A stretch of 64,000 nt of DNA, taken from contig NZ_QOCL01000001.1 in NCBI RefSeq assembly GCF_004006665.1, positions 248,001-312,000 of the forward strand. Direction: 5' to 3'. How positions within the stretch are numbered: position 1 is the first letter of the stretch; each line of letters opens with the position of its first letter. Below, piece by piece: positions 1-64,000 of the stretch. The notes under the pieces were generated by a model. It did no database searches. It was not told the origin of the DNA and saw only the letters and a list, made by a program, of their open reading frames with translations. Both the position numbers and the translations under genes were made by a program. The stretch is from Halobacteriovorax sp. HLS (GTDB taxonomy: Bacteria; Bdellovibrionota; Bacteriovoracia; Bacteriovoracales; Bacteriovoracaceae).

Positions 1-2
1 GA

Positions 3-452
3 GATAATGATGAATTTACGGATGGCATTGTAAATGGCTATGCATGGTACGAAATTAATGGAGGTATGCAGGATTGGAGTTATCATTGGCATAACGACTT
101 GCAAGTAACTATTGAACTCTCTCATTCTAAATGGCCTAGCTATTCTCAAGTTCCAGGATACTATCAGAAAAATAAATCTTCACTGCTGACATTCATGAAA
201 AGAATTCATCAAGGACTCGGACTTAAGTTTAACAAGAAAATAGATGGAAATATAGTGATAAGAAAACTAATAGGAAATAACTATCAAGAGATTATTTCTA
301 TGAAGCTTACTAAGAATGAATTCTATAAGGTTCTAGAGCCTGGAAATTATCAACTAGATATTCAATCTAATGGTGTTTCAAAGACTATTTATAAAGAAGT
401 ATTAGCTGATAAGATCTTTATAAATGGTGAGTTCGAAACGGTAGAGTTCTAA
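3..452 (+). CDS. M14 zinc carboxypeptidase, C-terminal part (5' end outside window)
   Basis: The reading frame is open from base 3, so this is the 3' end of a longer gene. The visible part reads NGYAWYEINGGMQDW, then a strand ending VTIELSHSKWP, a layout typical of the carboxypeptidase N/E/D branch of peptidase family M14. The Glu in TIELS corresponds to the catalytic general-base glutamate. After a helix (LLTFMKRIHQGLGLKF) comes an all-beta tail of about 75 residues, like the transthyretin-like domain that follows the catalytic domain in this branch. The family removes C-terminal, often basic, residues from peptides. The zinc ligands (HxxE and His) would lie upstream and cannot be checked. 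A hairpin at the stop codon probably ends the transcript. Confidence 0.85.
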   Translation, partial: DNDEFTDGIVNGYAWYEINGGMQDWSYHWHNDLQVTIELSHSKWPSYSQVPGYYQKNKSSLLTFMKRIHQGLGLKFNKKIDGNIVIRKLIGNNYQEIISMKLTKNEFYKVLEPGNYQLDIQSNGVSKTIYKEVLADKIFINGEFETVEF

Positions 453-465
453 TCTTCTACCGTTT
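436..465 (+). terminator. Hairpin terminator overlapping the carboxypeptidase stop codon
   Basis: A perfect 10-bp stem (AAACGGTAGA / TCTACCGTTT) with a 10-nt loop spans the stop codon. The T-run behind it is weak and broken, so termination is likely but not certain. It lies between convergent genes and may serve both directions. Confidence 0.5.
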
Positions 466-479
466 ACATACTTATTATC

Positions 480-1664
480 TTAATCACTAGGTGTTAGAAA
501 TTTTATTATAATAAAAGATATTAGACTTAGAAGAAAGAATGCCCCTACTAAAGGTATCACCGTTCCATTATAAAGCTGTCCAACCACCCCTCCTACACTT
601 ACAGATATAAAAGTCTGAAAAGAACTAATCACAGAATTGGCAACACCAGCAATATGTCCTAACGGCGCAATGGCAAGAGTATTTAGATTCCCAAAAAGTA
701 TACCAATAAATAAGAAAGAAAGACCTAAATAGATAACGAAACTTAACAGAGTTACGGGAGTCGAGATAGAGAATATGTACACAAGATAAAATATAGAAAG
801 TAAATTCAATGAAGCGATAGATATAATAGAGAGATTTCTCATCCCAAACCTAGCTATTAATTTTGAATTTATAAATGAAGAGACACCAATACTTAATGCA
901 AGAGCGCCAAAGTATAAAGAAAAACTATCTCCTAAATTAAATTGAAGTTGAAGAATTTGCTGAGCACTACTCAAATAACCAACAAAGGCTCCAAAAATAA
1001 GTCCAGCGCAAATAGTATAACCTCTAGAAGTTCCGTTGCTTACAGTTTCTTTAATCCCATTGCCAATTGAAGAAAATGAAAATGGGATTCTCTTATCCAG
1101 AGCTAGTGTTTCATCTTGAGTATATCTAAGTAGCAATATTCCACAGATAGCAAGTATAATAAAAACGAGAAATATAGACTGCCAATTACCAATATAAATT
1201 ATGAGTTGGCCAAGTCCAGGAGCAACAGCAGGAACTACTATAAAAACCATCATAATGAGAGACATTACTCTCCCCATCGCTGGCCCATGAAATTTATCTC
1301 GTATCATTGCGACTGATACAACTCTACAAGATGAAGCTCCAAAACCTTGTAAGAATCTCCCTAATAACATGACTTCGATACTATGACTCAACAAGGAGAT
1401 CAGGCTCCCTACACAGAAAATAGACAACCCCAAGTACAACGGTTTCTTTCTACCTATAGAGTCAGACAAAGGACCATAGAGCATGAGGCCGAACGACATC
1501 CCTAAGAAGATAGTTGAGATCACTAATTGAATATCATTTTCATTGACGACGGCAAGAGACTCTCTGATATGGTTCAGGGCCGGTAACATAGCATCTATTG
1601 ATAAAGCAATTAAAGACATCAGAAATGCCATTAGTACAATAAATCTATTTTCAACTTTTTCCAT
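480..1664 (-). CDS. Bcr/CflA-type MFS drug-resistance transporter
   Basis: A 394-residue polytopic membrane protein with about twelve hydrophobic segments. It has the MFS motif between helices 2 and 3 (YGPLSDSIGRKKP) and the helix 4-5 block LGRFLQGFGASSCRVVSVAMIRD, which is typical of the Bcr/CflA subfamily. These proton-driven inner-membrane antiporters export small toxic compounds such as bicyclomycin or chloramphenicol; the substrate here is unknown. The ATG follows AAGGATTAT. The gene stands alone, convergent with the carboxypeptidase and divergent from a small secreted protein. Length is normal for the family. Confidence 0.88.
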   Translation of the reverse strand: MEKVENRFIVLMAFLMSLIALSIDAMLPALNHIRESLAVVNENDIQLVISTIFLGMSFGLMLYGPLSDSIGRKKPLYLGLSIFCVGSLISLLSHSIEVMLLGRFLQGFGASSCRVVSVAMIRDKFHGPAMGRVMSLIMMVFIVVPAVAPGLGQLIIYIGNWQSIFLVFIILAICGILLLRYTQDETLALDKRIPFSFSSIGNGIKETVSNGTSRGYTICAGLIFGAFVGYLSSAQQILQLQFNLGDSFSLYFGALALSIGVSSFINSKLIARFGMRNLSIISIASLNLLSIFYLVYIFSISTPVTLLSFVIYLGLSFLFIGILFGNLNTLAIAPLGHIAGVANSVISSFQTFISVSVGGVVGQLYNGTVIPLVGAFFLLSLISFIIIKFLTPSD

Positions 1665-1813
1665 ATAATCCTTCTTAAGCTTTCAAGCTAGCATAAACGC
1701 TAAAATTGAAAATGTATTGCTCTTAGAGGTTGATTAAATTCATGAAAATAATTAAAAATTAGCTTCACTTATCGAAACTATTAGTTTAAGTTTCAAAAAA
1801 AGCAGGGGGAGCT

Positions 1814-2134
1814 ATGAAGAAAATCATTTCTATAATTCTTATTTTAAGTGCTCAATACACTATGGCCAGTTGTTACAGTGATGTTCTAGATCAATATCTA
1901 GATTCTTCTAGAGGTACTAGGTTCGACTACATGCCTAAGTTGCACAAGCCTGTAGAACTTGAGCAAGGGGAAGTATTTCCTGTTCGCAGAAACTCAGATA
2001 TTGGTCCTTTTGATGCAAGTAAGCTTGTATTTGTTGTAACAGGTTCGATTCACAGTGGTTGGTTCAGTCAGGGAATAGTTGTTGACCCACAAACATGTGA
2101 AATAGAGCAAGTATCTGAAATTGATTCTGAGTAA
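1814..2134 (+). CDS. Small secreted protein, function unknown
   Basis: A 106-residue protein with a clear signal peptide (MKK, a hydrophobic stretch, cleavage near TMAS-C). Mature cysteines at about positions 20 and 95 could form a disulfide. The end is acidic (EQVSEIDSE). The start codon follows AGGGGGA. I recognise no domain. The next gene also encodes a small exported protein, separated by a hairpin. Confidence 0.65.
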   Translation: MKKIISIILILSAQYTMASCYSDVLDQYLDSSRGTRFDYMPKLHKPVELEQGEVFPVRRNSDIGPFDASKLVFVVTGSIHSGWFSQGIVVDPQTCEIEQVSEIDSE

Positions 2135-2143
2135 TTATTATAT

Positions 2144-2168
2144 AGGATAGGTCAAATGCACCTATCCT
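2144..2168 (+). terminator. Hairpin between two small secreted-protein genes
   Basis: A perfect 9-bp stem (AGGATAGGT / ACCTATCCT) with a 7-nt loop, 10 nt after the stop codon. No T-run follows, so it may be a weak terminator, an mRNA 3' stabiliser or a processing site. Confidence 0.4.
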
Positions 2169-2201
2169 TGATATAGCTAAAAGAAAAAAGGTTAACAAAA
2201 A

Positions 2202-2825
2202 ATGAAACTTCTATCACTTATTCTAGTATTTATCTTATCTATCGCGACCCAAGCAGCATCGGTTACTGTTGAAAAATTTGATCTTGATTTCTATCTTGAT
2301 GAAACAAAGTATGAAATAGACTTTTCTTTAGAGATGGCATGTCGTTACGAGAAGTTTGTTATAAGTGATTCTTCGGAGTATGAATACATTACTAGAGAAG
2401 TCCCATTAACAATTAAAAAGAAAAAAATCACTAACACTGAAACACTAGTGACTATTTCAAATAAGAATAAGGCCTTTCTAAAATTAGATGGAATCTTTAG
2501 AAGTAATAAGCAATGCCAAACTTACTTAAATTTCTTTATCAAAAGTAAAATATACTCTATCGGGTGGGCCAATCAATACCATAGACCTATTCGTCTTGGA
2601 GTATTTGAACACTCTAGACTTGAAGCATATAAAGTTTTTGATATAGATGCACTTAAGGATATATTTGAAGATAAGAAAGTTTCTTTTAACTATAAAGAAT
2701 CTTCAGTTCAGTTCAATGTTCGTTTAGCTTTCGATGGGGTTTCCACAACAGGTACATCAACTTATTTAAGTACATCTGTTGCGAAAGACCCTAAAACATC
2801 GAGGCCATACAAGCTCAAGAAGTAG
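2202..2825 (+). CDS. Secreted protein, function unknown
   Basis: A 207-residue protein with a standard signal peptide (MKLLSLILVFILSIATQAAS). The mature part alternates charged and hydrophobic residues in short strands, which suggests a beta-rich periplasmic or outer-membrane-associated protein. Two cysteines (in MACRYEK and KQCQTY) could pair. It ends with a Lys-rich tail. I recognise no family. A strong terminator overlaps its last codons, so transcription ends here. Confidence 0.65.
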   Translation: MKLLSLILVFILSIATQAASVTVEKFDLDFYLDETKYEIDFSLEMACRYEKFVISDSSEYEYITREVPLTIKKKKITNTETLVTISNKNKAFLKLDGIFRSNKQCQTYLNFFIKSKIYSIGWANQYHRPIRLGVFEHSRLEAYKVFDIDALKDIFEDKKVSFNYKESSVQFNVRLAFDGVSTTGTSTYLSTSVAKDPKTSRPYKLKK

Positions 2826-2846
2826 GATCACTACTTCTTGTTTTTT
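2816..2846 (+). terminator. Strong intrinsic terminator
   Basis: A perfect 10-bp stem (CAAGAAGTAG / CTACTTCTTG) with loop GATCA, followed by six T residues. The stop codon TAG lies in the left arm. The T-run touches the stop codon of the convergent gene. Confidence 0.9.
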
Positions 2847-4371
2847 AACTCTTATGCCATTTTACTGAGTAAAGATCGTGCCTACGATCTTTTAAATTTT
2901 GAACCGCTCCATGAGATCTCGCCTCAATAAGAGTATCTGTTCTTAAATCTGCAATTGTTACCATTTCCACATTTGGCGTTGCCTCAGCTGCGATACCATC
3001 TTTTGCAAAAGGAAAGTCACAAGGTGTAAAAATAGCACTTTGAGCATATTGAATATCTAAGTTTTTAACTCGAGGAAGATTTCCTACATTCCCAGCAATG
3101 GCCACATAAATTTGATTCTCAATCGCTCTGGCCTGACAACAATATCTAACACGACAATATCCTTGTCTGTTATCAGTTAAGAAAGGAACGAAGAGAAACT
3201 TAATTCCTTGATTTACAAGGTGTCTAGTCAATTCCGGAAATTCACTATCATAACAAATAAGTACACCAATAGGGCCACAGTCTGTATCAATAACTTTAAC
3301 CTGATCTCCACCTTCAATTTTCCACCAATATCTTTCATCTGGAGTAGGATGAATTTTGGTTTGCTCATGAACCATTCCGTCTCGTAAACAAATATATGAA
3401 ATATTTCGAACACTATCACCAACCAAAGTTGGGTGAGATCCAGCGATGATATTAACATTATACTTCATTGCTAATCTTTGAAAGAGTTCCTTAATTCGCT
3501 CCGTGTACATAGTCATCTTAACGATGGCCTCAGCAGGCTTTATTTCCTCATTCTCTATAGACAATAGTTGCATCGTAAAGAGTTCAGGAAATAATAGAAA
3601 GTCAGCTCTATAATCACCGGCGACGTCAACATAGTATTCAACGATTCCAGCAAATTCTTCAAAACTCTCAACTGCTCTTTGCTTATATTGAACACAAACA
3701 ATTCTTACAGAGTTTTGTCTAAAAGGTTTATTCTTTTCAGTAAAGGCGGCCTTAAATTCAGGGTTGTCCCACTTAAGATGAACAGCATAACCACCACTTG
3801 CCTTATCTGTTGGAAGATAATTTTTAAGAACACCAACGACTTCGAAACCACTTCTTAAGTGAAACCCTAAGATAGGATCACTTATTTCTTTAGTTCGTAC
3901 TTTCTCAATATATTCCTCTACACTAGAAACTTTCTTAATTCTCTTAGCATAGTTAGGAATCCGTCCACCAAAGACAATTCCTTTTAGCTGGTAGAAATTA
4001 ACTAGCCCTTTTCTAGCATTATATATTCTTTGACCTATTCTTAGGCCTCTCTCTGAAGGATGAACACAAGTCTCATATCCGTATAAGTACTCACCATCTT
4101 CATCATGAGTAGAAGCGAAACCATTGGCTGAAATCGACTCCCAAGTATGAGGAGAAAGGGCCTTTTTTTCATCAATTATTAGACTTGCTGAGTAAGCTAT
4201 AATATCGCCATCACGAAGAACAACAAAGCAGCCTTCTCTAAAGTTATTAATTTGCCCTCTAAGCATATCCTCTGTATATGTGCCAAGATCTCCATAGCAC
4301 TCCTTAACAAGTTCAATGATTCTAGGAATATCCTTAATAGAAGCATTTCTAACATCAATAATTTTCTTCAC
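2845..4371 (-). CDS. GNAT acetyltransferase - carbon-nitrogen hydrolase fusion
   Basis: A two-domain protein of 508 residues. Residues 1 to about 200 are a GNAT N-acetyltransferase domain, with the acetyl-CoA loop region near VHPSERGLRIGQRIY (about 103-117). Residues about 220-505 are a nitrilase-superfamily amidohydrolase with the full Glu-Lys-Cys triad: Glu263 (FPELF), Lys339 (TKIHPTPDERYWW) and Cys373 (LICYDSEFP). The order and length match Bacillus YhcX-type proteins. The substrate is unknown. Nitrilase relatives hydrolyse N-carbamoylputrescine and other amides, and GNAT enzymes often acetylate amines, so a polyamine or amino-acid amide role is possible, the more so beside a deoxyhypusine-synthase-like gene. 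The start is GTG, preceded by AGGAG. Confidence 0.88.
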   Translation of the reverse strand: MKKIIDVRNASIKDIPRIIELVKECYGDLGTYTEDMLRGQINNFREGCFVVLRDGDIIAYSASLIIDEKKALSPHTWESISANGFASTHDEDGEYLYGYETCVHPSERGLRIGQRIYNARKGLVNFYQLKGIVFGGRIPNYAKRIKKVSSVEEYIEKVRTKEISDPILGFHLRSGFEVVGVLKNYLPTDKASGGYAVHLKWDNPEFKAAFTEKNKPFRQNSVRIVCVQYKQRAVESFEEFAGIVEYYVDVAGDYRADFLLFPELFTMQLLSIENEEIKPAEAIVKMTMYTERIKELFQRLAMKYNVNIIAGSHPTLVGDSVRNISYICLRDGMVHEQTKIHPTPDERYWWKIEGGDQVKVIDTDCGPIGVLICYDSEFPELTRHLVNQGIKFLFVPFLTDNRQGYCRVRYCCQARAIENQIYVAIAGNVGNLPRVKNLDIQYAQSAIFTPCDFPFAKDGIAAEATPNVEMVTIADLRTDTLIEARSHGAVQNLKDRRHDLYSVKWHKS

Positions 4372-4460
4372 TTTGGCTCCTAAGATAAATTTATAAGAAA
4401 TAAACTACAGTAAGTTTAGCAGTTGATGTCTATTAGACAACTAGAATAATGAAGTAAAGA

Positions 4461-4476
4461 TAATATGATCATATTA
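4461..4476. promoter_or_regulatory. 16-bp perfect palindrome in a divergent promoter region
   Basis: TAATATGATCATATTA is an exact inverted repeat in the 190-bp gap between the GNAT-nitrilase gene and the deoxyhypusine-synthase-like gene. It is a candidate operator for a dimeric repressor acting on one or both genes. AT-rich palindromes can also arise by chance. Confidence 0.35.
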
Positions 4477-4561
4477 ATTATAAAAATAGCATTATTTTAA
4501 TGACAGAAAGATTAAAACTATTTAAATATCAAATTATATTTACCCATAAGGATGGAATTCT

Positions 4562-5536
4562 ATGCAAAAAGGACCAATTTCTACATTTATTGATACTCAC
4601 TTTCTGCACTTTAACAGTGCTGCGCTAGTAGATGCTTCCAATGATTATATTAAGCATCTTAATGAAGATGGTAAGATGATGATTACCCTTGCTGGAGCAA
4701 TGAGTACTGCTGAGTTAGGAAAGTCTCTTGCTGAGATGATTCGACAAGATAAGGTTCAAATCATTAGTTGCACTGGGGCAAATCTAGAAGAAGATATAAT
4801 GAATCTAGTTGCTCATGATCACTACAAAAGAATCCCAAACTATAGAGACCTCTCTCCCGAAGAAGAATTTAAGCTTCTTGAAAAAGGTTTTAATCGAGTT
4901 ACAGATACATGTATTCCAGAAGAAGAAGCATTTAGAAGACTTCAAAAGCATATATTCTCTCAATGGAAAGATGCTGAAGACAAAGGAGAAAGATTCTTTC
5001 CACATGAATTTATGTACAAGATGATTCTCTCTGGTGATCTTGAGCAGTACTATCAAATTGATCCAAAAGACAGTTGGATGGTTGCAGCGGCACAGAAGAA
5101 CCTACCGATTGTTGTTCCAGGATGGGAAGATTCTACAATGGGAAATATCTTTGCAAGTTACTGTATCAAAGAAGAGCTAAAACCAAGTACTACGAAATCA
5201 GGTATAGAGTATATGACTTGGCTGGCAAAATGGTACCTAGAAAATTGTAAAGGTAAAGGTATTGGTTTTTTTCAAATCGGTGGAGGTATAGCGGGCGACT
5301 TTCCAATTTGTGTTGTCCCAATGCTCTACCAAGATATGGAAGAAGAGAATATTCCTTTTTGGAGTTACTTTTGCCAAATTTCTGATTCCACAACAAGTTA
5401 TGGTTCCTACTCTGGAGCGGTTCCTAACGAAAAAATAACTTGGGGAAAATTAGATATCGATACACCTAAACATGTGGTTGAGTCAGATGCAACAATTGTT
5501 GCCCCACTAATGTTTGCAAAGATTTTAGGACTCTAA
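4562..5536 (+). CDS. Deoxyhypusine synthase family protein (bacterial DHS-like)
   Basis: A 324-residue protein of the deoxyhypusine synthase fold. Family motifs include LAGAMSTAELG near the N-terminus, CTGANLEED, the GGGIAGDFPICVVPM strand (NAD region) and GSYSGAVPNEKITWGKLD near the C-terminus. Lys296 in WGK aligns with the lysine that carries the 4-aminobutyl intermediate in DHS. True DHS modifies eIF5A/aIF5A, which bacteria lack, so the acceptor must differ. Bacterial homologues act in polyamine metabolism, for example making homospermidine; which product is made here is unknown. The ATG follows AAGGA with 9-nt spacing. The gene is monocistronic and ends in a bidirectional terminator. Confidence 0.88.
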   Translation: MQKGPISTFIDTHFLHFNSAALVDASNDYIKHLNEDGKMMITLAGAMSTAELGKSLAEMIRQDKVQIISCTGANLEEDIMNLVAHDHYKRIPNYRDLSPEEEFKLLEKGFNRVTDTCIPEEEAFRRLQKHIFSQWKDAEDKGERFFPHEFMYKMILSGDLEQYYQIDPKDSWMVAAAQKNLPIVVPGWEDSTMGNIFASYCIKEELKPSTTKSGIEYMTWLAKWYLENCKGKGIGFFQIGGGIAGDFPICVVPMLYQDMEEENIPFWSYFCQISDSTTSYGSYSGAVPNEKITWGKLDIDTPKHVVESDATIVAPLMFAKILGL

Positions 5537-5542
5537 AATAAA

Positions 5543-5566
5543 AAGGCCTCAGTTACTTGAGGCCTT
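5543..5566. terminator. Bidirectional intrinsic terminator
   Basis: The 9-bp stem AAGGCCTCA / TGAGGCCTT with loop GTTACT is flanked by A-rich sequence on the left and T-rich sequence on the right. It can therefore stop both the DHS-like gene and the convergent SEC-C gene. Confidence 0.85.
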
Positions 5567-5579
5567 ACTTTTATTATCT

Positions 5580-5768
5580 CTATTTACCACAACATTTTTT
5601 ATATTTCTTTTGACTCCCACAAGTACAGGGATCGTTACGCCCTACTTTTGGAGAAGTTCTCACTATCGGATCTAATTTATGATGATGTCCATGATTACAA
5701 TTTGGTCCATGTACATGAACGTGCTCGTTACTTTCTTCTTTTGAGTTTTTCTCATTTTCTGTTGTCAT
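5580..5768 (-). CDS. Small His-rich SEC-C motif protein
   Basis: A 62-residue protein. Its C-terminus is a SEC-C motif ([13 protein letters not shown]), the zinc-binding module also found at the end of SecA. The N-terminal half is acidic and then very His-rich ([16 protein letters not shown]). There is no signal peptide. It is probably a small cytosolic metal-binding protein, perhaps a zinc or nickel buffer or a partner of translation or secretion machinery. The start follows AGGAAAAA. It is preceded, with about 70 nt between, by another small gene on the same strand. Confidence 0.8.
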
Positions 5769-5839
5769 TTTTTCCTACACAAGTTCAAAGTTATTTTCTC
5801 ACTTCTAACATGATTTTTTTTGATTTGCGATCATAAAAA

Positions 5840-6106
5840 TTACTCCTCGCTAGAAGTGGATCTTTTAGCTGCTCTACGCTCTTGTCTTCTTTCTTTTTTC
5901 TCTAGCATTTTGGCCCTTTGCTCTTCAGAAGCATTTGCATACTTTTCTTCCCACTTAGCTTTCCTAGCGTTTCTATGCTCTACACGCTGTTCTTGAGACA
6001 TTGACTTCATTGCCTCTCTCCTAGCTTGACGGGCCTCACTATCCCCCCTAGAAAAAGAGTTCGTTGACAATAGTGCAAGTAGTGATATGGCCAAAACTTT
6101 CTTCAT
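5840..6106 (-). CDS. Small secreted, highly charged helical protein
   Basis: An 88-residue protein with a signal peptide (MKKVLAISLLALLSTNSFS). The mature part is almost all Arg, Lys, Glu, Ala and Gln, with spacing suited to a single long helix or coiled coil. SMSQEQRVEHRN and NASEEQRAKM resemble the S-x-E-Q-R helices of periplasmic CpxP/Spy-like proteins, but the match is too short to assign the family. The start follows TGGAGATTTT. The function is unknown; an envelope chaperone or metal-responsive role would be speculation. Confidence 0.65.
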   Translation of the reverse strand: MKKVLAISLLALLSTNSFSRGDSEARQARREAMKSMSQEQRVEHRNARKAKWEEKYANASEEQRAKMLEKKERRQERRAAKRSTSSEE

Positions 6107-6272
6107 AAAATCTCCAGATTAGTTAAAGTCTCAGACTTATATTAATCCCATTCACAAGTAGTCCTTAGAAGAAAATATTCAAGGCAAATGATTAAGTAAT
6201 TACGGTGTCTTAACTTGAAATAGAACTCATTTAGAGTTTCCAAAAGTGATGATTTATATTGGCAGTTACTAG

Positions 6273-6650
6273 TTATTGATCACAGAAAAGGTCAATTTGA
6301 TTTCCATTAGGGTCTATAATACTAGCATACCTTTGTCCCCAGAAAGCATCCCAAGGAGACTTCTTAACTTTGAACCCAGCAGACTTGATACTCTCATAGA
6401 TTGAGTCAACATCACTTACACTATCTTGTTTAAAACAAAGAACTATGGAACTGCCAGGAGAATCAGTCCACTTAGGATCTATTTTCTTTAATAATTCAAC
6501 TGAATCAAGCATTAACCTAAGTCCACTTCTAGTTAATGCTTCATAGTGACCTTCACCTCCAAGCTCTTTGAATTCTATTCCAAGTAAGGAATAGAACTCA
6601 ATAGACTCAGGGATATTTTTTGAACAAATTCCAATAGCATCTAAACTCAA
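6273..6650 (-). CDS. VOC/glyoxalase superfamily protein
   Basis: A 125-residue protein with the two beta-alpha-beta-beta-beta units of the vicinal-oxygen-chelate fold. It opens with a typical strand and helix (AIGICSKNIPESIEFYSLLG) and ends with the family signature DPNGNQIDLF. Members include glyoxalase I, bleomycin-binding proteins and dioxygenases; the reaction here cannot be read from sequence. The start is TTG preceded by AAGGA. The stop codon of the upstream hydrolase is only 9 nt away, so the two genes are probably co-transcribed and coupled. Confidence 0.82.
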   Translation of the reverse strand: MSLDAIGICSKNIPESIEFYSLLGIEFKELGGEGHYEALTRSGLRLMLDSVELLKKIDPKWTDSPGSSIVLCFKQDSVSDVDSIYESIKSAGFKVKKSPWDAFWGQRYASIIDPNGNQIDLFCDQ

Positions 6651-6659
6651 GCGGAGTCC

Positions 6660-7643
6660 TTATTTGAAAATTGGATAGAAAACTTTAGAAAAAGCTTCGT
6701 AGTTTTCATATTGAGGCATATGACCTAATCCATCTAACAAATAAAGCTTAGAGCCCGGAATAAGCTTATGGGCATTCTTGGCCAATTTAGCGTATTGACC
6801 CAAAACTCTTTTTTCTCCATCTTTTTTCCATCCTCTTCCAGGACCTGTTTTATCTCTAGAACCAATTACTAAGTAAGTAGGTCTTTTGATTTTTGGAAAC
6901 TTTGCAACAATATTCTCTGAAAAGATTGGTCCATAAGTTAAAGCATTATTCCAAGCAACGACTTCCCAGTCATTACCTTTTAACTGACCATCAAGTGGTA
7001 CAAGTAATTTTTCATATTCAGCAGACCACTTTCCGTCGTAATAATTCTTCTTTTGATAATTTCTGGCCTTAACTAATGTCTTATTTAACTCATTTTTGTA
7101 ATAGAAAGAGATATCTTTATATTGAACATAATCAGAATATGCTTCCAGACCAATCGGATTAATTAAAATAAGTTTATCGACACTTTTTGAGAATTGGTCA
7201 ACCATTGTAACAGCTAACATTCCACCCATTGAGTGACCTACAACATTAAATTTCTCTATTTTTAAAGAATCAAGAAGGCCTTTAGTATTTAAAGAAAGTT
7301 GTCCGAAAGAATATTGATAATGCTCAGGTTTAGAAGACTTACCGAATCCAATTTGATCAGGAATTATAACTCTATGACCTTTTGCAACTAACTCTTTAGC
7401 AATCCTTTCCCAGTAATAGCCAGAGAAGTTCTTACCATGAAGTAACACTGTAACCTTAGAACTACTCTTGTCCCCTAAGTCCATATATCTCATCTTAAGA
7501 TTCTGTCTTTGACTTGAGAATTCGTATGTCAGAACTTCGAATGGATATTCATAACTAGATAATTCTTTATCATAAGCTTTATCGCTAACAAGAACTGCAC
7601 ATGATTGTGAAAGTAAAATGATTAAGCAAAGTAAGTATTTCAT
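6660..7643 (-). CDS. Exported alpha/beta hydrolase (putative lipoprotein)
   Basis: A 327-residue alpha/beta-hydrolase-fold protein. The oxyanion-region motif is LLHGKNFSGYYWE, the nucleophile elbow is GHSMGG, and the catalytic His lies in GLGHMPQYE near the C-terminus. The N-terminus is a signal peptide ending LLSQSCAV, a loose lipobox, so the protein is probably anchored in the envelope. The closest familiar enzymes are esterases and epoxide- or haloalkane-hydrolase-like proteins. The substrate is unknown. The start follows AAGGAGAAAT. It is transcribed with the VOC gene. Confidence 0.85.
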   Translation of the reverse strand: MKYLLCLIILLSQSCAVLVSDKAYDKELSSYEYPFEVLTYEFSSQRQNLKMRYMDLGDKSSSKVTVLLHGKNFSGYYWERIAKELVAKGHRVIIPDQIGFGKSSKPEHYQYSFGQLSLNTKGLLDSLKIEKFNVVGHSMGGMLAVTMVDQFSKSVDKLILINPIGLEAYSDYVQYKDISFYYKNELNKTLVKARNYQKKNYYDGKWSAEYEKLLVPLDGQLKGNDWEVVAWNNALTYGPIFSENIVAKFPKIKRPTYLVIGSRDKTGPGRGWKKDGEKRVLGQYAKLAKNAHKLIPGSKLYLLDGLGHMPQYENYEAFSKVFYPIFK

Positions 7644-7741
7644 ATTTCTCCTTATATGGTTTTAATAAATACTATAGAGTTTACTAAAAAAAACAACATA
7701 GACTTTACCAATTACTATTAGACAATGACTTCTACAATTAA

Positions 7742-8041
7742 CTAACGATTATACTCTGATATAATCGTCGTTGCTAAAACAGACTCTTCAAAATAAGTCT
7801 TCTTTATTTCTCTATAATTTGTATTTGAAAAAAAGTCATTCATGCTCTCTTTACTTTTAAAGAATATTGCGAAGACTCTATTAATTACTCGCCCCTCTTC
7901 ATTCTTTAACGTCTCAGCAACTTTGAAATCATACCGAAAACCGCCACCATACTCTTCGAGTAAAGGAGTCATGGCCTCTCTATACTGTGAGTATTTTTCA
8001 TCATTCTTGATATCTAGACCTACAATCATTTCATAACTCAT
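7742..8041 (-). CDS. DUF1330-like small protein (ferredoxin-like fold)
   Basis: A 99-residue protein. The pattern MIVGLDIKNDEKYSQYREAMTPLLEEYGG, a strand with an Arg, and a closing F-K-S-K-E-S-M-N-D-F-F helix resemble the DUF1330/dimeric alpha-beta-barrel group. These proteins are small, cytosolic and mostly uncharacterised. It starts 7 nt after the S-formylglutathione hydrolase stop codon, so it is the third gene of the formaldehyde detoxification operon and may take part in it. The start follows AAGG. Confidence 0.65.
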   Translation of the reverse strand: MSYEMIVGLDIKNDEKYSQYREAMTPLLEEYGGGFRYDFKVAETLKNEEGRVINRVFAIFFKSKESMNDFFSNTNYREIKKTYFEESVLATTIISEYNR

Positions 8042-8048
8042 AACAACC

Positions 8049-8882
8049 TTACCTATTCAAACTTTCTAAATGAAAATCTATATGCTCTTTAATGAAGCTT
8101 GAAATATAGAAATAGCTATGATCATAACCTTCCCGATATTTGATACTGACTTCTTGTCCAACACTCTTTGCTGCTTCTACTAAATTCTCAGTTAACAAAT
8201 GTTCACTTAGGAATTCATCATTAAGACCCTGATCGATTAGAATAGTGTCTTCTCTTTTGTTACCTGCTAAAAGTAATTCTGTTGCATCATAACTATTAGC
8301 TCCAAGCAATTCTTCACCTAGATACCCTTTAAAAGCCTTCATTCCCCAACTAGACATAAGAGGGTTTACCATTGGCGAGAAAGCGGAGACACTTTTAAAT
8401 AACTCTTTTTCCCTGATGCCTAAAACAAGTGCACCATGACCTCCCATAGAGTGACCCATAATAGAAATTTTCAGAGCGTTGAAGTTGTTCTTTAAAATCG
8501 CAACAATATCTTTGCAAATATAGTCATACATTTGATAATGATCTTTATACCCTTGCGTAGTAGCATTGAGATAAAACCCCGCCCCAGATCCAAAATCGTA
8601 AGAATCGTGTTCATCTTTTAAATTAAGACCACGAGGAGAAGTATCTGGGCATATAATCATTGTGCTAGAATCTTTAAGACAGCGCTGTGATCCAGCTTTA
8701 GTTATGAAGTTCTCCTCATTACAAGTAAGACCAGATAGCCAAATGATTGCACTATCAATCGTCTTAGATGCAGGAAGAAAGACCGAAAACCTCATCGTAG
8801 TTTTAGTCGACAGAGAATCATGCTCATAGTAAACAGTCTCTCCATCAAAAGTTTTATTCTTTTTAATGACTCTAATATCCAT
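8049..8882 (-). CDS. fghA: S-formylglutathione hydrolase
   Basis: A 277-residue esterase-D-type alpha/beta hydrolase that splits S-formylglutathione into formate and glutathione, the last step of glutathione-dependent formaldehyde oxidation. Family marks are WLSGLTCNEENFITKAG near residue 50, the PDTSPRGL block, the nucleophile Ser in GHSMGGHGAL and the C-terminal GYDHSYFYISSF with the catalytic His. Length is normal. The gene lies 9 nt after the dehydrogenase gene that makes its substrate, which supports the assignment. The start follows AGGAATAAT. Confidence 0.95.
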   Translation of the reverse strand: MDIRVIKKNKTFDGETVYYEHDSLSTKTTMRFSVFLPASKTIDSAIIWLSGLTCNEENFITKAGSQRCLKDSSTMIICPDTSPRGLNLKDEHDSYDFGSGAGFYLNATTQGYKDHYQMYDYICKDIVAILKNNFNALKISIMGHSMGGHGALVLGIREKELFKSVSAFSPMVNPLMSSWGMKAFKGYLGEELLGANSYDATELLLAGNKREDTILIDQGLNDEFLSEHLLTENLVEAAKSVGQEVSIKYREGYDHSYFYISSFIKEHIDFHLESLNR

Positions 8883-8891
8883 ATATTATTC

Positions 8892-10022
<1,131 letters not shown>

Positions 10023-10182
10023 CTATTTATTACAGTATGTTAGAACACGAAGTAACAATTGCAAATAATTTTGGCCTGCACAGAGTTGAATTCTAACAGC
10101 TGATTAAATAATATACACAATATTTATGTAACCTACTGTTTTAACAACACTTTATTGGCCTAAATCTTGCTTCTTAAGACAT

Positions 10183-11547
10183 ATGATTAGAACTCTTATC
10201 TTAATTTTATTTCTTAATTTATCGTCATGGTCAGCAGACCTCTATCTTTACGATGATACTGGATCTTTTAATGATGAGTTCTCAAAAAATATTCTCACGA
10301 AAGACTTAAAGGACGGAGAAAGAATCTTCTTAAAAGATCGCTCAGTTATTTACAAGGGCGTTCTTGGAAGCGGTAACACAACGCTTATTCTAAAAGTAAT
10401 TGATCCTGAATCTAATACGGAACTAGCACTAAGACTTCCTCACGGTAATGAAGAAAAGAACTTTCTCATTAGTGATGGGAAGCGATTCATTAATTACACT
10501 TACTCTGGTTTCAATGAACTACAGGAAATGAAACTACCTATACCTAAGATACATGAGTTTCAAAAAGACTCTTACTTACTAGTAGATCTTATCGAGCATG
10601 ACTTTACTCTAAGAACTTTCTTCGCTAGAAATGAGCATATAGATGAAGTTTTAAAAACCAAGGTGGTTAATGCTCTGGCCGAGTTTTCAAAGAAGTCTGC
10701 AATATACGAAACAATCGGAGACTTTCACTTAGAACAACTCGTTTACTCCATTGAAAAAGATAAATGGTTCCTACTAGACTGGGTATCGGGTCACCAGCTT
10801 GCAAGACTTCCATCATCACCAAATATATTCAAGTATCATCATATCGATGATAACCGTTTTCAATTGGATGAAAATGGAAAAACTATTTACACTCTTAATA
10901 CTGCTGGAAACTCTAAGAAAGTAGAAAGAGAAATTAGTGAATTCGAGCGAGATACATTAAATTTCATTAAAGAACAAATTGAAGAGCAAAGAGTTAAACA
11001 GGTCGCTATCGATGAAGCAAGGCTGGAATCACTAAAGCTTGAATTAAGTAAACTGACAAACAAAGAAGACATTTTAGAAGTTTATAAGAATAATAGCTCC
11101 AATCACCTTGCATCCTTTTATACTCTCTTACAAAAGGACTTTATCAACAATCATCTGTCTAAATTTCCGCAAGGCAAACTTACTTCAGAGGAATTGGATT
11201 CTCTATTAACGAATCTCGGGAAGTTCTCTCCTTATTACTTCTCTCAATTCACAGAGAAAATTCTAAGTAGTATAAATGATTTAAATGCCTTTATGATCTT
11301 GTACGACAAGATTAATGAAATAGGACTAGATGAAGAATTAGAAGACGATGTGGCCATAGCAATTTCTAAGAATATTGAAAGAATACTCTCAAATACTACG
11401 AATGATCCATCTGCGCTTAAAACAATTGAAGAGCTCAAAGGGAGTTTCGGAGTCATTAACTACCGAACGAGAGATTTACTATCCAATGCTCAAGAGTACT
11501 TACTCCCAAAAAATAGCTGCAATAATATAATTTCAAGCTTCTTCTAA
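10183..11547 (+). CDS. Exported kinase-fold-like protein with coiled C-terminal half
   Basis: A 454-residue protein with a signal peptide (residues 1-18, ending SSWSA). Residues about 50-205 look like a protein-kinase/APH-like fold: a glycine-loop-like strand GVLGSGNTTLILKV (59-72), a strand LALRLP where Arg84 occupies the usual Lys position, a hinge-like YLLVDLIEH (131-139), a catalytic-loop-like GDFHLEQ (179-185) resembling the GDLHxGN of APH/choline kinases, and LLDW (197-200) in the metal-binding Asp position. The usual Asn is Gln and the usual Lys is Arg, so it may be a pseudokinase or an unusual enzyme. The rest is helical and unrecognised. The YgjP-type gene follows after 10 nt. Confidence 0.55.
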   Translation: MIRTLILILFLNLSSWSADLYLYDDTGSFNDEFSKNILTKDLKDGERIFLKDRSVIYKGVLGSGNTTLILKVIDPESNTELALRLPHGNEEKNFLISDGKRFINYTYSGFNELQEMKLPIPKIHEFQKDSYLLVDLIEHDFTLRTFFARNEHIDEVLKTKVVNALAEFSKKSAIYETIGDFHLEQLVYSIEKDKWFLLDWVSGHQLARLPSSPNIFKYHHIDDNRFQLDENGKTIYTLNTAGNSKKVEREISEFERDTLNFIKEQIEEQRVKQVAIDEARLESLKLELSKLTNKEDILEVYKNNSSNHLASFYTLLQKDFINNHLSKFPQGKLTSEELDSLLTNLGKFSPYYFSQFTEKILSSINDLNAFMILYDKINEIGLDEELEDDVAIAISKNIERILSNTTNDPSALKTIEELKGSFGVINYRTRDLLSNAQEYLLPKNSCNNIISSFF

Positions 11548-11557
11548 ATGGAAAATT

Positions 11558-12073
11558 ATGAGCAATAGAGATTACTTTCAAGGATATCCAGATCACTTAA
11601 GAAAACAAGTGAATGAGTTGATAAATAGTGATCGACTCAGACCATATCTTTTAAAAAAGTATCCTAATTCTCACCAAATTAATACAGATAAACTACTCAA
11701 CACATACGCAAATTCTTTAAAACAAAAATATATGAAGAAGTCAGCGCAAATTGACAAAGTCGTATATGAAAAACAAAAGGATCTTGTTTTGAATGCTCTT
11801 GGAACTCATACTTTTGTGAGTAGAAATCATGGAGGAAGATTAAAGAGTAAACATGAAATTAGAATAGCGACAAGCTTAAAAGAGGCTCCACAAGAGATGC
11901 TAGAAATGCTTGTTGTCCACGAACTAGCTCATTTTAAAGAAAAAGATCACAACAAGGCCTTCTACAAACTCTGTGAATATATGCTCAGCGATTATCATCA
12001 AATTGAGTTTGATATGCGACTATATCTAGCACTACTAGATCAAGGAAAAAGACTATATTCTACGAAAGATTAA
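11558..12073 (+). CDS. YgjP-like zinc metalloprotease-domain protein
   Basis: A 171-residue protein. The C-terminal part carries a gluzincin-type motif HELAHFKEKDHNKAFYKLC, with the HExxH zinc ligands and a downstream His, as in the YgjP/DUF45 (WLM-like) family. It has no signal peptide. The family is widespread and largely uncharacterised, and a peptidase activity is only inferred from the motif. The gene follows the exported kinase-like gene after 10 nt and probably shares its transcript. Length is slightly below that of many YgjP proteins. Confidence 0.8.
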   Translation: MSNRDYFQGYPDHLRKQVNELINSDRLRPYLLKKYPNSHQINTDKLLNTYANSLKQKYMKKSAQIDKVVYEKQKDLVLNALGTHTFVSRNHGGRLKSKHEIRIATSLKEAPQEMLEMLVVHELAHFKEKDHNKAFYKLCEYMLSDYHQIEFDMRLYLALLDQGKRLYSTKD

Positions 12074-12147
12074 GTATTTATGTCCTAAATAAAATCAAAT
12101 TTACACTGTACTTAGACATTCCTGACTTTTTATCATATTTAATCACA

Positions 12148-12837
12148 ATGAAATCTTCTCTTATAGTATTTTTCACCTTCTTTCTCTTAACAACGCTTAC
12201 GCAAGCCTCCACTAGAGAAGGTATTAGACTGATGACTATGAAGAATCATCATGCTTTAGAATACGCGCAAGTTAAGAAGCTTTTATTTTCAATAGTGGAC
12301 AATATAAAGGGACAAGTCTGTAGCGCCTACACTCCTAGCCAATGCAAAGAGAGATACCAAAGAGATATTAATCAAGCTCTCGACAGTAAGTCTCATCAAA
12401 ACTTTAAACTAAATATCGAACACACCTGGCCTCAATCTAAAGGAGCAAAAGAGCTTCCTGCAAATAGTGATATGCACCACCTCTTTGTTACAAGTAAAGA
12501 GTCTAATAGCAAAAGAGCGAATCTTCCATTTTGTGATGCTGTATACGACTACTGGCAAATGGATGGAAGTATCCAAGGTTTTGATAACTTTTCACAGGAC
12601 TGCTTTGAAGCTCAAGACCTTCATAAAGGAAATGTGGCCAGAGCAATGTTCTACTTTTCTATTAGATACAACTATCCTATCGATTCTCATCAAGAAAGTG
12701 TCCTTAGAAGCTGGCATGAATTAGACCCTGTAGATCAAAGAGAGATTGAAAGAAATTTAATCATTCAAAAACTACAAGGAAACTTAAATCCATTTATAAC
12801 AGACCCGAACTTCGTTAATTTAATAAAAGACTTTTAA
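12148..12837 (+). CDS. Secreted endonuclease I family nuclease
   Basis: A 229-residue protein with a signal peptide (ends TTLTQAS). It has the EndA/NucM-type His-Me-finger core: the metal/catalytic block NIEHTWPQS, then DMHHLFVT, then NSKRANLPF. Such enzymes cut DNA and RNA non-specifically in the periplasm or outside the cell. In predators, secreted nucleases digest prey nucleic acid; that role here is inference from the suspected lineage. The mature protein contains several Cys that could form disulfides. It has its own 74-bp upstream gap. Confidence 0.9.
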   Translation: MKSSLIVFFTFFLLTTLTQASTREGIRLMTMKNHHALEYAQVKKLLFSIVDNIKGQVCSAYTPSQCKERYQRDINQALDSKSHQNFKLNIEHTWPQSKGAKELPANSDMHHLFVTSKESNSKRANLPFCDAVYDYWQMDGSIQGFDNFSQDCFEAQDLHKGNVARAMFYFSIRYNYPIDSHQESVLRSWHELDPVDQREIERNLIIQKLQGNLNPFITDPNFVNLIKDF

Positions 12838-13015
12838 ACTTAAGCTCTGATTAGAATTTTGAAAATTAATGAAACGAGATGGGCGATTATCGAACTGCGA
12901 TACTTGAGTTAACTTACTTATTCATCAATATTACTTTTAAATAAAGATCACTTAGTTATTTTCTAAAAAGAATATCCATTCCATATAGGTGTTGTAAGAA
13001 TTTTCTTGAATAAAA

Positions 13016-13037
13016 AAGACCTGTTTAAACAGGTCTT
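13016..13037 (-). terminator. Intrinsic terminator of the 113-residue secreted protein gene
   Basis: A perfect 22-nt palindrome (AAGACCTG...CAGGTCTT with a TTTAAA centre). Read on the minus strand it is followed by TTTTATTC, so it ends the gene at 13076-13417. It may also help to end the endonuclease transcript from the other side. Confidence 0.85.
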
Positions 13038-13075
13038 ACAGTATATAATTTATAAAGATAATTAGTATTTTATTT

Positions 13076-13417
13076 TTACTCACAAAGTTTTTTTGATGCA
13101 TCTTTAATGAGCTTCAATCCATCTCTTGTCTCAGAGATATCCACTCTTAAAGTATTTATACGGTCCTCTTTTCTTGTTATGTCAGTATCGATATCATTTT
13201 TTGATACACCACTTAGAGTATTTAAATCTGGGTTACTAATAAAACCTTCTTTGATTACACGTAGATGACTAAGTTCATTGCTTTGATACATTAGTGCAAA
13301 CTCTAAGCGTCCTAAATCTTTACTACTATTAGAAACAAGATCGATCGACTCTCCACAATTCATAGCAGTTGCAGAAAACGACCCAAGTAAAATGAACCCG
13401 GCAATTAGCTTTTTCAC
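13076..13417 (-). CDS. Small secreted protein, function unknown
   Basis: A 113-residue protein with a signal peptide (MKKLIAGFILLGSFSATAMNC). The mature chain is mostly helical with a likely coiled coil over the last 70 residues (RKEDRINTLRVDISETRDGLKLIK). One Cys sits near the mature N-terminus and one near the C-terminus, which suggests a disulfide linking the ends. No family is recognised. The gene stands alone with its own terminator. Confidence 0.65.
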   Translation of the reverse strand: MKKLIAGFILLGSFSATAMNCGESIDLVSNSSKDLGRLEFALMYQSNELSHLRVIKEGFISNPDLNTLSGVSKNDIDTDITRKEDRINTLRVDISETRDGLKLIKDASKKLCE

Positions 13418-13759
13418 GATTAAACTCCTTAAATATATTAATTTTTAAAACTATATATATTCACATTATGCCAGAGATAATGAACGGAGCGAGACATCTT
13501 GAAGTGATTACAAACCACTGTAAACAAATTATACATCTAGCTATAATTTTAGATAGATACAAGGGTGAAATTCATTGAAAGAACATGCTCGTGTTTATTT
13601 TCTAGATGCCCAAATCTTAAGGATAGCTCCTCCCCCCAGCTAAGGGACAAACTTAAAGGTTATTATCAAACTATGTATGTGACTTAAAGAAGCATTCTAA
13701 AGACAAGCAATTCGCCAAGAACTACTATGATAAGAGGAAATACAATTGTTAATTAGAGA
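13418..13759. other. 342-bp non-coding gap before the tRNA genes
   Basis: I see no convincing gene here. On the plus strand there are only short open stretches: 36 codons starting at the ATG near 13469, and about 31 codons ending KHSKDKQFAKNYYDKRKYNC near 13740. They could be remnants of a broken gene, but without a homologue this is unproven. No direct repeats or attachment-site copies of the nearby tRNA ends are visible. Confidence 0.4.
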
Positions 13760-13835
13760 TGGAGCGCGTGACAAGATTCGAACTTGCGACATCCACCATG
13801 GCAAGGTGGCACTCTACCAACTGAGTTACACGCGC
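13760..13835 (-). tRNA. tRNA-Gly (anticodon GCC)
   Basis: A 76-nt cloverleaf on the minus strand with encoded CCA end. The acceptor stem is GCGCGTG/CACGCGC, the T-arm contains GTTCGAATC, and the anticodon arm CCACC-TTGCCAT-GGTGG gives anticodon GCC, which reads GGC and GGU. Confidence 0.97.
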
Positions 13836-13847
13836 AGATTAAACCAA

Positions 13848-13880
13848 AAAAAGCCAGAATGGGTTAAATTCTGGCTTTTT
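13848..13880. terminator. Bidirectional terminator between the two tRNA genes
   Basis: A 13-bp perfect stem (AAAAAGCCAGAAT / ATTCTGGCTTTTT) with a 7-nt loop. The terminal A and T runs make it work in both directions. It lies 18 nt past the 3' end of tRNA-Phe and just before tRNA-Gly, so tRNA-Gly should have its own promoter or depend on read-through. Confidence 0.85.
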
Positions 13881-13897
13881 AAAATACTCTAAAAGAA

Positions 13898-13973
13898 TGG
13901 TGCCCCGACGCGGATTCGAACCACGGACACAAGGATTTTCAGTCCTTTGCTCTACCAACTGAGCTATCAGGGC
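13898..13973 (-). tRNA. tRNA-Phe (anticodon GAA)
   Basis: A 76-nt cloverleaf on the minus strand with encoded CCA. The acceptor stem GCCCTGA/TCGGGGC has one G-U pair, the D-arm is AGCTCAGTTGGTAGAGC, and the anticodon arm AAGGA-CTGAAAA-TCCTT gives GAA. Confidence 0.97.
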
Positions 13974-13995
13974 ATAATTCGTTTGAGTGAGATTA

Positions 13996-14024
13996 AAAAT
14001 AAAGGAATGGAGTGATTTCGTCAA
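13996..14024 (-). promoter_or_regulatory. Sigma-70-type promoter of tRNA-Phe
   Basis: On the minus strand TTGACG, a 17-nt spacer and TATTTT lie 23-51 nt upstream of the mature tRNA-Phe 5' end. The spacing and near-consensus boxes suit a housekeeping promoter. Confidence 0.7.
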
Positions 14025-14052
14025 ATTAAATCTTATTTTTTTTTAATAATTT

Positions 14053-14871
14053 ATGTATGTTTATAGGATGAGTATTAAAATTATAAAATCCAAATTATCT
14101 TATTTAGACCAGACTATTAATGCAATGGTCTTCATCCCCTCTGAAGATCGTCCACTAGCAAAGAGTATCGCAGTATTTACGCATGGCTATACTTCTCATA
14201 AAGCAAGTATTCTTAGTTGGTGTACAAGACTAGCAGAAGAAGGGGTTGCAAATATCGTTTTTGACTTACCTGGTCATTACCTTGGTAGCTACAACGAAGT
14301 CTCTAACTTCGAAATGTTTACTTCTGAAGCTCCTAAGTTATTTATTCAGGCGAAGGGCCATTTAGAAGAAGTTATTGGGGAACAAAGCCTCGAGCTACAA
14401 AAACACTTTACATCGATTCATATTAAAACAGTCCTTGGAGGTCACTCTCTAGGAGCATTACTATCTTTAATTGCCTTAGAAGGGGATTTCTTTAGCCCTG
14501 AACGTACTCAATCTGTCTGTGTAGGCCTTGGAATGCCTCCTGAAGGAGTTACTCATATCTTTGATACTCCTTTTTATAAATCGACTTTAAACGTTCGTAG
14601 ACAACTGGTCTCAAGTGCAATATCTCCAGAGAAGATCTTTCCTTGGATTAAAGAAAGAAAAGAGAAGTTAAAACTGAGTGGTCGCAGGATTCACTTCATC
14701 ACTGGTAGCGATGACGTAGTTGTTGGAAAAGAAGGAAGTGAAATTATGAGAGACTATCTCATAAAAGATAATGAAGTGACTGTCGATAGGCCAAATAAGA
14801 TACCTCATCATATGCCAGAACTTGCTGCTCCACATATAAAGAAATATCTTAAGGACCAAGGTCTTATATAG
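14053..14871 (+). CDS. Cytosolic alpha/beta hydrolase (esterase/lipase-like)
   Basis: A 272-residue alpha/beta hydrolase without a signal peptide. The oxyanion strand is AVFTHGYTSHKAS, the nucleophile elbow is GGHSLGALLS, a late Asp lies in TGSDDVVVG and the likely catalytic His is in KIPHHMPEL. The acid and His positions fit the triad. The substrate is unknown. The ATG at 14068 (MSIKII) is an alternative start; neither site has a strong Shine-Dalgarno. Its last 8 bp overlap the end of the convergent histidine kinase gene. Confidence 0.82.
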   Translation: MYVYRMSIKIIKSKLSYLDQTINAMVFIPSEDRPLAKSIAVFTHGYTSHKASILSWCTRLAEEGVANIVFDLPGHYLGSYNEVSNFEMFTSEAPKLFIQAKGHLEEVIGEQSLELQKHFTSIHIKTVLGGHSLGALLSLIALEGDFFSPERTQSVCVGLGMPPEGVTHIFDTPFYKSTLNVRRQLVSSAISPEKIFPWIKERKEKLKLSGRRIHFITGSDDVVVGKEGSEIMRDYLIKDNEVTVDRPNKIPHHMPELAAPHIKKYLKDQGLI

Positions 14872-16726
14872 TTACTAAAACATCCAATAACTCATCTAGG
14901 TTTATTGGCTTTAAGAGTACTTCTTCAATATTGTGATCACTCAAATTACTTTCTGATAGAATATTTTCTTCATGTCCAGTTAGTAGAATGATAGGAGCTT
15001 TTCCTCCATTAGCACTATACTCTTTCGCAAACTCAAGCCCTGACATCTCAGGCATTGATAAATCTGCCAAAACAACGTCAATCTCAAGTCCTGCGAGAAG
15101 GTCTTCGAGAGCTTTTTTCGGGGAAGTATACATTCTAACTTGAGCATCGTGCCGCTCAATGAAATCACGATGAAGGTTAGCAATATATTCTTCATCATCT
15201 AAGATAAGTACTCTCTTATCTTTAAGAGAGTTTTGACTTGTGCTTCTCGCATCTTCTAAAGCTGGTTGCGAAGAAGAGTCCTGTTTAAAGATTGGTAGTG
15301 TTAACACGAATGTGGCACCCTTGCCCTCTTCACTTATTAATTCAATTGTTCCATTCATTTGTTGAATAATTGATTGAATAATTGAAAGCCCCATACCTGT
15401 TCCCTTATTAACGGGCTTAGTAGAAAAGTATGGCTCATAGATCTTGGCCTGAAGTTCCTTTGAGATACCTGAACCATTATCTTCAATATAAATCTTAACC
15501 ATATTTGTTTGAGGATTGTCTTTAATTGAAATATTAATAATACCATTTTTCTTATCAATAGAATCTCGTGCATTGGTACAGAAGTTCATAATGATCTGTT
15601 GCATCTGCGTAACATCACCACAAATAGAAACATTTTTTTCAAAGTCGAAGTTAATTTTAATATTTGCAGGCAATGTGGATCTCATCATATCGAGAGCACC
15701 TTGAATAACCCCAACTAACTCAATCTCTTTATGCTCAACTTTCTTTTGATGTGTATACATTAGAATTTGCCTAATGAGCTTATCCCCTCTTTCTGCAAAC
15801 TCTACAATATTATTTAAGTACTTTTCTAATTTATCGTATTTCTTGCTTTCAAGATAATAAACACATTGTTCAGCTGATCCCATCATCAAATGAAGAATAT
15901 TGTTAAAGTCATGAGCAATCCCACCTGCAAGACGACCAAGCGCTTCCATTTTTTGAGATTGATTTAACCTATGGGTAAGGTCTTCATTCTCCCTTCTATC
16001 TTCTTCCATCTTCACAAGGTCTGAATAAAGATTTCTTCTCATTCGATTAACAGAATCAACAACAATATCTAGCTCATCTATATTTTCATTCTTCGGTCTA
16101 TTTAACTTTATGTCCTCTGTTTCGAGATTATCTAACTTAAAGTTTTTAAGTTTGGAAGAAAGTAAGTTCAAATGAGTCATCACGTGCATTCTTAAAATAT
16201 AAATCATTGCAAAGGCAACAATGAAAGTTTTGATAAAGTTCGCAATCAGAATAAAAATAGCAGTATCAAGAACATGGTTAATATATGGATCGAGATCGGT
16301 AACAACTCTTAGTGAACCTAACTTTCTTTGCTCTCCTTTATAAGAGTAAATAAGAGGCCAGGTTTTCTCTTTCTTTCTCGTAAACTCCTCTTCATTTCCA
16401 GAAACTAAGGCCTTTCCATCATAAATAAGTTCAACATAACTAAACTCTCCAGTCGAAGAGAGTGAATGGAGCTGCATATTCAAAGCTTTAATGTCTAGAT
16501 GCCATAAGTTATAAGATAATTCAGGAACAATTAAATTCGAGACACTATTCATTTCTTTTTCAACAGCAGAGACATTATTAGAATAGTCTCGATACAGCTG
16601 TATACCTGTACTCAAAATAGTAATTAAAGAACTCATAGCTATAATTTTAAAAATTATGGCCTTACTTAGTGACGAAAATGCACTTGTATTTTCTATAGAA
16701 GAAGTTCTATCTTCATGATCATTCAT
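14864..16726 (-). CDS. Hybrid sensor histidine kinase with C-terminal receiver domain
   Basis: A 620-residue inner-membrane signalling protein. A transmembrane helix near residues 27-47, a periplasmic sensor region and a second helix near 150-175 precede a HAMP-like linker and a coiled coil. The HisKA motif GGIAHDFNNILH holds the phospho-His. The ATPase domain shows MNFCTNARDS (N box), DNGSGIS (G1) and GTGMGLS (G2). The last 120 residues are a receiver with ILDDEE and DVVLADLSMPE, where the Asp is the phosphoacceptor. The signal and output partner are unknown; no separate response regulator gene is adjacent. The start follows AAGGAAAG. Confidence 0.92.
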   Translation of the reverse strand: MNDHEDRTSSIENTSAFSSLSKAIIFKIIAMSSLITILSTGIQLYRDYSNNVSAVEKEMNSVSNLIVPELSYNLWHLDIKALNMQLHSLSSTGEFSYVELIYDGKALVSGNEEEFTRKKEKTWPLIYSYKGEQRKLGSLRVVTDLDPYINHVLDTAIFILIANFIKTFIVAFAMIYILRMHVMTHLNLLSSKLKNFKLDNLETEDIKLNRPKNENIDELDIVVDSVNRMRRNLYSDLVKMEEDRRENEDLTHRLNQSQKMEALGRLAGGIAHDFNNILHLMMGSAEQCVYYLESKKYDKLEKYLNNIVEFAERGDKLIRQILMYTHQKKVEHKEIELVGVIQGALDMMRSTLPANIKINFDFEKNVSICGDVTQMQQIIMNFCTNARDSIDKKNGIINISIKDNPQTNMVKIYIEDNGSGISKELQAKIYEPYFSTKPVNKGTGMGLSIIQSIIQQMNGTIELISEEGKGATFVLTLPIFKQDSSSQPALEDARSTSQNSLKDKRVLILDDEEYIANLHRDFIERHDAQVRMYTSPKKALEDLLAGLEIDVVLADLSMPEMSGLEFAKEYSANGGKAPIILLTGHEENILSESNLSDHNIEEVLLKPINLDELLDVLVTI

Positions 16727-16782
16727 ATACTTTCCTTAATTTATAACTACTCTATTATACTTAAAAAATGGAAAATATTTAG

Positions 16783-17805
16783 TTAAGAATTGTTTTTTTT
16801 ATTGGAGTAAAAAAGTAAGTTTTTGAGCATTCCGACTCTCCCTGTTCTTTGAAGAGGTGTTGCAAAAAATATTTTCTGATACTTTCGATTTGATAATAGC
16901 TTTAAGTCCTCAATTATATCTGGCAGTGGTCTAGTTAAGAAATATTTCTTAATAAAAGACTTCTCAGGAGATTCATCAGAGGTCTTATTATATTTACCAA
17001 CTCTCTTTAGTCTTGTATTCCAGGGACAAACATCTTGGCAAATATCACAACCAAATATTTCCCCTCTACTTCTTTCCATTCCTTTCGGAGCTATAGCGTT
17101 ATCCTTGAATTCTTCAATTGTATATGTACTAATACATTTAGAAGAAGTGATTGTACGTGTGGCAATGTCAATAGCATCAGTTGGACACGCATCAGCACAC
17201 CTTGTGCATTGACCACAATGGTCAGTTTCTCCGACTACTTCTTGGCCCTCAACGTCTCTATTAAGTAAAAGAGACCCAATCAGAAAGAAACTCCCCTCCT
17301 TTTTAGAAATAAACATACTATTTTTTCCAAACCATCCAAGGCCTGCTCTATAGGCAAGATCTCTTTCTAAAACGGGCTGAATGTCGAGAGATAATTTGTA
17401 CTCAAGGCCAGGGTAGCTAGCTTGCAATAGGCAGCCAATTTCTTCAAGGTCTTCTTTTAACTTATGATGATAGTCAACTCCGTCATACCCAAAGACATAT
17501 CCGCCAATTCTCAATCCGTTACTTTCGGCCGATTCATAGAATTTATCCAATTCAAATTTATCTTGAGCATATGAAAATTGAAAAACAAGCGCAGATTGGA
17601 ACTCAGGAAAAATAGAGAGTAAACTTTTTCGTTTATCTTTTCTTTCTCCTTCAAGATACTTTAAATTACCATGATGGCCCTTTTGAACCCAATCATCATA
17701 CTTATCAAAGGATATTGGACTTGGATTTCTAGTTAGTCCCCAGTCTACAATATTCATCCTATCTAAAATTGATGAAGTTAATATTTTATCAAGGTCTATT
17801 TTCAT
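16783..17805 (-). CDS. queG: Epoxyqueuosine reductase QueG
   Basis: A 340-residue cobalamin- and iron-sulfur-dependent enzyme that reduces epoxyqueuosine to queuosine in tRNA. Marks are ERDLAYRAGLGWFGKNSM (substrate/cobalamin region) and two [4Fe-4S] cysteine clusters: CGQCTRCADACPTDAI and FGCDICQDVCPWN. Length is slightly short of the usual 350-380 because the C-terminal repeat region is small. The ATG overlaps the stop codon of the pyruvate kinase gene (TAATG), so translation is coupled. queC, from an earlier step of the same pathway, is in this window near 38 kb. Confidence 0.94.
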   Translation of the reverse strand: MKIDLDKILTSSILDRMNIVDWGLTRNPSPISFDKYDDWVQKGHHGNLKYLEGERKDKRKSLLSIFPEFQSALVFQFSYAQDKFELDKFYESAESNGLRIGGYVFGYDGVDYHHKLKEDLEEIGCLLQASYPGLEYKLSLDIQPVLERDLAYRAGLGWFGKNSMFISKKEGSFFLIGSLLLNRDVEGQEVVGETDHCGQCTRCADACPTDAIDIATRTITSSKCISTYTIEEFKDNAIAPKGMERSRGEIFGCDICQDVCPWNTRLKRVGKYNKTSDESPEKSFIKKYFLTRPLPDIIEDLKLLSNRKYQKIFFATPLQRTGRVGMLKNLLFYSNKKNNS

Positions 17806-19484
17806 TAAGTAAAACTAGAAATAATTTCTATTGCTCCTGTCGGACAGGCCTCAACGCATTCCATATCCATCTTACAATGTGAGATTTGATCAGCATTTAA
17901 GTTGGTATCTTTAGTCACCTTATCTACAACCCAAATCCCATGTGGACAAATCTCAACACATCTCTGGCAAGTCGCGCAAATATTATGATCTAAGAGAATT
18001 TTTTTTTTATCATCAGACGCTTCTTCAAGGGCCTCATCACTTCCCAGAACTTTAGGGGTATCTTTAATAATTTCAACTTTCACAGAATTTGAACTTCCCG
18101 CAGAGAAAAACTTCCCATCTCCTCGAGTGATGACGAGTTTATCTCCATTAACAAGTCCCAATAAGTTTTTAACTTCTTCTATAACGTGTTCTTGAAAATT
18201 AAATGAATCTTCAGAGTATCCTTTTAATAAAAAAGGCTCTATTCCCCAATAAAGGCACATTCTTCGAGCTGTCGCTTCTTTTGATGTTACCCCTAAACAC
18301 GGCGTATCAGGTCTAAATTTAGCAAGCTTTAAACAAGAAGTTCCAGTATCAGTAACGGCCAAGATTCTCTTTGCAAAAACTTTCTCCCCAATAAGAGAAG
18401 CTGCAACCATAACAGAGGCATGAACACTGGATAGATCAACATGCCTTAGCAGTGGTCTCTCTTTTGGACTTTGCTCAGCATCCAAAATAATTTGAACCAT
18501 TGTTCTTACGGCCTCTACCGGATAGCTTCCCGAAGCCGTCTCCCCAGATAACATAACGGCATCTGTTCCATCCCAGATAGCATTGGCTACATCTGAGGCC
18601 TCAGCTCTTGTTGGTGTAGGATTATGGGTCATACTCTCTAACATTTGAGTCGCCGTGATAACAGGAATTCCTCTTTCATTACAGAGCTTAATCAATTTTT
18701 TCTGAATAGAAGGTACAAGGTGATTTCCGACCTCGACTCCCATATCTCCTCTTGCAACCATGATGACATCGGTAACATCAAGAATTCCTTCGATATTATC
18801 AATGGCCTGAGGTTTTTCAATTTTAGAAATAATAGGAATATTAATCTTTAAATCGTGTAAGAGAGTTTTTACTTGTTGTATATCTTCTCTCTTTCTTACA
18901 AATGAAAGAGCGATGTAATCAATATTTTGGGTAAGTGCAAACATCAAATCAGCTTTATCTTTCTCAGTAAAGCTGGGTGCTGAGACGTCACAATCAGGCA
19001 AGTTAATCCCTTTGTTAGATTTCAGAATCCCACCTACGCTAACTTTTATTTTGTAAACTTCTCTGTCTCTCTCGATCGCTTCAGCTATCATAAGACCATC
19101 ATCAAAGAGAATTCTAGCTCCATCAAAGCAGTCATCAACTAGTTTTTCATAGATCGTAGGGATATAGCAGTCTTTGTATTCTGGATACTTGTCTTGAACA
19201 CTAGATGGCCCAATAACCCAAACAGAGTCATCTTTTAATTCAAGGTTAGTTGCTAACTTATCAACTCTAATCTTTGGTCCCTGCAGGTCCGCTAAAATTG
19301 CCACCTCTTTCTTTGCAAGAGCTGATGCCTTTCTAATATTTGCGATTAACTCTTTATGAGATTCATGAGTTCCATGGCTCATATTCACACGGCAAACATT
19401 CATTCCTGTTTCAATTAATTTTTGAATTTGATCGATGGTATTTGAAGATGGTCCTAGGGTCGCAATAATTTTTGCTCTTCTCAT
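17805..19484 (-). CDS. pyk: Pyruvate kinase with C-terminal ferredoxin domain
   Basis: A 559-residue protein. Residues 1 to about 475 are a complete pyruvate kinase (PEP + ADP to pyruvate + ATP): RAKIIATLGPSS, NMSHGTHESH, LADLQGPKIRV, ISKIEKPQA, VMVARGDMGVEVG, ATQMLESM. After an acidic linker, residues about 498-555 form a bacterial-type ferredoxin domain with C503-x2-C506-x2-C509-x3-C513P and C537-x2-D540-x2-C543-x3-C547P. The middle Cys of the second motif is Asp, as in ferredoxins that hold [3Fe-4S] or Asp-ligated [4Fe-4S] clusters. Known C-terminal extensions of bacterial pyruvate kinase are phosphohistidine domains, not ferredoxins. queG overlaps by 1 nt downstream. The start follows AGGAAATATC. 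Confidence 0.93.
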   Translation of the reverse strand: MRRAKIIATLGPSSNTIDQIQKLIETGMNVCRVNMSHGTHESHKELIANIRKASALAKKEVAILADLQGPKIRVDKLATNLELKDDSVWVIGPSSVQDKYPEYKDCYIPTIYEKLVDDCFDGARILFDDGLMIAEAIERDREVYKIKVSVGGILKSNKGINLPDCDVSAPSFTEKDKADLMFALTQNIDYIALSFVRKREDIQQVKTLLHDLKINIPIISKIEKPQAIDNIEGILDVTDVIMVARGDMGVEVGNHLVPSIQKKLIKLCNERGIPVITATQMLESMTHNPTPTRAEASDVANAIWDGTDAVMLSGETASGSYPVEAVRTMVQIILDAEQSPKERPLLRHVDLSSVHASVMVAASLIGEKVFAKRILAVTDTGTSCLKLAKFRPDTPCLGVTSKEATARRMCLYWGIEPFLLKGYSEDSFNFQEHVIEEVKNLLGLVNGDKLVITRGDGKFFSAGSSNSVKVEIIKDTPKVLGSDEALEEASDDKKKILLDHNICATCQRCVEICPHGIWVVDKVTKDTNLNADQISHCKMDMECVEACPTGAIEIISSFT

Positions 19485-19555
19485 GATATTTCCTGCAGTC
19501 TAAATGTGATTAGACTTTAGTATATCACTTAGAAATTATTAACGACAATGTGTAA

Positions 19556-21496
19556 TTACGCGCGCGTAGTCTTAGTATCAGAAAGTTCTTCAAGTTGCAT
19601 TGCATTGACCTGCTTCATTTCTTCTATACGGCGCTCAAATTGGTTTCTAATAAGCTCTTTTTCAAGTTCACTTTGATCTGCTAGTCGCTGATAATTTGAC
19701 TCTAACTCTTTAATTTTTGTTTTAAAGTGTCTTCGCGTGTCAGTTCTCTCTCTCTCAAGCTGAGTTTCATAACGCTGCACTGTCTTTGATAAGGTAACAT
19801 CACTATTATGCTTTGCATTTGAAAGTTTACGGTCAAATTCATCTTTCATAGAAATCTTTTCCTTAGTAAATCCGTCAGACATCAGACGCATCTGACGCTT
19901 AAACTCTCTAAAGTCTTCAACTCTTCTATCAGCTTCAATTTTCTTTACGCTTTCTAGTTCTTTTTGAGTTTTTCCTGTAACTAAGGCCAGTTTATCTTCG
20001 TAGCGAGTTATAGTACTTTCTAGCTCTTTTTCCTTAGATTCTAATCTTTGATTTAAGCTACTTTCTTTCTTTGTAATTATATTATTGTAATTATCTTTTA
20101 GATCTTCAATCTTATCGTGCTCTTGTCTTCTACTATTTTCAATGAACTTAGTTTTTTCATCAGCATGTTCCTCTTGAAGTTTTGAAACAGCTTCTCTATT
20201 CATATCACTCATCTGATTTACAACACGACCAAATTCTACTCTCTGAGAGCTTAGTCTTTGGTTTGTTGATTTTCTGTCTTTAATAGAATTTTGCTCACTC
20301 TCAAGCAATGCTTGATTAAGCTTAAACTTATAATCTGAGACTATTTTATCATTACTTTCTCTAGTATCTTTCAACGTATTTGTTTTAAATTCACGCATAT
20401 CCTTATCTTTTGCATCAATTTGTTGTGCAAATGAAAGGTTTCTCTCTCTTACTGAGTCCTGAAAAGAAGATGACATCCTCTCTTTGTCTAGCTGGTTCTT
20501 GTAACGAAGATCGTCAATATTAGAATTTACATTCTTCATTCTTGTATCGAATTTAGCTTGAAGCTCAGCAGACTTCAATTCATCCTTATCAAGAACATTT
20601 CCACCTTTAAGCTTTTCTTCCATCTCACGCTTATTCTGGTAATTAGTCTGAGCGTATTGCCTTTCAAGTTCTTTTATTTGTTCACGACTTTGCTTTGCTT
20701 GTCTTGTGTTATTAGCATTATTTCTTGCAGCGATATCATCAGTTAGCTCTCTAAAGTTCCCCGCTAATTTAGCAGTTTCTTTATTTTTTTGATCATAGAT
20801 AATTTCACGTGAAGATGCATGATGATCTTTTAAGTTCCTTAACTCATCCATCTGAGCATTTCTTAAACTTTGTAGATCATTTTGTTGTTTTTCGACCATT
20901 TTATTTCGAGCGGAGTTTCCAGAACGAACTGTATCTTGCATTTCATTGGAATGCCTTGACTCTTGCGCTCTTTTCTCAATATCATGAGCATCTTTTTGCT
21001 CTTTCATGGCAGTTCTAGTTGAGTAGTCAAGATTATCAACAGATTTCTGGAAGTAATCCGAATTTCTATCTGTACGATTTTGATAACGATTTTCTGCCGA
21101 ATCTAGCAGATCACTTTGAGTTCTTTCTCTTGAAGCCAAATCCTTGCCGTAAGAATCACGGAGATAATTTAATCTATCATCGAATTTTCGCTGAAGGTCC
21201 CTTCTATCTGCTTCGAATGCTTCTTGCTGAGAAGCTGTCTCATTTCTAAATTGCTCAGTACGCTTTTGCATACTTTCTTTAACTTCACTATTTTGTTTAT
21301 CAACTGTTGCAGCAACATTTCTTTCAATTTCATTCTTACTTTCAGCAAAGTTTTCTCTTTGTTTTTTCTGAACACTTGAATGTAGATTACTTAGATCTTC
21401 AATTTCAGAATTATAGTGCTCTTTTAACTCATCTGCTGAGTCTCTATAATTCATTCTTGCTTGTGAAAGTCTAGTGTTATAGTCGTTAATATCCAT
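19556..21496 (-). CDS. Long coiled-coil cytosolic protein (filament-like)
   Basis: A 646-residue protein made almost wholly of charged helix (Glu, Lys, Arg, Asp, Gln, Asn, Ser) with heptad-like hydrophobic spacing and almost no Pro, Gly or aromatic clusters. There is no signal peptide, no membrane segment and no cysteine that I can find. Such architecture is seen in crescentin- and Ccp-like cytoskeletal proteins and in scaffold proteins; Bdellovibrio has the intermediate-filament-like protein Ccp. Sequence identity to those is not claimed. Possible repeat breaks occur near LKGGNVLDKDELK (about residue 300). The start follows AGAGGCAAA. It is probably a structural or scaffolding protein. Confidence 0.7.
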   Translation of the reverse strand: MDINDYNTRLSQARMNYRDSADELKEHYNSEIEDLSNLHSSVQKKQRENFAESKNEIERNVAATVDKQNSEVKESMQKRTEQFRNETASQQEAFEADRRDLQRKFDDRLNYLRDSYGKDLASRERTQSDLLDSAENRYQNRTDRNSDYFQKSVDNLDYSTRTAMKEQKDAHDIEKRAQESRHSNEMQDTVRSGNSARNKMVEKQQNDLQSLRNAQMDELRNLKDHHASSREIIYDQKNKETAKLAGNFRELTDDIAARNNANNTRQAKQSREQIKELERQYAQTNYQNKREMEEKLKGGNVLDKDELKSAELQAKFDTRMKNVNSNIDDLRYKNQLDKERMSSSFQDSVRERNLSFAQQIDAKDKDMREFKTNTLKDTRESNDKIVSDYKFKLNQALLESEQNSIKDRKSTNQRLSSQRVEFGRVVNQMSDMNREAVSKLQEEHADEKTKFIENSRRQEHDKIEDLKDNYNNIITKKESSLNQRLESKEKELESTITRYEDKLALVTGKTQKELESVKKIEADRRVEDFREFKRQMRLMSDGFTKEKISMKDEFDRKLSNAKHNSDVTLSKTVQRYETQLERERTDTRRHFKTKIKELESNYQRLADQSELEKELIRNQFERRIEEMKQVNAMQLEELSDTKTTRA

Positions 21497-21565
21497 TTTG
21501 CCTCTACCTTCCTGGTGTTTTGGCGTTTACTGTGACCTTTTAATTATACACGTTAACTTAAAATA

Positions 21566-21597
21566 AAAAGGCCTGGAAAATTTTTTCCAGGCCTTTT
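21566..21597. terminator. Strong bidirectional terminator
   Basis: A 15-bp perfect stem (AAAAGGCCTGGAAAA / TTTTCCAGGCCTTTT). It ends the DsbA-type gene on the minus strand. The flanking A and T runs would also stop plus-strand transcripts. Confidence 0.9.
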
Positions 21598-21627
21598 ACT
21601 TAGGTATATGAATTTATATTATCTTAA

Positions 21628-22677
21628 TTACTTAGCCATTTCCTGATCAATTAACTCGGAAAAAACTTCCACTGGATGAGCTCCATTTATCATCTTTCCA
21701 TTTACAAAGAAAGTTGGTGTTGACTTAACTCCAACACTCTTACCTTCTTCCATAGTCGCTTCAACCTTAGAAGCATACTTTCCAGTATCAAGACACTTTG
21801 TAAATTGGTCCATTTTAATTTTTAAGCTCTTAGCTGAATTTACAAGCCCTTCTCTATCTAACTTAGTTTGATCAGCAAACATTTTGTCATGCATAGTCCA
21901 AAACTTTCCCTTATCTTGTTCATGAACGCAAAGTCCAGCTTGAGCCGCCAGTTTTGCATGGTTATGAAATGGAAGAGGAAAGTCTTTGAAAACAATCTTT
22001 ACTTTATTTCCATACTTCTTCTTAATTTCATGCATGATAGTTGCTCCTTTTGAACAAAATGGGCACTGAAAGTCTGAAAATTCGACAATTGTTACTTTTG
22101 CATCGGCACTTCCCATAAAAGGAGAATCTCCTGCATTAACTGCGAATACTGGTCTTTCTGGTTTTTTAAAATAAATTTCAACCGGTGTCTTTTTAGTCTT
22201 AGCTGCAAGCCAAGTATCAACTGCTTTCTTTTTCTCTTCTATAAGTAGGAATTGCTTAATTCTACTTTTCATTTGATCATTCAAATGCTCTTTTGGAATT
22301 TTTCTTTCCGCAACGAAAGCATCAATTTGCTTATTAGAAATAGTAATCTTATTAGTTACATACTTTTCTAAATACTCATCGTTAGAAAGGCCTTTTTTCT
22401 TAGGGTCCTGATCCATTAAAATTTCTACAACTTTTGCTTTCATTGTATTCATTTTTATTTCAAAAACTTTCATTTCAGCATCGTACAAGTCGGCTTCAAT
22501 TCCTTTAAAAAGTTCGCTTTGAGAAATTACCTGCGACCCTACTTTAACTCCAGCTGATTGATCCGGAGCGGCCTTAAAAAGAAAAGCAGGTTTCGACTCA
22601 ACTGTTTTTGAACATGAATAGAAAAGAACTAACGCCAGCGTGGCTACAGAAAGTGTTGAAAAAATATTCTTTTTCAT
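21628..22677 (-). CDS. Envelope DsbA-family thioredoxin-fold protein with SurA-like N-terminal region
   Basis: About 349 residues from the ATG at 22677, which follows AGGAG with 8-nt spacing and is preferred over the ATG six codons earlier. A signal peptide ends LVLFYSCSK, a loose lipobox. Residues about 40-165 resemble the helical N-terminal part of SurA/PpiC chaperones (VGSQVISQSELFKGIE, ITISNKQIDAFVAE). The C-terminal 170 residues are a DsbA-like thioredoxin fold with active site CPFC, SDFQCPFC, DFPLPFH and the cis-Pro loop STPTFFVNG. It is expected to oxidise or isomerise protein disulfides in the envelope. A DsbD/ScsB-type protein near 58 kb could be its electron partner. Confidence 0.86.
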   Translation of the reverse strand: MKKNIFSTLSVATLALVLFYSCSKTVESKPAFLFKAAPDQSAGVKVGSQVISQSELFKGIEADLYDAEMKVFEIKMNTMKAKVVEILMDQDPKKKGLSNDEYLEKYVTNKITISNKQIDAFVAERKIPKEHLNDQMKSRIKQFLLIEEKKKAVDTWLAAKTKKTPVEIYFKKPERPVFAVNAGDSPFMGSADAKVTIVEFSDFQCPFCSKGATIMHEIKKKYGNKVKIVFKDFPLPFHNHAKLAAQAGLCVHEQDKGKFWTMHDKMFADQTKLDREGLVNSAKSLKIKMDQFTKCLDTGKYASKVEATMEEGKSVGVKSTPTFFVNGKMINGAHPVEVFSELIDQEMAK

Positions 22678-22732
22678 TATATGCGCTCCTTGCACTTAAA
22701 CTAAATAACTTGGCTATTTTATATCAATTCTC

Positions 22733-24508
22733 TTAATGACTCAACTCTTGTAGAAATTGGCCATAAATAGTACACCTTTGTAGAAGTTCCGAATGACTCC
22801 CCTTGTCTACAACTGAACCATTATCCATAACAATGATTTGATTTGCCCCAATGACTGTCTCTAATCGATGTGCAACAACAAATGTCAAAGACTGTTTTTG
22901 AATAAGTTCAACCACTTTTCTCAAAGCGAGTTCTAGTTCTGAGTCTAACCCTGAAGACACTTCATCAAAAAGGACTACTGGTTTTTTCAAATAACACGAC
23001 CTAATCGCAGAAAGAAGTTGCTTTTGCCCCAAAGAAATTGTTTTTTGATCTAGAACACTTTCATAATTAATCCCCCAAACATTTACGAGATAAGGAATTT
23101 GTTCTTCCACCCATTGCCAGAACTCAATAAAACTCTGAGGAATTTTCTCACAAAGACATATATTAAAGGCAACTGATTCAGAAAAAATATGAGATTCTTG
23201 AGAGACGATCCCTACAAGTTCTCGGTAGCGAATGACGTCTTCAAATCCGGCCCCAGGAAAGTTGACTGTCTCCCCCTCGCCTACTAGCTCTATATTTGAA
23301 TTGGGAGCGATTATATTTCCACTTAAGATTTTGAGTAAGGTAGATTTACCACAGCCAGAAATTCCAACAATTCCTACGACATCCCCTCTTGAAGCGAAGA
23401 AATTTATATTATTTAAAGAAAAAGCGATTTCATCTTCGCTTCTCTTTGGGTACGCGAATGAGTCTACAGAGACGGACATATTTTTTACTGACATATCTTT
23501 TTTAAGAAAGTCCCTTGGTGAAGATACCGTCTTTTCTAAGTCTTCCATAAACTCACTTATTCTATCAATCCCGCTGGCCGCTCTTTGCACATTTGCAATT
23601 TTTCCTGCGATGTCCTTAACTGGGCCAATAGATCTTTGAATTAAATCCACAATAACTAATATTATTGCCGCCTCTGTAATTCCACTAAAAGGGAAAATGA
23701 TAACAACAAGAGCAAGTAGAAGTGGATAGAGAGACTCAGCAATTGAATAATAACCCGAGTCCCATATATTAGATTTTAAAATTTTACCAAGATAGTCATC
23801 GAAAACACCTTCTGATTTTTTTGAGGCAAAGTTTCCATGATTAGTGAAATAAGTTTCTTCAAACCCTCCAACTAAGTTTGCCACCGTTTGATATACATCT
23901 CCTCTAGACTTTCGAACAGACAAAAAGACAGTACGCATATACTTACTCCCCCATACTAGAAGAATTGCAGCTCCTACTTGAGAAGCTACCAATGCCCCAC
24001 CCATTACAGTATTTATTTTAACAAAGCTCAGCATGCAAGACACAACAAAGAAAAGATCAATAAATATTCCAAATGTTCCTGAAGTCACAAGCTCTCTGAC
24101 AGATTCAGTGTCATTAACAATACGGCTTATAATTTCACCTTGTGGATATTTTTCCTCATGTCCAGTATCCCCTTCTTGAATCTCATAACTTAGCAGCCAC
24201 TTTTCGTAACACCAACTTCTAACATTTTGTACCAGTAGTTTTACAAATTTGTTGATGCCGAGTTGATATAATGCTCTATTAAAATAAACACCCAAAAAAA
24301 GATAAAATAAGTTTTTTATACTTTGAAAAAAGAGTTCTTCCTGATCATAGCTTGCAGACAAGTCGGCAATCATTGAAGGAACAAAAGAACCTAAAGCAGC
24401 AGATATAATTAAACATAGTCCAATAAATGCTAAAAGAAGATAAGCTCCTTTAAAAGCTAAAAAATTAGACCATTTGATTTTTGAAGTATTCATATATTTT
24501 TGACTCAT
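22733..24508 (-). CDS. ABC exporter subunit B (permease-ATPase, catalytic Walker B)
   Basis: A 591-residue half-transporter: six membrane helices followed by an ATPase domain. Walker A is GISGCGKST, Walker B is VVLFDEVSSGLD with the catalytic Glu, and the H-loop is VVAHRLETV. The signature motif is degenerate (ISLGQKQLL instead of LSGGQ). With the preceding gene it should form a heterodimeric exporter; the substrate is unknown. The first codons overlap the upstream gene by 44 nt, which suggests tight coupling. The ATG at 24493 is an alternative start; neither has a good Shine-Dalgarno. Confidence 0.9.
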   Translation of the reverse strand: MSQKYMNTSKIKWSNFLAFKGAYLLLAFIGLCLIISAALGSFVPSMIADLSASYDQEELFFQSIKNLFYLFLGVYFNRALYQLGINKFVKLLVQNVRSWCYEKWLLSYEIQEGDTGHEEKYPQGEIISRIVNDTESVRELVTSGTFGIFIDLFFVVSCMLSFVKINTVMGGALVASQVGAAILLVWGSKYMRTVFLSVRKSRGDVYQTVANLVGGFEETYFTNHGNFASKKSEGVFDDYLGKILKSNIWDSGYYSIAESLYPLLLALVVIIFPFSGITEAAIILVIVDLIQRSIGPVKDIAGKIANVQRAASGIDRISEFMEDLEKTVSSPRDFLKKDMSVKNMSVSVDSFAYPKRSEDEIAFSLNNINFFASRGDVVGIVGISGCGKSTLLKILSGNIIAPNSNIELVGEGETVNFPGAGFEDVIRYRELVGIVSQESHIFSESVAFNICLCEKIPQSFIEFWQWVEEQIPYLVNVWGINYESVLDQKTISLGQKQLLSAIRSCYLKKPVVLFDEVSSGLDSELELALRKVVELIQKQSLTFVVAHRLETVIGANQIIVMDNGSVVDKGSHSELLQRCTIYGQFLQELSH

Positions 24509-26111
24509 TTGTTAATATATTTTCAATATAACCATTATCAACAAGACCTAAATCTTTATCTAGATAGATAGCATAGTTAGAAAGCTTTACAGTTGTTAAG
24601 CGATGAGAGCTTAAAACAAAAGTTCTATTCTGTGATAGAGGATGATCTTTTAGTTTAGAAAAAATTTGCTTCTCTAAAATTAAATCGACAGAGGAAAAAG
24701 GGTCGTCCCATATAATGATCTCACCATTAGACATGAGGCTTCTGACTAAGCATAATCTCTTTGCCTGACCGCCAGAGAGACGTTTTCCATGCTCTCCTAC
24801 TTCAAGATCAAATAACCCGCTTCTAGTCGATTCCAAATAATCTAATCCAAAGAGCTGTAATAGATCATAAGCTTGATCTTCTTTTTCTTTAGTCACCTCA
24901 TTACCTAAGAAAATATTAGACCTTATAGAGTCATTATAAAGGTAAGGGTTTTGAGCTACGTAAGAAATAGATTTTCCACGAAGCCTTAAAATACTTGCGA
25001 CTTGCTTAATGACTTCAGTTTTACCACAGCCAGTTTGTCCGACAAATACGTTCCACGAATTTTTAGGTAAATCCAAAAGAATTTCTTCATCCCAAAATTC
25101 TATATTGAACTTACTATCTTCTAAGTTTGAGTTTACTCTCTTCATTTTAACTTCTTGCTCGGAAGGTCTATCAATTGAAGTCATAAGTTCCTTAATTCTT
25201 GACCAAGCTCCAGCAGACCTTGCAAAGACGACCCCTATCCATGAAAGAAACATCATCGGCTCTAAAAAGAGAAATACGAAACCAGAAAATAATATAAGGG
25301 AGGATGCTCCCAGGGATTCCATTTTAATAATATAAGCTCCCCACAGTAACGAGATGCCGACACCGAGAGGTACTAAAGGGATAGAGAAAGCAATATTGTT
25401 ACCTGCTTTATAGAAATTATATAATTCAGAAAAAGAATGTCTTTCAAATAACTTTATAAAAGAATCTTCTGAATGATAATTCTTAATAGTTTTCTTTCCA
25501 GTATAGGATTCCATAATGAAGTTTTGAACTTCACCTTGCAAGTCTTGGGTTTTTCTATAGTACTTCTTATTTCGACTTACAATAATGGTGAAAAATACAA
25601 ACGAAACAAAAACAGGAAGCAATGCCAATAGCAGCTTTGAGTTAAACTTTGAAAGTTTAGGAATAAGAACACTCATCGCGATAATAATATTTGCAACTTG
25701 TAAAAGAGCAAAGCCAACTAATGCTCTGACTTCTTCGAGATCATTACCGACAGTTTGAAATAGTTGTCCAGCACTAAACTTCTTGTAACGAATTGGATTA
25801 GCACTTTCTAATCTTCTTATGGCCTCAATTCTTAGAAATTTTTGAAGCACACGAGCTGGGTAGAAAAAGAGTAGCCTTGAGGAAGTTCTAAAAACAATTA
25901 TTCCTAATGAGAGATAAACGAACTGAATTGTATTAATTTTACCCGTTTCACTCATAACGAAATCGGCCAACTGCTTTGCTAAAAATGGCAACTCACTTTG
26001 AATATAATGAGTTCCATATAGTGCGACAAACGCACTTAAATACCATGGAAGAAATTCAATAAATTGATTTTTTAATAGGCCAAGTAGCCCTACGTCGAGT
26101 CTATTTTTCAT
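24465..26111 (-). CDS. ABC exporter subunit A (permease-ATPase, degenerate Walker B)
   Basis: A 548-residue half-transporter with a six-helix membrane domain (residues 1 to about 310) and an ATPase domain. Walker A is GQTGCGKTE, the signature is canonical LSGGQAKRL, Walker B is IIIWDDPFSSVD where Asp replaces the catalytic Glu, and the H-loop is LSSHRLTTV. The features complement those of the next subunit, as in TM287/288-type heterodimers. The gene is first in its operon; tRNA-Val lies upstream on the opposite strand. The substrate may be a lipid, peptide or drug; nothing in the context decides it. Confidence 0.9.
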   Translation of the reverse strand: MKNRLDVGLLGLLKNQFIEFLPWYLSAFVALYGTHYIQSELPFLAKQLADFVMSETGKINTIQFVYLSLGIIVFRTSSRLLFFYPARVLQKFLRIEAIRRLESANPIRYKKFSAGQLFQTVGNDLEEVRALVGFALLQVANIIIAMSVLIPKLSKFNSKLLLALLPVFVSFVFFTIIVSRNKKYYRKTQDLQGEVQNFIMESYTGKKTIKNYHSEDSFIKLFERHSFSELYNFYKAGNNIAFSIPLVPLGVGISLLWGAYIIKMESLGASSLILFSGFVFLFLEPMMFLSWIGVVFARSAGAWSRIKELMTSIDRPSEQEVKMKRVNSNLEDSKFNIEFWDEEILLDLPKNSWNVFVGQTGCGKTEVIKQVASILRLRGKSISYVAQNPYLYNDSIRSNIFLGNEVTKEKEDQAYDLLQLFGLDYLESTRSGLFDLEVGEHGKRLSGGQAKRLCLVRSLMSNGEIIIWDDPFSSVDLILEKQIFSKLKDHPLSQNRTFVLSSHRLTTVKLSNYAIYLDKDLGLVDNGYIENILTNESKIYEYFKNQMV

Positions 26112-26206
26112 AGAGCTAGTTATAGCTTAAAAATAACTACTAGCTAAGTAATATTAAGGATATCAAGCCATTTACACAAAAAGACACAGTGCAAGAAAAT
26201 CATAAA

Positions 26207-26235
26207 TTGACACAAACCTAAATCTTTCTTATATT
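26207..26235 (+). promoter_or_regulatory. Sigma-70 promoter of tRNA-Val
   Basis: TTGACA, a 17-nt spacer and TATATT. Transcription should start about 8 nt before the tRNA. This is the clearest housekeeping promoter in the window. Confidence 0.85.
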
Positions 26236-26250
26236 TTTCCTATTCTTTTT

Positions 26251-26325
26251 GCACCCGTAGCTCAGTGGGAGAGCATTCCGTTGACATCGGAAAGGTCACA
26301 AGTTCAATCCTTGTCGGGTGCACCA
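26251..26325 (+). tRNA. tRNA-Val (anticodon GAC)
   Basis: A 75-nt cloverleaf with encoded CCA. The acceptor stem is GCACCCG/CGGGTGC, the D-arm is AGCTCAGTGGGAGAGC, the anticodon arm TTCCG-TTGACAT-CGGAA gives GAC, and the T-loop is GTTCAATCC. The convergent gene at 26332 ends 6 nt away. Confidence 0.97.
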
Positions 26326-26331
26326 TTAAAC

Positions 26332-26964
26332 TTACTTCACTATTAAATTAAAACGACTGTCTTTAGAGAATTTTTCATTTTTAAAGACCCCATCAGACTC
26401 ATGAAAGTCTCGGCTAGTGAAACCTACAGTAATATGTGGGTAGAATTTAACTGGGTCAAACCGCGCATTTTCGGGAAGTAGTGTTAAGAGCTTCTTTCTT
26501 AAAGCAATAAGATCGGCACTATCTACTATTATAAAGAAGGTGTCATCTAAGTCTTTATATCCATTTCCTATACTTAACACTTTAAAACTAGATTGATTCC
26601 AATCTTCTACAACTTCTTTTATTTGATTAATTGATATACCATGCTTATTGAAAAAACACTGATACTCGACAGGCGTAATCACTGTGATATGGGCCTCTCC
26701 TCTATTGTTCAAAGTTGGATGAAATTTTTTTAGTTGTTTAAATATATCTAGAACTGGTTCATAAGGAATATTTAAAGTGACGTATTTTCCATATTCTCCA
26801 CTTTTATCAAAAAAGAGAAAATTTGATTGCTTATAAATATTAGAACTTAAGTTCAGTGAAATATTTTGTTGCTCAACAAACTTACGAGGCTGCGGCGTGT
26901 AGCTTTCATTACAATTAATGGCAAAGATATTAAATGAAAAAAGCAAAACAAAGAAGATTTTCAT
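26332..26964 (-). CDS. Secreted 2H phosphoesterase-like protein
   Basis: A 210-residue protein with a signal peptide (MKIFFVLLFSFNIFAINC). Two HxT motifs, His92-Ile-Thr94 in EAHITVITP and His177-Ile-Thr179 in YPHITVGFT, sit about 85 residues apart on matching strands. This is the signature of the 2H (LigT/cyclic phosphodiesterase) superfamily. Members open 2',3'-cyclic phosphates or ligate/repair RNA and are usually cytosolic. Export suggests action on nucleotides or RNA outside the cell. It is separated by only 11 nt from the upstream barrel-protein gene, so they are likely co-transcribed. The start follows AGGGAG. Confidence 0.78.
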   Translation of the reverse strand: MKIFFVLLFSFNIFAINCNESYTPQPRKFVEQQNISLNLSSNIYKQSNFLFFDKSGEYGKYVTLNIPYEPVLDIFKQLKKFHPTLNNRGEAHITVITPVEYQCFFNKHGISINQIKEVVEDWNQSSFKVLSIGNGYKDLDDTFFIIVDSADLIALRKKLLTLLPENARFDPVKFYPHITVGFTSRDFHESDGVFKNEKFSKDSRFNLIVK

Positions 26965-26975
26965 ACAACTCCCTG

Positions 26976-28166
26976 CTAAAAAGAAAGACCCATTGAAAGC
27001 CTAAATTCTTTTGTGCTTATCTCATTACTCACACTACTGAAACCGACCTGAATCCTGTCAATATATTTAAATTTATAATACTCAAAAATATATCCAGCTC
27101 CTAGAGATAATGAGTTAAAACTATCTCCAGTGGAGTTATTCCACTTTTGTAATCCAAAACCTAACTCGGCAAAGAGATTTCCTACTCTATAGAGTCCAAA
27201 CCCTCCTATATCATAAATAAGAAATGACTCCTCAAGCGTTGTCGCAGTCTCAGAAAGTTTAAACTGATGAACCCCAAGCTGACCTCTTAAACCCCATGAA
27301 TTTGAAAACCACATAAAAGGAGTCCATGCGGCATCAAAGGTTGCTAGTGAATTATCCAAACTATCAGAAACAGAAATGTAGCTCAGAGCAAAGCTTGTCC
27401 ACTGATTTCTCTCTCCAGTCGGGGCCTTTTCTTGATCACTATATTTTTCATCTTTCTTATAAAGCTGATATTCTTCACGACCATCTGTTTTCTTATTCTT
27501 TTCTAAAACCCATTCTTCTTCTTTAGATTGATGCTCTACTTTAAAGTCTTCTTCTTTAAGTGCTGCAAGCTCAGCAAGCTCTTCTTGCTCAATTTTCTTT
27601 GCCTTAGCTGATTTCTTAGGCGCTTGAACTTTTTGAGTCGAACGAGCTTTCTTTTTCGATTGAGAGATTTTTTTAGATGGATTTCCACTTGAATAAGTTT
27701 TCGAAGAAGCTGCTAACTTTTGATGAGAAAAACTTTTTTGGGAGTGCTTAGCAGAGTCTACTACAAACTTCCCGCCACCAAGTTGCTTCATCACTTCTTT
27801 CTTATCTTCGTATATCAATGTAATAGAATACTTACTCTTAACCGCAGGCATTGAGCTTAATTGCTTACGAATTCTTCTAGTTTCAGTTAAACGATTAAAT
27901 GACTTATTAACAAATTGACACTTATACTCTAGAACACAACTACTGACTTTAGGTGCCGAGCTTTTACAAGACCACTTCCCTGCTGCTTTAGGCATCATTG
28001 AGCCACGGCAGTACTTTGTACTTCTGGCCATACTTAGCTCTGAGCGCTTTTTAATATAAGAGAGCTCTGATCTCTTACCTTCTACCACAATACTAAAGAT
28101 GCCTTTTGCATTTTGAGCAAAAGCTAGGGTTCCAAAAATAAAGTAAATAAGTACAAATCTAAACAT
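26976..28166 (-). CDS. Outer-membrane beta-barrel protein with Lys/Ser-rich linker
   Basis: A 396-residue protein. A signal peptide (ends LAFAQ) is followed by a domain with six Cys (residues about 50-90: YCRGSMM, WSCKSS, SSCVLEYKC), a long Lys/Ser/Gln-rich linker (about 150-245) and a C-terminal block of about 140 residues of amphipathic strands. It ends RLSMGLSF, an outer-membrane-type C-terminal Phe. The last part probably forms an eight-stranded barrel. The Lys-rich linker could bind peptidoglycan or anionic polymers. I recognise no exact family. Its start lacks a clear Shine-Dalgarno. Confidence 0.72.
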   Translation of the reverse strand: MFRFVLIYFIFGTLAFAQNAKGIFSIVVEGKRSELSYIKKRSELSMARSTKYCRGSMMPKAAGKWSCKSSAPKVSSCVLEYKCQFVNKSFNRLTETRRIRKQLSSMPAVKSKYSITLIYEDKKEVMKQLGGGKFVVDSAKHSQKSFSHQKLAASSKTYSSGNPSKKISQSKKKARSTQKVQAPKKSAKAKKIEQEELAELAALKEEDFKVEHQSKEEEWVLEKNKKTDGREEYQLYKKDEKYSDQEKAPTGERNQWTSFALSYISVSDSLDNSLATFDAAWTPFMWFSNSWGLRGQLGVHQFKLSETATTLEESFLIYDIGGFGLYRVGNLFAELGFGLQKWNNSTGDSFNSLSLGAGYIFEYYKFKYIDRIQVGFSSVSNEISTKEFRLSMGLSF

Positions 28167-28410
28167 ATGTAATTACAATGATACATCCAATTATCAATCC
28201 TTTATAGCCCTAAAAAAATTGTCACTTTTAAAAAAAAATAAAAAAATATCTCCTATTTAGTTGTCACTTAAAAATCTATAACCATTTGTAATTAAAAGAT
28301 TTTTTCAAAAAATCAAACATTTGAGGCATTTACACAGGTTTAAAATAAATAAAGGGATTAAATATCTCAATTTATTTAACCGAGAAGCTACTCAGGAAGA
28401 TAAGCTAAAT

Positions 28411-31400
28411 ATGAAAATTTTAAACTATTTACTACTATTCACACTTTTCTATGGTTGCGTCGCTGGAGACGTCGGTGGAGATAAGACAGCTAAAGGGGCC
28501 GCATCTAGCTCAGGAGCAAGTGCACCTCTAAATCCTTCTTTAACATCAGTTTCCCCGTCGACAACACTACCTCTAACAACCTCAAGCGATCTTTCCGTTA
28601 CAAGTCTTCCATTTACTTCAAGTGTATATAATCCTAATTCAATTGGTTTTGTTTCTACATGGTATCAAGATACTAATGGTGATGGTGATTTCTTAGATGC
28701 CTCAGAAACATTAGGTCCATTTTCAAATACAGTTCCTTCTTTAAATTTAAATCCAAGCACTCTAGGTGTAGGAACTTATAATATTTATCTTGAAATCAGT
28801 GATGGTCTCGGGACAGTCTATGATTCAAAAACTTGGAACCTTGATGTCACTTCTCCTTCATTTACAGGTTTTTCTGTCGCTTCTTCTCCGAGTACTATAA
28901 ATACATTCCATGCTTTAAATGCGACTTCATATGCCCTGAATGGTTTTACCATGAATGGTACTAATGATTCTCGTGGAACATTGATGACAGTAACTGGCTT
29001 CGCCGGTGGTCAAGACTTCTGTTTACAACAAACTGGAGTCGGTCCAGGCCTAGCATCAGACTATAAAGTTGTATTTTTAGATTCTGCCGATTCTCCTCTA
29101 TCACCTGCTCTACCTGTTGGAATACCATTTAGTGGACTAGCTTCTGAAGCATGTTTATTTTCATATAGCACTGCGATTAGTTTTGCTGGGGCCCCTACTA
29201 CAAATAAAGTAAAGGCCGTTGTCTACAATACAAGTTTTGGCTCTAACCCAGAAGTAACAAGACAAGAATGGGATATTAACGTAGAAGCTCTTAATACTGC
29301 TCCTACAATCTCGATTGATACAGGTTCCAGTACTGCCTTAGCATCTATTGTTCAAGGTGGAGCTGCTAACTTTGCAATTACAGTTGAGGATAAAGATCAA
29401 AGTAGCGCTAATGCAGCAGACTTTGCTATCAACTATACAATCAACTCTTCTCCAGTAGATGGAGCCTCTAATATGCCTCTTGATTCAACAACTGTAACTC
29501 CAGATTGTACAAGAGCATTAGGAGATGCTACTGCTGGAAAATACACTTGTGCAATTACTTTTAATTACTTTGGAGATGCAGGCTCTATTAACCCTGCCGC
29601 TGTTTATACAGTACAAGTAACTGCGACTGATTCTACAGCACTAACATCTAGTACTCTAACTTGGCTCGTAACTCCAACAGAAGTAACAACCGCGCCAACA
29701 TTTCAAAATGTTCTCACCGGAGTTGCTGTTGCAAACCCACTCACAAATAGTTATATCTATGACACTGGCGATAATACAGCTTCAATTGCAGCTGCAAATG
29801 AAGGCGATACTCTCGCTTTCCAAGTAAGTATTTCTGAACCTGAAAGAGACGATTACACTATTACTTGGGAATACTATGACGCAGTTGCAGGGGCATATCA
29901 AACAGCAGCGGCCTCAACAGTTGTAACAAGATCAACGGCAACAGATCCGGTTGCTACAACGTCGGCAAGCTTTACAGTTCCAGAGTCGGCCGTAACAGGA
30001 GCCGCATCAGCCAGTGTAAACTTTAGAGTTACTGTAACAGATGCACCAGATACTTTAGGTGCAAGTAGTGTTTCTCAAATTTTTCCATTAACAATTACCA
30101 ACGTAAACCCTGCTCCAATCCTTACAGGTGGTGCAGCATCCCCTGCTCTAACTTCCGTAAACTACGTTAGCGAAGGAACAGGTATTTCACTTTCTCACTC
30201 TGGCGCATTTAGTGATGCTTCTACCGCCGATGGCGATACTATCGTCTATCAATGGCAATCAGATGTGGCATGTGATGGAACATACGCAAATATTTCAGGA
30301 GCAACAAGCGCTTCGATAAATTGGTCTCCTAACGTAGGTTCAGGTGGACTTACGGATGGAGCAGTTGTGTGTCTTAGACTTTGTTACGGTGATAATGGAT
30401 TTGGTAATCCTGCAGACTGTACAGGTGGAGTCGTAGGCCCTTGGGTTGGAGGAGCATCGAACTTTGTCACAGTGAGAGAATCTGATCAACTAGCAATCGC
30501 TTCAACAAATACCAAACATGCAACTTGGATGGATGGACTAGATCAATATATTGTAACAAGTTCTACTAATCAAATTACAGTCACTCAAAATCAATATAAT
30601 GCTACTACAGGTGCGTATACAACGGGAGTAGATACTGTCACTTTCAATTCTGATACAACCTCTAATGCGTCAGAAGTTCCTTTGGACTTAAGTATTGTTG
30701 GAGATGCAACATCAATTTGGGTTGCCTATAGAATCGAAGAAGCTGACTTCTTCGTTACTCCTACTTCTGTTATGAGAGTAAGAAGAATCGATCGAGCAAC
30801 TTTAGCAACAATAGACTCATTTGATATAAATGAAGTAACAGCTAAAATTGGGAGAATCACAACGAATGGTACCAATTGGTATCTACCATATATCGACTTT
30901 AATAACTCTGACTATATTTCCTTCAAATATGCAGCAATTGGAACGGCCGGTGGAGCAACAACTTCTGCAACGAGTATTGTAACAACTGCCGCAAGTGATC
31001 TTTATTCAGCATACGATTCGGATAGTGCACATATAGTTCTGGTGATTAAAGACTTAATTCTTGGAACACATCATATGTACAGTATAGATCCATCGGGTGG
31101 AGCTCCAGTTCAATCTGCAAGTGTTTCAACGATTTTTGCTGGCGCTACTGTTAGTAGAGTGGATGTCTCAGGTGCTAGAACAGGAAATGGTTTCAACTAT
31201 GTTGCGGCAACTAATACTTCAAACCAATTAGTTCTTTATAGAAATACGGCCTCTACATTGGCGTCAGGATTTTTACAAAATCCTGTAAATACTTTAACTC
31301 CTTCAATTAATACTATCTCTGCTTTAACTGTACAGACAGGTGTTGATGGAGCAAACCATGAAGTTTATATTGGAACTGTTGTTTCTAATAATGCCTACCT

Positions 31401-31644
31401 CACAAGATCAGGCGATACTGGTCAAAAATCTTCAAGAGTACTTAATCAAACTGCCTCAAGCATAACCGCCAGTACTGGAGACGATCTTACATTGTTTATT
31501 CAAGAAAACTTTGTCAGTGGAACAGGTGACGATAATACAAATGACACTATTTTCTCAACATTTAGCAACGGTACTAATGTGCGCAGTGTCCCTGTTAATA
31601 TAGAAGATAGTTCTTTTTCCGAAGCAACTCCATTTTTTCAATAA
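28411..31644 (+). CDS. Giant surface lipoprotein with Ig-like repeats
   Basis: About 1077 residues from the ATG at 28411, preceded by AGGAAGA. An upstream TTG at 28321 would add 30 residues ahead of the signal peptide and is unlikely. The lipobox is in TLFYGCVAG, followed by a Gly/Ser/Ala-rich tether. A calcium-loop-like DTNGDGDFLDASE occurs near residue 85. Then come several Ig/cadherin-like beta domains, rich in Thr, Ser, Ala and Asn, up to about residue 700, with closing patterns such as LTWLVTPTE and FPLTITNVNPAP. The last 370 residues resemble a beta-propeller-like or repeat domain. It probably sits on the cell surface as an adhesin or structural protein. Confidence 0.78.
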   Translation: MKILNYLLLFTLFYGCVAGDVGGDKTAKGAASSSGASAPLNPSLTSVSPSTTLPLTTSSDLSVTSLPFTSSVYNPNSIGFVSTWYQDTNGDGDFLDASETLGPFSNTVPSLNLNPSTLGVGTYNIYLEISDGLGTVYDSKTWNLDVTSPSFTGFSVASSPSTINTFHALNATSYALNGFTMNGTNDSRGTLMTVTGFAGGQDFCLQQTGVGPGLASDYKVVFLDSADSPLSPALPVGIPFSGLASEACLFSYSTAISFAGAPTTNKVKAVVYNTSFGSNPEVTRQEWDINVEALNTAPTISIDTGSSTALASIVQGGAANFAITVEDKDQSSANAADFAINYTINSSPVDGASNMPLDSTTVTPDCTRALGDATAGKYTCAITFNYFGDAGSINPAAVYTVQVTATDSTALTSSTLTWLVTPTEVTTAPTFQNVLTGVAVANPLTNSYIYDTGDNTASIAAANEGDTLAFQVSISEPERDDYTITWEYYDAVAGAYQTAAASTVVTRSTATDPVATTSASFTVPESAVTGAASASVNFRVTVTDAPDTLGASSVSQIFPLTITNVNPAPILTGGAASPALTSVNYVSEGTGISLSHSGAFSDASTADGDTIVYQWQSDVACDGTYANISGATSASINWSPNVGSGGLTDGAVVCLRLCYGDNGFGNPADCTGGVVGPWVGGASNFVTVRESDQLAIASTNTKHATWMDGLDQYIVTSSTNQITVTQNQYNATTGAYTTGVDTVTFNSDTTSNASEVPLDLSIVGDATSIWVAYRIEEADFFVTPTSVMRVRRIDRATLATIDSFDINEVTAKIGRITTNGTNWYLPYIDFNNSDYISFKYAAIGTAGGATTSATSIVTTAASDLYSAYDSDSAHIVLVIKDLILGTHHMYSIDPSGGAPVQSASVSTIFAGATVSRVDVSGARTGNGFNYVAATNTSNQLVLYRNTASTLASGFLQNPVNTLTPSINTISALTVQTGVDGANHEVYIGTVVSNNAYLTRSGDTGQKSSRVLNQTASSITASTGDDLTLFIQENFVSGTGDDNTNDTIFSTFSNGTNVRSVPVNIEDSSFSEATPFFQ

Positions 31645-31727
31645 GTTAGAGGTTCTCTAACTAACAAGCCGCTTCATTACGAAAGATGATTTTAGTGTTA
31701 TAAATTGCCCTAATAAAGGACAAGATT

Positions 31728-32789
31728 ATGACAATAAAAATAGACCCTAAGGCCATTGATGCCTTAACCAACTTCACTCTCCCTACCGAAATTGGCTTTG
31801 GAAAAACAATAGTTCCAATTATGGCCGTGACCGACTACAAAGATGGTGTTTGGTCTCCTCTAGAGTTACTTCCTTATGCGCCAATAGTTATGGACCCTAC
31901 TTGTAAAGTACTACACTACGGTCAAGAAATATTTGAAGGTATGAAGGCCTATCATGTTGAAGAGAAAGGACCTTACCTATTTAGACCAATGATGAATGCA
32001 AAGAGATTTAATTTGTCTGCTCAACGTATGGCAATGCCAGATATTCCTGAAGAACTATATATGGAAGCTGTTAGATCTGTAGTCGAGTATTCAACTGACT
32101 TTATACCGACAAAATCTGGAGAATCACTCTACTTAAGGCCTTTTATGATAGCGACTGAAAATAGTCTTGGAATCAAACCTAGTGACTCTTATAAATTTAT
32201 GGTCATTGCTTCACCGTCTGGCTCCTACTTTAAAAATGAAGCTTTAAAGGTACTTATTGAAAGAGAATTCATTCGCGCTAGTCCAGGAGGAATGGGCTAC
32301 GCTAAAACAGGTGGTAACTACGCAGGCTCTTTAATTTCTGCTAAGAAAGCAAGAGACTTAGGTTATGAACAAACCCTGTGGCTCGATGGTCTTGAGAAGA
32401 AGTATATCGAAGAGATGTCTGGAATGAATTTCTTTGCAGTTATTGATGGAAAAATTGTTACTCCAACAATTCAAGATACAATTCTTGATGGTATAACAAG
32501 AAACTCTCTCATAACTATCGCAAAGGACCTAGGTTACGAAGTTTCAGAAGAAAAATTTGAAATTGAAAAACTTCTATCATCAATTGAAGATGGTAGTTGT
32601 ACTGAATGTTTTGCTTGTGGAACGGCGGCAATCATAACTCCAATTGGACTCTTTGGAGACTGCACGAATAATACTTGGGAAGTAAAAAATCCTATTGGTC
32701 CTGTTAGCAGCAAACTCAAAGAGACTCTTCTAGCTCTCCAAGAAGGTAGATTAGAAGATAAGCACGAATGGAGAATGGAAGTTAAGTAA
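31728..32789 (+). CDS. ilvE: Branched-chain amino acid aminotransferase
   Basis: A 353-residue fold-IV PLP enzyme that transaminates Leu, Ile and Val with 2-oxoglutarate. Marks of the longer bacterial/eukaryotic (type II) group include YGQEIFEGMKAY, LFRPMMNAKRF, YLRPFMIATE, GYAKTGGNYAGSL (PLP-Lys region), EEMSGMNFF and ECFACGTAAIITPIG. Length fits the group. The ATG follows AAAGGACAAGATT. The gene is monocistronic and ends in a GGCC-core terminator shared with the antiporter gene. Confidence 0.95.
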   Translation: MTIKIDPKAIDALTNFTLPTEIGFGKTIVPIMAVTDYKDGVWSPLELLPYAPIVMDPTCKVLHYGQEIFEGMKAYHVEEKGPYLFRPMMNAKRFNLSAQRMAMPDIPEELYMEAVRSVVEYSTDFIPTKSGESLYLRPFMIATENSLGIKPSDSYKFMVIASPSGSYFKNEALKVLIEREFIRASPGGMGYAKTGGNYAGSLISAKKARDLGYEQTLWLDGLEKKYIEEMSGMNFFAVIDGKIVTPTIQDTILDGITRNSLITIAKDLGYEVSEEKFEIEKLLSSIEDGSCTECFACGTAAIITPIGLFGDCTNNTWEVKNPIGPVSSKLKETLLALQEGRLEDKHEWRMEVK

Positions 32790-32795
32790 AAAAAA

Positions 32796-32817
32796 AAGGC
32801 CTTCAAAAGAAGGCCTT
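32796..32817. terminator. Bidirectional terminator between ilvE and the antiporter gene
   Basis: Stem AAGGCCTTC / GAAGGCCTT with an AAAA loop, preceded by a long A-run and followed by ATATTTTC. It is strongest on the minus strand, where it is followed by a long T-run. Confidence 0.88.
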
Positions 32818-32824
32818 ATATTTT

Positions 32825-34150
32825 CTAGTGTCCCCCACCGATTGATGGAAGAATTTCAAGACAAATCATAGCTATAATAGTCGGACCAATGGCCCCCATT
32901 AATAAACCTAGAGGGCTAATACCTTCTTTACCAAAAGAGCCTTTTAAGATACCAAAACCTGCAGGGTTTGGAGCGTTGGCAATAACTGTTAAACCACCAC
33001 CAGCAACTGCACCAGCAACAAGATTATATTTAGCTGAATCAGTTAGATCAACTAGTGAACCTAAATAAGTTAATGCAGCGTTATCAGTAATAGCTGTAAG
33101 AGCTGTAGCACCAAAGAATAGTACTATATCGCCCATTCCTTGAAGAATTGGTTGTAGCCACCAAGCTTGAAGTGAACCAAGTGTTACAAGACCACCTAGA
33201 AAGAAACCAACTAGTAATGATTCTTTTAATTTAATTTCATCTTGATACTCTTGAGTTACTGTTGCAAACCCTAAGAAGAATAAGAATAATCCCATGAAAA
33301 ATACCATGTGGTGAGCTGTATAAACAACTAGTGCCATAAAGATCAGATGAGTAAGAGTCATCCACCATGTTGGAACCATTTCATTTGTGTGCTTTTCTTT
33401 AACTTCTAGAGCACCACTTAGCTCATTCTTAAAAATTATTGCAACAAGACTAGTAGAAATTAGGATTGCGATTACAGCTTTATAACCAAAGTTTGTAAGC
33501 ATATGCATCATACCCCAATGCCATTTACCAGCAACCATAAGAACTGGAGGTGCAGCAAAGTGAGTTAGCGTACCACCGATTGAGATATTAACAAATAATA
33601 GACCAAGAGTCGCATACATAAACTTCTTACTCATTTTTCCAGAGAAGAAGTAATCTAGAAGAATTAATGCTGTAACAGTCATCGCAGCAGGCTCAGTGAT
33701 AAAAGACCCTAAAATTGGACCAACAACAAGTGCTGAAACATAGAAGGCCATTTTCCCCGGAAGAGGAATTAGCTTTGAAATAGATAGAATAATTTTTTCA
33801 GCAAAAAGAATTATTGGTCTAGTACCGGCCATACACATAATAACAAAAACAAAAGCAGGCTCAGTATAATTTAATGATTCAAGGTAATGAATCGCTCCAC
33901 CTACTACAGTATGCCCATCAGCTCCACCGAGAACCATAAGACCTTCTGTTGAAGACATATAAATGATGAGGATCGCGGCCCACATACCAAATACGGCCTC
34001 TACTTCTCCAAGGAAGTGAAAGATATTTTCACCAATTGATCCCTTTGGATATTTATGAGCAAGATGCTCAAATTTTGAGACCATGAAAGTGTGGAGAACT
34101 GCAACTGCAAACAGAATAGTTCCCACCAATTGAACATTAGTTGGATTCAC
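32825..34150 (-). CDS. Putative Na+/H+ antiporter
   Basis: A 441-residue membrane protein with about eleven hydrophobic helices. Motifs such as GSFITEPAAMTVTALIL, NISIGGTLTHFAAPPVLMVA, TDNAALTYLGSLVD and GGGLTVIANAPNPAGFGIL fit the Pfam Na_H_antiport_3 group, a relative of the ArsB/NhaD (ion transporter) superfamily. It would exchange sodium for protons in the inner membrane, which suits a marine cell; the ion has not been proven for this group. The start is GTG after AGGGG. It stands alone with its own terminator. Confidence 0.85.
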   Translation of the reverse strand: MNPTNVQLVGTILFAVAVLHTFMVSKFEHLAHKYPKGSIGENIFHFLGEVEAVFGMWAAILIIYMSSTEGLMVLGGADGHTVVGGAIHYLESLNYTEPAFVFVIMCMAGTRPIILFAEKIILSISKLIPLPGKMAFYVSALVVGPILGSFITEPAAMTVTALILLDYFFSGKMSKKFMYATLGLLFVNISIGGTLTHFAAPPVLMVAGKWHWGMMHMLTNFGYKAVIAILISTSLVAIIFKNELSGALEVKEKHTNEMVPTWWMTLTHLIFMALVVYTAHHMVFFMGLFLFFLGFATVTQEYQDEIKLKESLLVGFFLGGLVTLGSLQAWWLQPILQGMGDIVLFFGATALTAITDNAALTYLGSLVDLTDSAKYNLVAGAVAGGGLTVIANAPNPAGFGILKGSFGKEGISPLGLLMGAIGPTIIAMICLEILPSIGGGH

Positions 34151-34279
34151 TTAATACCCCTAGTTGATTCCTGAGTATATAACTCGGATTAGTTTTTGTT
34201 TTTAAAATATAAGTACCTAGAATTTTAACTCAGTCTTGGCCATTGCGAAATAAATTTTTTCTATAGATTTAAATTATCT

Positions 34280-35536
34280 CTAGCCTTGTGGAAGATCGAT
34301 TGAAATAAGTGTTCCTATTTCATTTTTGGAGATTGTGAAATGACCGTTCATTTTACTTAGATAATTCTTTGTCAGACTTAGTCCAAGTCCTGTTCCAACT
34401 TCTCCACAAGTGCCTTTAGTAGAGAGAACTTTTTCATTATTATTTATAGCTTGGATTACCTTTTCAGAAATTCCCTCTCCTTCGTCCTGAATATTTAGGA
34501 GAACTCTACCTTTTTGTTTAGTTGTTGAAATTCGAATTGTACTATTTGTATCAGAGAACTTTATTGCATTAGAAATGAAATTATTAAATACCGAATTTAA
34601 AAAGATTGTTTCATGAACTTTAACTTCTACATTATTATCACTTTCATTTGCCAAAAGTTGAATATCTTTACTCTTTAGTTTGTGATCGAAAATAAACTCT
34701 GCATACTTAATAACATCCGAAACTTTAAGAGTTTTAAATTCCAAATTACTATTGCCGGAAAAAATTTCTTTTACATTATTAATAATTTTTACAACTTGAT
34801 CGACTGAGTAATCAATATTAAGAATACTCTTTTTAAGCTTATCCCCTTCTCTGTGACCTAAGCGCTGAACCTCTAAGGCAGCTACAGATAGTGGGTTTGA
34901 TATATCGTGGAATATAGTCGCCATAAGCTTATTATTAGTTTCAAGAGCTTTTTCTAAAGAAGAGTTATCTCTTTGCAGTTGCTCCGTTAATCTTTCGAGC
35001 TCAAGAGTTCTCTCTTCAATTATTGACTCAAGCTCATTATTAATCGAAATAAGCTTTGACTCACTTTCCATTCTAAAGAATTCACTTGCGATACGAGCAG
35101 CAAAGAATTCACAAATTGTTTTTAAGCTATCTTCATTTTCAAGTTCTTTACTATCTAGAAGAACAATGAGTCCTAAGAGTTCTCCATCATTTGTTAAAAT
35201 GGGAGCTCCAACATAACCTTCTACACCCATCTCTTTTAAGAGAAGATCTTCAGGAAATAAGTTTGCTACATTCTTTGCATGTAAGCACACCCTCTTTCCA
35301 GAAAGTACATTTAAACAAGGAGTACCCGCTAAATTATATTCAAAGTTATCTACGACTTGAGCGTCAACAATTGTAACATCCGTAAGAACTTTCGTTTCTT
35401 CAACAGGTCTACCAATTAATGCGTATTTTACATTCAGCTCTTTTGAGAGATTGATCGCCAAAGCTCTTAAGTAGTCAATCCCACTAAGTTTTTGGTCAAT
35501 TCTTGAAATTGTATTAAGGCGCTCAATTAAATTCAT
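34280..35536 (-). CDS. GAF-domain sensor histidine kinase
   Basis: A 418-residue cytosolic kinase without membrane helices. Residues about 20-165 are a GAF domain (EGYVGAPILTNDGELLGLIVLLDS). A coiled coil follows (ELESIIEERTLELERLTEQLQ). HisKA holds the phospho-His in IFHDISNPLSVAALE. The ATPase motifs are FISNAIKFS, DEGEGIS and GTGLGLSL. It should sense a soluble ligand or redox state through GAF. No response regulator gene adjoins it. The GAF Cys in GTPCLNVLSGKRVCLH may be redox- or metal-active, but that is only a possibility. Confidence 0.9.
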   Translation of the reverse strand: MNLIERLNTISRIDQKLSGIDYLRALAINLSKELNVKYALIGRPVEETKVLTDVTIVDAQVVDNFEYNLAGTPCLNVLSGKRVCLHAKNVANLFPEDLLLKEMGVEGYVGAPILTNDGELLGLIVLLDSKELENEDSLKTICEFFAARIASEFFRMESESKLISINNELESIIEERTLELERLTEQLQRDNSSLEKALETNNKLMATIFHDISNPLSVAALEVQRLGHREGDKLKKSILNIDYSVDQVVKIINNVKEIFSGNSNLEFKTLKVSDVIKYAEFIFDHKLKSKDIQLLANESDNNVEVKVHETIFLNSVFNNFISNAIKFSDTNSTIRISTTKQKGRVLLNIQDEGEGISEKVIQAINNNEKVLSTKGTCGEVGTGLGLSLTKNYLSKMNGHFTISKNEIGTLISIDLPQG

Positions 35537-35622
35537 GAGCTAAATTATACAATAGATAGTGTGAAAAAATATAAGGGAATAGATAAAATAACAAAAATTA
35601 AGGAGAAATTATGAAATAATAA

Positions 35623-35642
35623 AGGGCCAGAACTCTGGCCCT
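35623..35642 (-). terminator. Intrinsic terminator of the ferredoxin gene
   Basis: Stem AGGGCCAG / CTGGCCCT with loop AACT. On the minus strand it is followed by TTATTATTTC. It lies 8 nt past the ferredoxin stop codon. Confidence 0.75.
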
Positions 35643-35650
35643 AATTGGAT

Positions 35651-35899
35651 TTAACCGTCATTACCTATTGAAGCAACAGGACAAGCTTCCATTTGCTCAA
35701 CACATAATTCGATTTCGTCGTCAGTAGTTGGCTGCTTCATGATGTAAGCATTTCCATCTTCATCTTCCGCAAAAAAGTCAGGTGCCCCAGTGTAGCAAAC
35801 GTTACATGCGATACAACCTTCACCGTTATCATCATCAGGGTCAGTACAAAACCATGCACCTGGAACATTCTTTTCGTGTTTCATATCCTTATTGGCCAT
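35651..35899 (-). CDS. Small acidic ferredoxin
   Basis: An 82-residue cytosolic electron carrier from the ATG at 35899, which follows AGGAGATATTC; a longer start nine codons upstream lacks this. Cysteines are in WFCTDP, GCIACNVC and CVEQMEACPVASI. The CxxCxxC...CP set fits one [4Fe-4S] cluster, as in monocluster ferredoxins of the Desulfovibrio type. The chain is rich in Asp and Glu (DPDDDNGEG, AEDEDG). The gene is monocistronic. Its partner enzyme is unknown. Confidence 0.88.
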   Translation of the reverse strand: MANKDMKHEKNVPGAWFCTDPDDDNGEGCIACNVCYTGAPDFFAEDEDGNAYIMKQPTTDDEIELCVEQMEACPVASIGNDG

Positions 35900-36114
35900 G
35901 AATATCTCCTTTCTATAAATTCTCAAACTTATCTAGTTAATTTTACTATTATATCAGCTTTTTGTCGCTGGCCATTTATTTTCAAAAGCATGATTAAAGT
36001 TTCTTAATGATTTCAGGAGTATGCATCACGTCATTTCTTGTCACTCCTCCATATTAATGGCAGAATCACCCTTTAAAAAAATATTCAAATCAATATATAT
36101 AATGGAGTATAGAC

Positions 36115-37884
36115 ATGGAGCACAATCCAATCGAAAGGGCAAAGGCCTGGGCAACAAATGACTACTTTGATGAGAGTTCAAGAAAAGAAGTTCAAACTCT
36201 CTTAGATAATAATGATGAAAAAGAAATAACTGAAAGATTCTATAAAGACTTAGAATTTGGAACTGGTGGAATAAGAAGTATTATTGGTCAAGGAACGAAT
36301 AGAATAAATACTTATACTGTTAGAAAGGCCACTCAAGCACTTTCTAATGAAGTGATTCGCTCTGGTAAAGAAGAAGGTCTAAAAGAATTTAAAGTTGCAA
36401 TTTCTTATGACTCTCGAAAATTTTCTTTTGAATTTGCTAAAGAGGTCGCATCTGTTTTTGCAGGAAATGGTATTCATGCATATATTTATAAAAGACTAAA
36501 TCCGGTTCCACTTTTAAGTTTCTCTGTTAGACATCACAAAGCACAGGCCGGAGTGATGGTTACAGCTTCCCACAATCCTCCAGAGTATAACGGTTACAAA
36601 GTTTTCTGGAATGATGGCGCTCAAGTTACTCCTCCAAATGATATGAATATCATAAATAACTTCTTATCTATTTCAGATTTCTCAACAATCAATACTATGG
36701 ATTTTGAAGAAGGTGTTTCTAAAGGACTAATCCACTGGGTTGGTGAAGATGTTGAAAATGCATACTACGACGCTATTGGGTCAAAAACAGTAAGACCACA
36801 GATGTGTCAGGAAAAAGGGGATAAATTAAATATTGTCTACACTCCAATCCATGGTACTGGTTACCTTCCTTGCACAACAGCGCTAAAAAATATTGGTTTT
36901 TCAAACGTTCAAGTTGTTGAAGAGCAAAAACTTCCTAATCAAGACTTCCCTACTGTAAGCTCACCAAACCCAGAGAATCCTGAAGCGTTGGCCCTTGCTG
37001 TAAAGTTAATGGAAGATACAGGTGCTGATATAGCAATGGGTACTGACCCAGATACTGATCGAGTCGGTCTTGCTTTTAAGCACGATGGTGAAATGGTTTA
37101 TCTTAACGGGAATCAAATAGGTATTGTAATGCTTCACTACATGTTGAAGAGCCTACAAGAGCAGGCAACGATGCCGAGTAACCCATACTTTGTAAAAACG
37201 ATTGTTACAACTCCTCTTCAGGATGTCATAGCTCAGAGTTTTGGTGTTGAAGTTGAAAATACTTTAACTGGATTCAAGTGGATTTGTGGAAAGATGAATC
37301 AAATCGAAAAAACGAATCCTGAACGAAACTTTGTTTTTGCTACTGAAGAATCTTTTGGATACCTCAATCATGAGTATGTAAGAGATAAAGATGGTGTAAG
37401 TTCAATCACTCTATTGAGTGAAATATGCCTCTATTATAAACTTAAGGGCATGGACCTAGTTGATGCTCTTGACAAAATTTATGAAGAGTATGGATTCTCA
37501 CATGAGACTCTATTAAATATAAATTATTACGGCAAAGAAGGTTCTGAGAAAATTGCACGTATCATGGAAGACTTTAGAACATATGACGAGAAGACTCTAT
37601 GTGGTGACGAAATTAGCTATTTAGAGGACTTCAAGACCCAAAAATCTAAAAATTTTACAGACTTAACTACTACTAAACTTGACCTACCGAGCAGTAATGT
37701 TTTAGGTTTCAACTTTAAGAATGGAACAAAAGTTTACATGCGCCCATCTGGTACAGAACCGAAAATAAAGTTCTATATTATGATTCAAGAAACTGAAGGC
37801 ACATTAGACGAGAAGAAGGCCCGTGCTCTCGCAAAAACGGAAGAATTTTTAACTTTCATAAAAGCGAGAGTTGAAAAGGCCTAA
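36115..37884 (+). CDS. Phosphoglucomutase/phosphomannomutase family enzyme
   Basis: A 589-residue alpha-D-phosphohexomutase, the long (about 580-residue) form found in many bacteria. It interconverts hexose 1- and 6-phosphates. The catalytic Ser loop is TASHNPPEYNGYK, the metal-binding loop is GTDPDTDRVG, the sugar-binding loop is EESFGYL, and the phosphate-binding loop RPSGTEPKIKFY lies near the C-terminus. The start follows GGAG. queC begins 20 nt downstream, so they likely share a transcript despite unrelated roles. Confidence 0.94.
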   Translation: MEHNPIERAKAWATNDYFDESSRKEVQTLLDNNDEKEITERFYKDLEFGTGGIRSIIGQGTNRINTYTVRKATQALSNEVIRSGKEEGLKEFKVAISYDSRKFSFEFAKEVASVFAGNGIHAYIYKRLNPVPLLSFSVRHHKAQAGVMVTASHNPPEYNGYKVFWNDGAQVTPPNDMNIINNFLSISDFSTINTMDFEEGVSKGLIHWVGEDVENAYYDAIGSKTVRPQMCQEKGDKLNIVYTPIHGTGYLPCTTALKNIGFSNVQVVEEQKLPNQDFPTVSSPNPENPEALALAVKLMEDTGADIAMGTDPDTDRVGLAFKHDGEMVYLNGNQIGIVMLHYMLKSLQEQATMPSNPYFVKTIVTTPLQDVIAQSFGVEVENTLTGFKWICGKMNQIEKTNPERNFVFATEESFGYLNHEYVRDKDGVSSITLLSEICLYYKLKGMDLVDALDKIYEEYGFSHETLLNINYYGKEGSEKIARIMEDFRTYDEKTLCGDEISYLEDFKTQKSKNFTDLTTTKLDLPSSNVLGFNFKNGTKVYMRPSGTEPKIKFYIMIQETEGTLDEKKARALAKTEEFLTFIKARVEKA

Positions 37885-37903
37885 AAAATACAGAGGTAGA
37901 AAA

Positions 37904-38605
37904 ATGTCACAGAAGTCCCAAGAGTTAGCAGTTGTTTTAGTTAGTGGTGGAATGGACTCTTTAGTGACTGCGGCCATGGCCCATGAGAATCATGAGAATA
38001 TGGCCTTTCTACATCTGAATTACGGACAAAAAACTCAAGATCGTGAACTTAAGTGTTTTAATGAAATTGCTGATTTCTATAATGTCCCTTTAGAACTACG
38101 TAAAGTAATTGATGTGAGCTTTCTAAGTCAAATTGGTGGAAGCTCGCTTACTGACTCCACTATTGATGTTAAAAATTATCAAGGAGACAGTGACGAAATC
38201 CCTGACTCTTATGTTCCCTTTAGAAATACACATATTATTGCGATGGCCGTTTCTTGGTGTGAAGTTGTCGGTGGAAAGAAAATCTATATCGGCGCTGTAT
38301 ATGAAGATTCTTCAGGATACCCTGATTGCAGACCATCATATTATCAAGCAGTGAATGCTCTCATAAAAGAAGGTACTAAAGATGGAGATATATCCGTAGT
38401 AACCCCTGTTATTCATATGAAAAAAGAAGAAATTGTTCTTAAGGCCGTTGAGTTGAATGCTCCTTTAATATCTTCATACTCTTGCTATGCCCGTGATGAC
38501 AAGGCCTGTGGAATCTGTGATTCATGCGCTCTTAGATTAAGAGGTTTTGAAAAAGCAGGTCTGGCAGATCCAATTGAATACGATCAAAGGCCGAGCTACT
38601 TATAA
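37904..38605 (+). CDS. queC: 7-cyano-7-deazaguanine synthase
   Basis: About 233 residues from the ATG at 37904, which follows AGAGGTAG; an earlier start would overlap the mutase gene and lacks support. It converts 7-carboxy-7-deazaguanine to preQ0 with ATP and ammonia, on the way to queuosine in tRNA. The PP-loop is VLVSGGMDSLV. Zinc-binding Cys are in SCYARDDKACGICDSCALR. Its stop codon abuts the stop codon of the convergent pyrD gene with no gap. queG of the same pathway is near 17 kb. Confidence 0.95.
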   Translation: MSQKSQELAVVLVSGGMDSLVTAAMAHENHENMAFLHLNYGQKTQDRELKCFNEIADFYNVPLELRKVIDVSFLSQIGGSSLTDSTIDVKNYQGDSDEIPDSYVPFRNTHIIAMAVSWCEVVGGKKIYIGAVYEDSSGYPDCRPSYYQAVNALIKEGTKDGDISVVTPVIHMKKEEIVLKAVELNAPLISSYSCYARDDKACGICDSCALRLRGFEKAGLADPIEYDQRPSYL

Positions 38606-39658
38606 TTAATTTATATCCTGAATATTGATAAAGAGATCTTCCAAGCACTCCAGCTTATTTTCTTGAAACTTCTTATCAATTCCCTCTTTAATATCAAAGA
38701 GAACCTTCGGCCCTTGGTAAATGAAAGATGAGTAAAGCTGTACCGCTCTACCTCCTGATTTCCAGAAGTCCCATAAGTCATCAAAGCCAGAAATTCCACC
38801 GACACCTATTATATCAAGATTTGAATGCTCTTTTGATATATCAAGTAATCGATTTCTTACTATTTTAGCTTTTTCAGTAAGTAACTTTCCAGAAACTCCC
38901 CCTATCCCTTTCTCTTCCATTATTGTTGTATTGGTCGCAATAATTCCAGATAATGAGAATTCATTTGCTAATTCAACAATACCTTCAAGTGATTCAAGAG
39001 GAAGGTCCGGTGAAATTTTTATAAATAACGGTGTAGTGCAAACTTTACGCTCTTGTTCTAGTGCTTCAAATATCTCTCTCATGCTCTCATGTCTTTGTAG
39101 GTCACGGAGCCCTGGAGTATTAGGAGAAGAAACATTAATCACTAAATAGTCACAAATATCCTTAAACTTTTGAAATAGTTTTAAGTAATCAAGCTTTGCA
39201 TCTTCAGCACTTGTAATTTTATTCTTACCTAAGTTTACGCCGAGTACTTTATCTAACTTATTACTATTTAAAATATTCTCGTATAGCTGTTCACTTCCCG
39301 CATTGTTAAATCCCATGCAGTTACGTAATGACTGTTCTTCTAAAAGACGAAAGAGTCTAGGCTTTTCATTACCTTCTTGAGCAAGAGGAGTTACCGTTCC
39401 CACCTCAATAGCACCAAATGGAATTTTTGCAAAAAAGTCTACGGCCTTAGCATTCTTATCGAGACCGGCGGCTAGGCCAACTGGAAAATTCCACTGCATA
39501 GAATTTAAATTTGTTTGATACCTTTTGGAATGTGGAATATCCCCACCAAAGAGCTCTGAGCTTGCATGTGGAAACATTGAAAGTGTTTTAATGGATAACT
39601 CATGGGCCTTTTCTGCGTCTAATCGAAAGGCCATGAATTTAAAAAAATCGTAGAACAA
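38606..39658 (-). CDS. pyrD: Dihydroorotate dehydrogenase (quinone), class 2
   Basis: A 350-residue FMN enzyme of pyrimidine synthesis that oxidises dihydroorotate and passes electrons to membrane quinone. The class 2 N-terminal helix region is MFYDFFKFMAFRLDAEKAHELSI. FMN/substrate motifs are GLAAGLDKNA, VGTVTPLAQEGNEKPR, MGFNNAG, VNVSSPNTPGLRDLQ (catalytic Ser region) and IGVGGISG. The start is TTG with AGGA overlapping the upstream stop codon, so translation is coupled to the preceding lipoprotein gene. It is the last gene of the dnaE operon. Confidence 0.94.
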   Translation of the reverse strand: MFYDFFKFMAFRLDAEKAHELSIKTLSMFPHASSELFGGDIPHSKRYQTNLNSMQWNFPVGLAAGLDKNAKAVDFFAKIPFGAIEVGTVTPLAQEGNEKPRLFRLLEEQSLRNCMGFNNAGSEQLYENILNSNKLDKVLGVNLGKNKITSAEDAKLDYLKLFQKFKDICDYLVINVSSPNTPGLRDLQRHESMREIFEALEQERKVCTTPLFIKISPDLPLESLEGIVELANEFSLSGIIATNTTIMEEKGIGGVSGKLLTEKAKIVRNRLLDISKEHSNLDIIGVGGISGFDDLWDFWKSGGRAVQLYSSFIYQGPKVLFDIKEGIDKKFQENKLECLEDLFINIQDIN

Positions 39659-39667
39659 ACTTAAATC

Positions 39668-40603
39668 CTAATAAAGTTGAACAAAATCATTCTCGTGAAC
39701 AGTCCCACCTGAGTGAAGCATCCCAATGGCGCCATCTGGCCCAAAGAATTCTACAATTTCAATTGTACCTTTCACTTCACCTTTTGAAACTCCGATCATT
39801 GCTCCTGTCTCAGGATCAAAAATCTCCTGGCCTTCGGCCATCACTTTTAAAATATCGCCTATATTAATTCCTGAAGATCTTCCGGCATTAATGTAGATCC
39901 TATTCCCCATAATTTTAGCAACTCTACCAACCCAATCAAGCTTCTCAGAAACACTTAGTATCTTCCCAATAGATTTTCTAATCGCAACTTTTACAACATA
40001 ACGTAATAAGTCTCTTCTATATTCGAGCTTACTATCACGATCTCCTTGAAAAAATCTATAACTAGAATCATCAGTGAATGCTTTTATTGTATCCGTGAAG
40101 ACTTCTTTATTCCCATTTACATCAAATATTCTTATTTCAATTTTAGCTTCGGCGTATGCCTTAGTTTCTCTGACAAGACCTATTTCATCTGCCTTTTCTC
40201 GAATCCTAGCATCGACAATTCTACCAAATACAACAAAATTAACACCTGCAACCTTGGCCTTTCTTGATAACTGAACAAGCTTGACTCCTCCACCAGCATA
40301 AATCTCTTTGGAGCTTCCAAAAATCTTATTCGCCATTGGATCAACTACAAACTCACCTAGTCTATTTACTTCTCGGCGAAATTCTTCAGTCGCTGTAATT
40401 CCTAAATCTTCACCTCCATAAGGAGATTCATTAAAGAAAGTAAGTAGAGCGACCTTTTTCTTTACACCATTAAAGTGTCTTCTTTGTTCTACTCTAGGAG
40501 TTCTTCCATGCGGATTACGCTCTATTGTCCCTAGACTACAAGAAACTAAAACTGTAACGACTAAGAAACCTACTAGAGATTTATAAATAGCGCTCGTTCT
40601 CAT
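39668..40603 (-). CDS. CsgG/FlgT-like envelope lipoprotein
   Basis: A 311-residue lipoprotein (lipobox VLVSCS). Residues about 45-215 resemble the CsgG/FlgT middle-domain fold (KKVALLTFFNESPYGG, GVNFVVFGRIVDARI, AKIEIRIFDVNGNKEV). The C-terminal 90 residues look like a FlgT C-terminal beta domain (GRVAKIMGNRIYINAGRSSGINIGDILKV, DFVQLY). In Vibrio, FlgT helps form flagellar basal-body outer rings; CsgG forms secretion channels. A flagellar or secretion-pore role here is inference. The start follows AAGGATAG. The preceding gene ends 3 nt upstream. Confidence 0.72.
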   Translation of the reverse strand: MRTSAIYKSLVGFLVVTVLVSCSLGTIERNPHGRTPRVEQRRHFNGVKKKVALLTFFNESPYGGEDLGITATEEFRREVNRLGEFVVDPMANKIFGSSKEIYAGGGVKLVQLSRKAKVAGVNFVVFGRIVDARIREKADEIGLVRETKAYAEAKIEIRIFDVNGNKEVFTDTIKAFTDDSSYRFFQGDRDSKLEYRRDLLRYVVKVAIRKSIGKILSVSEKLDWVGRVAKIMGNRIYINAGRSSGINIGDILKVMAEGQEIFDPETGAMIGVSKGEVKGTIEIVEFFGPDGAIGMLHSGGTVHENDFVQLY

Positions 40604-40606
40604 GAC

Positions 40607-42028
40607 CTATCCTTGTCCATTTGAGTTAATAGATTTTTCAGATGACATCTTATCCATCAAATTTATTGCAAAAGGATTCGACTCATCTTTAAAAATAATG
40701 ACTTTCTTCTTATCAACTTCCATATTTTTAGATTTTAATATGGTCGTCTTAAGCTCTTCAATATTTCCTTTATAGAATAGCTTCACAACAGCTCTGTCTC
40801 TATTGAATGATTCTAAATTTAATTTAAGATTATTCGTAAGACCGACAGTCGCTAGGTGCTTTTGAACCTCTTCAATTTGCTTAACAGAGCTCGCTCCAAA
40901 AACCTCCAAGTTAAAGCTCTGCACTCCCAATGGAAAGTGAGTAACTTCCTTGGCCAACTCCTGCCACTTGGCCACAGGTAGTCTATAAACCAAACTTGCA
41001 GTATTAGAACTCAATTTCTGAACATCAGTAGTTTCAAAAGTTGCTTCTTCAGAAATAAAGTCATAATGGGAGGCCAGCTTATTTGCTTTTAAATCAAATA
41101 AGAGATACTCCCCTCCAAATTTAAATGTTCTTTTTTTAAAAATAGCATTTTCAGAAATCTTATCCATATTAACTTGAACTTTTAGCCAAAGAGAATCTTT
41201 CAACTCATCCTCTACAGATAAAATTGTACTAGTGTCGCCACTTTCTAAACTTTTTTCTACATCAGTAACATTACTGAGAGGAAGTCTCGTTTCAGATAAC
41301 ATTTTTAGATGAGTATCTAATTTCTCGTATTCTGAGTCCGTAGTAATGATGACATTAGAGACTTTTCCGTTGAATTTATCTTCAAACCATCTTTTCCAAT
41401 GTTCACTAAGAGCATTAGTAAAATCGCTTTCTAGCTCAACACCCAAATCCAACCAAGACATATCTTTCAATCGATAATGAATTGTAATAAAAAGATTCTT
41501 ATAGTTTCTTGTTGAGCCACCTCTAGTAAAAGTATAATACAGGTCATTAAGTACCTTTCTATTAACTTTAGCCTGTACACTCATATAGCGACTGCTCGGA
41601 TATTGTGGAGACCTAGACATTTTCTTTATTGAGTATGAACTAACAACCTTATTTAACTTTCCATAGCGAGACTTTAAGACAAGCTTTTTGGCCCTTAAAT
41701 TTTTCTCAAAGCTCTCTTTTTGCTTACCGGTTAATGGCGTCTCTTCCGTCTTTCCGTATGTTTTTTCTAAATTTTCTTTAATTGGAGCGAAGTAAGCATC
41801 AAATTTTTCATTATACTTACTCCAAAAAACTTCAGAGTTATGCCCCATAGAGGAAAGCTCTTTTGAGATAACATCCTGAAAAGCAGAATACAGAAGCTGT
41901 TTCTTAACAAAACTTAGCGAATCATGGTCAGTCGAAACAAAACGACCCTGACCAGATATAAACTCATCTTTTGCACTAATTTGAAAATTTAGTACGACAA
42001 CTAGAACTAGCGTGATCATTCCTTTCAT
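40607..42028 (-). CDS. Secreted protein of unknown function, partner of the CsgG/FlgT-like lipoprotein
   Basis: A 473-residue protein with a signal peptide (MKGMITLVLVVVLNFQISA). The ATG at 42028 is preferred because GGAG lies 7 nt upstream; GTG at 42031 is the alternative. The mature chain is a mix of helices and strands with no Cys that I can find. The N-terminal KDEFISGQGRFVSTDHDS and following helices recall the N-terminal domain of FlgT, but weakly. It sits between dnaE and the CsgG/FlgT-like gene with gaps of 24 and 3 nt. A joint envelope complex with the next protein is likely. Confidence 0.62.
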   Translation of the reverse strand: MKGMITLVLVVVLNFQISAKDEFISGQGRFVSTDHDSLSFVKKQLLYSAFQDVISKELSSMGHNSEVFWSKYNEKFDAYFAPIKENLEKTYGKTEETPLTGKQKESFEKNLRAKKLVLKSRYGKLNKVVSSYSIKKMSRSPQYPSSRYMSVQAKVNRKVLNDLYYTFTRGGSTRNYKNLFITIHYRLKDMSWLDLGVELESDFTNALSEHWKRWFEDKFNGKVSNVIITTDSEYEKLDTHLKMLSETRLPLSNVTDVEKSLESGDTSTILSVEDELKDSLWLKVQVNMDKISENAIFKKRTFKFGGEYLLFDLKANKLASHYDFISEEATFETTDVQKLSSNTASLVYRLPVAKWQELAKEVTHFPLGVQSFNLEVFGASSVKQIEEVQKHLATVGLTNNLKLNLESFNRDRAVVKLFYKGNIEELKTTILKSKNMEVDKKKVIIFKDESNPFAINLMDKMSSEKSINSNGQG

Positions 42029-42052
42029 CACTTATCTCCATCCTTGTATTAC

Positions 42053-45000
42053 TTATTGTAGGGGGTCTTCGACTCTCCCATCCACAATAAACTGAACTGA
42101 ATTACTACTAAAGAGCTCATTTAATCTAGCGGCCATTTGTGGAGTTGGATTAACTAAGAAATCCTCTCCAAGTGGTAACCTTGCTCGTCCTTGTTCATTC
42201 GAAAAAATCACATGAGCAGGTACAGACCCTCTGTAGCTTAAAAGTAGCTGCTTAAACCTATTTAGCTTACTTTCAGTAAGCTCATCCATTTTAACATTAA
42301 TCCTGATTGAAGTAACCCTATCCTCAGCCTGATCTTTTAATAATTGTACCTTGCTAGGAAAAAATTTCCTAGGCTCTTCTGCCAAGTTTACATTACCACT
42401 AATAAGCAGCGGCTCATCACCATTAAAGAGATCACCATACTCAGCAAAAGTCTTAGGAAAAACGATACATTCTATCTTACCGGAAAGGTCTTCAAGCTGA
42501 GCAAAGCACATCTTGTCACCTTTTTTAGTCATAATTTCTCTCTTCTCAGCGATAAGACCTGCCAGCATCATTTCTCTTTTATCAGAACCTGGTAAATCAT
42601 TTACGGCAGAAATATCCATAGAGGCCAATTTCCCCATTATATCGCTATATCTATCTAGAGGGTGCCCAGATACATAAATCCCCATTAATTGTGATTCATA
42701 AGCAAGCTTTTCTCTATCATCAAAGTCATTTGTGATTTGAATATCTAGCATTTTCATAGGGTCAATAGATGCATCGTCCCCTTCCTCAGTTGATCCGCCC
42801 ATATCAAAAAGACTAACTTGTCCTAACTCCTTTTCTTGCTGTAATTTCTTAGCGTAAGTTACAACTAGCTCGGCGTTTTCAAGCATCGTTTTTCTATTTA
42901 AAGTTTGCTCACATTCATCAAATGCTCCCACTTTTATTAGAGATTCAATAACTTTATTATTTACGGCCTTTAAGGAAACTCTAGTACAGAAGTCGATAAA
43001 TCCTTTATATGGTCCATTCTCTTCTCTTTCGCGAACAAGTTCTTCAACAGCAGTTTCTCCAACATTCTTGATTGCGCCCATACCAAAACGAATATTCTTT
43101 CCAATTACATTAAAAAGCCATAAAGACTCATTTACATCTGGAGCAAAAACTTCAACTCCATTAACTTTTGCATCATTAATGTAAACCGTTACTTTGTCCG
43201 TATTGGTCAGTTCTGTTGAAAGAAGTCCTGCAAAGAAACAAGCTGGATAATAGTATTTTAAATAAGCTGTTTGAAAAGAAATATAACTGTAGGCAACAGC
43301 GTGAGACTTATTAAATCCGTATTCAGCGAAACTCGCCATTAATGAGTAAAGTTCGTTTGCGATCTCTTGATCAAACCCTCTCTCTGCTGCACCTTTTAAG
43401 AAGATTGCTCTATGCTCTTCAATCAGATCAATTTTCTTCTTCCCCATCGCTTTACGAAGAATATCTGCTTGACCGAGTGAATAACCAGCAAGAACACGAG
43501 CAATGTTCATAACCTGTTCTTGGTAAACAATAATTCCGTAAGTATCTTTCAGTAAGGGTCTTAATTCTTCAAATGGGTAGTGCTCTTTTTGACGACCATG
43601 CTTAATCTCAACGAATTGATCATGCATTCCTGAGCCCATAGGTCCTGGTCTATAGAGAGCGTTAATGGCAGTAATATCATCAATACTATCTGGCATAATT
43701 CTCTTACAAAGATCTATCATCCCTGAAGATTCTAACTGAAATACTCCAATAGAGTTTCCTTTGCCGATAAATTCAAAAACCTTAGAGTCTTCGTAATCTA
43801 TCTCTTCAATATCAAAATCTGCAACGTGATCTCTTTGTACAAACTTAGAAGCATAATCGATAACGGTTAAAGTTTTAAGACCTAAAAAGTCAAACTTGAC
43901 AAGGCCTATCTCTTCTGAGAAGTCCTTATCAAACTGGACAACCTTCTCCCCTTTAGCGCCCTTAAAGAGAGGACAATATTCCACAAGAGGTTTATTTGTA
44001 ATGATAACGCCAGCAGCATGAATTCCTGCGTGTCTGTACAGACCTTCTAATCTTCTCGAAATAGTAAAAATTTGTCTAATCTTTGGATCAGTATCAATAA
44101 GCTCCTGAATCTTTGGCTCCATCTCAATGGCGCGCTCAAGATTGATTCCTAACTCATCCGGGATTAACTTGGAAAGAATATTGGCATCAGCAAATGATAG
44201 ATCAAAAACTCTAGAGACATCTTTTACTACGGCCTTGGCCTGTAGTTTTCCAAAAGTGATAATTTGACCGACTCGATCTGTTCCATACTTTTGTGTTACA
44301 TATTCAATAACTTTTTGACGCCCGGCCTGACAAAAGTCTACATCAAAATCCGGCATCGAAATACGTTCAGGGTTTATAAATCTTTCAAAAAGTAAGTTAT
44401 ACGGTAATGGATCAATATTGGTAATAGTTAAAGCATAGGCCGCGAGAGAACCGGCCCCAGATCCTCGTCCAGGTCCAACAGGAATACCATTGTCCTTTGA
44501 CCACTGAATGAAGTCGGCAACAATTAAAAAGTATCCAGGGAACCCCATCTTAATAATCATATCAACTTCGTACTTTAACCTTTCCCAGTACTTCGGTTCA
44601 ATTTCTTGCGCCCAATTTTCCTGAGCAACTAATTTTGTAAAGTGAGGTCCTTTAAATCTCTCAATTAAGCCTTCTTTACAAGATCTTGAAAAATACTCAT
44701 CCGGCGTCTCACCAGTATCTATTGGAAAGTCAGGCAGATGGTAAATCTGATTCCCATTCTCATCAGTCCAATTAAGTTCAACATTACACTTACTAGCTAT
44801 TTCTAAAGTTGCATCACACGCTTCAGGCGCATAATGGAATTGTTCACGCATTTTCTCAGGAGACTTGTAATAGAATTCCTGAGAAGTCATTTTCATTCTA
44901 TTTTCATCAGCAAATGACTTTCCTGTTTGAATACATAGTAGAACCTCCTGAGCTGTCGCATCTTCAGGAGTCATATAATGGGCATCGTTAGTTGCAACTA

Positions 45001-45679
45001 TTTTTACGCCATTTGCTCTTGAATACTCTAAGACTTTTCTATTCACTTCCGCTTGTTCAGGTATGCCATTTTCTTGAATCTCTAGATAGAAATCATCTGG
45101 TCCAAAAACTTCTCGTAATTTTTCAATTGCTCTTACGGCCTTCTCATCTTGTCCGGTAAAAAAGTTATAACCAACCTCACCTTTTAAACATGCCGTAGTA
45201 CAAATCAATCCTTCAGAGTACTCTTTGAGTAGTTCTATATCGGCCCTAGGTTTGTAATAAAACCCTTCAAGGTATGCCCTTGAGAGTAACTTACAGAGGT
45301 TTTGATAACCTGTATTATTTTTTGCAAGAAGTATTAAGTGGTGAATGTGATGGTTAGATTCTTCTTCATCTTGGTTGGAGACACGTGCCGATCTACGAGC
45401 AGACTTTCTATCAAAGCGTGAGCCTGGGGTAAAATATATCTCAGACCCTAAAATCGGGTTTATTCCTTCGGCCTTACAACGTTTGTAAAAATCAATCGCT
45501 CCGAACATATTTCCATGATCTGTCATCGCAATGGCAGGAACCCCCATCGCTTTAGCCTCAGGGATCAAGTCTTTCAGTCTGATTGCTCCATCGAGTAGTG
45601 AATACTGAGTGTGAAGGTGCAGATGAACAAAACTATTTGGATGAGTTTCAAGATATGATGGAGTAGAATTCTCACTCAT
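42053..45679 (-). CDS. dnaE: DNA polymerase III alpha subunit
   Basis: About 1208 residues from the ATG at 45679, which follows GAGG with 8-nt spacing; an ATG 20 codons earlier has no ribosome-binding site. The replicative polymerase opens with a PHP domain (HLHLHTQYSLLDG, TDHGNM), followed by the polymerase core with catalytic Asp residues in PDFDVDF, then a helix-hairpin-helix region and an OB-fold (LIAEKREIMTKKGDKMCFAQLED). Length is normal. It heads an operon that continues into two envelope genes and pyrD. Confidence 0.96.
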   Translation of the reverse strand: MSENSTPSYLETHPNSFVHLHLHTQYSLLDGAIRLKDLIPEAKAMGVPAIAMTDHGNMFGAIDFYKRCKAEGINPILGSEIYFTPGSRFDRKSARRSARVSNQDEEESNHHIHHLILLAKNNTGYQNLCKLLSRAYLEGFYYKPRADIELLKEYSEGLICTTACLKGEVGYNFFTGQDEKAVRAIEKLREVFGPDDFYLEIQENGIPEQAEVNRKVLEYSRANGVKIVATNDAHYMTPEDATAQEVLLCIQTGKSFADENRMKMTSQEFYYKSPEKMREQFHYAPEACDATLEIASKCNVELNWTDENGNQIYHLPDFPIDTGETPDEYFSRSCKEGLIERFKGPHFTKLVAQENWAQEIEPKYWERLKYEVDMIIKMGFPGYFLIVADFIQWSKDNGIPVGPGRGSGAGSLAAYALTITNIDPLPYNLLFERFINPERISMPDFDVDFCQAGRQKVIEYVTQKYGTDRVGQIITFGKLQAKAVVKDVSRVFDLSFADANILSKLIPDELGINLERAIEMEPKIQELIDTDPKIRQIFTISRRLEGLYRHAGIHAAGVIITNKPLVEYCPLFKGAKGEKVVQFDKDFSEEIGLVKFDFLGLKTLTVIDYASKFVQRDHVADFDIEEIDYEDSKVFEFIGKGNSIGVFQLESSGMIDLCKRIMPDSIDDITAINALYRPGPMGSGMHDQFVEIKHGRQKEHYPFEELRPLLKDTYGIIVYQEQVMNIARVLAGYSLGQADILRKAMGKKKIDLIEEHRAIFLKGAAERGFDQEIANELYSLMASFAEYGFNKSHAVAYSYISFQTAYLKYYYPACFFAGLLSTELTNTDKVTVYINDAKVNGVEVFAPDVNESLWLFNVIGKNIRFGMGAIKNVGETAVEELVREREENGPYKGFIDFCTRVSLKAVNNKVIESLIKVGAFDECEQTLNRKTMLENAELVVTYAKKLQQEKELGQVSLFDMGGSTEEGDDASIDPMKMLDIQITNDFDDREKLAYESQLMGIYVSGHPLDRYSDIMGKLASMDISAVNDLPGSDKREMMLAGLIAEKREIMTKKGDKMCFAQLEDLSGKIECIVFPKTFAEYGDLFNGDEPLLISGNVNLAEEPRKFFPSKVQLLKDQAEDRVTSIRINVKMDELTESKLNRFKQLLLSYRGSVPAHVIFSNEQGRARLPLGEDFLVNPTPQMAARLNELFSSNSVQFIVDGRVEDPLQ

Positions 45680-45907
45680 GGAATATGCCTCGATATACTT
45701 TGCGTCGTGTGTGTGTTTCGCAATGTGTTTATAGTTCATTAAAGCAAAATTAGCTCAATTTGTCAGTTGATTTAGTAGATATCTGGCCTCTAATTCCTCT
45801 CAAATAGACTTACTATTCAACACTTAACGCGACTATGAAAAAATATTTACTCTACTCTATAAAAAATGTGAAATACTTATCTCTATAATCGTTAAAATGG
45901 AGTATTT

Positions 45908-46408
45908 GTGAAAAATTTGTTTTTTATTTCTATCTTTTTATTAAGTGCTAATACATTTTCATCTACAAAGAATATTGGTGATAGCGTTCAATACGAAATG
46001 AGCTTCCAAGGGATTAAAGCCACGAGTGAAACAACGATTACTTCACTCAACAGAAGTTCTGAAGAGTTTGAGGTTAAGACGACAACAGTTGTTCAAGGAC
46101 AGGTAGAAACAACGACTGAAAGAGTTCCGCAAGAAGATATTATGACTAAAGAAACCGCTGCATACATGCTTGAAAATTGTAAGTTTATGGGTGGTTTAAT
46201 CGAGCAGATTTTTTTAATTAATAAGAATCATACTACTTGTAAACTTCAAGTTGAGTCTGACTCAGTAAGGCCAATGCTTGAAAGAAGTGGAATTAAATTA
46301 TCAAACAAAACAAATGGGTTTGTCTGGATAGGAGCATTTCCAATTAATGGTATAGGAAAACTAGATACTGCTGATGTTTCTATGAATTTAACAGGGATGA
46401 GCTGGTAA
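45908..46408 (+). CDS. Secreted protein, function unknown
   Basis: A 166-residue protein starting at GTG, which follows GGAG. The signal peptide ends SANTFSS. The mature protein is beta-rich (GDSVQYEMSFQGIKATSETTITSL) with two Cys (ENCKFM, TTCKLQ) likely to pair. No family is recognised. It ends at a GC-rich terminator. Confidence 0.62.
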   Translation: MKNLFFISIFLLSANTFSSTKNIGDSVQYEMSFQGIKATSETTITSLNRSSEEFEVKTTTVVQGQVETTTERVPQEDIMTKETAAYMLENCKFMGGLIEQIFLINKNHTTCKLQVESDSVRPMLERSGIKLSNKTNGFVWIGAFPINGIGKLDTADVSMNLTGMSW

Positions 46409-46419
46409 ATATTTTTGTT

Positions 46420-46452
46420 GGGGGTAGGAATCTCTTGTCCCCCTCTTTTTTT
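46420..46452 (+). terminator. Intrinsic terminator
   Basis: A stem of five G-C pairs (GGGGG / CCCCC) with a few extra weak pairs and an unstructured loop is followed by TCTTTTTTT. It lies 11 nt past the stop codon of the preceding gene. Confidence 0.75.
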
Positions 46453-46503
46453 CTGATAAAACGCTTGTGATTTTTAAATATTCTTATAGTATAGATCTTC
46501 TAT

Positions 46504-46956
46504 ATGAAGCTAATCACTCTCGCACTTATATTTTCATCAATATCAATCCATGCAAATTATGTAGAGGCGCCCAAGCTCTATACTCGTTCAGAGATGATTA
46601 CTCTTTCTTCAATTGAGTTCAAACAAATTATTTCAGAGGCCCAGGAGATCTTGCCTAAAAAGCAAAAGTATCCACAACCTGCTCCAGGAGAGGTCGTCAA
46701 AATAAACTTACACTGGAAAGATGCAGGGGCTTCTCTCCATGAGATTGCTCAAATTATTAGCGTTAATAAGAAATATACAAAGAAAGGACTTAATTTCTTT
46801 AAAAAGTGCGCTAAAGACAAATCAGTAATGACTGAATTTGCAGCAATTTGTTTTACTCACTTTACTGTCTTTCATAAACTAAATAAGCTTGGTAAAATAA
46901 ATACGAAGGATTTTCCACAGGATGTGGTGAATCTATCTTCTGTTGCTTTGGACTAA
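46504..46956 (+). CDS. Secreted protein, function unknown
   Basis: A 150-residue protein with a signal peptide (MKLITLALIFSSISIHA). Most of the mature part is helical. Two Cys (KKCAKD, AICFTHF) lie 18 residues apart on neighbouring helices. The pattern DAGASLHEIAQIISVNKKYTKKG resembles a short helical repeat, but no family is recognised. It has no strong ribosome-binding site and its own terminator. Confidence 0.58.
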   Translation: MKLITLALIFSSISIHANYVEAPKLYTRSEMITLSSIEFKQIISEAQEILPKKQKYPQPAPGEVVKINLHWKDAGASLHEIAQIISVNKKYTKKGLNFFKKCAKDKSVMTEFAAICFTHFTVFHKLNKLGKINTKDFPQDVVNLSSVALD

Positions 46957-47047
46957 GAGAGTCACCCACCACACAAGTCACTTTTATTTAAAAGTGAATT
47001 AAATTGTACTTTATTACGATAGAGTTAGATCTATCGAGAAACAAGAT

Positions 47048-47079
47048 CTATATACTTTCAAGTATATAGGTAGTTTTTT
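47048..47079 (+). terminator. Intrinsic terminator
   Basis: Stem CTATATACTT / AAGTATATAG with a tight centre (effective loop TTTCAA) is followed by GTAGTTTTTT. It is AT-rich but has a good T-run, about 90 nt past the 150-residue secreted protein gene. Confidence 0.65.
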
Positions 47080-47141
47080 ACTATTGAATTATTACATGGT
47101 CCCTTGTGGCCATTCTAGAGACGGGATAAGCTTTTAATAAT

Positions 47142-48041
47142 ATGGCAAAGAAGATGAAGAAAACAAATAAGTCACAATTGGAGCTTTTCTATGAAAGACC
47201 AATAGAGAAAGATCGTAATTACGATCTTGGGGGCAAGAGTTTTTACTTCTTTGACTTTGATGACAATGTAGCAACACTCGCTACGACAATTGTTATATTT
47301 CATAAAGCTACTGGACAAGAAGTTCATATGTCTAGTTCAGACTTTGCCCTTCATCATAGAGAGATTGGAATATCAGGAAAGTTCTCAGACTTCTATATCG
47401 ATTTTAATGATGAAAATGGTAGTTTCAGAAACTTTAGAGATCAAAACCTACAAATTTTAGATAAAGTGAAAGGAAAGAAACAACGCTTTATTCAAGATAT
47501 TCAAGAAGCATTGCTTAAACAAGACTTTGACTGGAAAGCTCCATCTTGGAATTGTTTCTTCCACGCCGCTCACAACCAAAGACCTATTTCAGTTATTACA
47601 GCAAGAGGACACGAGCCTGAGACGATCAAAAAAGGAATCGATCTTCTAGTTAAAGATGGTCATTTATCTAAGAGCCCAAATTATCTAAGTATCTATCCTG
47701 TAAGCAATCCAAAAATTAAAGAGTCTTTATCAGGTGGAGATATGAATGCATCTGTAGCTGATCTAAAGCGTGGAGCAATTAGGGAATCTGTTGAAATGGC
47801 CATTCAAAAGTATGGATATAGTGATCATCATAGATTTGGGATGAGTGACGATGATGCACACAATGTTGAACTAATTACTGAAGAGATGAAAACATTAAAG
47901 CAAGATTACCCTCAGATGAGCTTCTTCGTTATTCAGACTTTTAAAGATTCATTTACGAAAACAGAAGTTCTACAGCATAGAACTAGGGATATTATTACGA
48001 AGAAAGAATCTAAAGCAGATCAGCTTCACCTATTTCTTTAA
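47142..48041 (+). CDS. HAD-superfamily-like phosphatase/hydrolase
   Basis: A 299-residue cytosolic protein. Motif I is FYFFDFDDNVATL (nucleophile Asp and the +2 Asp), motif II is SVITARG, and motif IV is GMSDDDAHNVEL. This order fits the haloacid-dehalogenase superfamily. Between motifs I and II there is a long insertion (residues about 40-145) that may act as a cap. The substrate is unknown. Its stop codon shares TTAA with the stop of the convergent glycosyltransferase gene. The start lacks a strong Shine-Dalgarno. Confidence 0.72.
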   Translation: MAKKMKKTNKSQLELFYERPIEKDRNYDLGGKSFYFFDFDDNVATLATTIVIFHKATGQEVHMSSSDFALHHREIGISGKFSDFYIDFNDENGSFRNFRDQNLQILDKVKGKKQRFIQDIQEALLKQDFDWKAPSWNCFFHAAHNQRPISVITARGHEPETIKKGIDLLVKDGHLSKSPNYLSIYPVSNPKIKESLSGGDMNASVADLKRGAIRESVEMAIQKYGYSDHHRFGMSDDDAHNVELITEEMKTLKQDYPQMSFFVIQTFKDSFTKTEVLQHRTRDIITKKESKADQLHLFL

Positions 48042-49387
48042 TCTTCGTCACTCATAGAATAAATTATTGCATAGACGATTCCCCCAGAAGTCGTGATCAA
48101 AGGAATCTTTTGGTATATAGGCATCTTGGCACCTAAGTTATCAATCTTTTGCTCTGGTATTTCATGTACATATTCAATAAACTGAAGTGCAGTATGCTTC
48201 CAAGAGTAATTCTGAGCATATTCTCGAACTTCTTTTCTATTCTTCGTGAGCGCTTCTTTGATTGCAAGCTCAAGGTTTTCATTTAAACCACCAGTCTTTT
48301 TTGTGACGACATCAATTGGTCCTTGAACCGGATAACCCGCAACAGGTGTACCACTTGCCATTGCTTCCAACTGAACAAGACCAAATGTATCTGAGCGACT
48401 TGGAAATACAAAAACATCTGAGCCAGCATAGAATTGAGCTAACTTTTCTCCACCTTGCCTACCAGTAAAAATGACATTCTTATATTGACCATTCTTTTGT
48501 GCCGCGAGGTATTCTTGCAACAAGGGACCATCTCCTACGATAATTTTTGTTCCGTCTATGTCAGCATCTAAGAAATCCCCTATATTCTTCTCCGGAGAAA
48601 TGCGACCTACAAATAGAGAAAAAGGTCCTTCATTATTTTCAAAAATTTCTTTCACCTCAGGTATGAAATCAGCACGATCTCGCGGGTGAAAGTGATCAAT
48701 ATCAACTCCATGAGATCTTATTTTCAACTTATCTTGAGGTATTCCCATCTCTTTTAACCGCTTAACCATACTATCCGTAGCAGACATCACAGTGTCTGCA
48801 GACTTATGAAACCGAGAGACATACTTCTCTCCCAAAGAGACTGGAATATTAAACATTTCATGAAAGAACTCAGGCCATGCCGTGTGGTAGAATGTAGAAA
48901 AAGGTATCCCCTCTTGTAGAGCATAATTCTTTACACTTTCACCAATCATTCCTTCGGTAACCAAATGAATTGCAATAGGGTTTTCTTTTTTGAGTATTTC
49001 ACGTAACTTTTTTTGAGATAGATAATGTATCCCCGTTCCTTGTGCCTTCTCATTCTTGATAACATAGCCTGGGACATTTTCAGGAGATATAAATTTAAAT
49101 GGAACACCTAGTTCCTCGAGTTCATCTGTCATTTTCTTAACAACTGTAACAACACCGTTACTCATTTCTAATGAAGTATCAGTGACTAAAATAATAGGTC
49201 TACCATTAGTTTTTAGTTTCGAAATTTTTTGATGGTTCGAGGCAAGTAAATTACTAATAACATCGTTACAACTCTTCTCTTTAACACTGGCCAAAGACCT
49301 ACTTGTAGAGTTAAATCCCAGCCCTGAGCAGGCACTATATAGAGAAAGAGTAAATATTAGAAAAAGTGTCTTTAATTTCATACTCAC
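48038..49387 (-). CDS. GT4-type glycosyltransferase with an N-terminal lipoprotein-like signal
   Basis: A 449-residue protein. Residues about 60-410 are a complete GT-B glycosyltransferase of family GT4: LVTDTSLEMSNGVV, TFYHTAWPEF, the donor loop FVGRISPEKN, and SRSDTFGLVQLEAMASGTPV. The nucleotide-sugar-binding residues look intact. The N-terminus (MKLKTLFLIFTLSLYSACSG) looks like a lipoprotein signal peptide. That is odd, because the donor sugars are cytosolic. It could instead be an uncleaved anchor facing the cytosol. The start is GTG at 49387 or ATG at 49381. Acceptor unknown. Confidence 0.82.
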   Translation of the reverse strand: MSMKLKTLFLIFTLSLYSACSGLGFNSTSRSLASVKEKSCNDVISNLLASNHQKISKLKTNGRPIILVTDTSLEMSNGVVTVVKKMTDELEELGVPFKFISPENVPGYVIKNEKAQGTGIHYLSQKKLREILKKENPIAIHLVTEGMIGESVKNYALQEGIPFSTFYHTAWPEFFHEMFNIPVSLGEKYVSRFHKSADTVMSATDSMVKRLKEMGIPQDKLKIRSHGVDIDHFHPRDRADFIPEVKEIFENNEGPFSLFVGRISPEKNIGDFLDADIDGTKIIVGDGPLLQEYLAAQKNGQYKNVIFTGRQGGEKLAQFYAGSDVFVFPSRSDTFGLVQLEAMASGTPVAGYPVQGPIDVVTKKTGGLNENLELAIKEALTKNRKEVREYAQNYSWKHTALQFIEYVHEIPEQKIDNLGAKMPIYQKIPLITTSGGIVYAIIYSMSDED

Positions 49388-49558
49388 TTATCGGTTAGAT
49401 AAGTATTGAAATGAGATAAAAAAGTGCTACACCAACCTTAAAAATCAAGCACTTAGCTATGTCTATTTTTTTAACACCTTTTGTAGATTCTTCACTTTAG
49501 TACAAATAATTCTTAAAGGAGCCTAGAATTAGTAAAACAACTAAGCAGGGAAAACCAT

Positions 49559-50650
49559 ATGAATTTTAAATCAATGTTGATTTCAACGATTTTATTATCT
49601 AGTGTTCTATCGACATCTTATGCATCTGAAGAAACTTTTAGATTCGAAGCGATCGATTATACACAACCTCAGAAGAGACAGCTTGAAGAAGGGCAAATAG
49701 ATCCCTGGCTCATGAATCCGATTTCAAGATATATGGATGAGCACGAGTGGAATGAGATGACTACAGATATGCATAATGAGCGAGTAGCAAAAGAGAAGCG
49801 CGAAAGAATGTTTGGCCGAGGTAAAGTTGTCACCATCGATACAAGAGATACGGAAAAATGTAGCCAATTACAAAATAGTCTAAAAAAATCTCCTAATATA
49901 GATAAAAAATCTCTTTCTGAGTTATGTATTCAAGATGAACAAAATCCATATTCTTCTATTATTGTAGTTGATGGTCAATATAGAATGCCAATCTCTTTAG
50001 ATGGATTAACTCCTGAGCAGCAGAGAATTGCAAAACAAACTAGAAACTTCACTGCACTAGGAGCAGCGGCAGTTGGACTACTCTGGATGCTTCCAGAAAG
50101 TGTAACAAAATGGGACAAGGAAGAAATTTCTAATACTGGCCTAGGTGATAAGTGGAAAGAAAATGTTAAAGCAGGACCAGTAGTTGATGAAGATGAATGG
50201 ATGATTAATTACATTGGCCACCCTATTTCAGGTGCTGCCTACTATACAGTTGCTCGTCACGCAGGATTAAACAAAATGGAGTCATTTGGATATAGTGTTT
50301 TTATGTCTACAGTATTTTGGGAATATGGTTTTGAAGCAGTTGCTGAAACACCTTCAATTCAAGATTTACTCATTACTCCAATCATCGGTTCTCTCATGGG
50401 AGAAGCAATGTACCAAATGGAAGAAAATATCAGAGATAATGGTGGAGTTCTACTTGGGTCTAAAAAACTAGGTGGTTTCGCAATGGCACTTATGAACCCG
50501 GCAGGGGCAATGCTTGATGGCATAAATAATGTTTTTGAAAATAGAGTATTCGAAAGTGCGAGAACATATATTTACACTCAACCAGGTCAGCCTAATGGAG
50601 ATTTTGGTTCTGATGGTACTATAGGAATAGGTATCGAATTCAAATTCTAA
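49559..50650 (+). CDS. DUF3943 envelope protein
   Basis: A 363-residue exported protein. The signal peptide ends STSYAS. Residues about 205-290 carry the DUF3943 pattern (NYIGHPISGAAYYTVAR, EYGFEAVAETPSIQDLLITPIIGSLMGE). The C-terminus (GTIGIGIEFKF) ends in an aromatic residue, as in outer-membrane proteins. The N-terminal third is charged. The family is found in outer membranes of Gram-negative bacteria with unknown function. The start follows AGGGAAAACC. Confidence 0.8.
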   Translation: MNFKSMLISTILLSSVLSTSYASEETFRFEAIDYTQPQKRQLEEGQIDPWLMNPISRYMDEHEWNEMTTDMHNERVAKEKRERMFGRGKVVTIDTRDTEKCSQLQNSLKKSPNIDKKSLSELCIQDEQNPYSSIIVVDGQYRMPISLDGLTPEQQRIAKQTRNFTALGAAAVGLLWMLPESVTKWDKEEISNTGLGDKWKENVKAGPVVDEDEWMINYIGHPISGAAYYTVARHAGLNKMESFGYSVFMSTVFWEYGFEAVAETPSIQDLLITPIIGSLMGEAMYQMEENIRDNGGVLLGSKKLGGFAMALMNPAGAMLDGINNVFENRVFESARTYIYTQPGQPNGDFGSDGTIGIGIEFKF

Positions 50651-50665
50651 TTAAAACTAGAACAA

Positions 50666-50695
50666 AAAAAGATCTCTAGTTCTGGAGATCTTTTT
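50666..50695. terminator. Bidirectional terminator
   Basis: An 11-bp perfect stem (AAAAAGATCTC / GAGATCTTTTT), extended inward by a few weak pairs. The right arm covers the end of the convergent solute-binding protein gene, whose TAG lies at the inner edge of the left arm. Confidence 0.85.
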
Positions 50696-51389
50696 CTAGT
50701 AATTGAATTCCTGTTTTCTTTTTGATCCTCTTGTAAGCTCCATTCTTTCTCATTCTTTGTAATCCAACTTCAATTGAATCTCTTAAAATAATATTTCTTT
50801 TTGCCAACATCGGGTAGAGCTTAATCATATAACCAAGCTCATTAATAATTTTATACTTCTTGTTCCTACTTTTTTTCATAATATTCTTAAAATTTTGAAT
50901 CGTCGTAACGACTCCGTCAATACGACCAATATCTAATAGATCGAAGGCCTGCTCTAATCTATTTACTTCATAGCGTACATCAACTGGAATTTTATGATGA
51001 ATATAATGAGCACCTCTTGGTATGCCTAGAGTTAAACCAGTGAGTCCTCGCTGGCCAATATTCTTAAATTTTTCGGGATTATTAGTAATTACAGCAAAGT
51101 TCAATTCAACAATAGGAGTGTTAGTAAAAACCAATTCTTTAGAGTTTACATTATCTTTATGCCACCCAACTTCAACATCATAGGTTCCCTTAATGAGCTC
51201 TTTAATAACTCTTTTTGAAGGTATCTTAGAGATTTCGAATGTAGTATCCTTCATTTCTTTTGCAATTTCAGCATAAAGTAATTTAGAAATACCAACCCAC
51301 TCCTTAGGAGAACCTAAGGAGACTTGATAGATTGTTTTTCCATGTGCTGAAAATAGAATTATGAAATATAGTAGAAGGCTTTTTAACAC
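50676..51389 (-). CDS. Periplasmic solute-binding protein, family 3-like
   Basis: A 237-residue exported protein (signal peptide ends LFSAHGK). It has the two-lobed pattern of family 3 bacterial extracellular solute-binding proteins: KGTYDVEVGWHKD (lobe 1), VFTNTPIVELNFAVIT, GLTLGIPRGAH and LDIGRIDGVVT. Such proteins bind amino acids or act as signal receptors. No ABC permease gene adjoins, so it may serve signalling or a distant transporter. The GTG start follows the guaA stop codon with no gap, so it is expressed with guaBA. Confidence 0.78.
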   Translation of the reverse strand: MLKSLLLYFIILFSAHGKTIYQVSLGSPKEWVGISKLLYAEIAKEMKDTTFEISKIPSKRVIKELIKGTYDVEVGWHKDNVNSKELVFTNTPIVELNFAVITNNPEKFKNIGQRGLTGLTLGIPRGAHYIHHKIPVDVRYEVNRLEQAFDLLDIGRIDGVVTTIQNFKNIMKKSRNKKYKIINELGYMIKLYPMLAKRNIILRDSIEVGLQRMRKNGAYKRIKKKTGIQLLEKDLQN

Positions 51390-52958
51390 TTATTCCCACT
51401 CAATTGTTCCAGGAGGTTTAGAAGTTATATCGTAAACAACTCTTGTCACACCTTTTACTTCATTAGTAATTCGAGAAGATACCTTTGTCAAAAAATCTCT
51501 TGGCATATCAGACCAAGTTGCTGTCATTCCATCTGAACTATTAACCATTCTTAAGCATATGACCTCTTCATACGCTCTTGCATCGCCTTTAACTCCCACA
51601 GTTTTTACTGGTAAGAGAACCGTTAAGGCCTGCCAGGTGGATTGATAAAGTCCATGATTATTTAATTCTTCAAATAGTATTTGATCAGAATGCTGAACCT
51701 TAACTACCGACTCAGGCTTTAACTCCCCTAAGACTCGAATGCCAATGCCCGGTCCAGGAAAAGGATGCCGATATACCCAAGAGTGCTCCAAGTGAAGTTC
51801 TTCCCCAAGCTTTCTAACTTCATCTTTAAATAAGTATCTTAAAGGCTCTAAAAGTTTTAACTTCATTCTCTCAGGAAGTCCTCCAACATTATGATGGGAC
51901 TTTATAGTTACAGATTTCCCATCTTTTTCATGAGGAGAAATTGATTCAATAACATCAGGATACAATGTTCCTTGAAGTAAATAGTCAAATTGAATACCAT
52001 GATCTTTTTCATACTCATGAACCTTTTTTTCAAAAACTTCAATGAATGTTGTCCCAATCATTTTCCTTTTATCTTCAGGGTCTGAAAGTCCTTTAAGCTT
52101 GTTTAAGAAAAATTCCTTCACATCAATAATCTCAATATTGAGAGGAAGCTTCTCTTGTAAAAGTTTGATATGTCCTAAGTCCTGTGGTCTCAAAAGACCA
52201 TGATCAACAAAGAAACAGTGAAGATCATCACCTAAAACATGATGTGATAACATTGCAGCAACAAGAGAATCGACACCGCCAGAAAAAGCACAAAGAACCT
52301 TCTTTTTGCCAATGCTTCGAACCAGCTCAGTAGCCTCTTCCAACATTTGTCCAGCACTCCACTCACTTTTTAGTTCTGCTATATTTCTCAAGAAATGATT
52401 TAAAATATCTTTACCATGATCACTATGTTCTACTTCGGGATGAAACTGCAATCCAAGAATTTTTCGAGATTGATGTTGAATACCTGCTATTAGTCCGTTA
52501 TGACTTTTAATAACTACATCAAAATCTTTTGGTACTACAGAAATATGATCAGAGTGTGACATCCAGACATTAACTTTACTTGGACAATTCTCAAATAGAT
52601 GCCCCTGTTCAAAATTAATTTCAGCATGACCATATTCACCAATAGTTCCTCTTTCAACTTTTCCTTCAAAGTATCGACCTAAGAGTTGCATCCCGTAGCA
52701 AATACCTAATATAGGTAAGTCCGTTTTACTAAATATAAATGAATAATCATTTTCGTCCTCAAAGACTGATTGAGGGCCTCCACTCAAAATTAAAGCTTCT
52801 GGCAATTGGCCATTTTCGAACAATTCTCTACACTCCGACAAAGTGATTATCTCACCGGAGTATCCTAGCTCTCTAGTCTTTCTAGTGATGAGCTGAGTAT
52901 ATTGTGAACCAAAGTCTACAATCCATATTTGTCTTTCTAATAGTTTTTCACTTTTCAT
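51390..52958 (-). CDS. guaA: GMP synthase (glutamine-hydrolysing)
   Basis: A 522-residue enzyme that converts XMP to GMP. The N-terminal class I glutaminase has ILGICYGMQLLG (catalytic Cys) and QFHPEVEHS (His and Glu). The ATP pyrophosphatase domain has the P-loop CAFSGGVDSLVAA. The C-terminal dimerisation domain ends GVTRVVYDITSKPPGTIEWE. Length is normal. It lies 7 nt after guaB, the preceding step of the same pathway. Confidence 0.97.
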   Translation of the reverse strand: MKSEKLLERQIWIVDFGSQYTQLITRKTRELGYSGEIITLSECRELFENGQLPEALILSGGPQSVFEDENDYSFIFSKTDLPILGICYGMQLLGRYFEGKVERGTIGEYGHAEINFEQGHLFENCPSKVNVWMSHSDHISVVPKDFDVVIKSHNGLIAGIQHQSRKILGLQFHPEVEHSDHGKDILNHFLRNIAELKSEWSAGQMLEEATELVRSIGKKKVLCAFSGGVDSLVAAMLSHHVLGDDLHCFFVDHGLLRPQDLGHIKLLQEKLPLNIEIIDVKEFFLNKLKGLSDPEDKRKMIGTTFIEVFEKKVHEYEKDHGIQFDYLLQGTLYPDVIESISPHEKDGKSVTIKSHHNVGGLPERMKLKLLEPLRYLFKDEVRKLGEELHLEHSWVYRHPFPGPGIGIRVLGELKPESVVKVQHSDQILFEELNNHGLYQSTWQALTVLLPVKTVGVKGDARAYEEVICLRMVNSSDGMTATWSDMPRDFLTKVSSRITNEVKGVTRVVYDITSKPPGTIEWE

Positions 52959-52965
52959 ATTGTGC

Positions 52966-54435
52966 CTAAGATTTTTGATAGTTTGGAGCTTCTTTTGTAA
53001 TCATAACATCATGTGGATGAGACTCTTTTAAAGATGCTGCTGTGATTTGTATAAATTCAGATTTTTCTTGCAGTTGTTCTATTGTCATCGCGCCAACATA
53101 ACCCATTCCAGCTCTCAGACCACCAAGCATTTGATAAATATTTGATGCAAGAGATCCTCTGTACGGAACTTGTCCCTCAATCCCCTCTGGAACTAATTTT
53201 TGAATTTCATCCACTGCACCTTGCCCATATCTATCTTTAGATCCAAGGGCCATAGCTCCAAGAGAGCCCATACCTCGGTATACTTTATAATGTCTTCCTT
53301 GATAGAGAATCATCTCTCCTGGAGACTCATCACATCCAGCAAAAAGAGACCCTAGCATTACACAACTTGCACCAGCCGCGATTGCCTTAACAATATCACC
53401 AGAGTACTTAATCCCTCCGTCAGCAATCATTGGAAGATTCAATTTCTTACAGGCCACAGCACATTCCATAACAGCACCAAGTTGAGGAACACCAATTCCT
53501 GCCACAACCCTAGTCGTACATATTGATCCTGGACCAATTCCAACTTTTACACCATCAGCTCCGGCCTTGTCTAAATCTTCACAGGCCTTCGCCGTAGCAA
53601 CATTACCTGCGATGATATCAACTTCAGCAAATGTTGATTTAAGCTTCTTAATCATTTCGATGACACCAATGGAATGCCCATGGGCAGTATCAACAACAAG
53701 GGCATCAACCCCGGCTTCAACTAAACGAAGTGCTCTATCAAATTCTTTATCTCCTACTCCCATAGCTGCCGCGACTCTCAAGCGTCCAAATTGATCTTTA
53801 TTAGAGTGAGGGAAGTCTTGTTTTTTTAATATATCCTTAATCGTGATAAGACCTGAAAGTCTTCCTTTTTCGTCTACAACTGGAAGCTTCTCTATCCTAT
53901 GCTTATGTAACAACATCTGGGCCTCAGTTGGGTCAATCCCTTTTCTTGCAGTTACGAGCTCTTCTTTCTTTGTCATAATATCTTTTACTTTTGTACTCAT
54001 ACTCGTTTCGAATTGTGTGTCTCGACTCGTAATGATTCCAACGCAAACATTATTTGAATCTACAACAGGCATCCCAGTTACTTTCCTCTCTCTTGAGAGT
54101 TTATAAACCTCTTCAAGAGTAAAATCAGGAGAAACTGTTACAGGATCTAGAACCATTCCTGCTTCAAATTTTTTAACCTTCTCAACCTCTTTTGCCTGTC
54201 TTATTGGGTCTAGGTTTTTATGAATAACTCCTATTCCACCCTGTTGAGCAAGAACAATTGCAGCTCTTCCTTCTGTAACTGTATCCATTGCCGCAGAGAC
54301 AATAGGTATATTAAGTTCGATATTTTTCGAAAATCTAGATTTTAAAATTGCATCCGCAGGAAGCATTTCAGAATATCCTGGCTTTAATAAAACATCATCA
54401 TATGTCAGTGCTACGACTGGAGATAGTTTACTCAT
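52966..54435 (-). CDS. guaB: IMP dehydrogenase
   Basis: About 489 residues from the ATG at 54435, which follows AGAGG; a GTG two codons upstream lies inside that site. It oxidises IMP to XMP with NAD+. The barrel begins [15 protein letters not shown]. Two CBS domains sit at about residues 95-205. The catalytic loop is [12 protein letters not shown] with the active Cys, and the flap contains RGMGSLGAM and KDRYGQG. First gene of a guaB-guaA operon followed by a solute-binding protein gene. Confidence 0.97.
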
Positions 54436-54561
54436 ATTCACCTCTTAAAAAGTTAATTAACTTGCTGAAATTATAACTTATCTCAAGATAGAAAACGAGG
54501 TGGAATCCCTTGCTCAATAGACTGAAAATTATTAGTTGATTATTTTTGTTGCGGGACTAGA

Positions 54562-54588
54562 TAGGACCATTGCTTAGCAGTGGTCCTA
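54562..54588 (-). terminator. Strong hairpin downstream of the FecR-like gene, without T-run
   Basis: A 12-bp stem with one G-U pair (TAGGACCATTGC / GCAGTGGTCCTA) and loop TTA, 7 nt past the gene end. Neither strand has a T-run after it, so it is more likely an mRNA 3'-end stabiliser or a factor-dependent stop. Confidence 0.45.
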
Positions 54589-54595
54589 AAGAAAT

Positions 54596-55753
54596 TTAAT
54601 ATGATTGCTTATAGTCTTGGTCATAATTCTTTAATTCTTGAATTAAAGAGTTTACTTCTTTTGAATGTCTAAGCTGTTTTGAATACTCTCTCATCAGTGA
54701 ACTTTCAAAAGCATCATTTTTTAACTTAACAGCTGGCTCCATCTGTATTGAAGCAGGAGCTCTTGTTGATTTCTTTTTAACAGAAGCAATTGATCTAGAT
54801 TTCTTCTTTTTCTGACCAAATACATAGACCTTAACTTTTGACTTACTAGCATAACTTGGCGCAAACTTCTTTTTCACCTTTTTTGCCTTTAATTTTGTTA
54901 TATTCTGAGAATGATAATTCAATAACATATCATCTTTTTGAAGATCTCTCTTCTTAGGTCTTATATAAATAATTCCTGATTCTTGCGACATTGCCGAATT
55001 AGATACTCTACTTGGAGCGACAGGTTCTTCAGCAACAGAAGCAATTGTTCTTTGTACCGTTTTCTTACTTACTATCGGCGCAATATCTTCTGAAGATAGA
55101 ATTGAAGCAACATTCTTAGTTGGCTTCTTCGCCACATTTTTCTTATCGAATAGACCTTGCACTTTAGCGAAAGTATTCTTTCCTACAGGTGTAGGATTTC
55201 TAGGTGCACCATTTTCATAATCTTTTGATATAAATGAAAACTTCCCTGATGAAACTTCAGTAGTCAAATGGTCCTGGAATAGATTTCCAAATTCAACTGT
55301 CCCATTAAGAACTAAAAGTTGTGTTTTACCGCTACTATTATCAAAGTCAATTATTGACTCTCCATTAGAGAATTCAAGACGAGCATTTGGAGTTTGAACT
55401 TGATAACCCGCAGACGATCCTGAAATTGATTCCATCCACAAATAACCATTTTGTAATTCAATAATACCTTTTAGAGACCTGATATTCCCGCCACCTGCCA
55501 AGTGAAACAACTGGTCTTGATAATTTACAAATGAAACCTGAGACCCTACTTCCGTAAATATCTGCTGAAAATCATATACATGATCACCAGCTTTTAACAA
55601 AGTAGTTTTCTCTTTCGTTACAAGAAAAGCATTACCTTTCACCGAACGTATCATTAGCTCAGGAGATTCACCTAAGCTATTAAAAGAGAATAATAATGTT
55701 GTAAGTAGAGCTAGTTGCCTAGTTCTTCTTATGACGTTGAACAATTTTTTCAT
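54596..55753 (-). CDS. FecR-domain periplasmic protein with repeated IASV motifs
   Basis: A 385-residue exported protein. After the signal peptide (ends SFNSLGES), residues about 32-175 form a FecR-type beta domain (GNAFLVTKEKTTLLKAGDHV, YQVQTPNARLEFSNG, LLVLNGTVEFG). The rest is a Lys-rich, low-complexity tail with NVASI (214-218), TIASV (236-240) and SIASV (321-325). Stand-alone FecR proteins outside iron regulation often have LysM partners at the cell wall. Its start lies inside the upstream lipoprotein gene (35-nt overlap), so translation is coupled. Function unknown; a structural envelope role is likely. Confidence 0.75.
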   Translation of the reverse strand: MKKLFNVIRRTRQLALLTTLLFSFNSLGESPELMIRSVKGNAFLVTKEKTTLLKAGDHVYDFQQIFTEVGSQVSFVNYQDQLFHLAGGGNIRSLKGIIELQNGYLWMESISGSSAGYQVQTPNARLEFSNGESIIDFDNSSGKTQLLVLNGTVEFGNLFQDHLTTEVSSGKFSFISKDYENGAPRNPTPVGKNTFAKVQGLFDKKNVAKKPTKNVASILSSEDIAPIVSKKTVQRTIASVAEEPVAPSRVSNSAMSQESGIIYIRPKKRDLQKDDMLLNYHSQNITKLKAKKVKKKFAPSYASKSKVKVYVFGQKKKKSRSIASVKKKSTRAPASIQMEPAVKLKNDAFESSLMREYSKQLRHSKEVNSLIQELKNYDQDYKQSY

Positions 55754-56438
55754 AATGTGTACTCAAGATTTTCCATTCGGAAGTGTTTCTATATTTCATT
55801 CTAAATTCTTCAACTGTTGAGAAGAATTTTTCGTGATGTCCTAATTTTAAATTTGCCAAGGCCATCCATAACTTTGCTCCTCTATAGAACTTAGATGTTG
55901 GATACCCTTCAACTAGGCTTTCAAAGTTTTGAACGGCCCAATCATAATGTTTCCCAGACTCAAATGATGCAACACCAGCTTGAAATAAAAACTGGTCATC
56001 AAGACTCTTGTCACCTGGAAATTGTGTTTTGAAAGTATTAAAGAACTGAGCAGATTTTTCAAAATTCTTCAAAGAGAATTCCTTCTCTGCAACTGCTAAA
56101 ACTTGACCTGGCTTCCATTTATAAACATCAAATTGTACCAAATCATTTCCCGCAGAAACTGGTCTTACAGAAGCGATTGTTCTAGCAGGTCTCTTACCTT
56201 CTTTAGCTTCTTGCAGTTGAACTTTTAAGTATTGATTCTTACTTTCTAATGACGTAATCTCAGTCATTAGACTAGAAATTTTCATTTTCAACATTCTATT
56301 TTCTTTCGAAATTTGTAAGATTGTATCTTCATGTTGATTAATGATCTGTGCTCTTCTTTCTATATGTGAACTTAGTTCACAAGAAGTAAATGTTGTTAGC
56401 AAAGCTAATATAAATGTCATTTTCATGGTCTGCTTCAT
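55719..56438 (-). CDS. Coiled-coil/TPR lipoprotein (CpoB-like)
   Basis: A 239-residue lipoprotein (signal ends TTFTSC, Cys20). A coiled coil spans about residues 30-80 (RRAQIINQHEDTILQISKENRMLKM is its start). RTIASV follows at 86-91. From about 110 there are tetratricopeptide-like repeats (AEKEFSLKNFEKSAQFFNTFKTQFPG, AVQNFESLVEGYPTSKF). The layout resembles CpoB/YbgF of the Tol-Pal system, which acts at the septum, but tol genes are not adjacent. The downstream FecR-type gene shares the IASV motif and overlaps it. The start follows AAGGGTAACC. Confidence 0.76.
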   Translation of the reverse strand: MKQTMKMTFILALLTTFTSCELSSHIERRAQIINQHEDTILQISKENRMLKMKISSLMTEITSLESKNQYLKVQLQEAKEGKRPARTIASVRPVSAGNDLVQFDVYKWKPGQVLAVAEKEFSLKNFEKSAQFFNTFKTQFPGDKSLDDQFLFQAGVASFESGKHYDWAVQNFESLVEGYPTSKFYRGAKLWMALANLKLGHHEKFFSTVEEFRMKYRNTSEWKILSTHYEKIVQRHKKN

Positions 56439-56520
56439 AGGTTACCCTTATATAAAAACCTTAATCGTCCAATAGAGTATCGGAAGAAATTTAAATAAAT
56501 TTAGGGAATTGTTGAGAAAA

Positions 56521-56535
56521 ACCCTATTTAAGGGT
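56521..56535 (-). terminator. Short intrinsic terminator
   Basis: On the minus strand, ACCCT-TAAAT-AGGGT followed by TTTTCTC. The stem has only five pairs. It lies 23 nt past the stop codon of the BtuF-like gene. Confidence 0.55.
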
Positions 56536-56557
56536 CTAAGTGGTAAAAATTAAGAGA

Positions 56558-57346
56558 TTATTTCTGAAAATTTGAAAAAATATCGAGTAATATATCGATA
56601 CCATCAACTATCGGAGCAGGACCAGGCTGCAAAAAAATTGCGGGATCTAACTCAAATACGTTCTTATTTTTAATTGCCGCCACGCTTTGAATCGCTTCTC
56701 TATTTAAAATCGAGTCTATATCAACTTTCTTGCCACACCAACAAGCTAGAATAATATCTGGATTAAATGTCGAGATATCCTCTTGCTTTAAAATTCTGTC
56801 TTTTGCTAAAGTAGACCTACTCATTTCCATATGTACGACTTCTCCCCCACATATTTCAACAATTTCGCTAAACCATTGAATTCCACAAATCAATGGTTCA
56901 TCCCACTCCTCAATATAAACTCTTGGTCTCTTTGTGAAAGTGGACGCGATCTCCTGCGCTTTCTCGATTTTAGCTTTTAAAGTATCTATATATATAGCTG
57001 TCTTGTCTTGCTCTCCAATTAGGTTTCCAAGCATGTGTATATAGCTTAAAATTTCAGCAATAGATCTGTGATTAGCAATGAAGACATTTAGCCCGGCACC
57101 GATTAAATCTCTGGCTATATCTTTTTGAATATCTGAAAATCCAAGCACTAAATCTGGCTTCATTTTTGTAATTTTCTTTATATTTGCGTGAGTAAAAGCA
57201 CTTATTGTCGGTTTTTTCTTCGCCTCAAGAGGCCTTTCAACATAGACAGATACTCCAACAATTAAGTCTTCCCTACCTAAAGCATAGAGAGTCTCTACAC
57301 TCTCTTCAGTCATACATATAATAGATTTAGGAAAAAAGTCACTCAT
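56558..57346 (-). CDS. Cytosolic BtuF-like (cobalamin-binding family) protein
   Basis: About 262 residues from the ATG at 57346, which follows AGAGG. The fold is that of the periplasmic B12/siderophore-binding proteins (two lobes joined by a helix): SIICMTEESVETLYALGREDLIVGVS is its start, with KMKPDLVLGFSDIQKDIA and ILACWCGKK later. There is no signal peptide, as in a known group of leaderless homologues. It may bind cobalamin or another ligand in the cytosol; QueG in this window is a cobalamin enzyme. No ABC transporter genes adjoin it. The ligand is not proven. Confidence 0.78.
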   Translation of the reverse strand: MSDFFPKSIICMTEESVETLYALGREDLIVGVSVYVERPLEAKKKPTISAFTHANIKKITKMKPDLVLGFSDIQKDIARDLIGAGLNVFIANHRSIAEILSYIHMLGNLIGEQDKTAIYIDTLKAKIEKAQEIASTFTKRPRVYIEEWDEPLICGIQWFSEIVEICGGEVVHMEMSRSTLAKDRILKQEDISTFNPDIILACWCGKKVDIDSILNREAIQSVAAIKNKNVFELDPAIFLQPGPAPIVDGIDILLDIFSNFQK

Positions 57347-57482
57347 AGAAACCTCTTTGTATCTCAATATAGAGAAAATTGTCATTTTTTAGTCAATTTT
57401 GACTATAAAGCTCAACTTCGATAGGCAAATAACGATAAAATGATAATATATAAAAATTGTAAATATTTAAATGGATTAATAA

Positions 57483-59696
57483 ATGTTTTTTAGAATAGTA
57501 GTACTCCTTTTAGTATCCCTCTCTTCGTTTGCTGGCCAGGACAAGAGCGAAGAAAATATTCCAAAACTTCCTGTTAAGTTCTATGCTCAAGTTCTTAAAG
57601 TCCAAAATCAGAACTACCTTGCACTAAATTATTCAAACCACAAAAAATGGCACACTTATTGGAAGAACCCTGGAGACGCTGGGCTTGCCCTGGCCTTTAA
57701 ATTTAAAATCAATAATCAAGAAACGACCCTTGAAGAATTAGAGTGGCCAGTTCCTAAGAAATATATTGAAAAAGGTGACATGCTTGCTTTCGGTTATGAA
57801 GATGAATACTCCATCTTTTTTAAACTCCCACAAAAATCCGAAGACCATAAAATTTCGATTTATTCAAACTGGCTTGTTTGTAAACATGTTTGTATACCTG
57901 GTGAAATTACCGTCTCTGGAAAAATATCGAATAATGAACTAACTGAATTAGAAGGGAATACATTTGTTCAAGATAAGGATACAACCCTTGAACACTTCCA
58001 AAAACTTCCTAAACAGATCGAGTTCCCTACTAACCTAGATCTAATACTTTCTAAAGGACCAGACAAAGATTCAAATAAATTAAACCTTTATTATAACTTT
58101 AGCACTAAGTCTGCACTTAACTACGATAGAAGTAGAAATCTACTTACTCCGTTTCCTGTTGAACCATTTAGCTGGACAAGAGAAAAAGTTTACAAAGATA
58201 AGAATGGTAACCTCTATGCTAGTTATCCTATAGAATGGGATGGAGAATATATGGAGCCGGAGATGCCCCTTCCAAAAGACGGTGTTTTCAAAGAACCATT
58301 TGAGCTAAAATTTCTTTTTGCAAATCCTGAAAATGGACAAATTTCAATCATAAAGAAAACTTTTCGTTCATTTTCTCTCGACTCGGGAGATCAGTTTCAA
58401 CGTTTTACAGAGTTACTTAAACCAATATCTTTCTCAAATGAAATCAAGGCACAATCAACTTCTTTGGCCACTCTACCAATTGGAGAAAGTAAAACAGGGC
58501 TCTTAAGCTATTTAATTTTTGCATTCATTGGTGGATTAATTTTAAACTTCATGCCTTGCGTTCTACCAGTTATTTCCATCAAGCTCTTTAGTCTTATTCA
58601 GCATAAAGGACAATCTAAAAAGAAAATACTAAAACATAACTTGAGCTACACTCTAGGTATATTATTCACATTCGCGGTCCTAGCTCTTACAATCGTTCTT
58701 TTTAAGCAAGCTGGAGAACAGGTAGGATGGGGCTTTCAACTACAATCTCCCACTTTTGTACTCTCTATGATTTTTGTACTCTTCATTTTTGCACTCAATA
58801 TGTTTGGGTTATTTGAATTTAGAACACCTGGAGGATCGAAATTAGGAAATATAAAAACTGATGAAAGCTTCATTGGTGACTTTCTATCGGGAGTACTTGC
58901 AACGATTCTATCTACCCCATGTTCTGCACCTTTTCTTGGGACGGCCTTAACCTTTGCCTTCACTTCTAGTACGGCAATGATCTTTCTGGTTTTTATTTTT
59001 ATAGGTCTTGGTTTAGCATTTCCTTTTATCTTAACGGCCTTGATTCCTTCTACAATAGCTTTCCTTCCTAGACCAGGAATGTGGATGGAGAAGCTTAAAA
59101 AGTTTTTAGGAATCACCCTCATTCTAACAGCTATATGGCTAACAGATGTATTTCTAACTCTGCAAGGAGACTTTATTCTTCTTAAGCTTAATATTGCACT
59201 TGCTTTATGTTTCTTTGCATTTTATATGCAAAAAAATATTACTAAATCGAAGCTTTTTATTTGCTTAGCACATTTGCTATATATCCTTCTCATTGGAAAT
59301 ATTCTTTTGACTCCTCAGCAAACAATAGAAAGTACTTCTAGTATTAAAGAATCACATAGTGAACTCAAGTGGGAGAAGTGGTCGGAAACTGCTATGAATA
59401 AGGCCAAAGAAGACAATAAGCTAGTTTTTATGGACTTTACCGCGAAATGGTGTTTTACGTGTAAAGTGAACGAAAGACTTGTAATAGAGACAGACGACTT
59501 TAAAAAGCTAGTAAAGCAAAAAAATGTAACTCTTCTTCTTGGTGATTGGACAAAAAGAGACCCTATTATTGGAAAGTGGCTACGAACTCAAGGGCACGTT
59601 GGAGTTCCAGCATATTTTGTCATTAACTCGAAAGGAGAATTGATAAAGCTTGGAGAAACGATAACTATTAGTAAGATAGAAAAGAGCTTGAATTAA
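57483..59696 (+). CDS. DsbD/ScsB-type thiol:disulfide transporter
   Basis: A 737-residue inner-membrane protein. After a signal peptide comes a periplasmic N-terminal domain (residues about 25-270) with the pair in NWLVCKHVCIPGE. The middle has about eight membrane helices with the redox Cys pair in NFMPCVLPVISIKL and STPCSAPFLGTAL. The C-terminal thioredoxin-like domain has KWCFTCKVNE. It moves electrons from cytosolic thioredoxin to periplasmic proteins. The N-terminal domain matches the ScsB-like rather than the classical DsbD type. A DsbA-family lipoprotein near 22 kb could be its client. The stop codon shares TTAA with gpsA. Confidence 0.9.
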   Translation: MFFRIVVLLLVSLSSFAGQDKSEENIPKLPVKFYAQVLKVQNQNYLALNYSNHKKWHTYWKNPGDAGLALAFKFKINNQETTLEELEWPVPKKYIEKGDMLAFGYEDEYSIFFKLPQKSEDHKISIYSNWLVCKHVCIPGEITVSGKISNNELTELEGNTFVQDKDTTLEHFQKLPKQIEFPTNLDLILSKGPDKDSNKLNLYYNFSTKSALNYDRSRNLLTPFPVEPFSWTREKVYKDKNGNLYASYPIEWDGEYMEPEMPLPKDGVFKEPFELKFLFANPENGQISIIKKTFRSFSLDSGDQFQRFTELLKPISFSNEIKAQSTSLATLPIGESKTGLLSYLIFAFIGGLILNFMPCVLPVISIKLFSLIQHKGQSKKKILKHNLSYTLGILFTFAVLALTIVLFKQAGEQVGWGFQLQSPTFVLSMIFVLFIFALNMFGLFEFRTPGGSKLGNIKTDESFIGDFLSGVLATILSTPCSAPFLGTALTFAFTSSTAMIFLVFIFIGLGLAFPFILTALIPSTIAFLPRPGMWMEKLKKFLGITLILTAIWLTDVFLTLQGDFILLKLNIALALCFFAFYMQKNITKSKLFICLAHLLYILLIGNILLTPQQTIESTSSIKESHSELKWEKWSETAMNKAKEDNKLVFMDFTAKWCFTCKVNERLVIETDDFKKLVKQKNVTLLLGDWTKRDPIIGKWLRTQGHVGVPAYFVINSKGELIKLGETITISKIEKSLN

Positions 59697-60721
59697 TCAA
59701 GCTCAAACTTTGCGGGCTGCCTCATTAGTTTAGTCAATACCTCTTGTGGATCAGCATTTTCATACAATACTCGATACACACCTTGAAATATATTTGCTCT
59801 AATCTCGTACTTCTTCGAAACGAGATGAACTGCTTTTGCTGTCTTATAGCCCTCAACAACAGTTCTCTGAGAAGCTATTATTTCTTCGGCCGTTCTTCCC
59901 TTTGCTAATTCTAGTCCAAAACTCTTATTTCTCGAAAGATCTCCCGTCGTCGTCAAAATAAGATCCCCCATTCCACTCAATCCATAGAAAGTTTCAGGAC
60001 GAGCATTGTACACCTTTCCGAAACGAAGCATTTCAGCAATTCCTCGTGTGATCATTGCTGCTCTAGTATTGTGATTATAGCCAAGACCTTCAACGATACC
60101 ACCAGCAATTGCCAATATATTCTTCAAGGCCCCACCAAGTAGAACTCCTTTAATATCGTAGCTAGGAAGGACTTTAAAATATGAAGTATCTAACATTTTT
60201 GAAACTGACTGAAGAACTTTCCTAGACCTTCCCGCTAGAGTTACTAAAGTTATTTGTTCCTCTAGAATTTCTTTAGCAAAACTCGGTCCAGATAAGAAAG
60301 TAAAGAGTTCACGATGATGGCTCCATAAATCAAAGAAAAGATCATCTGCAAGCTCTAGAGTTTCAGGGTCGATCCCTTTAGATAAAGAAACAATTGGAAT
60401 ATTCTTATCTAGGTATGTAGAAAATCTATCAAAGTTTTCTTGGAAAAAAGAAGAAATGCCAGCAGTTGGTAGTCCTGAAACAATAATTTCTATCTTACCA
60501 GTAGTTTTCTCATCTACTTCCTCCCAAGTGAGGGCAGGAATTATATTGCTAGAAAGTTTTAGTCCAGGTAAGTAAACAGAGTTTTCACCTTCTAATAGTC
60601 CATTATAGACATCTTCAGATCTAACTTTAAGAATAACTTGTTTGAAATTATTGGCCAAAACTGATGCCAGCGCAGTTCCAAAAGCTCCTGCACCAACAAC
60701 CAATGCACAATCATATGACAT
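59693..60721 (-). CDS. gpsA: Glycerol-3-phosphate dehydrogenase [NAD(P)+]
   Basis: About 342 residues from the ATG at 60721, which follows GGAG; an ATG four codons earlier overlaps that site. It makes sn-glycerol 3-phosphate from dihydroxyacetone phosphate for phospholipid synthesis. The Rossmann motif is VVGAGAFGTALA, the middle motif is FLSGPSFAKEIL, and the catalytic/substrate motifs are GGALKNILAIAGGI, YNHNTRAAMITRGIAEM and GLSGMGDLILTTTGDLSRN. Length is normal. A DUF493 gene precedes it by about 40 nt. Confidence 0.95.
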   Translation of the reverse strand: MSYDCALVVGAGAFGTALASVLANNFKQVILKVRSEDVYNGLLEGENSVYLPGLKLSSNIIPALTWEEVDEKTTGKIEIIVSGLPTAGISSFFQENFDRFSTYLDKNIPIVSLSKGIDPETLELADDLFFDLWSHHRELFTFLSGPSFAKEILEEQITLVTLAGRSRKVLQSVSKMLDTSYFKVLPSYDIKGVLLGGALKNILAIAGGIVEGLGYNHNTRAAMITRGIAEMLRFGKVYNARPETFYGLSGMGDLILTTTGDLSRNKSFGLELAKGRTAEEIIASQRTVVEGYKTAKAVHLVSKKYEIRANIFQGVYRVLYENADPQEVLTKLMRQPAKFELD

Positions 60722-60760
60722 TATGAACTCCATTCATTAATTAAATATAACTATATCTTA

Positions 60761-61018
60761 CTACAGAGATATGATTCCTGGAATAACAGAAACCTTTTCA
60801 TAGAACTCAAGAACTTGCTGGGATGATTCGCAATTAACAGTAATACTAACAGAGGTATATTTACCATTTTTCGACGGCTTCTGTGTCATCACATATTTTG
60901 CCGTGAACTTTTCTAACGATGATAATTCAGAGGTAGGCACAATAAACTTGAACAAATATGGAGCTGGCCAAGTATATGACTCATCAAGCAATTCTTTTAA
61001 TTTTTCCATTGATTCCAT
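60761..61018 (-). CDS. DUF493 (YbeD-like) protein
   Basis: An 85-residue cytosolic protein with a ferredoxin-like ACT-type fold (YLFKFIVPTSE, SKNGKYTSVSITVNCESSQQVLEFY, IPGIISL). Its length and closing pattern match the YbeD/DUF493 family, whose role is unclear though proposed to be regulatory. The start follows GGAG. It is probably co-transcribed with gpsA. Confidence 0.85.
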   Translation of the reverse strand: MESMEKLKELLDESYTWPAPYLFKFIVPTSELSSLEKFTAKYVMTQKPSKNGKYTSVSITVNCESSQQVLEFYEKVSVIPGIISL

Positions 61019-61139
61019 AACGTAACTCCAACTAATTAGCTCAACTTTTATAAGATATGGTTTTCATAGAGTCAAGGCTAAGACTTTAACATTTAACTAA
61101 TTTCAATAGTTTCCGATGAGAATATATCGAGGAAAAATT

Positions 61140-62219
61140 GTGAAAATACTTATACTGATTTTAGTTTCAATTTCTAATTGTTATGCAAGTGATTACTTAA
61201 GCTTTGCCGATTTCTTAGAGAAAAATCCAGGTCAAGATATTATTCATCAAAACTTCTCTAAACAAGTAAGGCAATCATCGGTAAAAATAAAGAAAAATCA
61301 GCAAAAGAAAATAAAAATTTCGATAGTCTACCCTGGCAAGCAAATTTCAGATTACTGGAAAAGAAGTGTTAAGTCTTTTAAGCTGAGAATGGATGAGTTG
61401 AATATAGACTATCAAATTGAAGAATTTTCTACCGAAAAAAAACAAATTAGAGAACAGGCAAAGAATATAAAAAAATCTTTAAAAGGAAATCCTGACTACC
61501 TTGTTTTCACTCTTGACTCTAATAAGCACACCAAACTAATTTCTCAGATACTGGAGCAAAGAAAGACAAAACTCATTTTACAAAATATTACAACTCCTAA
61601 GAAAATGTGGCTAGAGAATCCTCCTTTCTTGTACGTAGGGTTTGATCACGAAAGAGGAAGTCAGCTACTTATTGAAAGGTTAGAAAAATCCTTCCCTAAT
61701 GGGGGTAGATACGCAATGCTCTATTACACAGATGGCTATGTAAGTAAAATGCGAGGCGAAACAGTCATCAAGAAGCTTAACAAGAATAAAAAATGGACCC
61801 TCTTAGGAAAGTACTACACGGACGGAAAAGAAGAAAAAGTTAGAAAGGCCCTAATAGATCTAACAAAGAGAGAAAAGAATATAGACATACTTTTTACTTG
61901 CGCAACAGATATAGCAATCACTTCGGAAAAATTTGAAAAAGAAAGAAATTATAACTTCTTTATAAATGGTTGGGGCGGTGGAAGTGCTGAACTAGAGAGC
62001 ATAACTAGTTCAAAAAAGAATGGAATTGATTACACTGTAATGAGAATAAATGATGATAATGGTGTAGCAATGGCAGAAGCAATAAAGTTAGATATAGAAA
62101 ATAAGTCTCACTTAATTCCAAAAGTTTTTTCTGGAGAAATGGTCATTATTGATAAAGAGACTACTATAAATGAACTTAATTCACTGAAAGCTCGCTCCTT
62201 TAGGTACTCTGATAAATGA
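61140..62219 (+). CDS. luxP: LuxP-like periplasmic autoinducer-2 (AI-2) receptor
   Basis: About 359 residues starting at GTG, which follows GAGG with 7-nt spacing; an in-frame ATG at 61116 lacks a ribosome-binding site. The signal peptide ends SNCYAS. The two-lobed periplasmic-binding fold shows strong similarity to Vibrio LuxP across its length (YPGKQISDYW, ILQNITTPKKMW, YVGFDHERGS, MRGETV, TDIAI, INGWGGGSAELES, VMRINDD, ending FRYSDK). Residues matching the AI-2 contacts of V. harveyi LuxP are kept: Gln68, Ser70, Trp73, Asn149, Arg205, Thr256, Asp257, Trp278, Arg302. Its stop codon overlaps the start of a LuxQ-like kinase gene. Confidence 0.9.
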   Translation: MKILILILVSISNCYASDYLSFADFLEKNPGQDIIHQNFSKQVRQSSVKIKKNQQKKIKISIVYPGKQISDYWKRSVKSFKLRMDELNIDYQIEEFSTEKKQIREQAKNIKKSLKGNPDYLVFTLDSNKHTKLISQILEQRKTKLILQNITTPKKMWLENPPFLYVGFDHERGSQLLIERLEKSFPNGGRYAMLYYTDGYVSKMRGETVIKKLNKNKKWTLLGKYYTDGKEEKVRKALIDLTKREKNIDILFTCATDIAITSEKFEKERNYNFFINGWGGGSAELESITSSKKNGIDYTVMRINDDNGVAMAEAIKLDIENKSHLIPKVFSGEMVIIDKETTINELNSLKARSFRYSDK

Positions 62220-64000
62220 AGAAAGACTATAACCTATCCATACTTTTAGGTTTCATTATACTTATAACTAACTTTATAGTTATTACCCCTATACTATTTC
62301 TTCAGTATCAATCTTCGTCATCAATTTTTAGAGAAAACTTAATTAACAACTTCGACGAAGAATTTAAACTTTCCAAGCTATTTTTAGAATCAGAGTTTTC
62401 AAACCTACATAATCAAACTAAACGTGTTTCAGAAAACCTCTATATAAGAGAAAGCCTCGAGAGTAATAATGAAAGTAAAATCAAAAAATCTCTTGAAGAT
62501 GCATACAATTATGACTCCTCTAGCGACTTTCTTGCACTTTCATATGAAGACGATAGGAAAATAATAGATGTTAGTATCAATATTTTAGAAACTAATGAAG
62601 TTCTTAGTAACTATATAAAAAATTATCACGAAAACAGAAGTTCTCTTATATCATATAAAGGACTACTCGTTTATTTTACAAGTCATCCAATTACTAGTCA
62701 TGCAACCGGGCGAGTTCTAGGAACACTTCATAGTGGATTACTTTTAAATAAAAATACAGATTTAACGACTAGAATTGCTGAAAAACTAACCCATAAAACA
62801 TTTAATATTGTTTATGAGAAAAGGCTTATATCTGGAACAAGACCAATCAAACAATCCATTCTTGATAAAATACATCCTTTGAATGAAAAAGAGCTTATAC
62901 CTATTGAAAATAAGATCTATTACAAATCAATACTAAATATCAGCAACGTAAAGCTAGAGCTTCTTTTTATCTCTAAAAAGAATATAATTCAAAACCTTCG
63001 CGTCTCATTTTTAAAGACTTTTCTTTTTACTATTATTATTACAATAATATTAAGTATTTCAGCTGCAACAATTGCAAACAAGTCGTTATTACCTCCTCTA
63101 AATAGACTACTTGCATATCTAGAAAATTCAATAAAGGATGAAGAGTTAAAGATTCATCACCGAAGTACTATCAAAGAATTTAATCTTATCAGCGATAGCT
63201 TCTCTACTGTTTTTGTAAATTTTCAAAAAAAGAAAAATCAACTGTCTCGCTATATAGAGTCCTCAAATCTTCCAACACTTATATGGGATAAAGACCACAA
63301 GCTTCTCCAATACAACGACTCAGCTCAGCTACTTTTTGGGATAAAGAAGAATAGAGATAATATTGTAAATGACACTCTTCTTTCAAAATGCTTCAAGCTG
63401 AGCCAGCTCATTGAACAGGCCCAAAGAGGCGAACAGATTAATAATGAAGAAGTTATTTTTAAATCATTTGATGAATGGAAGTACACTTCATGGACTATGA
63501 GTTATGATCCAGAGGAAAAAACTTATTTTGCACAATGTTTCGATAACACGGAAAAAGTTCATGCCAGTAAAAAAATTGAAGAAGAAAGATCAAACACGAT
63601 TCATAATCAAAAGCTAGCAGCTCTTGGTGAAGTCGCGGGAAGTATTGCTCATGAAGTAAATAATCCAATGGGTGTTATTTCCCTATCACTAGCTCTCTTA
63701 GAATCTGAGCTTAAATTGATAAAAATGGAAGAGACTAAGGCAAATATAATTAAGTCCTATTTAACAAATATCGATGATTCTGTTCAAAGAACTACTACAA
63801 TAGTCTCTCACTTTTTAGACTTTTCTAGAGATTCCAAAAAAGATAAACAAGTGGTGCGAGAAGTTAATCAGATAATTAAAAAATCTCTTATTTTCATAGA
63901 AGAGAAGGTTAAAAGAAAGAAGATATCACTTAAGCTTAAGATTGAAGATGGTAGTCAATGCTTCATAAAGGAAACTCAATTTTCACAAGTAATGATTAAT
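62216..64000 (+). CDS. luxQ: LuxQ-like sensor histidine kinase (3' end outside window)
   Basis: The frame stays open for 595 codons to the window edge. The ATG overlaps the luxP stop codon (ATGA). A transmembrane helix lies near residues 8-30, then a periplasmic domain (about 31-260, with GLLVYFTSHPITSHATGRVLGTLHSGL), a second helix near 265-287 and a HAMP-like stretch. A PAS-like domain begins near 345 (LPTLIWDKDHKLLQYND). HisKA has the phospho-His at about 479 in GSIAHEVNNPMG. The ATPase domain is cut off, and whether a receiver follows cannot be seen. The luxPQ arrangement is the same as in Vibrio. Confidence 0.88.
   Translation, partial: MKKDYNLSILLGFIILITNFIVITPILFLQYQSSSSIFRENLINNFDEEFKLSKLFLESEFSNLHNQTKRVSENLYIRESLESNNESKIKKSLEDAYNYDSSSDFLALSYEDDRKIIDVSINILETNEVLSNYIKNYHENRSSLISYKGLLVYFTSHPITSHATGRVLGTLHSGLLLNKNTDLTTRIAEKLTHKTFNIVYEKRLISGTRPIKQSILDKIHPLNEKELIPIENKIYYKSILNISNVKLELLFISKKNIIQNLRVSFLKTFLFTIIITIILSISAATIANKSLLPPLNRLLAYLENSIKDEELKIHHRSTIKEFNLISDSFSTVFVNFQKKKNQLSRYIESSNLPTLIWDKDHKLLQYNDSAQLLFGIKKNRDNIVNDTLLSKCFKLSQLIEQAQRGEQINNEEVIFKSFDEWKYTSWTMSYDPEEKTYFAQCFDNTEKVHASKKIEEERSNTIHNQKLAALGEVAGSIAHEVNNPMGVISLSLALLESELKLIKMEETKANIIKSYLTNIDDSVQRTTTIVSHFLDFSRDSKKDKQVVREVNQIIKKSLIFIEEKVKRKKISLKLKIEDGSQCFIKETQFSQVMIN

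Follow-up and report, generated by a model that had tools for sequence, protein, structure and literature searches.

A predicted exported kinase-fold family of Bdellovibrionota with a conserved alternative active site

Introduction

Can a bacterium make use of a protein-kinase-like fold outside its cytosol, and what becomes of the nucleotide site if it does? Such folds have, to our knowledge, rarely been described outside the cytosol in bacteria, and the question is raised by an open reading frame in a 64,000-nucleotide stretch of the Halobacteriovorax sp. HLS genome, hereafter the window. A sequence-only reading of the window had seen in its product an export signal followed by a degraded kinase-like core, in which Lys and Asn at two key positions were replaced by Arg and Gln. 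Here we ask whether that core is decayed or different. If a whole phylum exports such proteins with a conserved alternative site, nature would have tested for us which residues a kinase can do without, and such a family may serve as a signal or a weapon while the predator lives inside its prey.

Results

The gene and its surroundings

The gene for the kinase-fold protein (Table 1) and the YgjP-like gene that follows it probably form one transcript. The YgjP neighbour is retained in G003, alone among the loci read, and is not adjacent to a family member in L003 or L015. No conserved neighbourhood or common operon was seen in loci L014, L015, L017, L018, L002, L003 and L023, and the loci read give no hint of a substrate. 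The endonuclease I further downstream also begins with a signal-like N-terminus. As the kinase-fold protein is encoded by a single gene with no obvious operon partner, the purified protein should suffice for a direct test of nucleotide binding.

Table 1. Features of the kinase-fold gene and its neighbours, in window positions
Feature	Position	Strand	Basis or remark
CDS of the predicted exported kinase-fold protein	10183..11547	+	454 aa; opens at the sole in-frame ATG
Signal-peptide-like N-terminus, residues 1-17	10183..10233	+	Sequence, hydrophobicity, flank charges
Protein-kinase-like domain, about residues 20-272	10240..10998	+	AlphaFold2 model, Foldseek, VIA
Glycine loop L61-G-S-G-N-T-T67	10363..10383	+	Family alignment
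R84, catalytic-lysine position (VAIK, PKA K72)	10432..10434	+	PDB-sequence profile alignments
T106, alphaC Glu position (PKA E91)	10498..10500	+	PDB-sequence profile alignment
Catalytic loop D180-FHLE-Q185 (PKA D166 and N171 positions)	10720..10737	+	Family alignment
D199, metal-binding Asp at the DFG position (LLDW in this protein)	10777..10779	+	Family alignment
C-terminal helical domain, residues 253-440, alpha-solenoid-like	10939..11502	+	AlphaFold2
C446 and hydrophobic tail CNNIISSFF	11518..11544	+	Sole Cys of the protein
YgjP-like metallopeptidase	11558..12073	+	PF01863, E 1.4e-13; starts 10 bases past the stop of the kinase-fold gene
Endonuclease I, separate ORF after the YgjP-like gene	12148-12837		PF04231, E 1.1e-30
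Two genes divergent from the kinase-fold ORF	8049-8882, 8892-10001	-	Esterase-like and alcohol-dehydrogenase-like products, by eye only

The kinase fold

The AlphaFold2 model, built from a seven-row alignment, has a pLDDT of 84.2 and a pTM of 0.77, with low confidence at the N-terminus and at the C-terminal Cys tail. Foldseek matches it to 425 PDB chains at E<=0.001, and the 50 listed are all kinase folds by their descriptions. VIA gives PRPK/Bud32 as the best match (Z 13.9, 199 residues aligned, 3.8 A; identity 7-8% in the PRPK alignments), followed by APH(2'')-IVa (Z 12.4), RIO1/2 (about 11-12) and methylthioribose kinase (about 10.9), the best rows covering model residues 24 to 271-276. Fam20C and HipA are not among the best 50 VIA rows, an absence that is no evidence against likeness.

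Sequence profiles, which are independent of the model, also find kinases. The family profile (A4) matches protein kinases among PDB sequences with a best E of 9.1e-4; the first 32 rows are all kinases, as are 56 of the 60 listed out of 82 matched, many of these kinase rows being one protein, TTK. Profile-profile comparison with 20 APH-type open reading frames of related genomes reaches a probability of 94 in the N-lobe (E 1.3e-7; reversed control 0.1), and comparison with 20 Ser/Thr-kinase frames (Pkinase) a weaker 48 (reversed control 0.0); phmmer with the single window protein against PDB sequences gave nothing useful. The fold is therefore secure from the predicted structure together with the model-independent profile matches: the kinase-like core first proposed is borne out, and the window protein almost certainly has a protein-kinase-like (PKL) fold. 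It has two lobes, a glycine-rich loop, a catalytic Asp and a metal Asp, by which the PKL superfamily is recognised. The elements lie in the order first claimed (glycine loop, ALRLP with R84, hinge YLLVDL, GDFHLEQ, LLDW), the catalytic loop has the APH/choline-kinase flavour ascribed to it, and these motifs are not chance, because homologues keep them and the family profile matches kinases.

Distribution of the family

Relatives occur in 9 of 59 genomes searched with the single window protein, in 22 of 129 genomes of its taxonomic family searched with an 11-row profile, and in 55 of 368 Bdellovibrionota genomes (41 of 181 genera) searched with a 31-row profile. The last count is approximate in both directions, because it was a loose first look and at least one hit is false: L083 is a conventional Ser/Thr kinase, the rest of which is ATPase-like. 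Across 84,980 species, each represented by one genome, the pattern matched 49 times and 7 relatives came to light, six of them from Bacteriovorax, Bacteriovoracaceae, Halobacteriovoraceae or Bdellovibrionales; Bacteriovorax- and Bdellovibrio-type groups have a predatory life style. The viral_contigs scan gave 13 pattern matches and no relatives, and tblastn against plasmids and phages likewise found none.

Pfam and NCBIfam hold no named family for the window protein or 31 relatives, and APH (PF01636) is not matched by the window protein at E values up to 10. Among the 25 sub-threshold families listed, of 33, for the 31 members, APH is absent and no member passes a kinase Pfam cut-off. The kinase names that appear below threshold (PrkT at E 0.001, MAD6, APH(6), Bud32 and LxmK) do so in one member each, and we did not count them as evidence. 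A literature search judged by title and start of abstract, with subscription papers and preprints outside its scope, found no description of this family; Bdellovibrio and pseudokinase met in no paper searched, and the same was true for Bdellovibrio with kinase-like, secreted and prey. This is a new, unnamed family inside a known fold.

Export

An N-terminal 10-mer of hydrophobicity above 2.0 is present in 52 of 53 family members, compared with one APH-type and one Ser/Thr-kinase frame out of 20 of each from related genomes. In the sole exception, L016, the hydrophobic start and the remainder of the protein lie on either side of one in-frame TAA (L016:2560-2760). The flanking charges are N-in/C-out in 45 of 52, and none of the 52 has a second hydrophobic or membrane-like segment or a lipobox. 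A simple signal-peptide rule is passed by 24 of 31 members, cleavage sites being imperfect in some; in the window protein cleavage likely follows S15-W16-S17, before A18 ([STA]-[WF]-[SAG] in homologues), as read by eye from the alignment. By these heuristics the proposed export signal stands as a Sec signal peptide with n-, h- and c-regions, and export of the family is very likely.

The active site

Conservation was counted over 52 domains, that is, the 56 aligned minus L083 (Ser/Thr kinase), L046 and L079 (truncated) and L047 (a duplicate of L036); the tail and hydrophobicity counts reach 53 through L082, which is absent from the 52, and L019 was excluded from the structure alignment for a run of N. 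The PDB profile alignments put R84 on the VAIK Lys, and this position is Arg in 48 domains and Lys in four. Position 185 is Gln in 46 and Asn in the other six; 51 domains have D180 and as many have D199, and the glycine loop retains G64 in 50 and G62 in 44. Over the 52 rows, conservation within the kinase domain is highest at six columns, D199, D180, W195, G64, R84 and Q185; the rows were gathered with the family's own profile, so that column conservation is partly built in. The alphaC position (T106 in the window protein) is Glu in only two domains, 46 having T, Y, F or S there, and the two Glu rows are the fusion proteins L080 and L081, both of which also have K84 and N185. The HxD His is missing from all 52, position 178 being I, V, L, A or F. 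Set against the canonical ePK residues, the family thus departs at the VAIK Lys-alphaC Glu pair and at the HRD...N Asn.

These positions are held across a very deep divergence, the terminal branches having a median length of 1.11 changes per column. When columns 84 and 185 are left out of tree building, the tree implies that Asn and Gln were exchanged at least five times and Lys and Arg at least twice, counts that are approximate because support is poor at most inner forks (33 of 49 open); the repeated Asn/Gln interchange suggests one role common to both residues. The Arg and Gln read at the two key positions are real, but the degraded core is not borne out: these residues and the two Asp are family-wide, Asn and Gln interchange, and Arg is normal in choline-kinase-like kinases. 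The absent alphaC Glu is a further departure that the sequence-only reading had missed, and because it is missing from 50 of 52 domains the site is better called remodelled than eroded. To judge by the alignment, the alternative site is coordinated and conserved, remodelled rather than decayed, and the window protein may function as an enzyme outside the cell instead of being the remnant of one.

Individual members differ. In L091:289-1185, an open frame, the catalytic Asp has become G and the metal Asp N. It alone among the 52 has lost D180, and D199 is lost there too, as a true pseudoenzyme would be expected to show, which makes L091 a candidate true exported pseudokinase. L036 holds two family members in tandem (L036:110-1450 and 1477-2823), both with Lys at the lysine position but with Gln at the Asn position.

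Helical domain, Cys tail and fusion proteins

Residues 250-454 modelled alone (pLDDT 87.5) form an alpha-solenoid-like array of helices with no significant fold match: Foldseek goes no lower than E 0.11, and the highest VIA score, a Z of 9.2 to a designed helical repeat, is below the meaningful level for helical folds. This domain is lineage-specific, and short family members are without it.

The sequence-only reading made no mention of the tail. A Cys lies at most 18 residues from the C terminus, before a short hydrophobic tail, in 43 of 53 members, and for most of these 43 the open frame contains no other Cys past residue 60; in the window protein C446 falls within the last nine residues. 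Over the window and 21 loci (L014-L018, L020, L080-L094), the mature protein has just one Cys, placed in the last 18 residues, in 9 of 18 exported family frames and in none of 62 other exported frames. Of the ten members without it, L040 and L090 stop unusually early past the metal site. L086, L087 and L094, a sub-branch from another taxonomic family of the phylum, have no C-terminal Cys and none after residue 60. The tail is independent of the helical domain, because short, long and large fusion members have it in common; it could be a tether, a disulfide partner or dimer contact, or a recognition peptide.

The fusion members are large exported proteins of 1755, 788 and 867 aa (L080:906-6170; L081:3012-5375, minus strand; L082:1346-3946). 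They have in common an N-terminal domain without a Pfam match, which to the eye looks phosphoribosyltransferase-like and contains motifs such as YFLARDGELLYD and LLVDTGFSGTI. At the C-terminal end each carries the Cys tail of the family and a kinase domain that retains Lys, Asp, Asn and Asp; the alphaC Glu is also in place in L080 and L081. All three begin with a signal-like segment, and since these canonical members carry it too, export preceded or accompanied the residue change.

Discussion

Possible functions

The reading that we favour, tentatively and at somewhat below an even chance, is that of a Sec-exported, Mg-nucleotide-binding kinase-fold protein that is possibly an active phosphotransferase. 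Kinase-like domain, lineage-specific helical domain and Cys tail would leave the cytosol through Sec as one protein. Mg-nucleotide would be held by the glycine loop, R84 (for K72), D180, Q185 (for N171) and D199, and a phosphoryl or nucleotidyl group would be passed to a target in the envelope or the prey. The site of action would be the predator's periplasm or a prey compartment during predation, with ATP leaking from the prey as the only plausible supply, and the Cys tail would tether or dimerise the protein through a disulfide or a partner. Mg-nucleotide binding and group transfer are what we infer from the conserved positions, and they differ in strength: a functional nucleotide site is likely, while catalysis is an evenly balanced question. 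The missing alphaC Glu, a Gln at the Asn171 position for which we found no precedent and the want of a kinase Pfam match above cut-off among the families listed all argue against the favoured reading. ATP is scarce outside the cytosol, which also counts against it. The fullest form of the proposal, that predators secrete active phosphotransferases with an Arg-Asp-Gln-Asp site lacking the alphaC Glu, fed by prey-leaked ATP, directed at prey or envelope targets and each held by a single C-terminal Cys tail, we regard as a long shot.

The same departures at the K72, E91 and N171 positions would suit an exported pseudokinase, one that binds nucleotide or another ligand without transfer and whose role, like that of Fam20A towards Fam20C, is to scaffold a partner or regulate it allosterically. 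The helical domain and Cys tail resemble interaction modules, and an ATP-binding secreted pseudokinase has its precedent in Fam20A (PMC7948968). We take this to be a serious possibility, though we would sooner doubt it than adopt it, for 51 of 52 domains keep D180, and as many keep D199, across very deep divergence, Asn and Gln interchange repeatedly, and a K-to-R exchange by itself need not abolish activity, as choline-kinase-like kinases show (PMC1821047). A domain with a dead nucleotide site, its fold reused for binding, for example, an envelope sugar, peptide or protein, would accord with the lack of ATP outside the cytosol, with the loss of the alphaC Glu in 50 of 52 domains and with the loss of the HxD His in all; it predicts, however, that the site should be lost, and the nucleotide and metal residues are the domain's most conserved positions, so that we consider it unlikely. 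Still more improbable is that the hydrophobic N-terminus is a membrane anchor with the kinase domain in the cytosol. The imperfect cleavage sites of some members (24 of 31 pass the simple rule) and the heuristic basis of the export call leave it a slight chance, which the N-in/C-out charges in 45 of 52 and the complete lack of a second hydrophobic segment diminish further.

Comparison with known kinases

Structurally, the window protein comes closest to Bud32/PRPK and the RIO kinases, its best matches by VIA (Z 13.9 and 11-12). These are cytosolic and have Lys and Asn in place, unlike the window protein. The choline and aminoglycoside kinases (CAK; APH PF01636, choline kinase, FadE type) are also close. 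The D-x-H loop is alike (compare GDLHAGN and HRDFHSRN in related APH-type proteins), as are the N-lobe profile (probability 94) and the structure of APH(2'')-IVa (Z 12.4). From these the window family differs in being exported (by prediction), in having no Pfam match, in Gln for Asn171 and in lacking both the alphaC Glu and the HxD His. It has DWx where ChoK and FadE have DWE, and T67 where ChoK has an Asn that pairs with R72.

The Arg at the K72 position is common to the window family and the ChoK and FadE types. In Kannan et al. 2007 (PMC1821047), the Lys is conserved as Arg in most CAK-like subfamilies, choline kinase and FadE types included, active kinases with Arg at K72 are on record, the exchange co-varies with glycine-loop and DFG changes, and E91 becomes Phe in CAK-chloro and HSK2. 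Among the 20 APH-type frames of related genomes, whose letters were read from uncurated mafft columns, two (L095 and L096) have Arg at the lysine position, some have Lys and others different letters; L096 has its Arg alongside an intact HGDLHAGN loop. Because CAK kinases and some related APH-type frames carry Arg there, R84 is no sign of decay. It is the Gln at the Asn position, for which we found no precedent, that is the odd feature.

Atypical kinases of Legionella such as Lani_1194, potential injected effectors, resemble the window family in the K72-to-R exchange and in having no identifiable E91, but all the new families described with them retain N171 (PMC9758233). Fam20A and Fam20C are eukaryotic, unlike the window family, and are not among the best 50 VIA rows, but they too place a kinase fold outside the cytosol. 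By analogy, Fam20A, which is secreted, binds ATP and activates Fam20C although itself a pseudokinase (PMC7948968), would be the nearest biological counterpart of the window protein, with the opposite outcome of no catalysis.

Follow-up and report, generated by a model that had tools for sequence, protein, structure and literature searches.

The window, a 64,000-nucleotide stretch of the genome of Halobacteriovorax sp. HLS, ends in two overlapping genes arranged in the order luxP-luxQ (Table 1). The genus consists of marine predators, among them Halobacteriovorax marinus (G002, L019), that attack vibrios and other bacteria (PMC10434201, PMC5760749), which agrees with the original prediction of a non-Vibrio marine predator of Vibrio as the host (PMC10434201). 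For luxP, the GTG codon at 61140 is preferred as the start: it is preceded closely by an AGGA motif, and the N-terminus that it gives, VKILILILVSISN, agrees with homologues, being the same in four congeners; the ATG at 61116 has neither an upstream AGGA nor a match to the congener N-termini. The start codon of the second gene at 62216 overlaps the luxP stop codon as ATGA.

Table 1. Genes and protein domains at the luxPQ locus, in window coordinates.
Feature	Position	Strand	Remarks
ybeD-like (DUF493) gene	60761..61018	-	left edge of the insertion site
luxP	61140..62219	+	has a signal peptide; predicted to bind AI-2 in the periplasm; starts at GTG, less likely at the ATG at 61116
luxQ-type membrane sensor histidine kinase	62216..64000	+	694 aa, L001:10216-12300; 300 nt more beyond the window end; no receiver domain
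LuxQ-type periplasmic sensor domain, aa 45-258	62348..62989	+	between two membrane helices
Cytoplasmic PAS domain, aa 342-413	63239..63454	+	20.8 bits, just below the cut-off of 22.6
HisKA phospho-acceptor domain, aa 470-538	63623..63829	+	H-box HEVNNP
ATPase domain (HATPase) of luxQ	aa 586-692	+	mostly beyond the window end

The assignment of the first gene rests on matches to solved structures, on the ligand pocket and on phylogeny. In a phmmer search against all PDB sequences, residues 25-366 match four V. harveyi LuxP sequences with E of about 1e-88, and nothing but LuxP falls below E 0.05, the next match having E 0.07. Nine AI-2-contact positions are identical to those of V. harveyi LuxP (Q77, S79, W82, N159, R215, T266, D267, W289 and R310). 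All but D267 and W289, seven in number, are named as hydrogen-bonding residues of the structure 1JX6 (PMC9687752). All nine, including both borate-facing arginines, are invariant in the five Halobacteriovorax species, even though identity between the species drops to 45%; with 103 of 335 LuxP columns invariant among the five, the probability that nine random columns are all invariant is about 2e-5. The LuxP family is separated from RbsB and TorT-type proteins at 100/100, so that the grouping with generic ribose-binding proteins that would have spoken against the original prediction is not seen, and a generic sugar-binding protein is ruled out by this separation together with the PDB matches. 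Judged by its sequence, this gene encodes a genuine LuxP, matching along its length and keeping all nine contacts as first described, and the contacts are kept in the other four species of the genus as well.

Three other Peripla_BP_4 proteins encoded in the same genome (L100, L102 and L109) were considered as additional AI-2 receptors and rejected, as they group with the outgroup, outside LuxP; no sensor kinase adjoins them in the stretch examined. Across the family, all nine contacts are kept in 80 of 85 LuxP sequences. The remaining five (L026, L050, L075, L089 and L065) carry Q77E, S79T or D267S, three of them being Campylobacterota proteins with Q77E or S79T, and such replacements may be a sign of changed ligand form or specificity. 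LuxP is a member of the sugar-binding protein superfamily, and this membership, along with the changes at Q77 or S79 in some campylobacterotal relatives, would be compatible with a LuxP that now binds something else, for instance a sugar or another polyol-borate, in which case the pair would report a prey metabolite instead of AI-2. This appears unlikely for Halobacteriovorax, where none of the nine contacts, the two borate-facing arginines among them, varies across the five species.

The second gene was described in the original prediction as a membrane histidine kinase in the luxPQ order, and this description holds. The Pfam LuxQ-periplasm model scores the window protein at 17.5 bits, below the cut-off of 25.7, and one congener at 43.1 bits, above it. 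When the first 330 residues of the kinase are modelled with AlphaFold (18 sequences, pLDDT 84.5), the five best PDB matches are periplasmic domains of LuxQ from V. cholerae and V. harveyi, both LuxP-LuxQ complexes among them, with Z-scores of 16.6-17.9 and rmsd values of 2.4-3.1 A; other Cache-type sensor domains reach Z-scores of about 13-14 with larger rmsd. On the strength of this model, the gene encodes a LuxQ-type sensor. The cytoplasmic part consists of PAS, HisKA and HATPase domains, and a Response_reg domain is absent from the kinase in five of five Halobacteriovorax species, while V. harveyi LuxQ shows its receiver domain in the same kind of search. As a whole, the gene scores 140.8 bits with the NCBIfam LuxQ_Vibrio equivalog model, against a cut-off of 1200.

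The two halves of the kinase have different relatives. The sensor half is closest to LuxQ-type sensors of Campylobacterota. For the catalytic core, kinases of the phylum to which Halobacteriovorax belongs are the best matches with up to 142-155 bits, while LuxP-linked kinases from other groups reach no more than 86. In a tree, the core groups with kinases of this phylum and is split at 100/98 from the LuxQ cores of Vibrio, alphaproteobacteria and Desulfobacterota. These comparisons are biased in favour of the phylum's kinases, which were chosen as best matches to the Halobacteriovorax core. The simplest reading is that a foreign LuxP/LuxQ sensor was joined to a resident kinase core, yielding an apparently chimeric kinase.

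Both genes are present in five of five Halobacteriovorax species searched, always at the same place, flanked by ybeD and kdsC. The two flanking genes lie next to each other in four sister genera (L183-L186), which identifies luxPQ as an insertion at this position. Among 369 genomes of the phylum, luxP occurs outside Halobacteriovorax in one only, G096, a member of a second genus of the family, in which the locus (L177:8521-11579) lies at another location and pairs a luxP that keeps the nine contacts with a different LuxQ-type partner of 640 aa. In the sister genus g10, the ybeD-kdsC gap (L182:5318-7122) is occupied by the gene of a soluble PAS kinase and, convergent to it, one that encodes a solute-binding-like protein; the site may favour the insertion of sensory genes. 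The composition of luxP (GC 0.325, GC3 0.297) is near that of the neighbouring genes and thus gives no signal of recent import.

The origin of LuxP was addressed with a tree of 59 rows, the sampling being limited to the best 80 of 264 relatives. The five Halobacteriovorax proteins form one clade (100/99) inside a group (98/96) that also holds G096 and three Campylobacterota. Vibrionales LuxPs, together with that of Aliagarivorans, form a clade at 100/100 that excludes Halobacteriovorax, and a tree with the Halobacteriovorax proteins nested inside the genus Vibrio is rejected by the AU test (p 1.6e-5). The original prediction had raised the possibility of an acquisition from prey. In favour of a receptor pair taken from Vibrio and working as it does there are the predation of Halobacteriovorax on vibrios and the fact that LuxPQ was discovered in them. 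Such an origin is highly improbable given the rejected nesting, the Vibrionales clade without Halobacteriovorax, the best tree, which places this LuxP with Campylobacterota and the sister genus, and a kinase core split from that of Vibrio LuxQ; the lack of a receiver domain and of LuxU argues against the Vibrio mode of action. Less improbable is an ancient transfer whose donor was a relative not covered by the Vibrionales sample: placing the Halobacteriovorax LuxPs as sister to Vibrionales costs 15 log units against the best tree (AU p 0.069), so that this position is disfavoured but short of rejection. As far as can be read from these sequences, the history of this LuxP lies outside the genus Vibrio.

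The signal itself would have to come from elsewhere. A search of the whole genome for luxS, luxU and luxO extended the earlier observation that the window holds no luxS: luxS is found neither in the Halobacteriovorax sp. HLS genome, which is 99.98% complete, nor in 58 relatives, with positive controls that worked. No match to LuxU is obtained at E 0.1 in this genome, although single-domain Hpt proteins of other kinds are present, and a LuxO query returns several generic NtrC-type matches (33-43%), none of them clearly orthologous. No response regulator adjoins luxPQ. The genome encodes an S-adenosylhomocysteine hydrolase (SahH), through which its methyl cycle runs and which recycles the product of that cycle without producing the AI-2 precursor. 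Barring non-enzymatic sources, the absence of luxS means that AI-2 must come from other bacteria. Routes to the precursor that bypass LuxS do exist, for example its non-enzymatic formation from pentose phosphates, and by such a route the predator might make AI-2 or its precursor and read its own density. With luxS missing from the genus and its relatives and a methyl cycle that uses SahH, this self-sensing is quite improbable, so that of the two sources originally envisaged, prey or self, foreign AI-2 is the likely one.

Several of these features have precedents. With the LuxP-LuxQ systems of V. harveyi and V. cholerae, Halobacteriovorax shares the nine AI-2 contacts, the overlapping luxP-luxQ order and the LuxQ-type periplasmic sensor; it differs in its kinase without receiver, its different core and its genomic location and, at the level of the circuit, in having no luxS, no detectable LuxU and no identifiable LuxO. 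A survey from 2008 regarded LuxPQ as confined to Vibrionales, while noting LuxP in luxS-negative Oceanospirillales (Neptuniibacter, Marinomonas) and delta-proteobacteria and raising the possibility of interspecies sensing (Rezzonico and Duffy, PMC2561040). Those bacteria share with Halobacteriovorax a LuxP without luxS and a non-Vibrio signalling partner, and listening to foreign AI-2 was already suggested for them; their LuxP matches are weaker and their partner is of another kind or missing, whereas Halobacteriovorax has a LuxQ-type sensor kinase in a predatory host. In Campylobacterota (Arcobacter, L038, L068 and L087), luxP likewise precedes a gene whose product is a LuxQ-type kinase of about 700 aa and not a hybrid, but these LuxPs branch apart from the Halobacteriovorax clade and the kinase cores are distinct. 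A survey from 2025 lists 267 LuxPs, mainly from proteobacteria, and reports AI-2 binding by three of three tested non-model LuxPs (PMC12268683).

LuxP is widespread among marine and sediment bacteria and commoner outside Vibrio than the original prediction, which regarded LuxPQ as chiefly a Vibrio trait, had assumed. The LuxQ-type sensors encoded after luxP are attached to kinases, both hybrid and simple, or to GGDEF, GGDEF-EAL or SpoIIE-type outputs; fusions to the last three are found in L037, L039, L026, L075 and L084. In Motilimonas (L051, L056 and L090), the gene after luxP encodes about 200 aa in place of a LuxQ-type sensor and is TetR-like in L051. That LuxP is not rare outside Vibrio and occurs in luxS-negative bacteria, as reported in 2008, is therefore already known. 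The literature consulted, chiefly outside subscription journals, contains nothing in substance that links Halobacteriovorax or Bdellovibrio to LuxP; the predator setting, the genus-wide presence and the apparently chimeric kinase are new.

Taken as a receptor pair, luxPQ of Halobacteriovorax probably serves for reception only, detecting AI-2-producing neighbours or prey. LuxP, exported to the periplasm, would bind borated AI-2 released by other bacteria and dock on the LuxQ-type sensor domain, which, by analogy to Vibrio, would shift the balance between kinase and phosphatase activity. LuxP evolves fast, with 45% identity between species, and its interface with LuxQ may therefore differ. As there is neither an attached receiver nor LuxU, phosphate would most likely pass from the kinase directly to a separately encoded, unlinked response regulator. 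The kinase core is unlike that of Vibrio LuxQ, for which reason the direction of the response to AI-2 should not be assumed. By this path the predator could register whether AI-2 producers, be they neighbours or prey, are around, or how dense they are. Many of the bacteria that Halobacteriovorax attacks, vibrios and others, make AI-2, so the likeliest use would be to sense prey or the community at large. The fuller picture, in which a predator keeps a genus-wide receptor for a signal beyond its own synthesis, mounts the LuxP/LuxQ sensor on a home-grown core and detects prey or prey density through AI-2, is put forward more tentatively, as a possibility that falls a little short of an even chance.

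Prey recognition by intraperiplasmic predators is still an open question, and a receptor whose family has a known ligand, encoded in one operon and with a known pocket, makes one form of it accessible to direct test, namely whether AI-2 from prey alters growth or the behaviour of attack-phase cells. For the family, LuxP and the LuxQ sensor emerge as a portable sensory module that is placed on many outputs, well beyond Vibrio.
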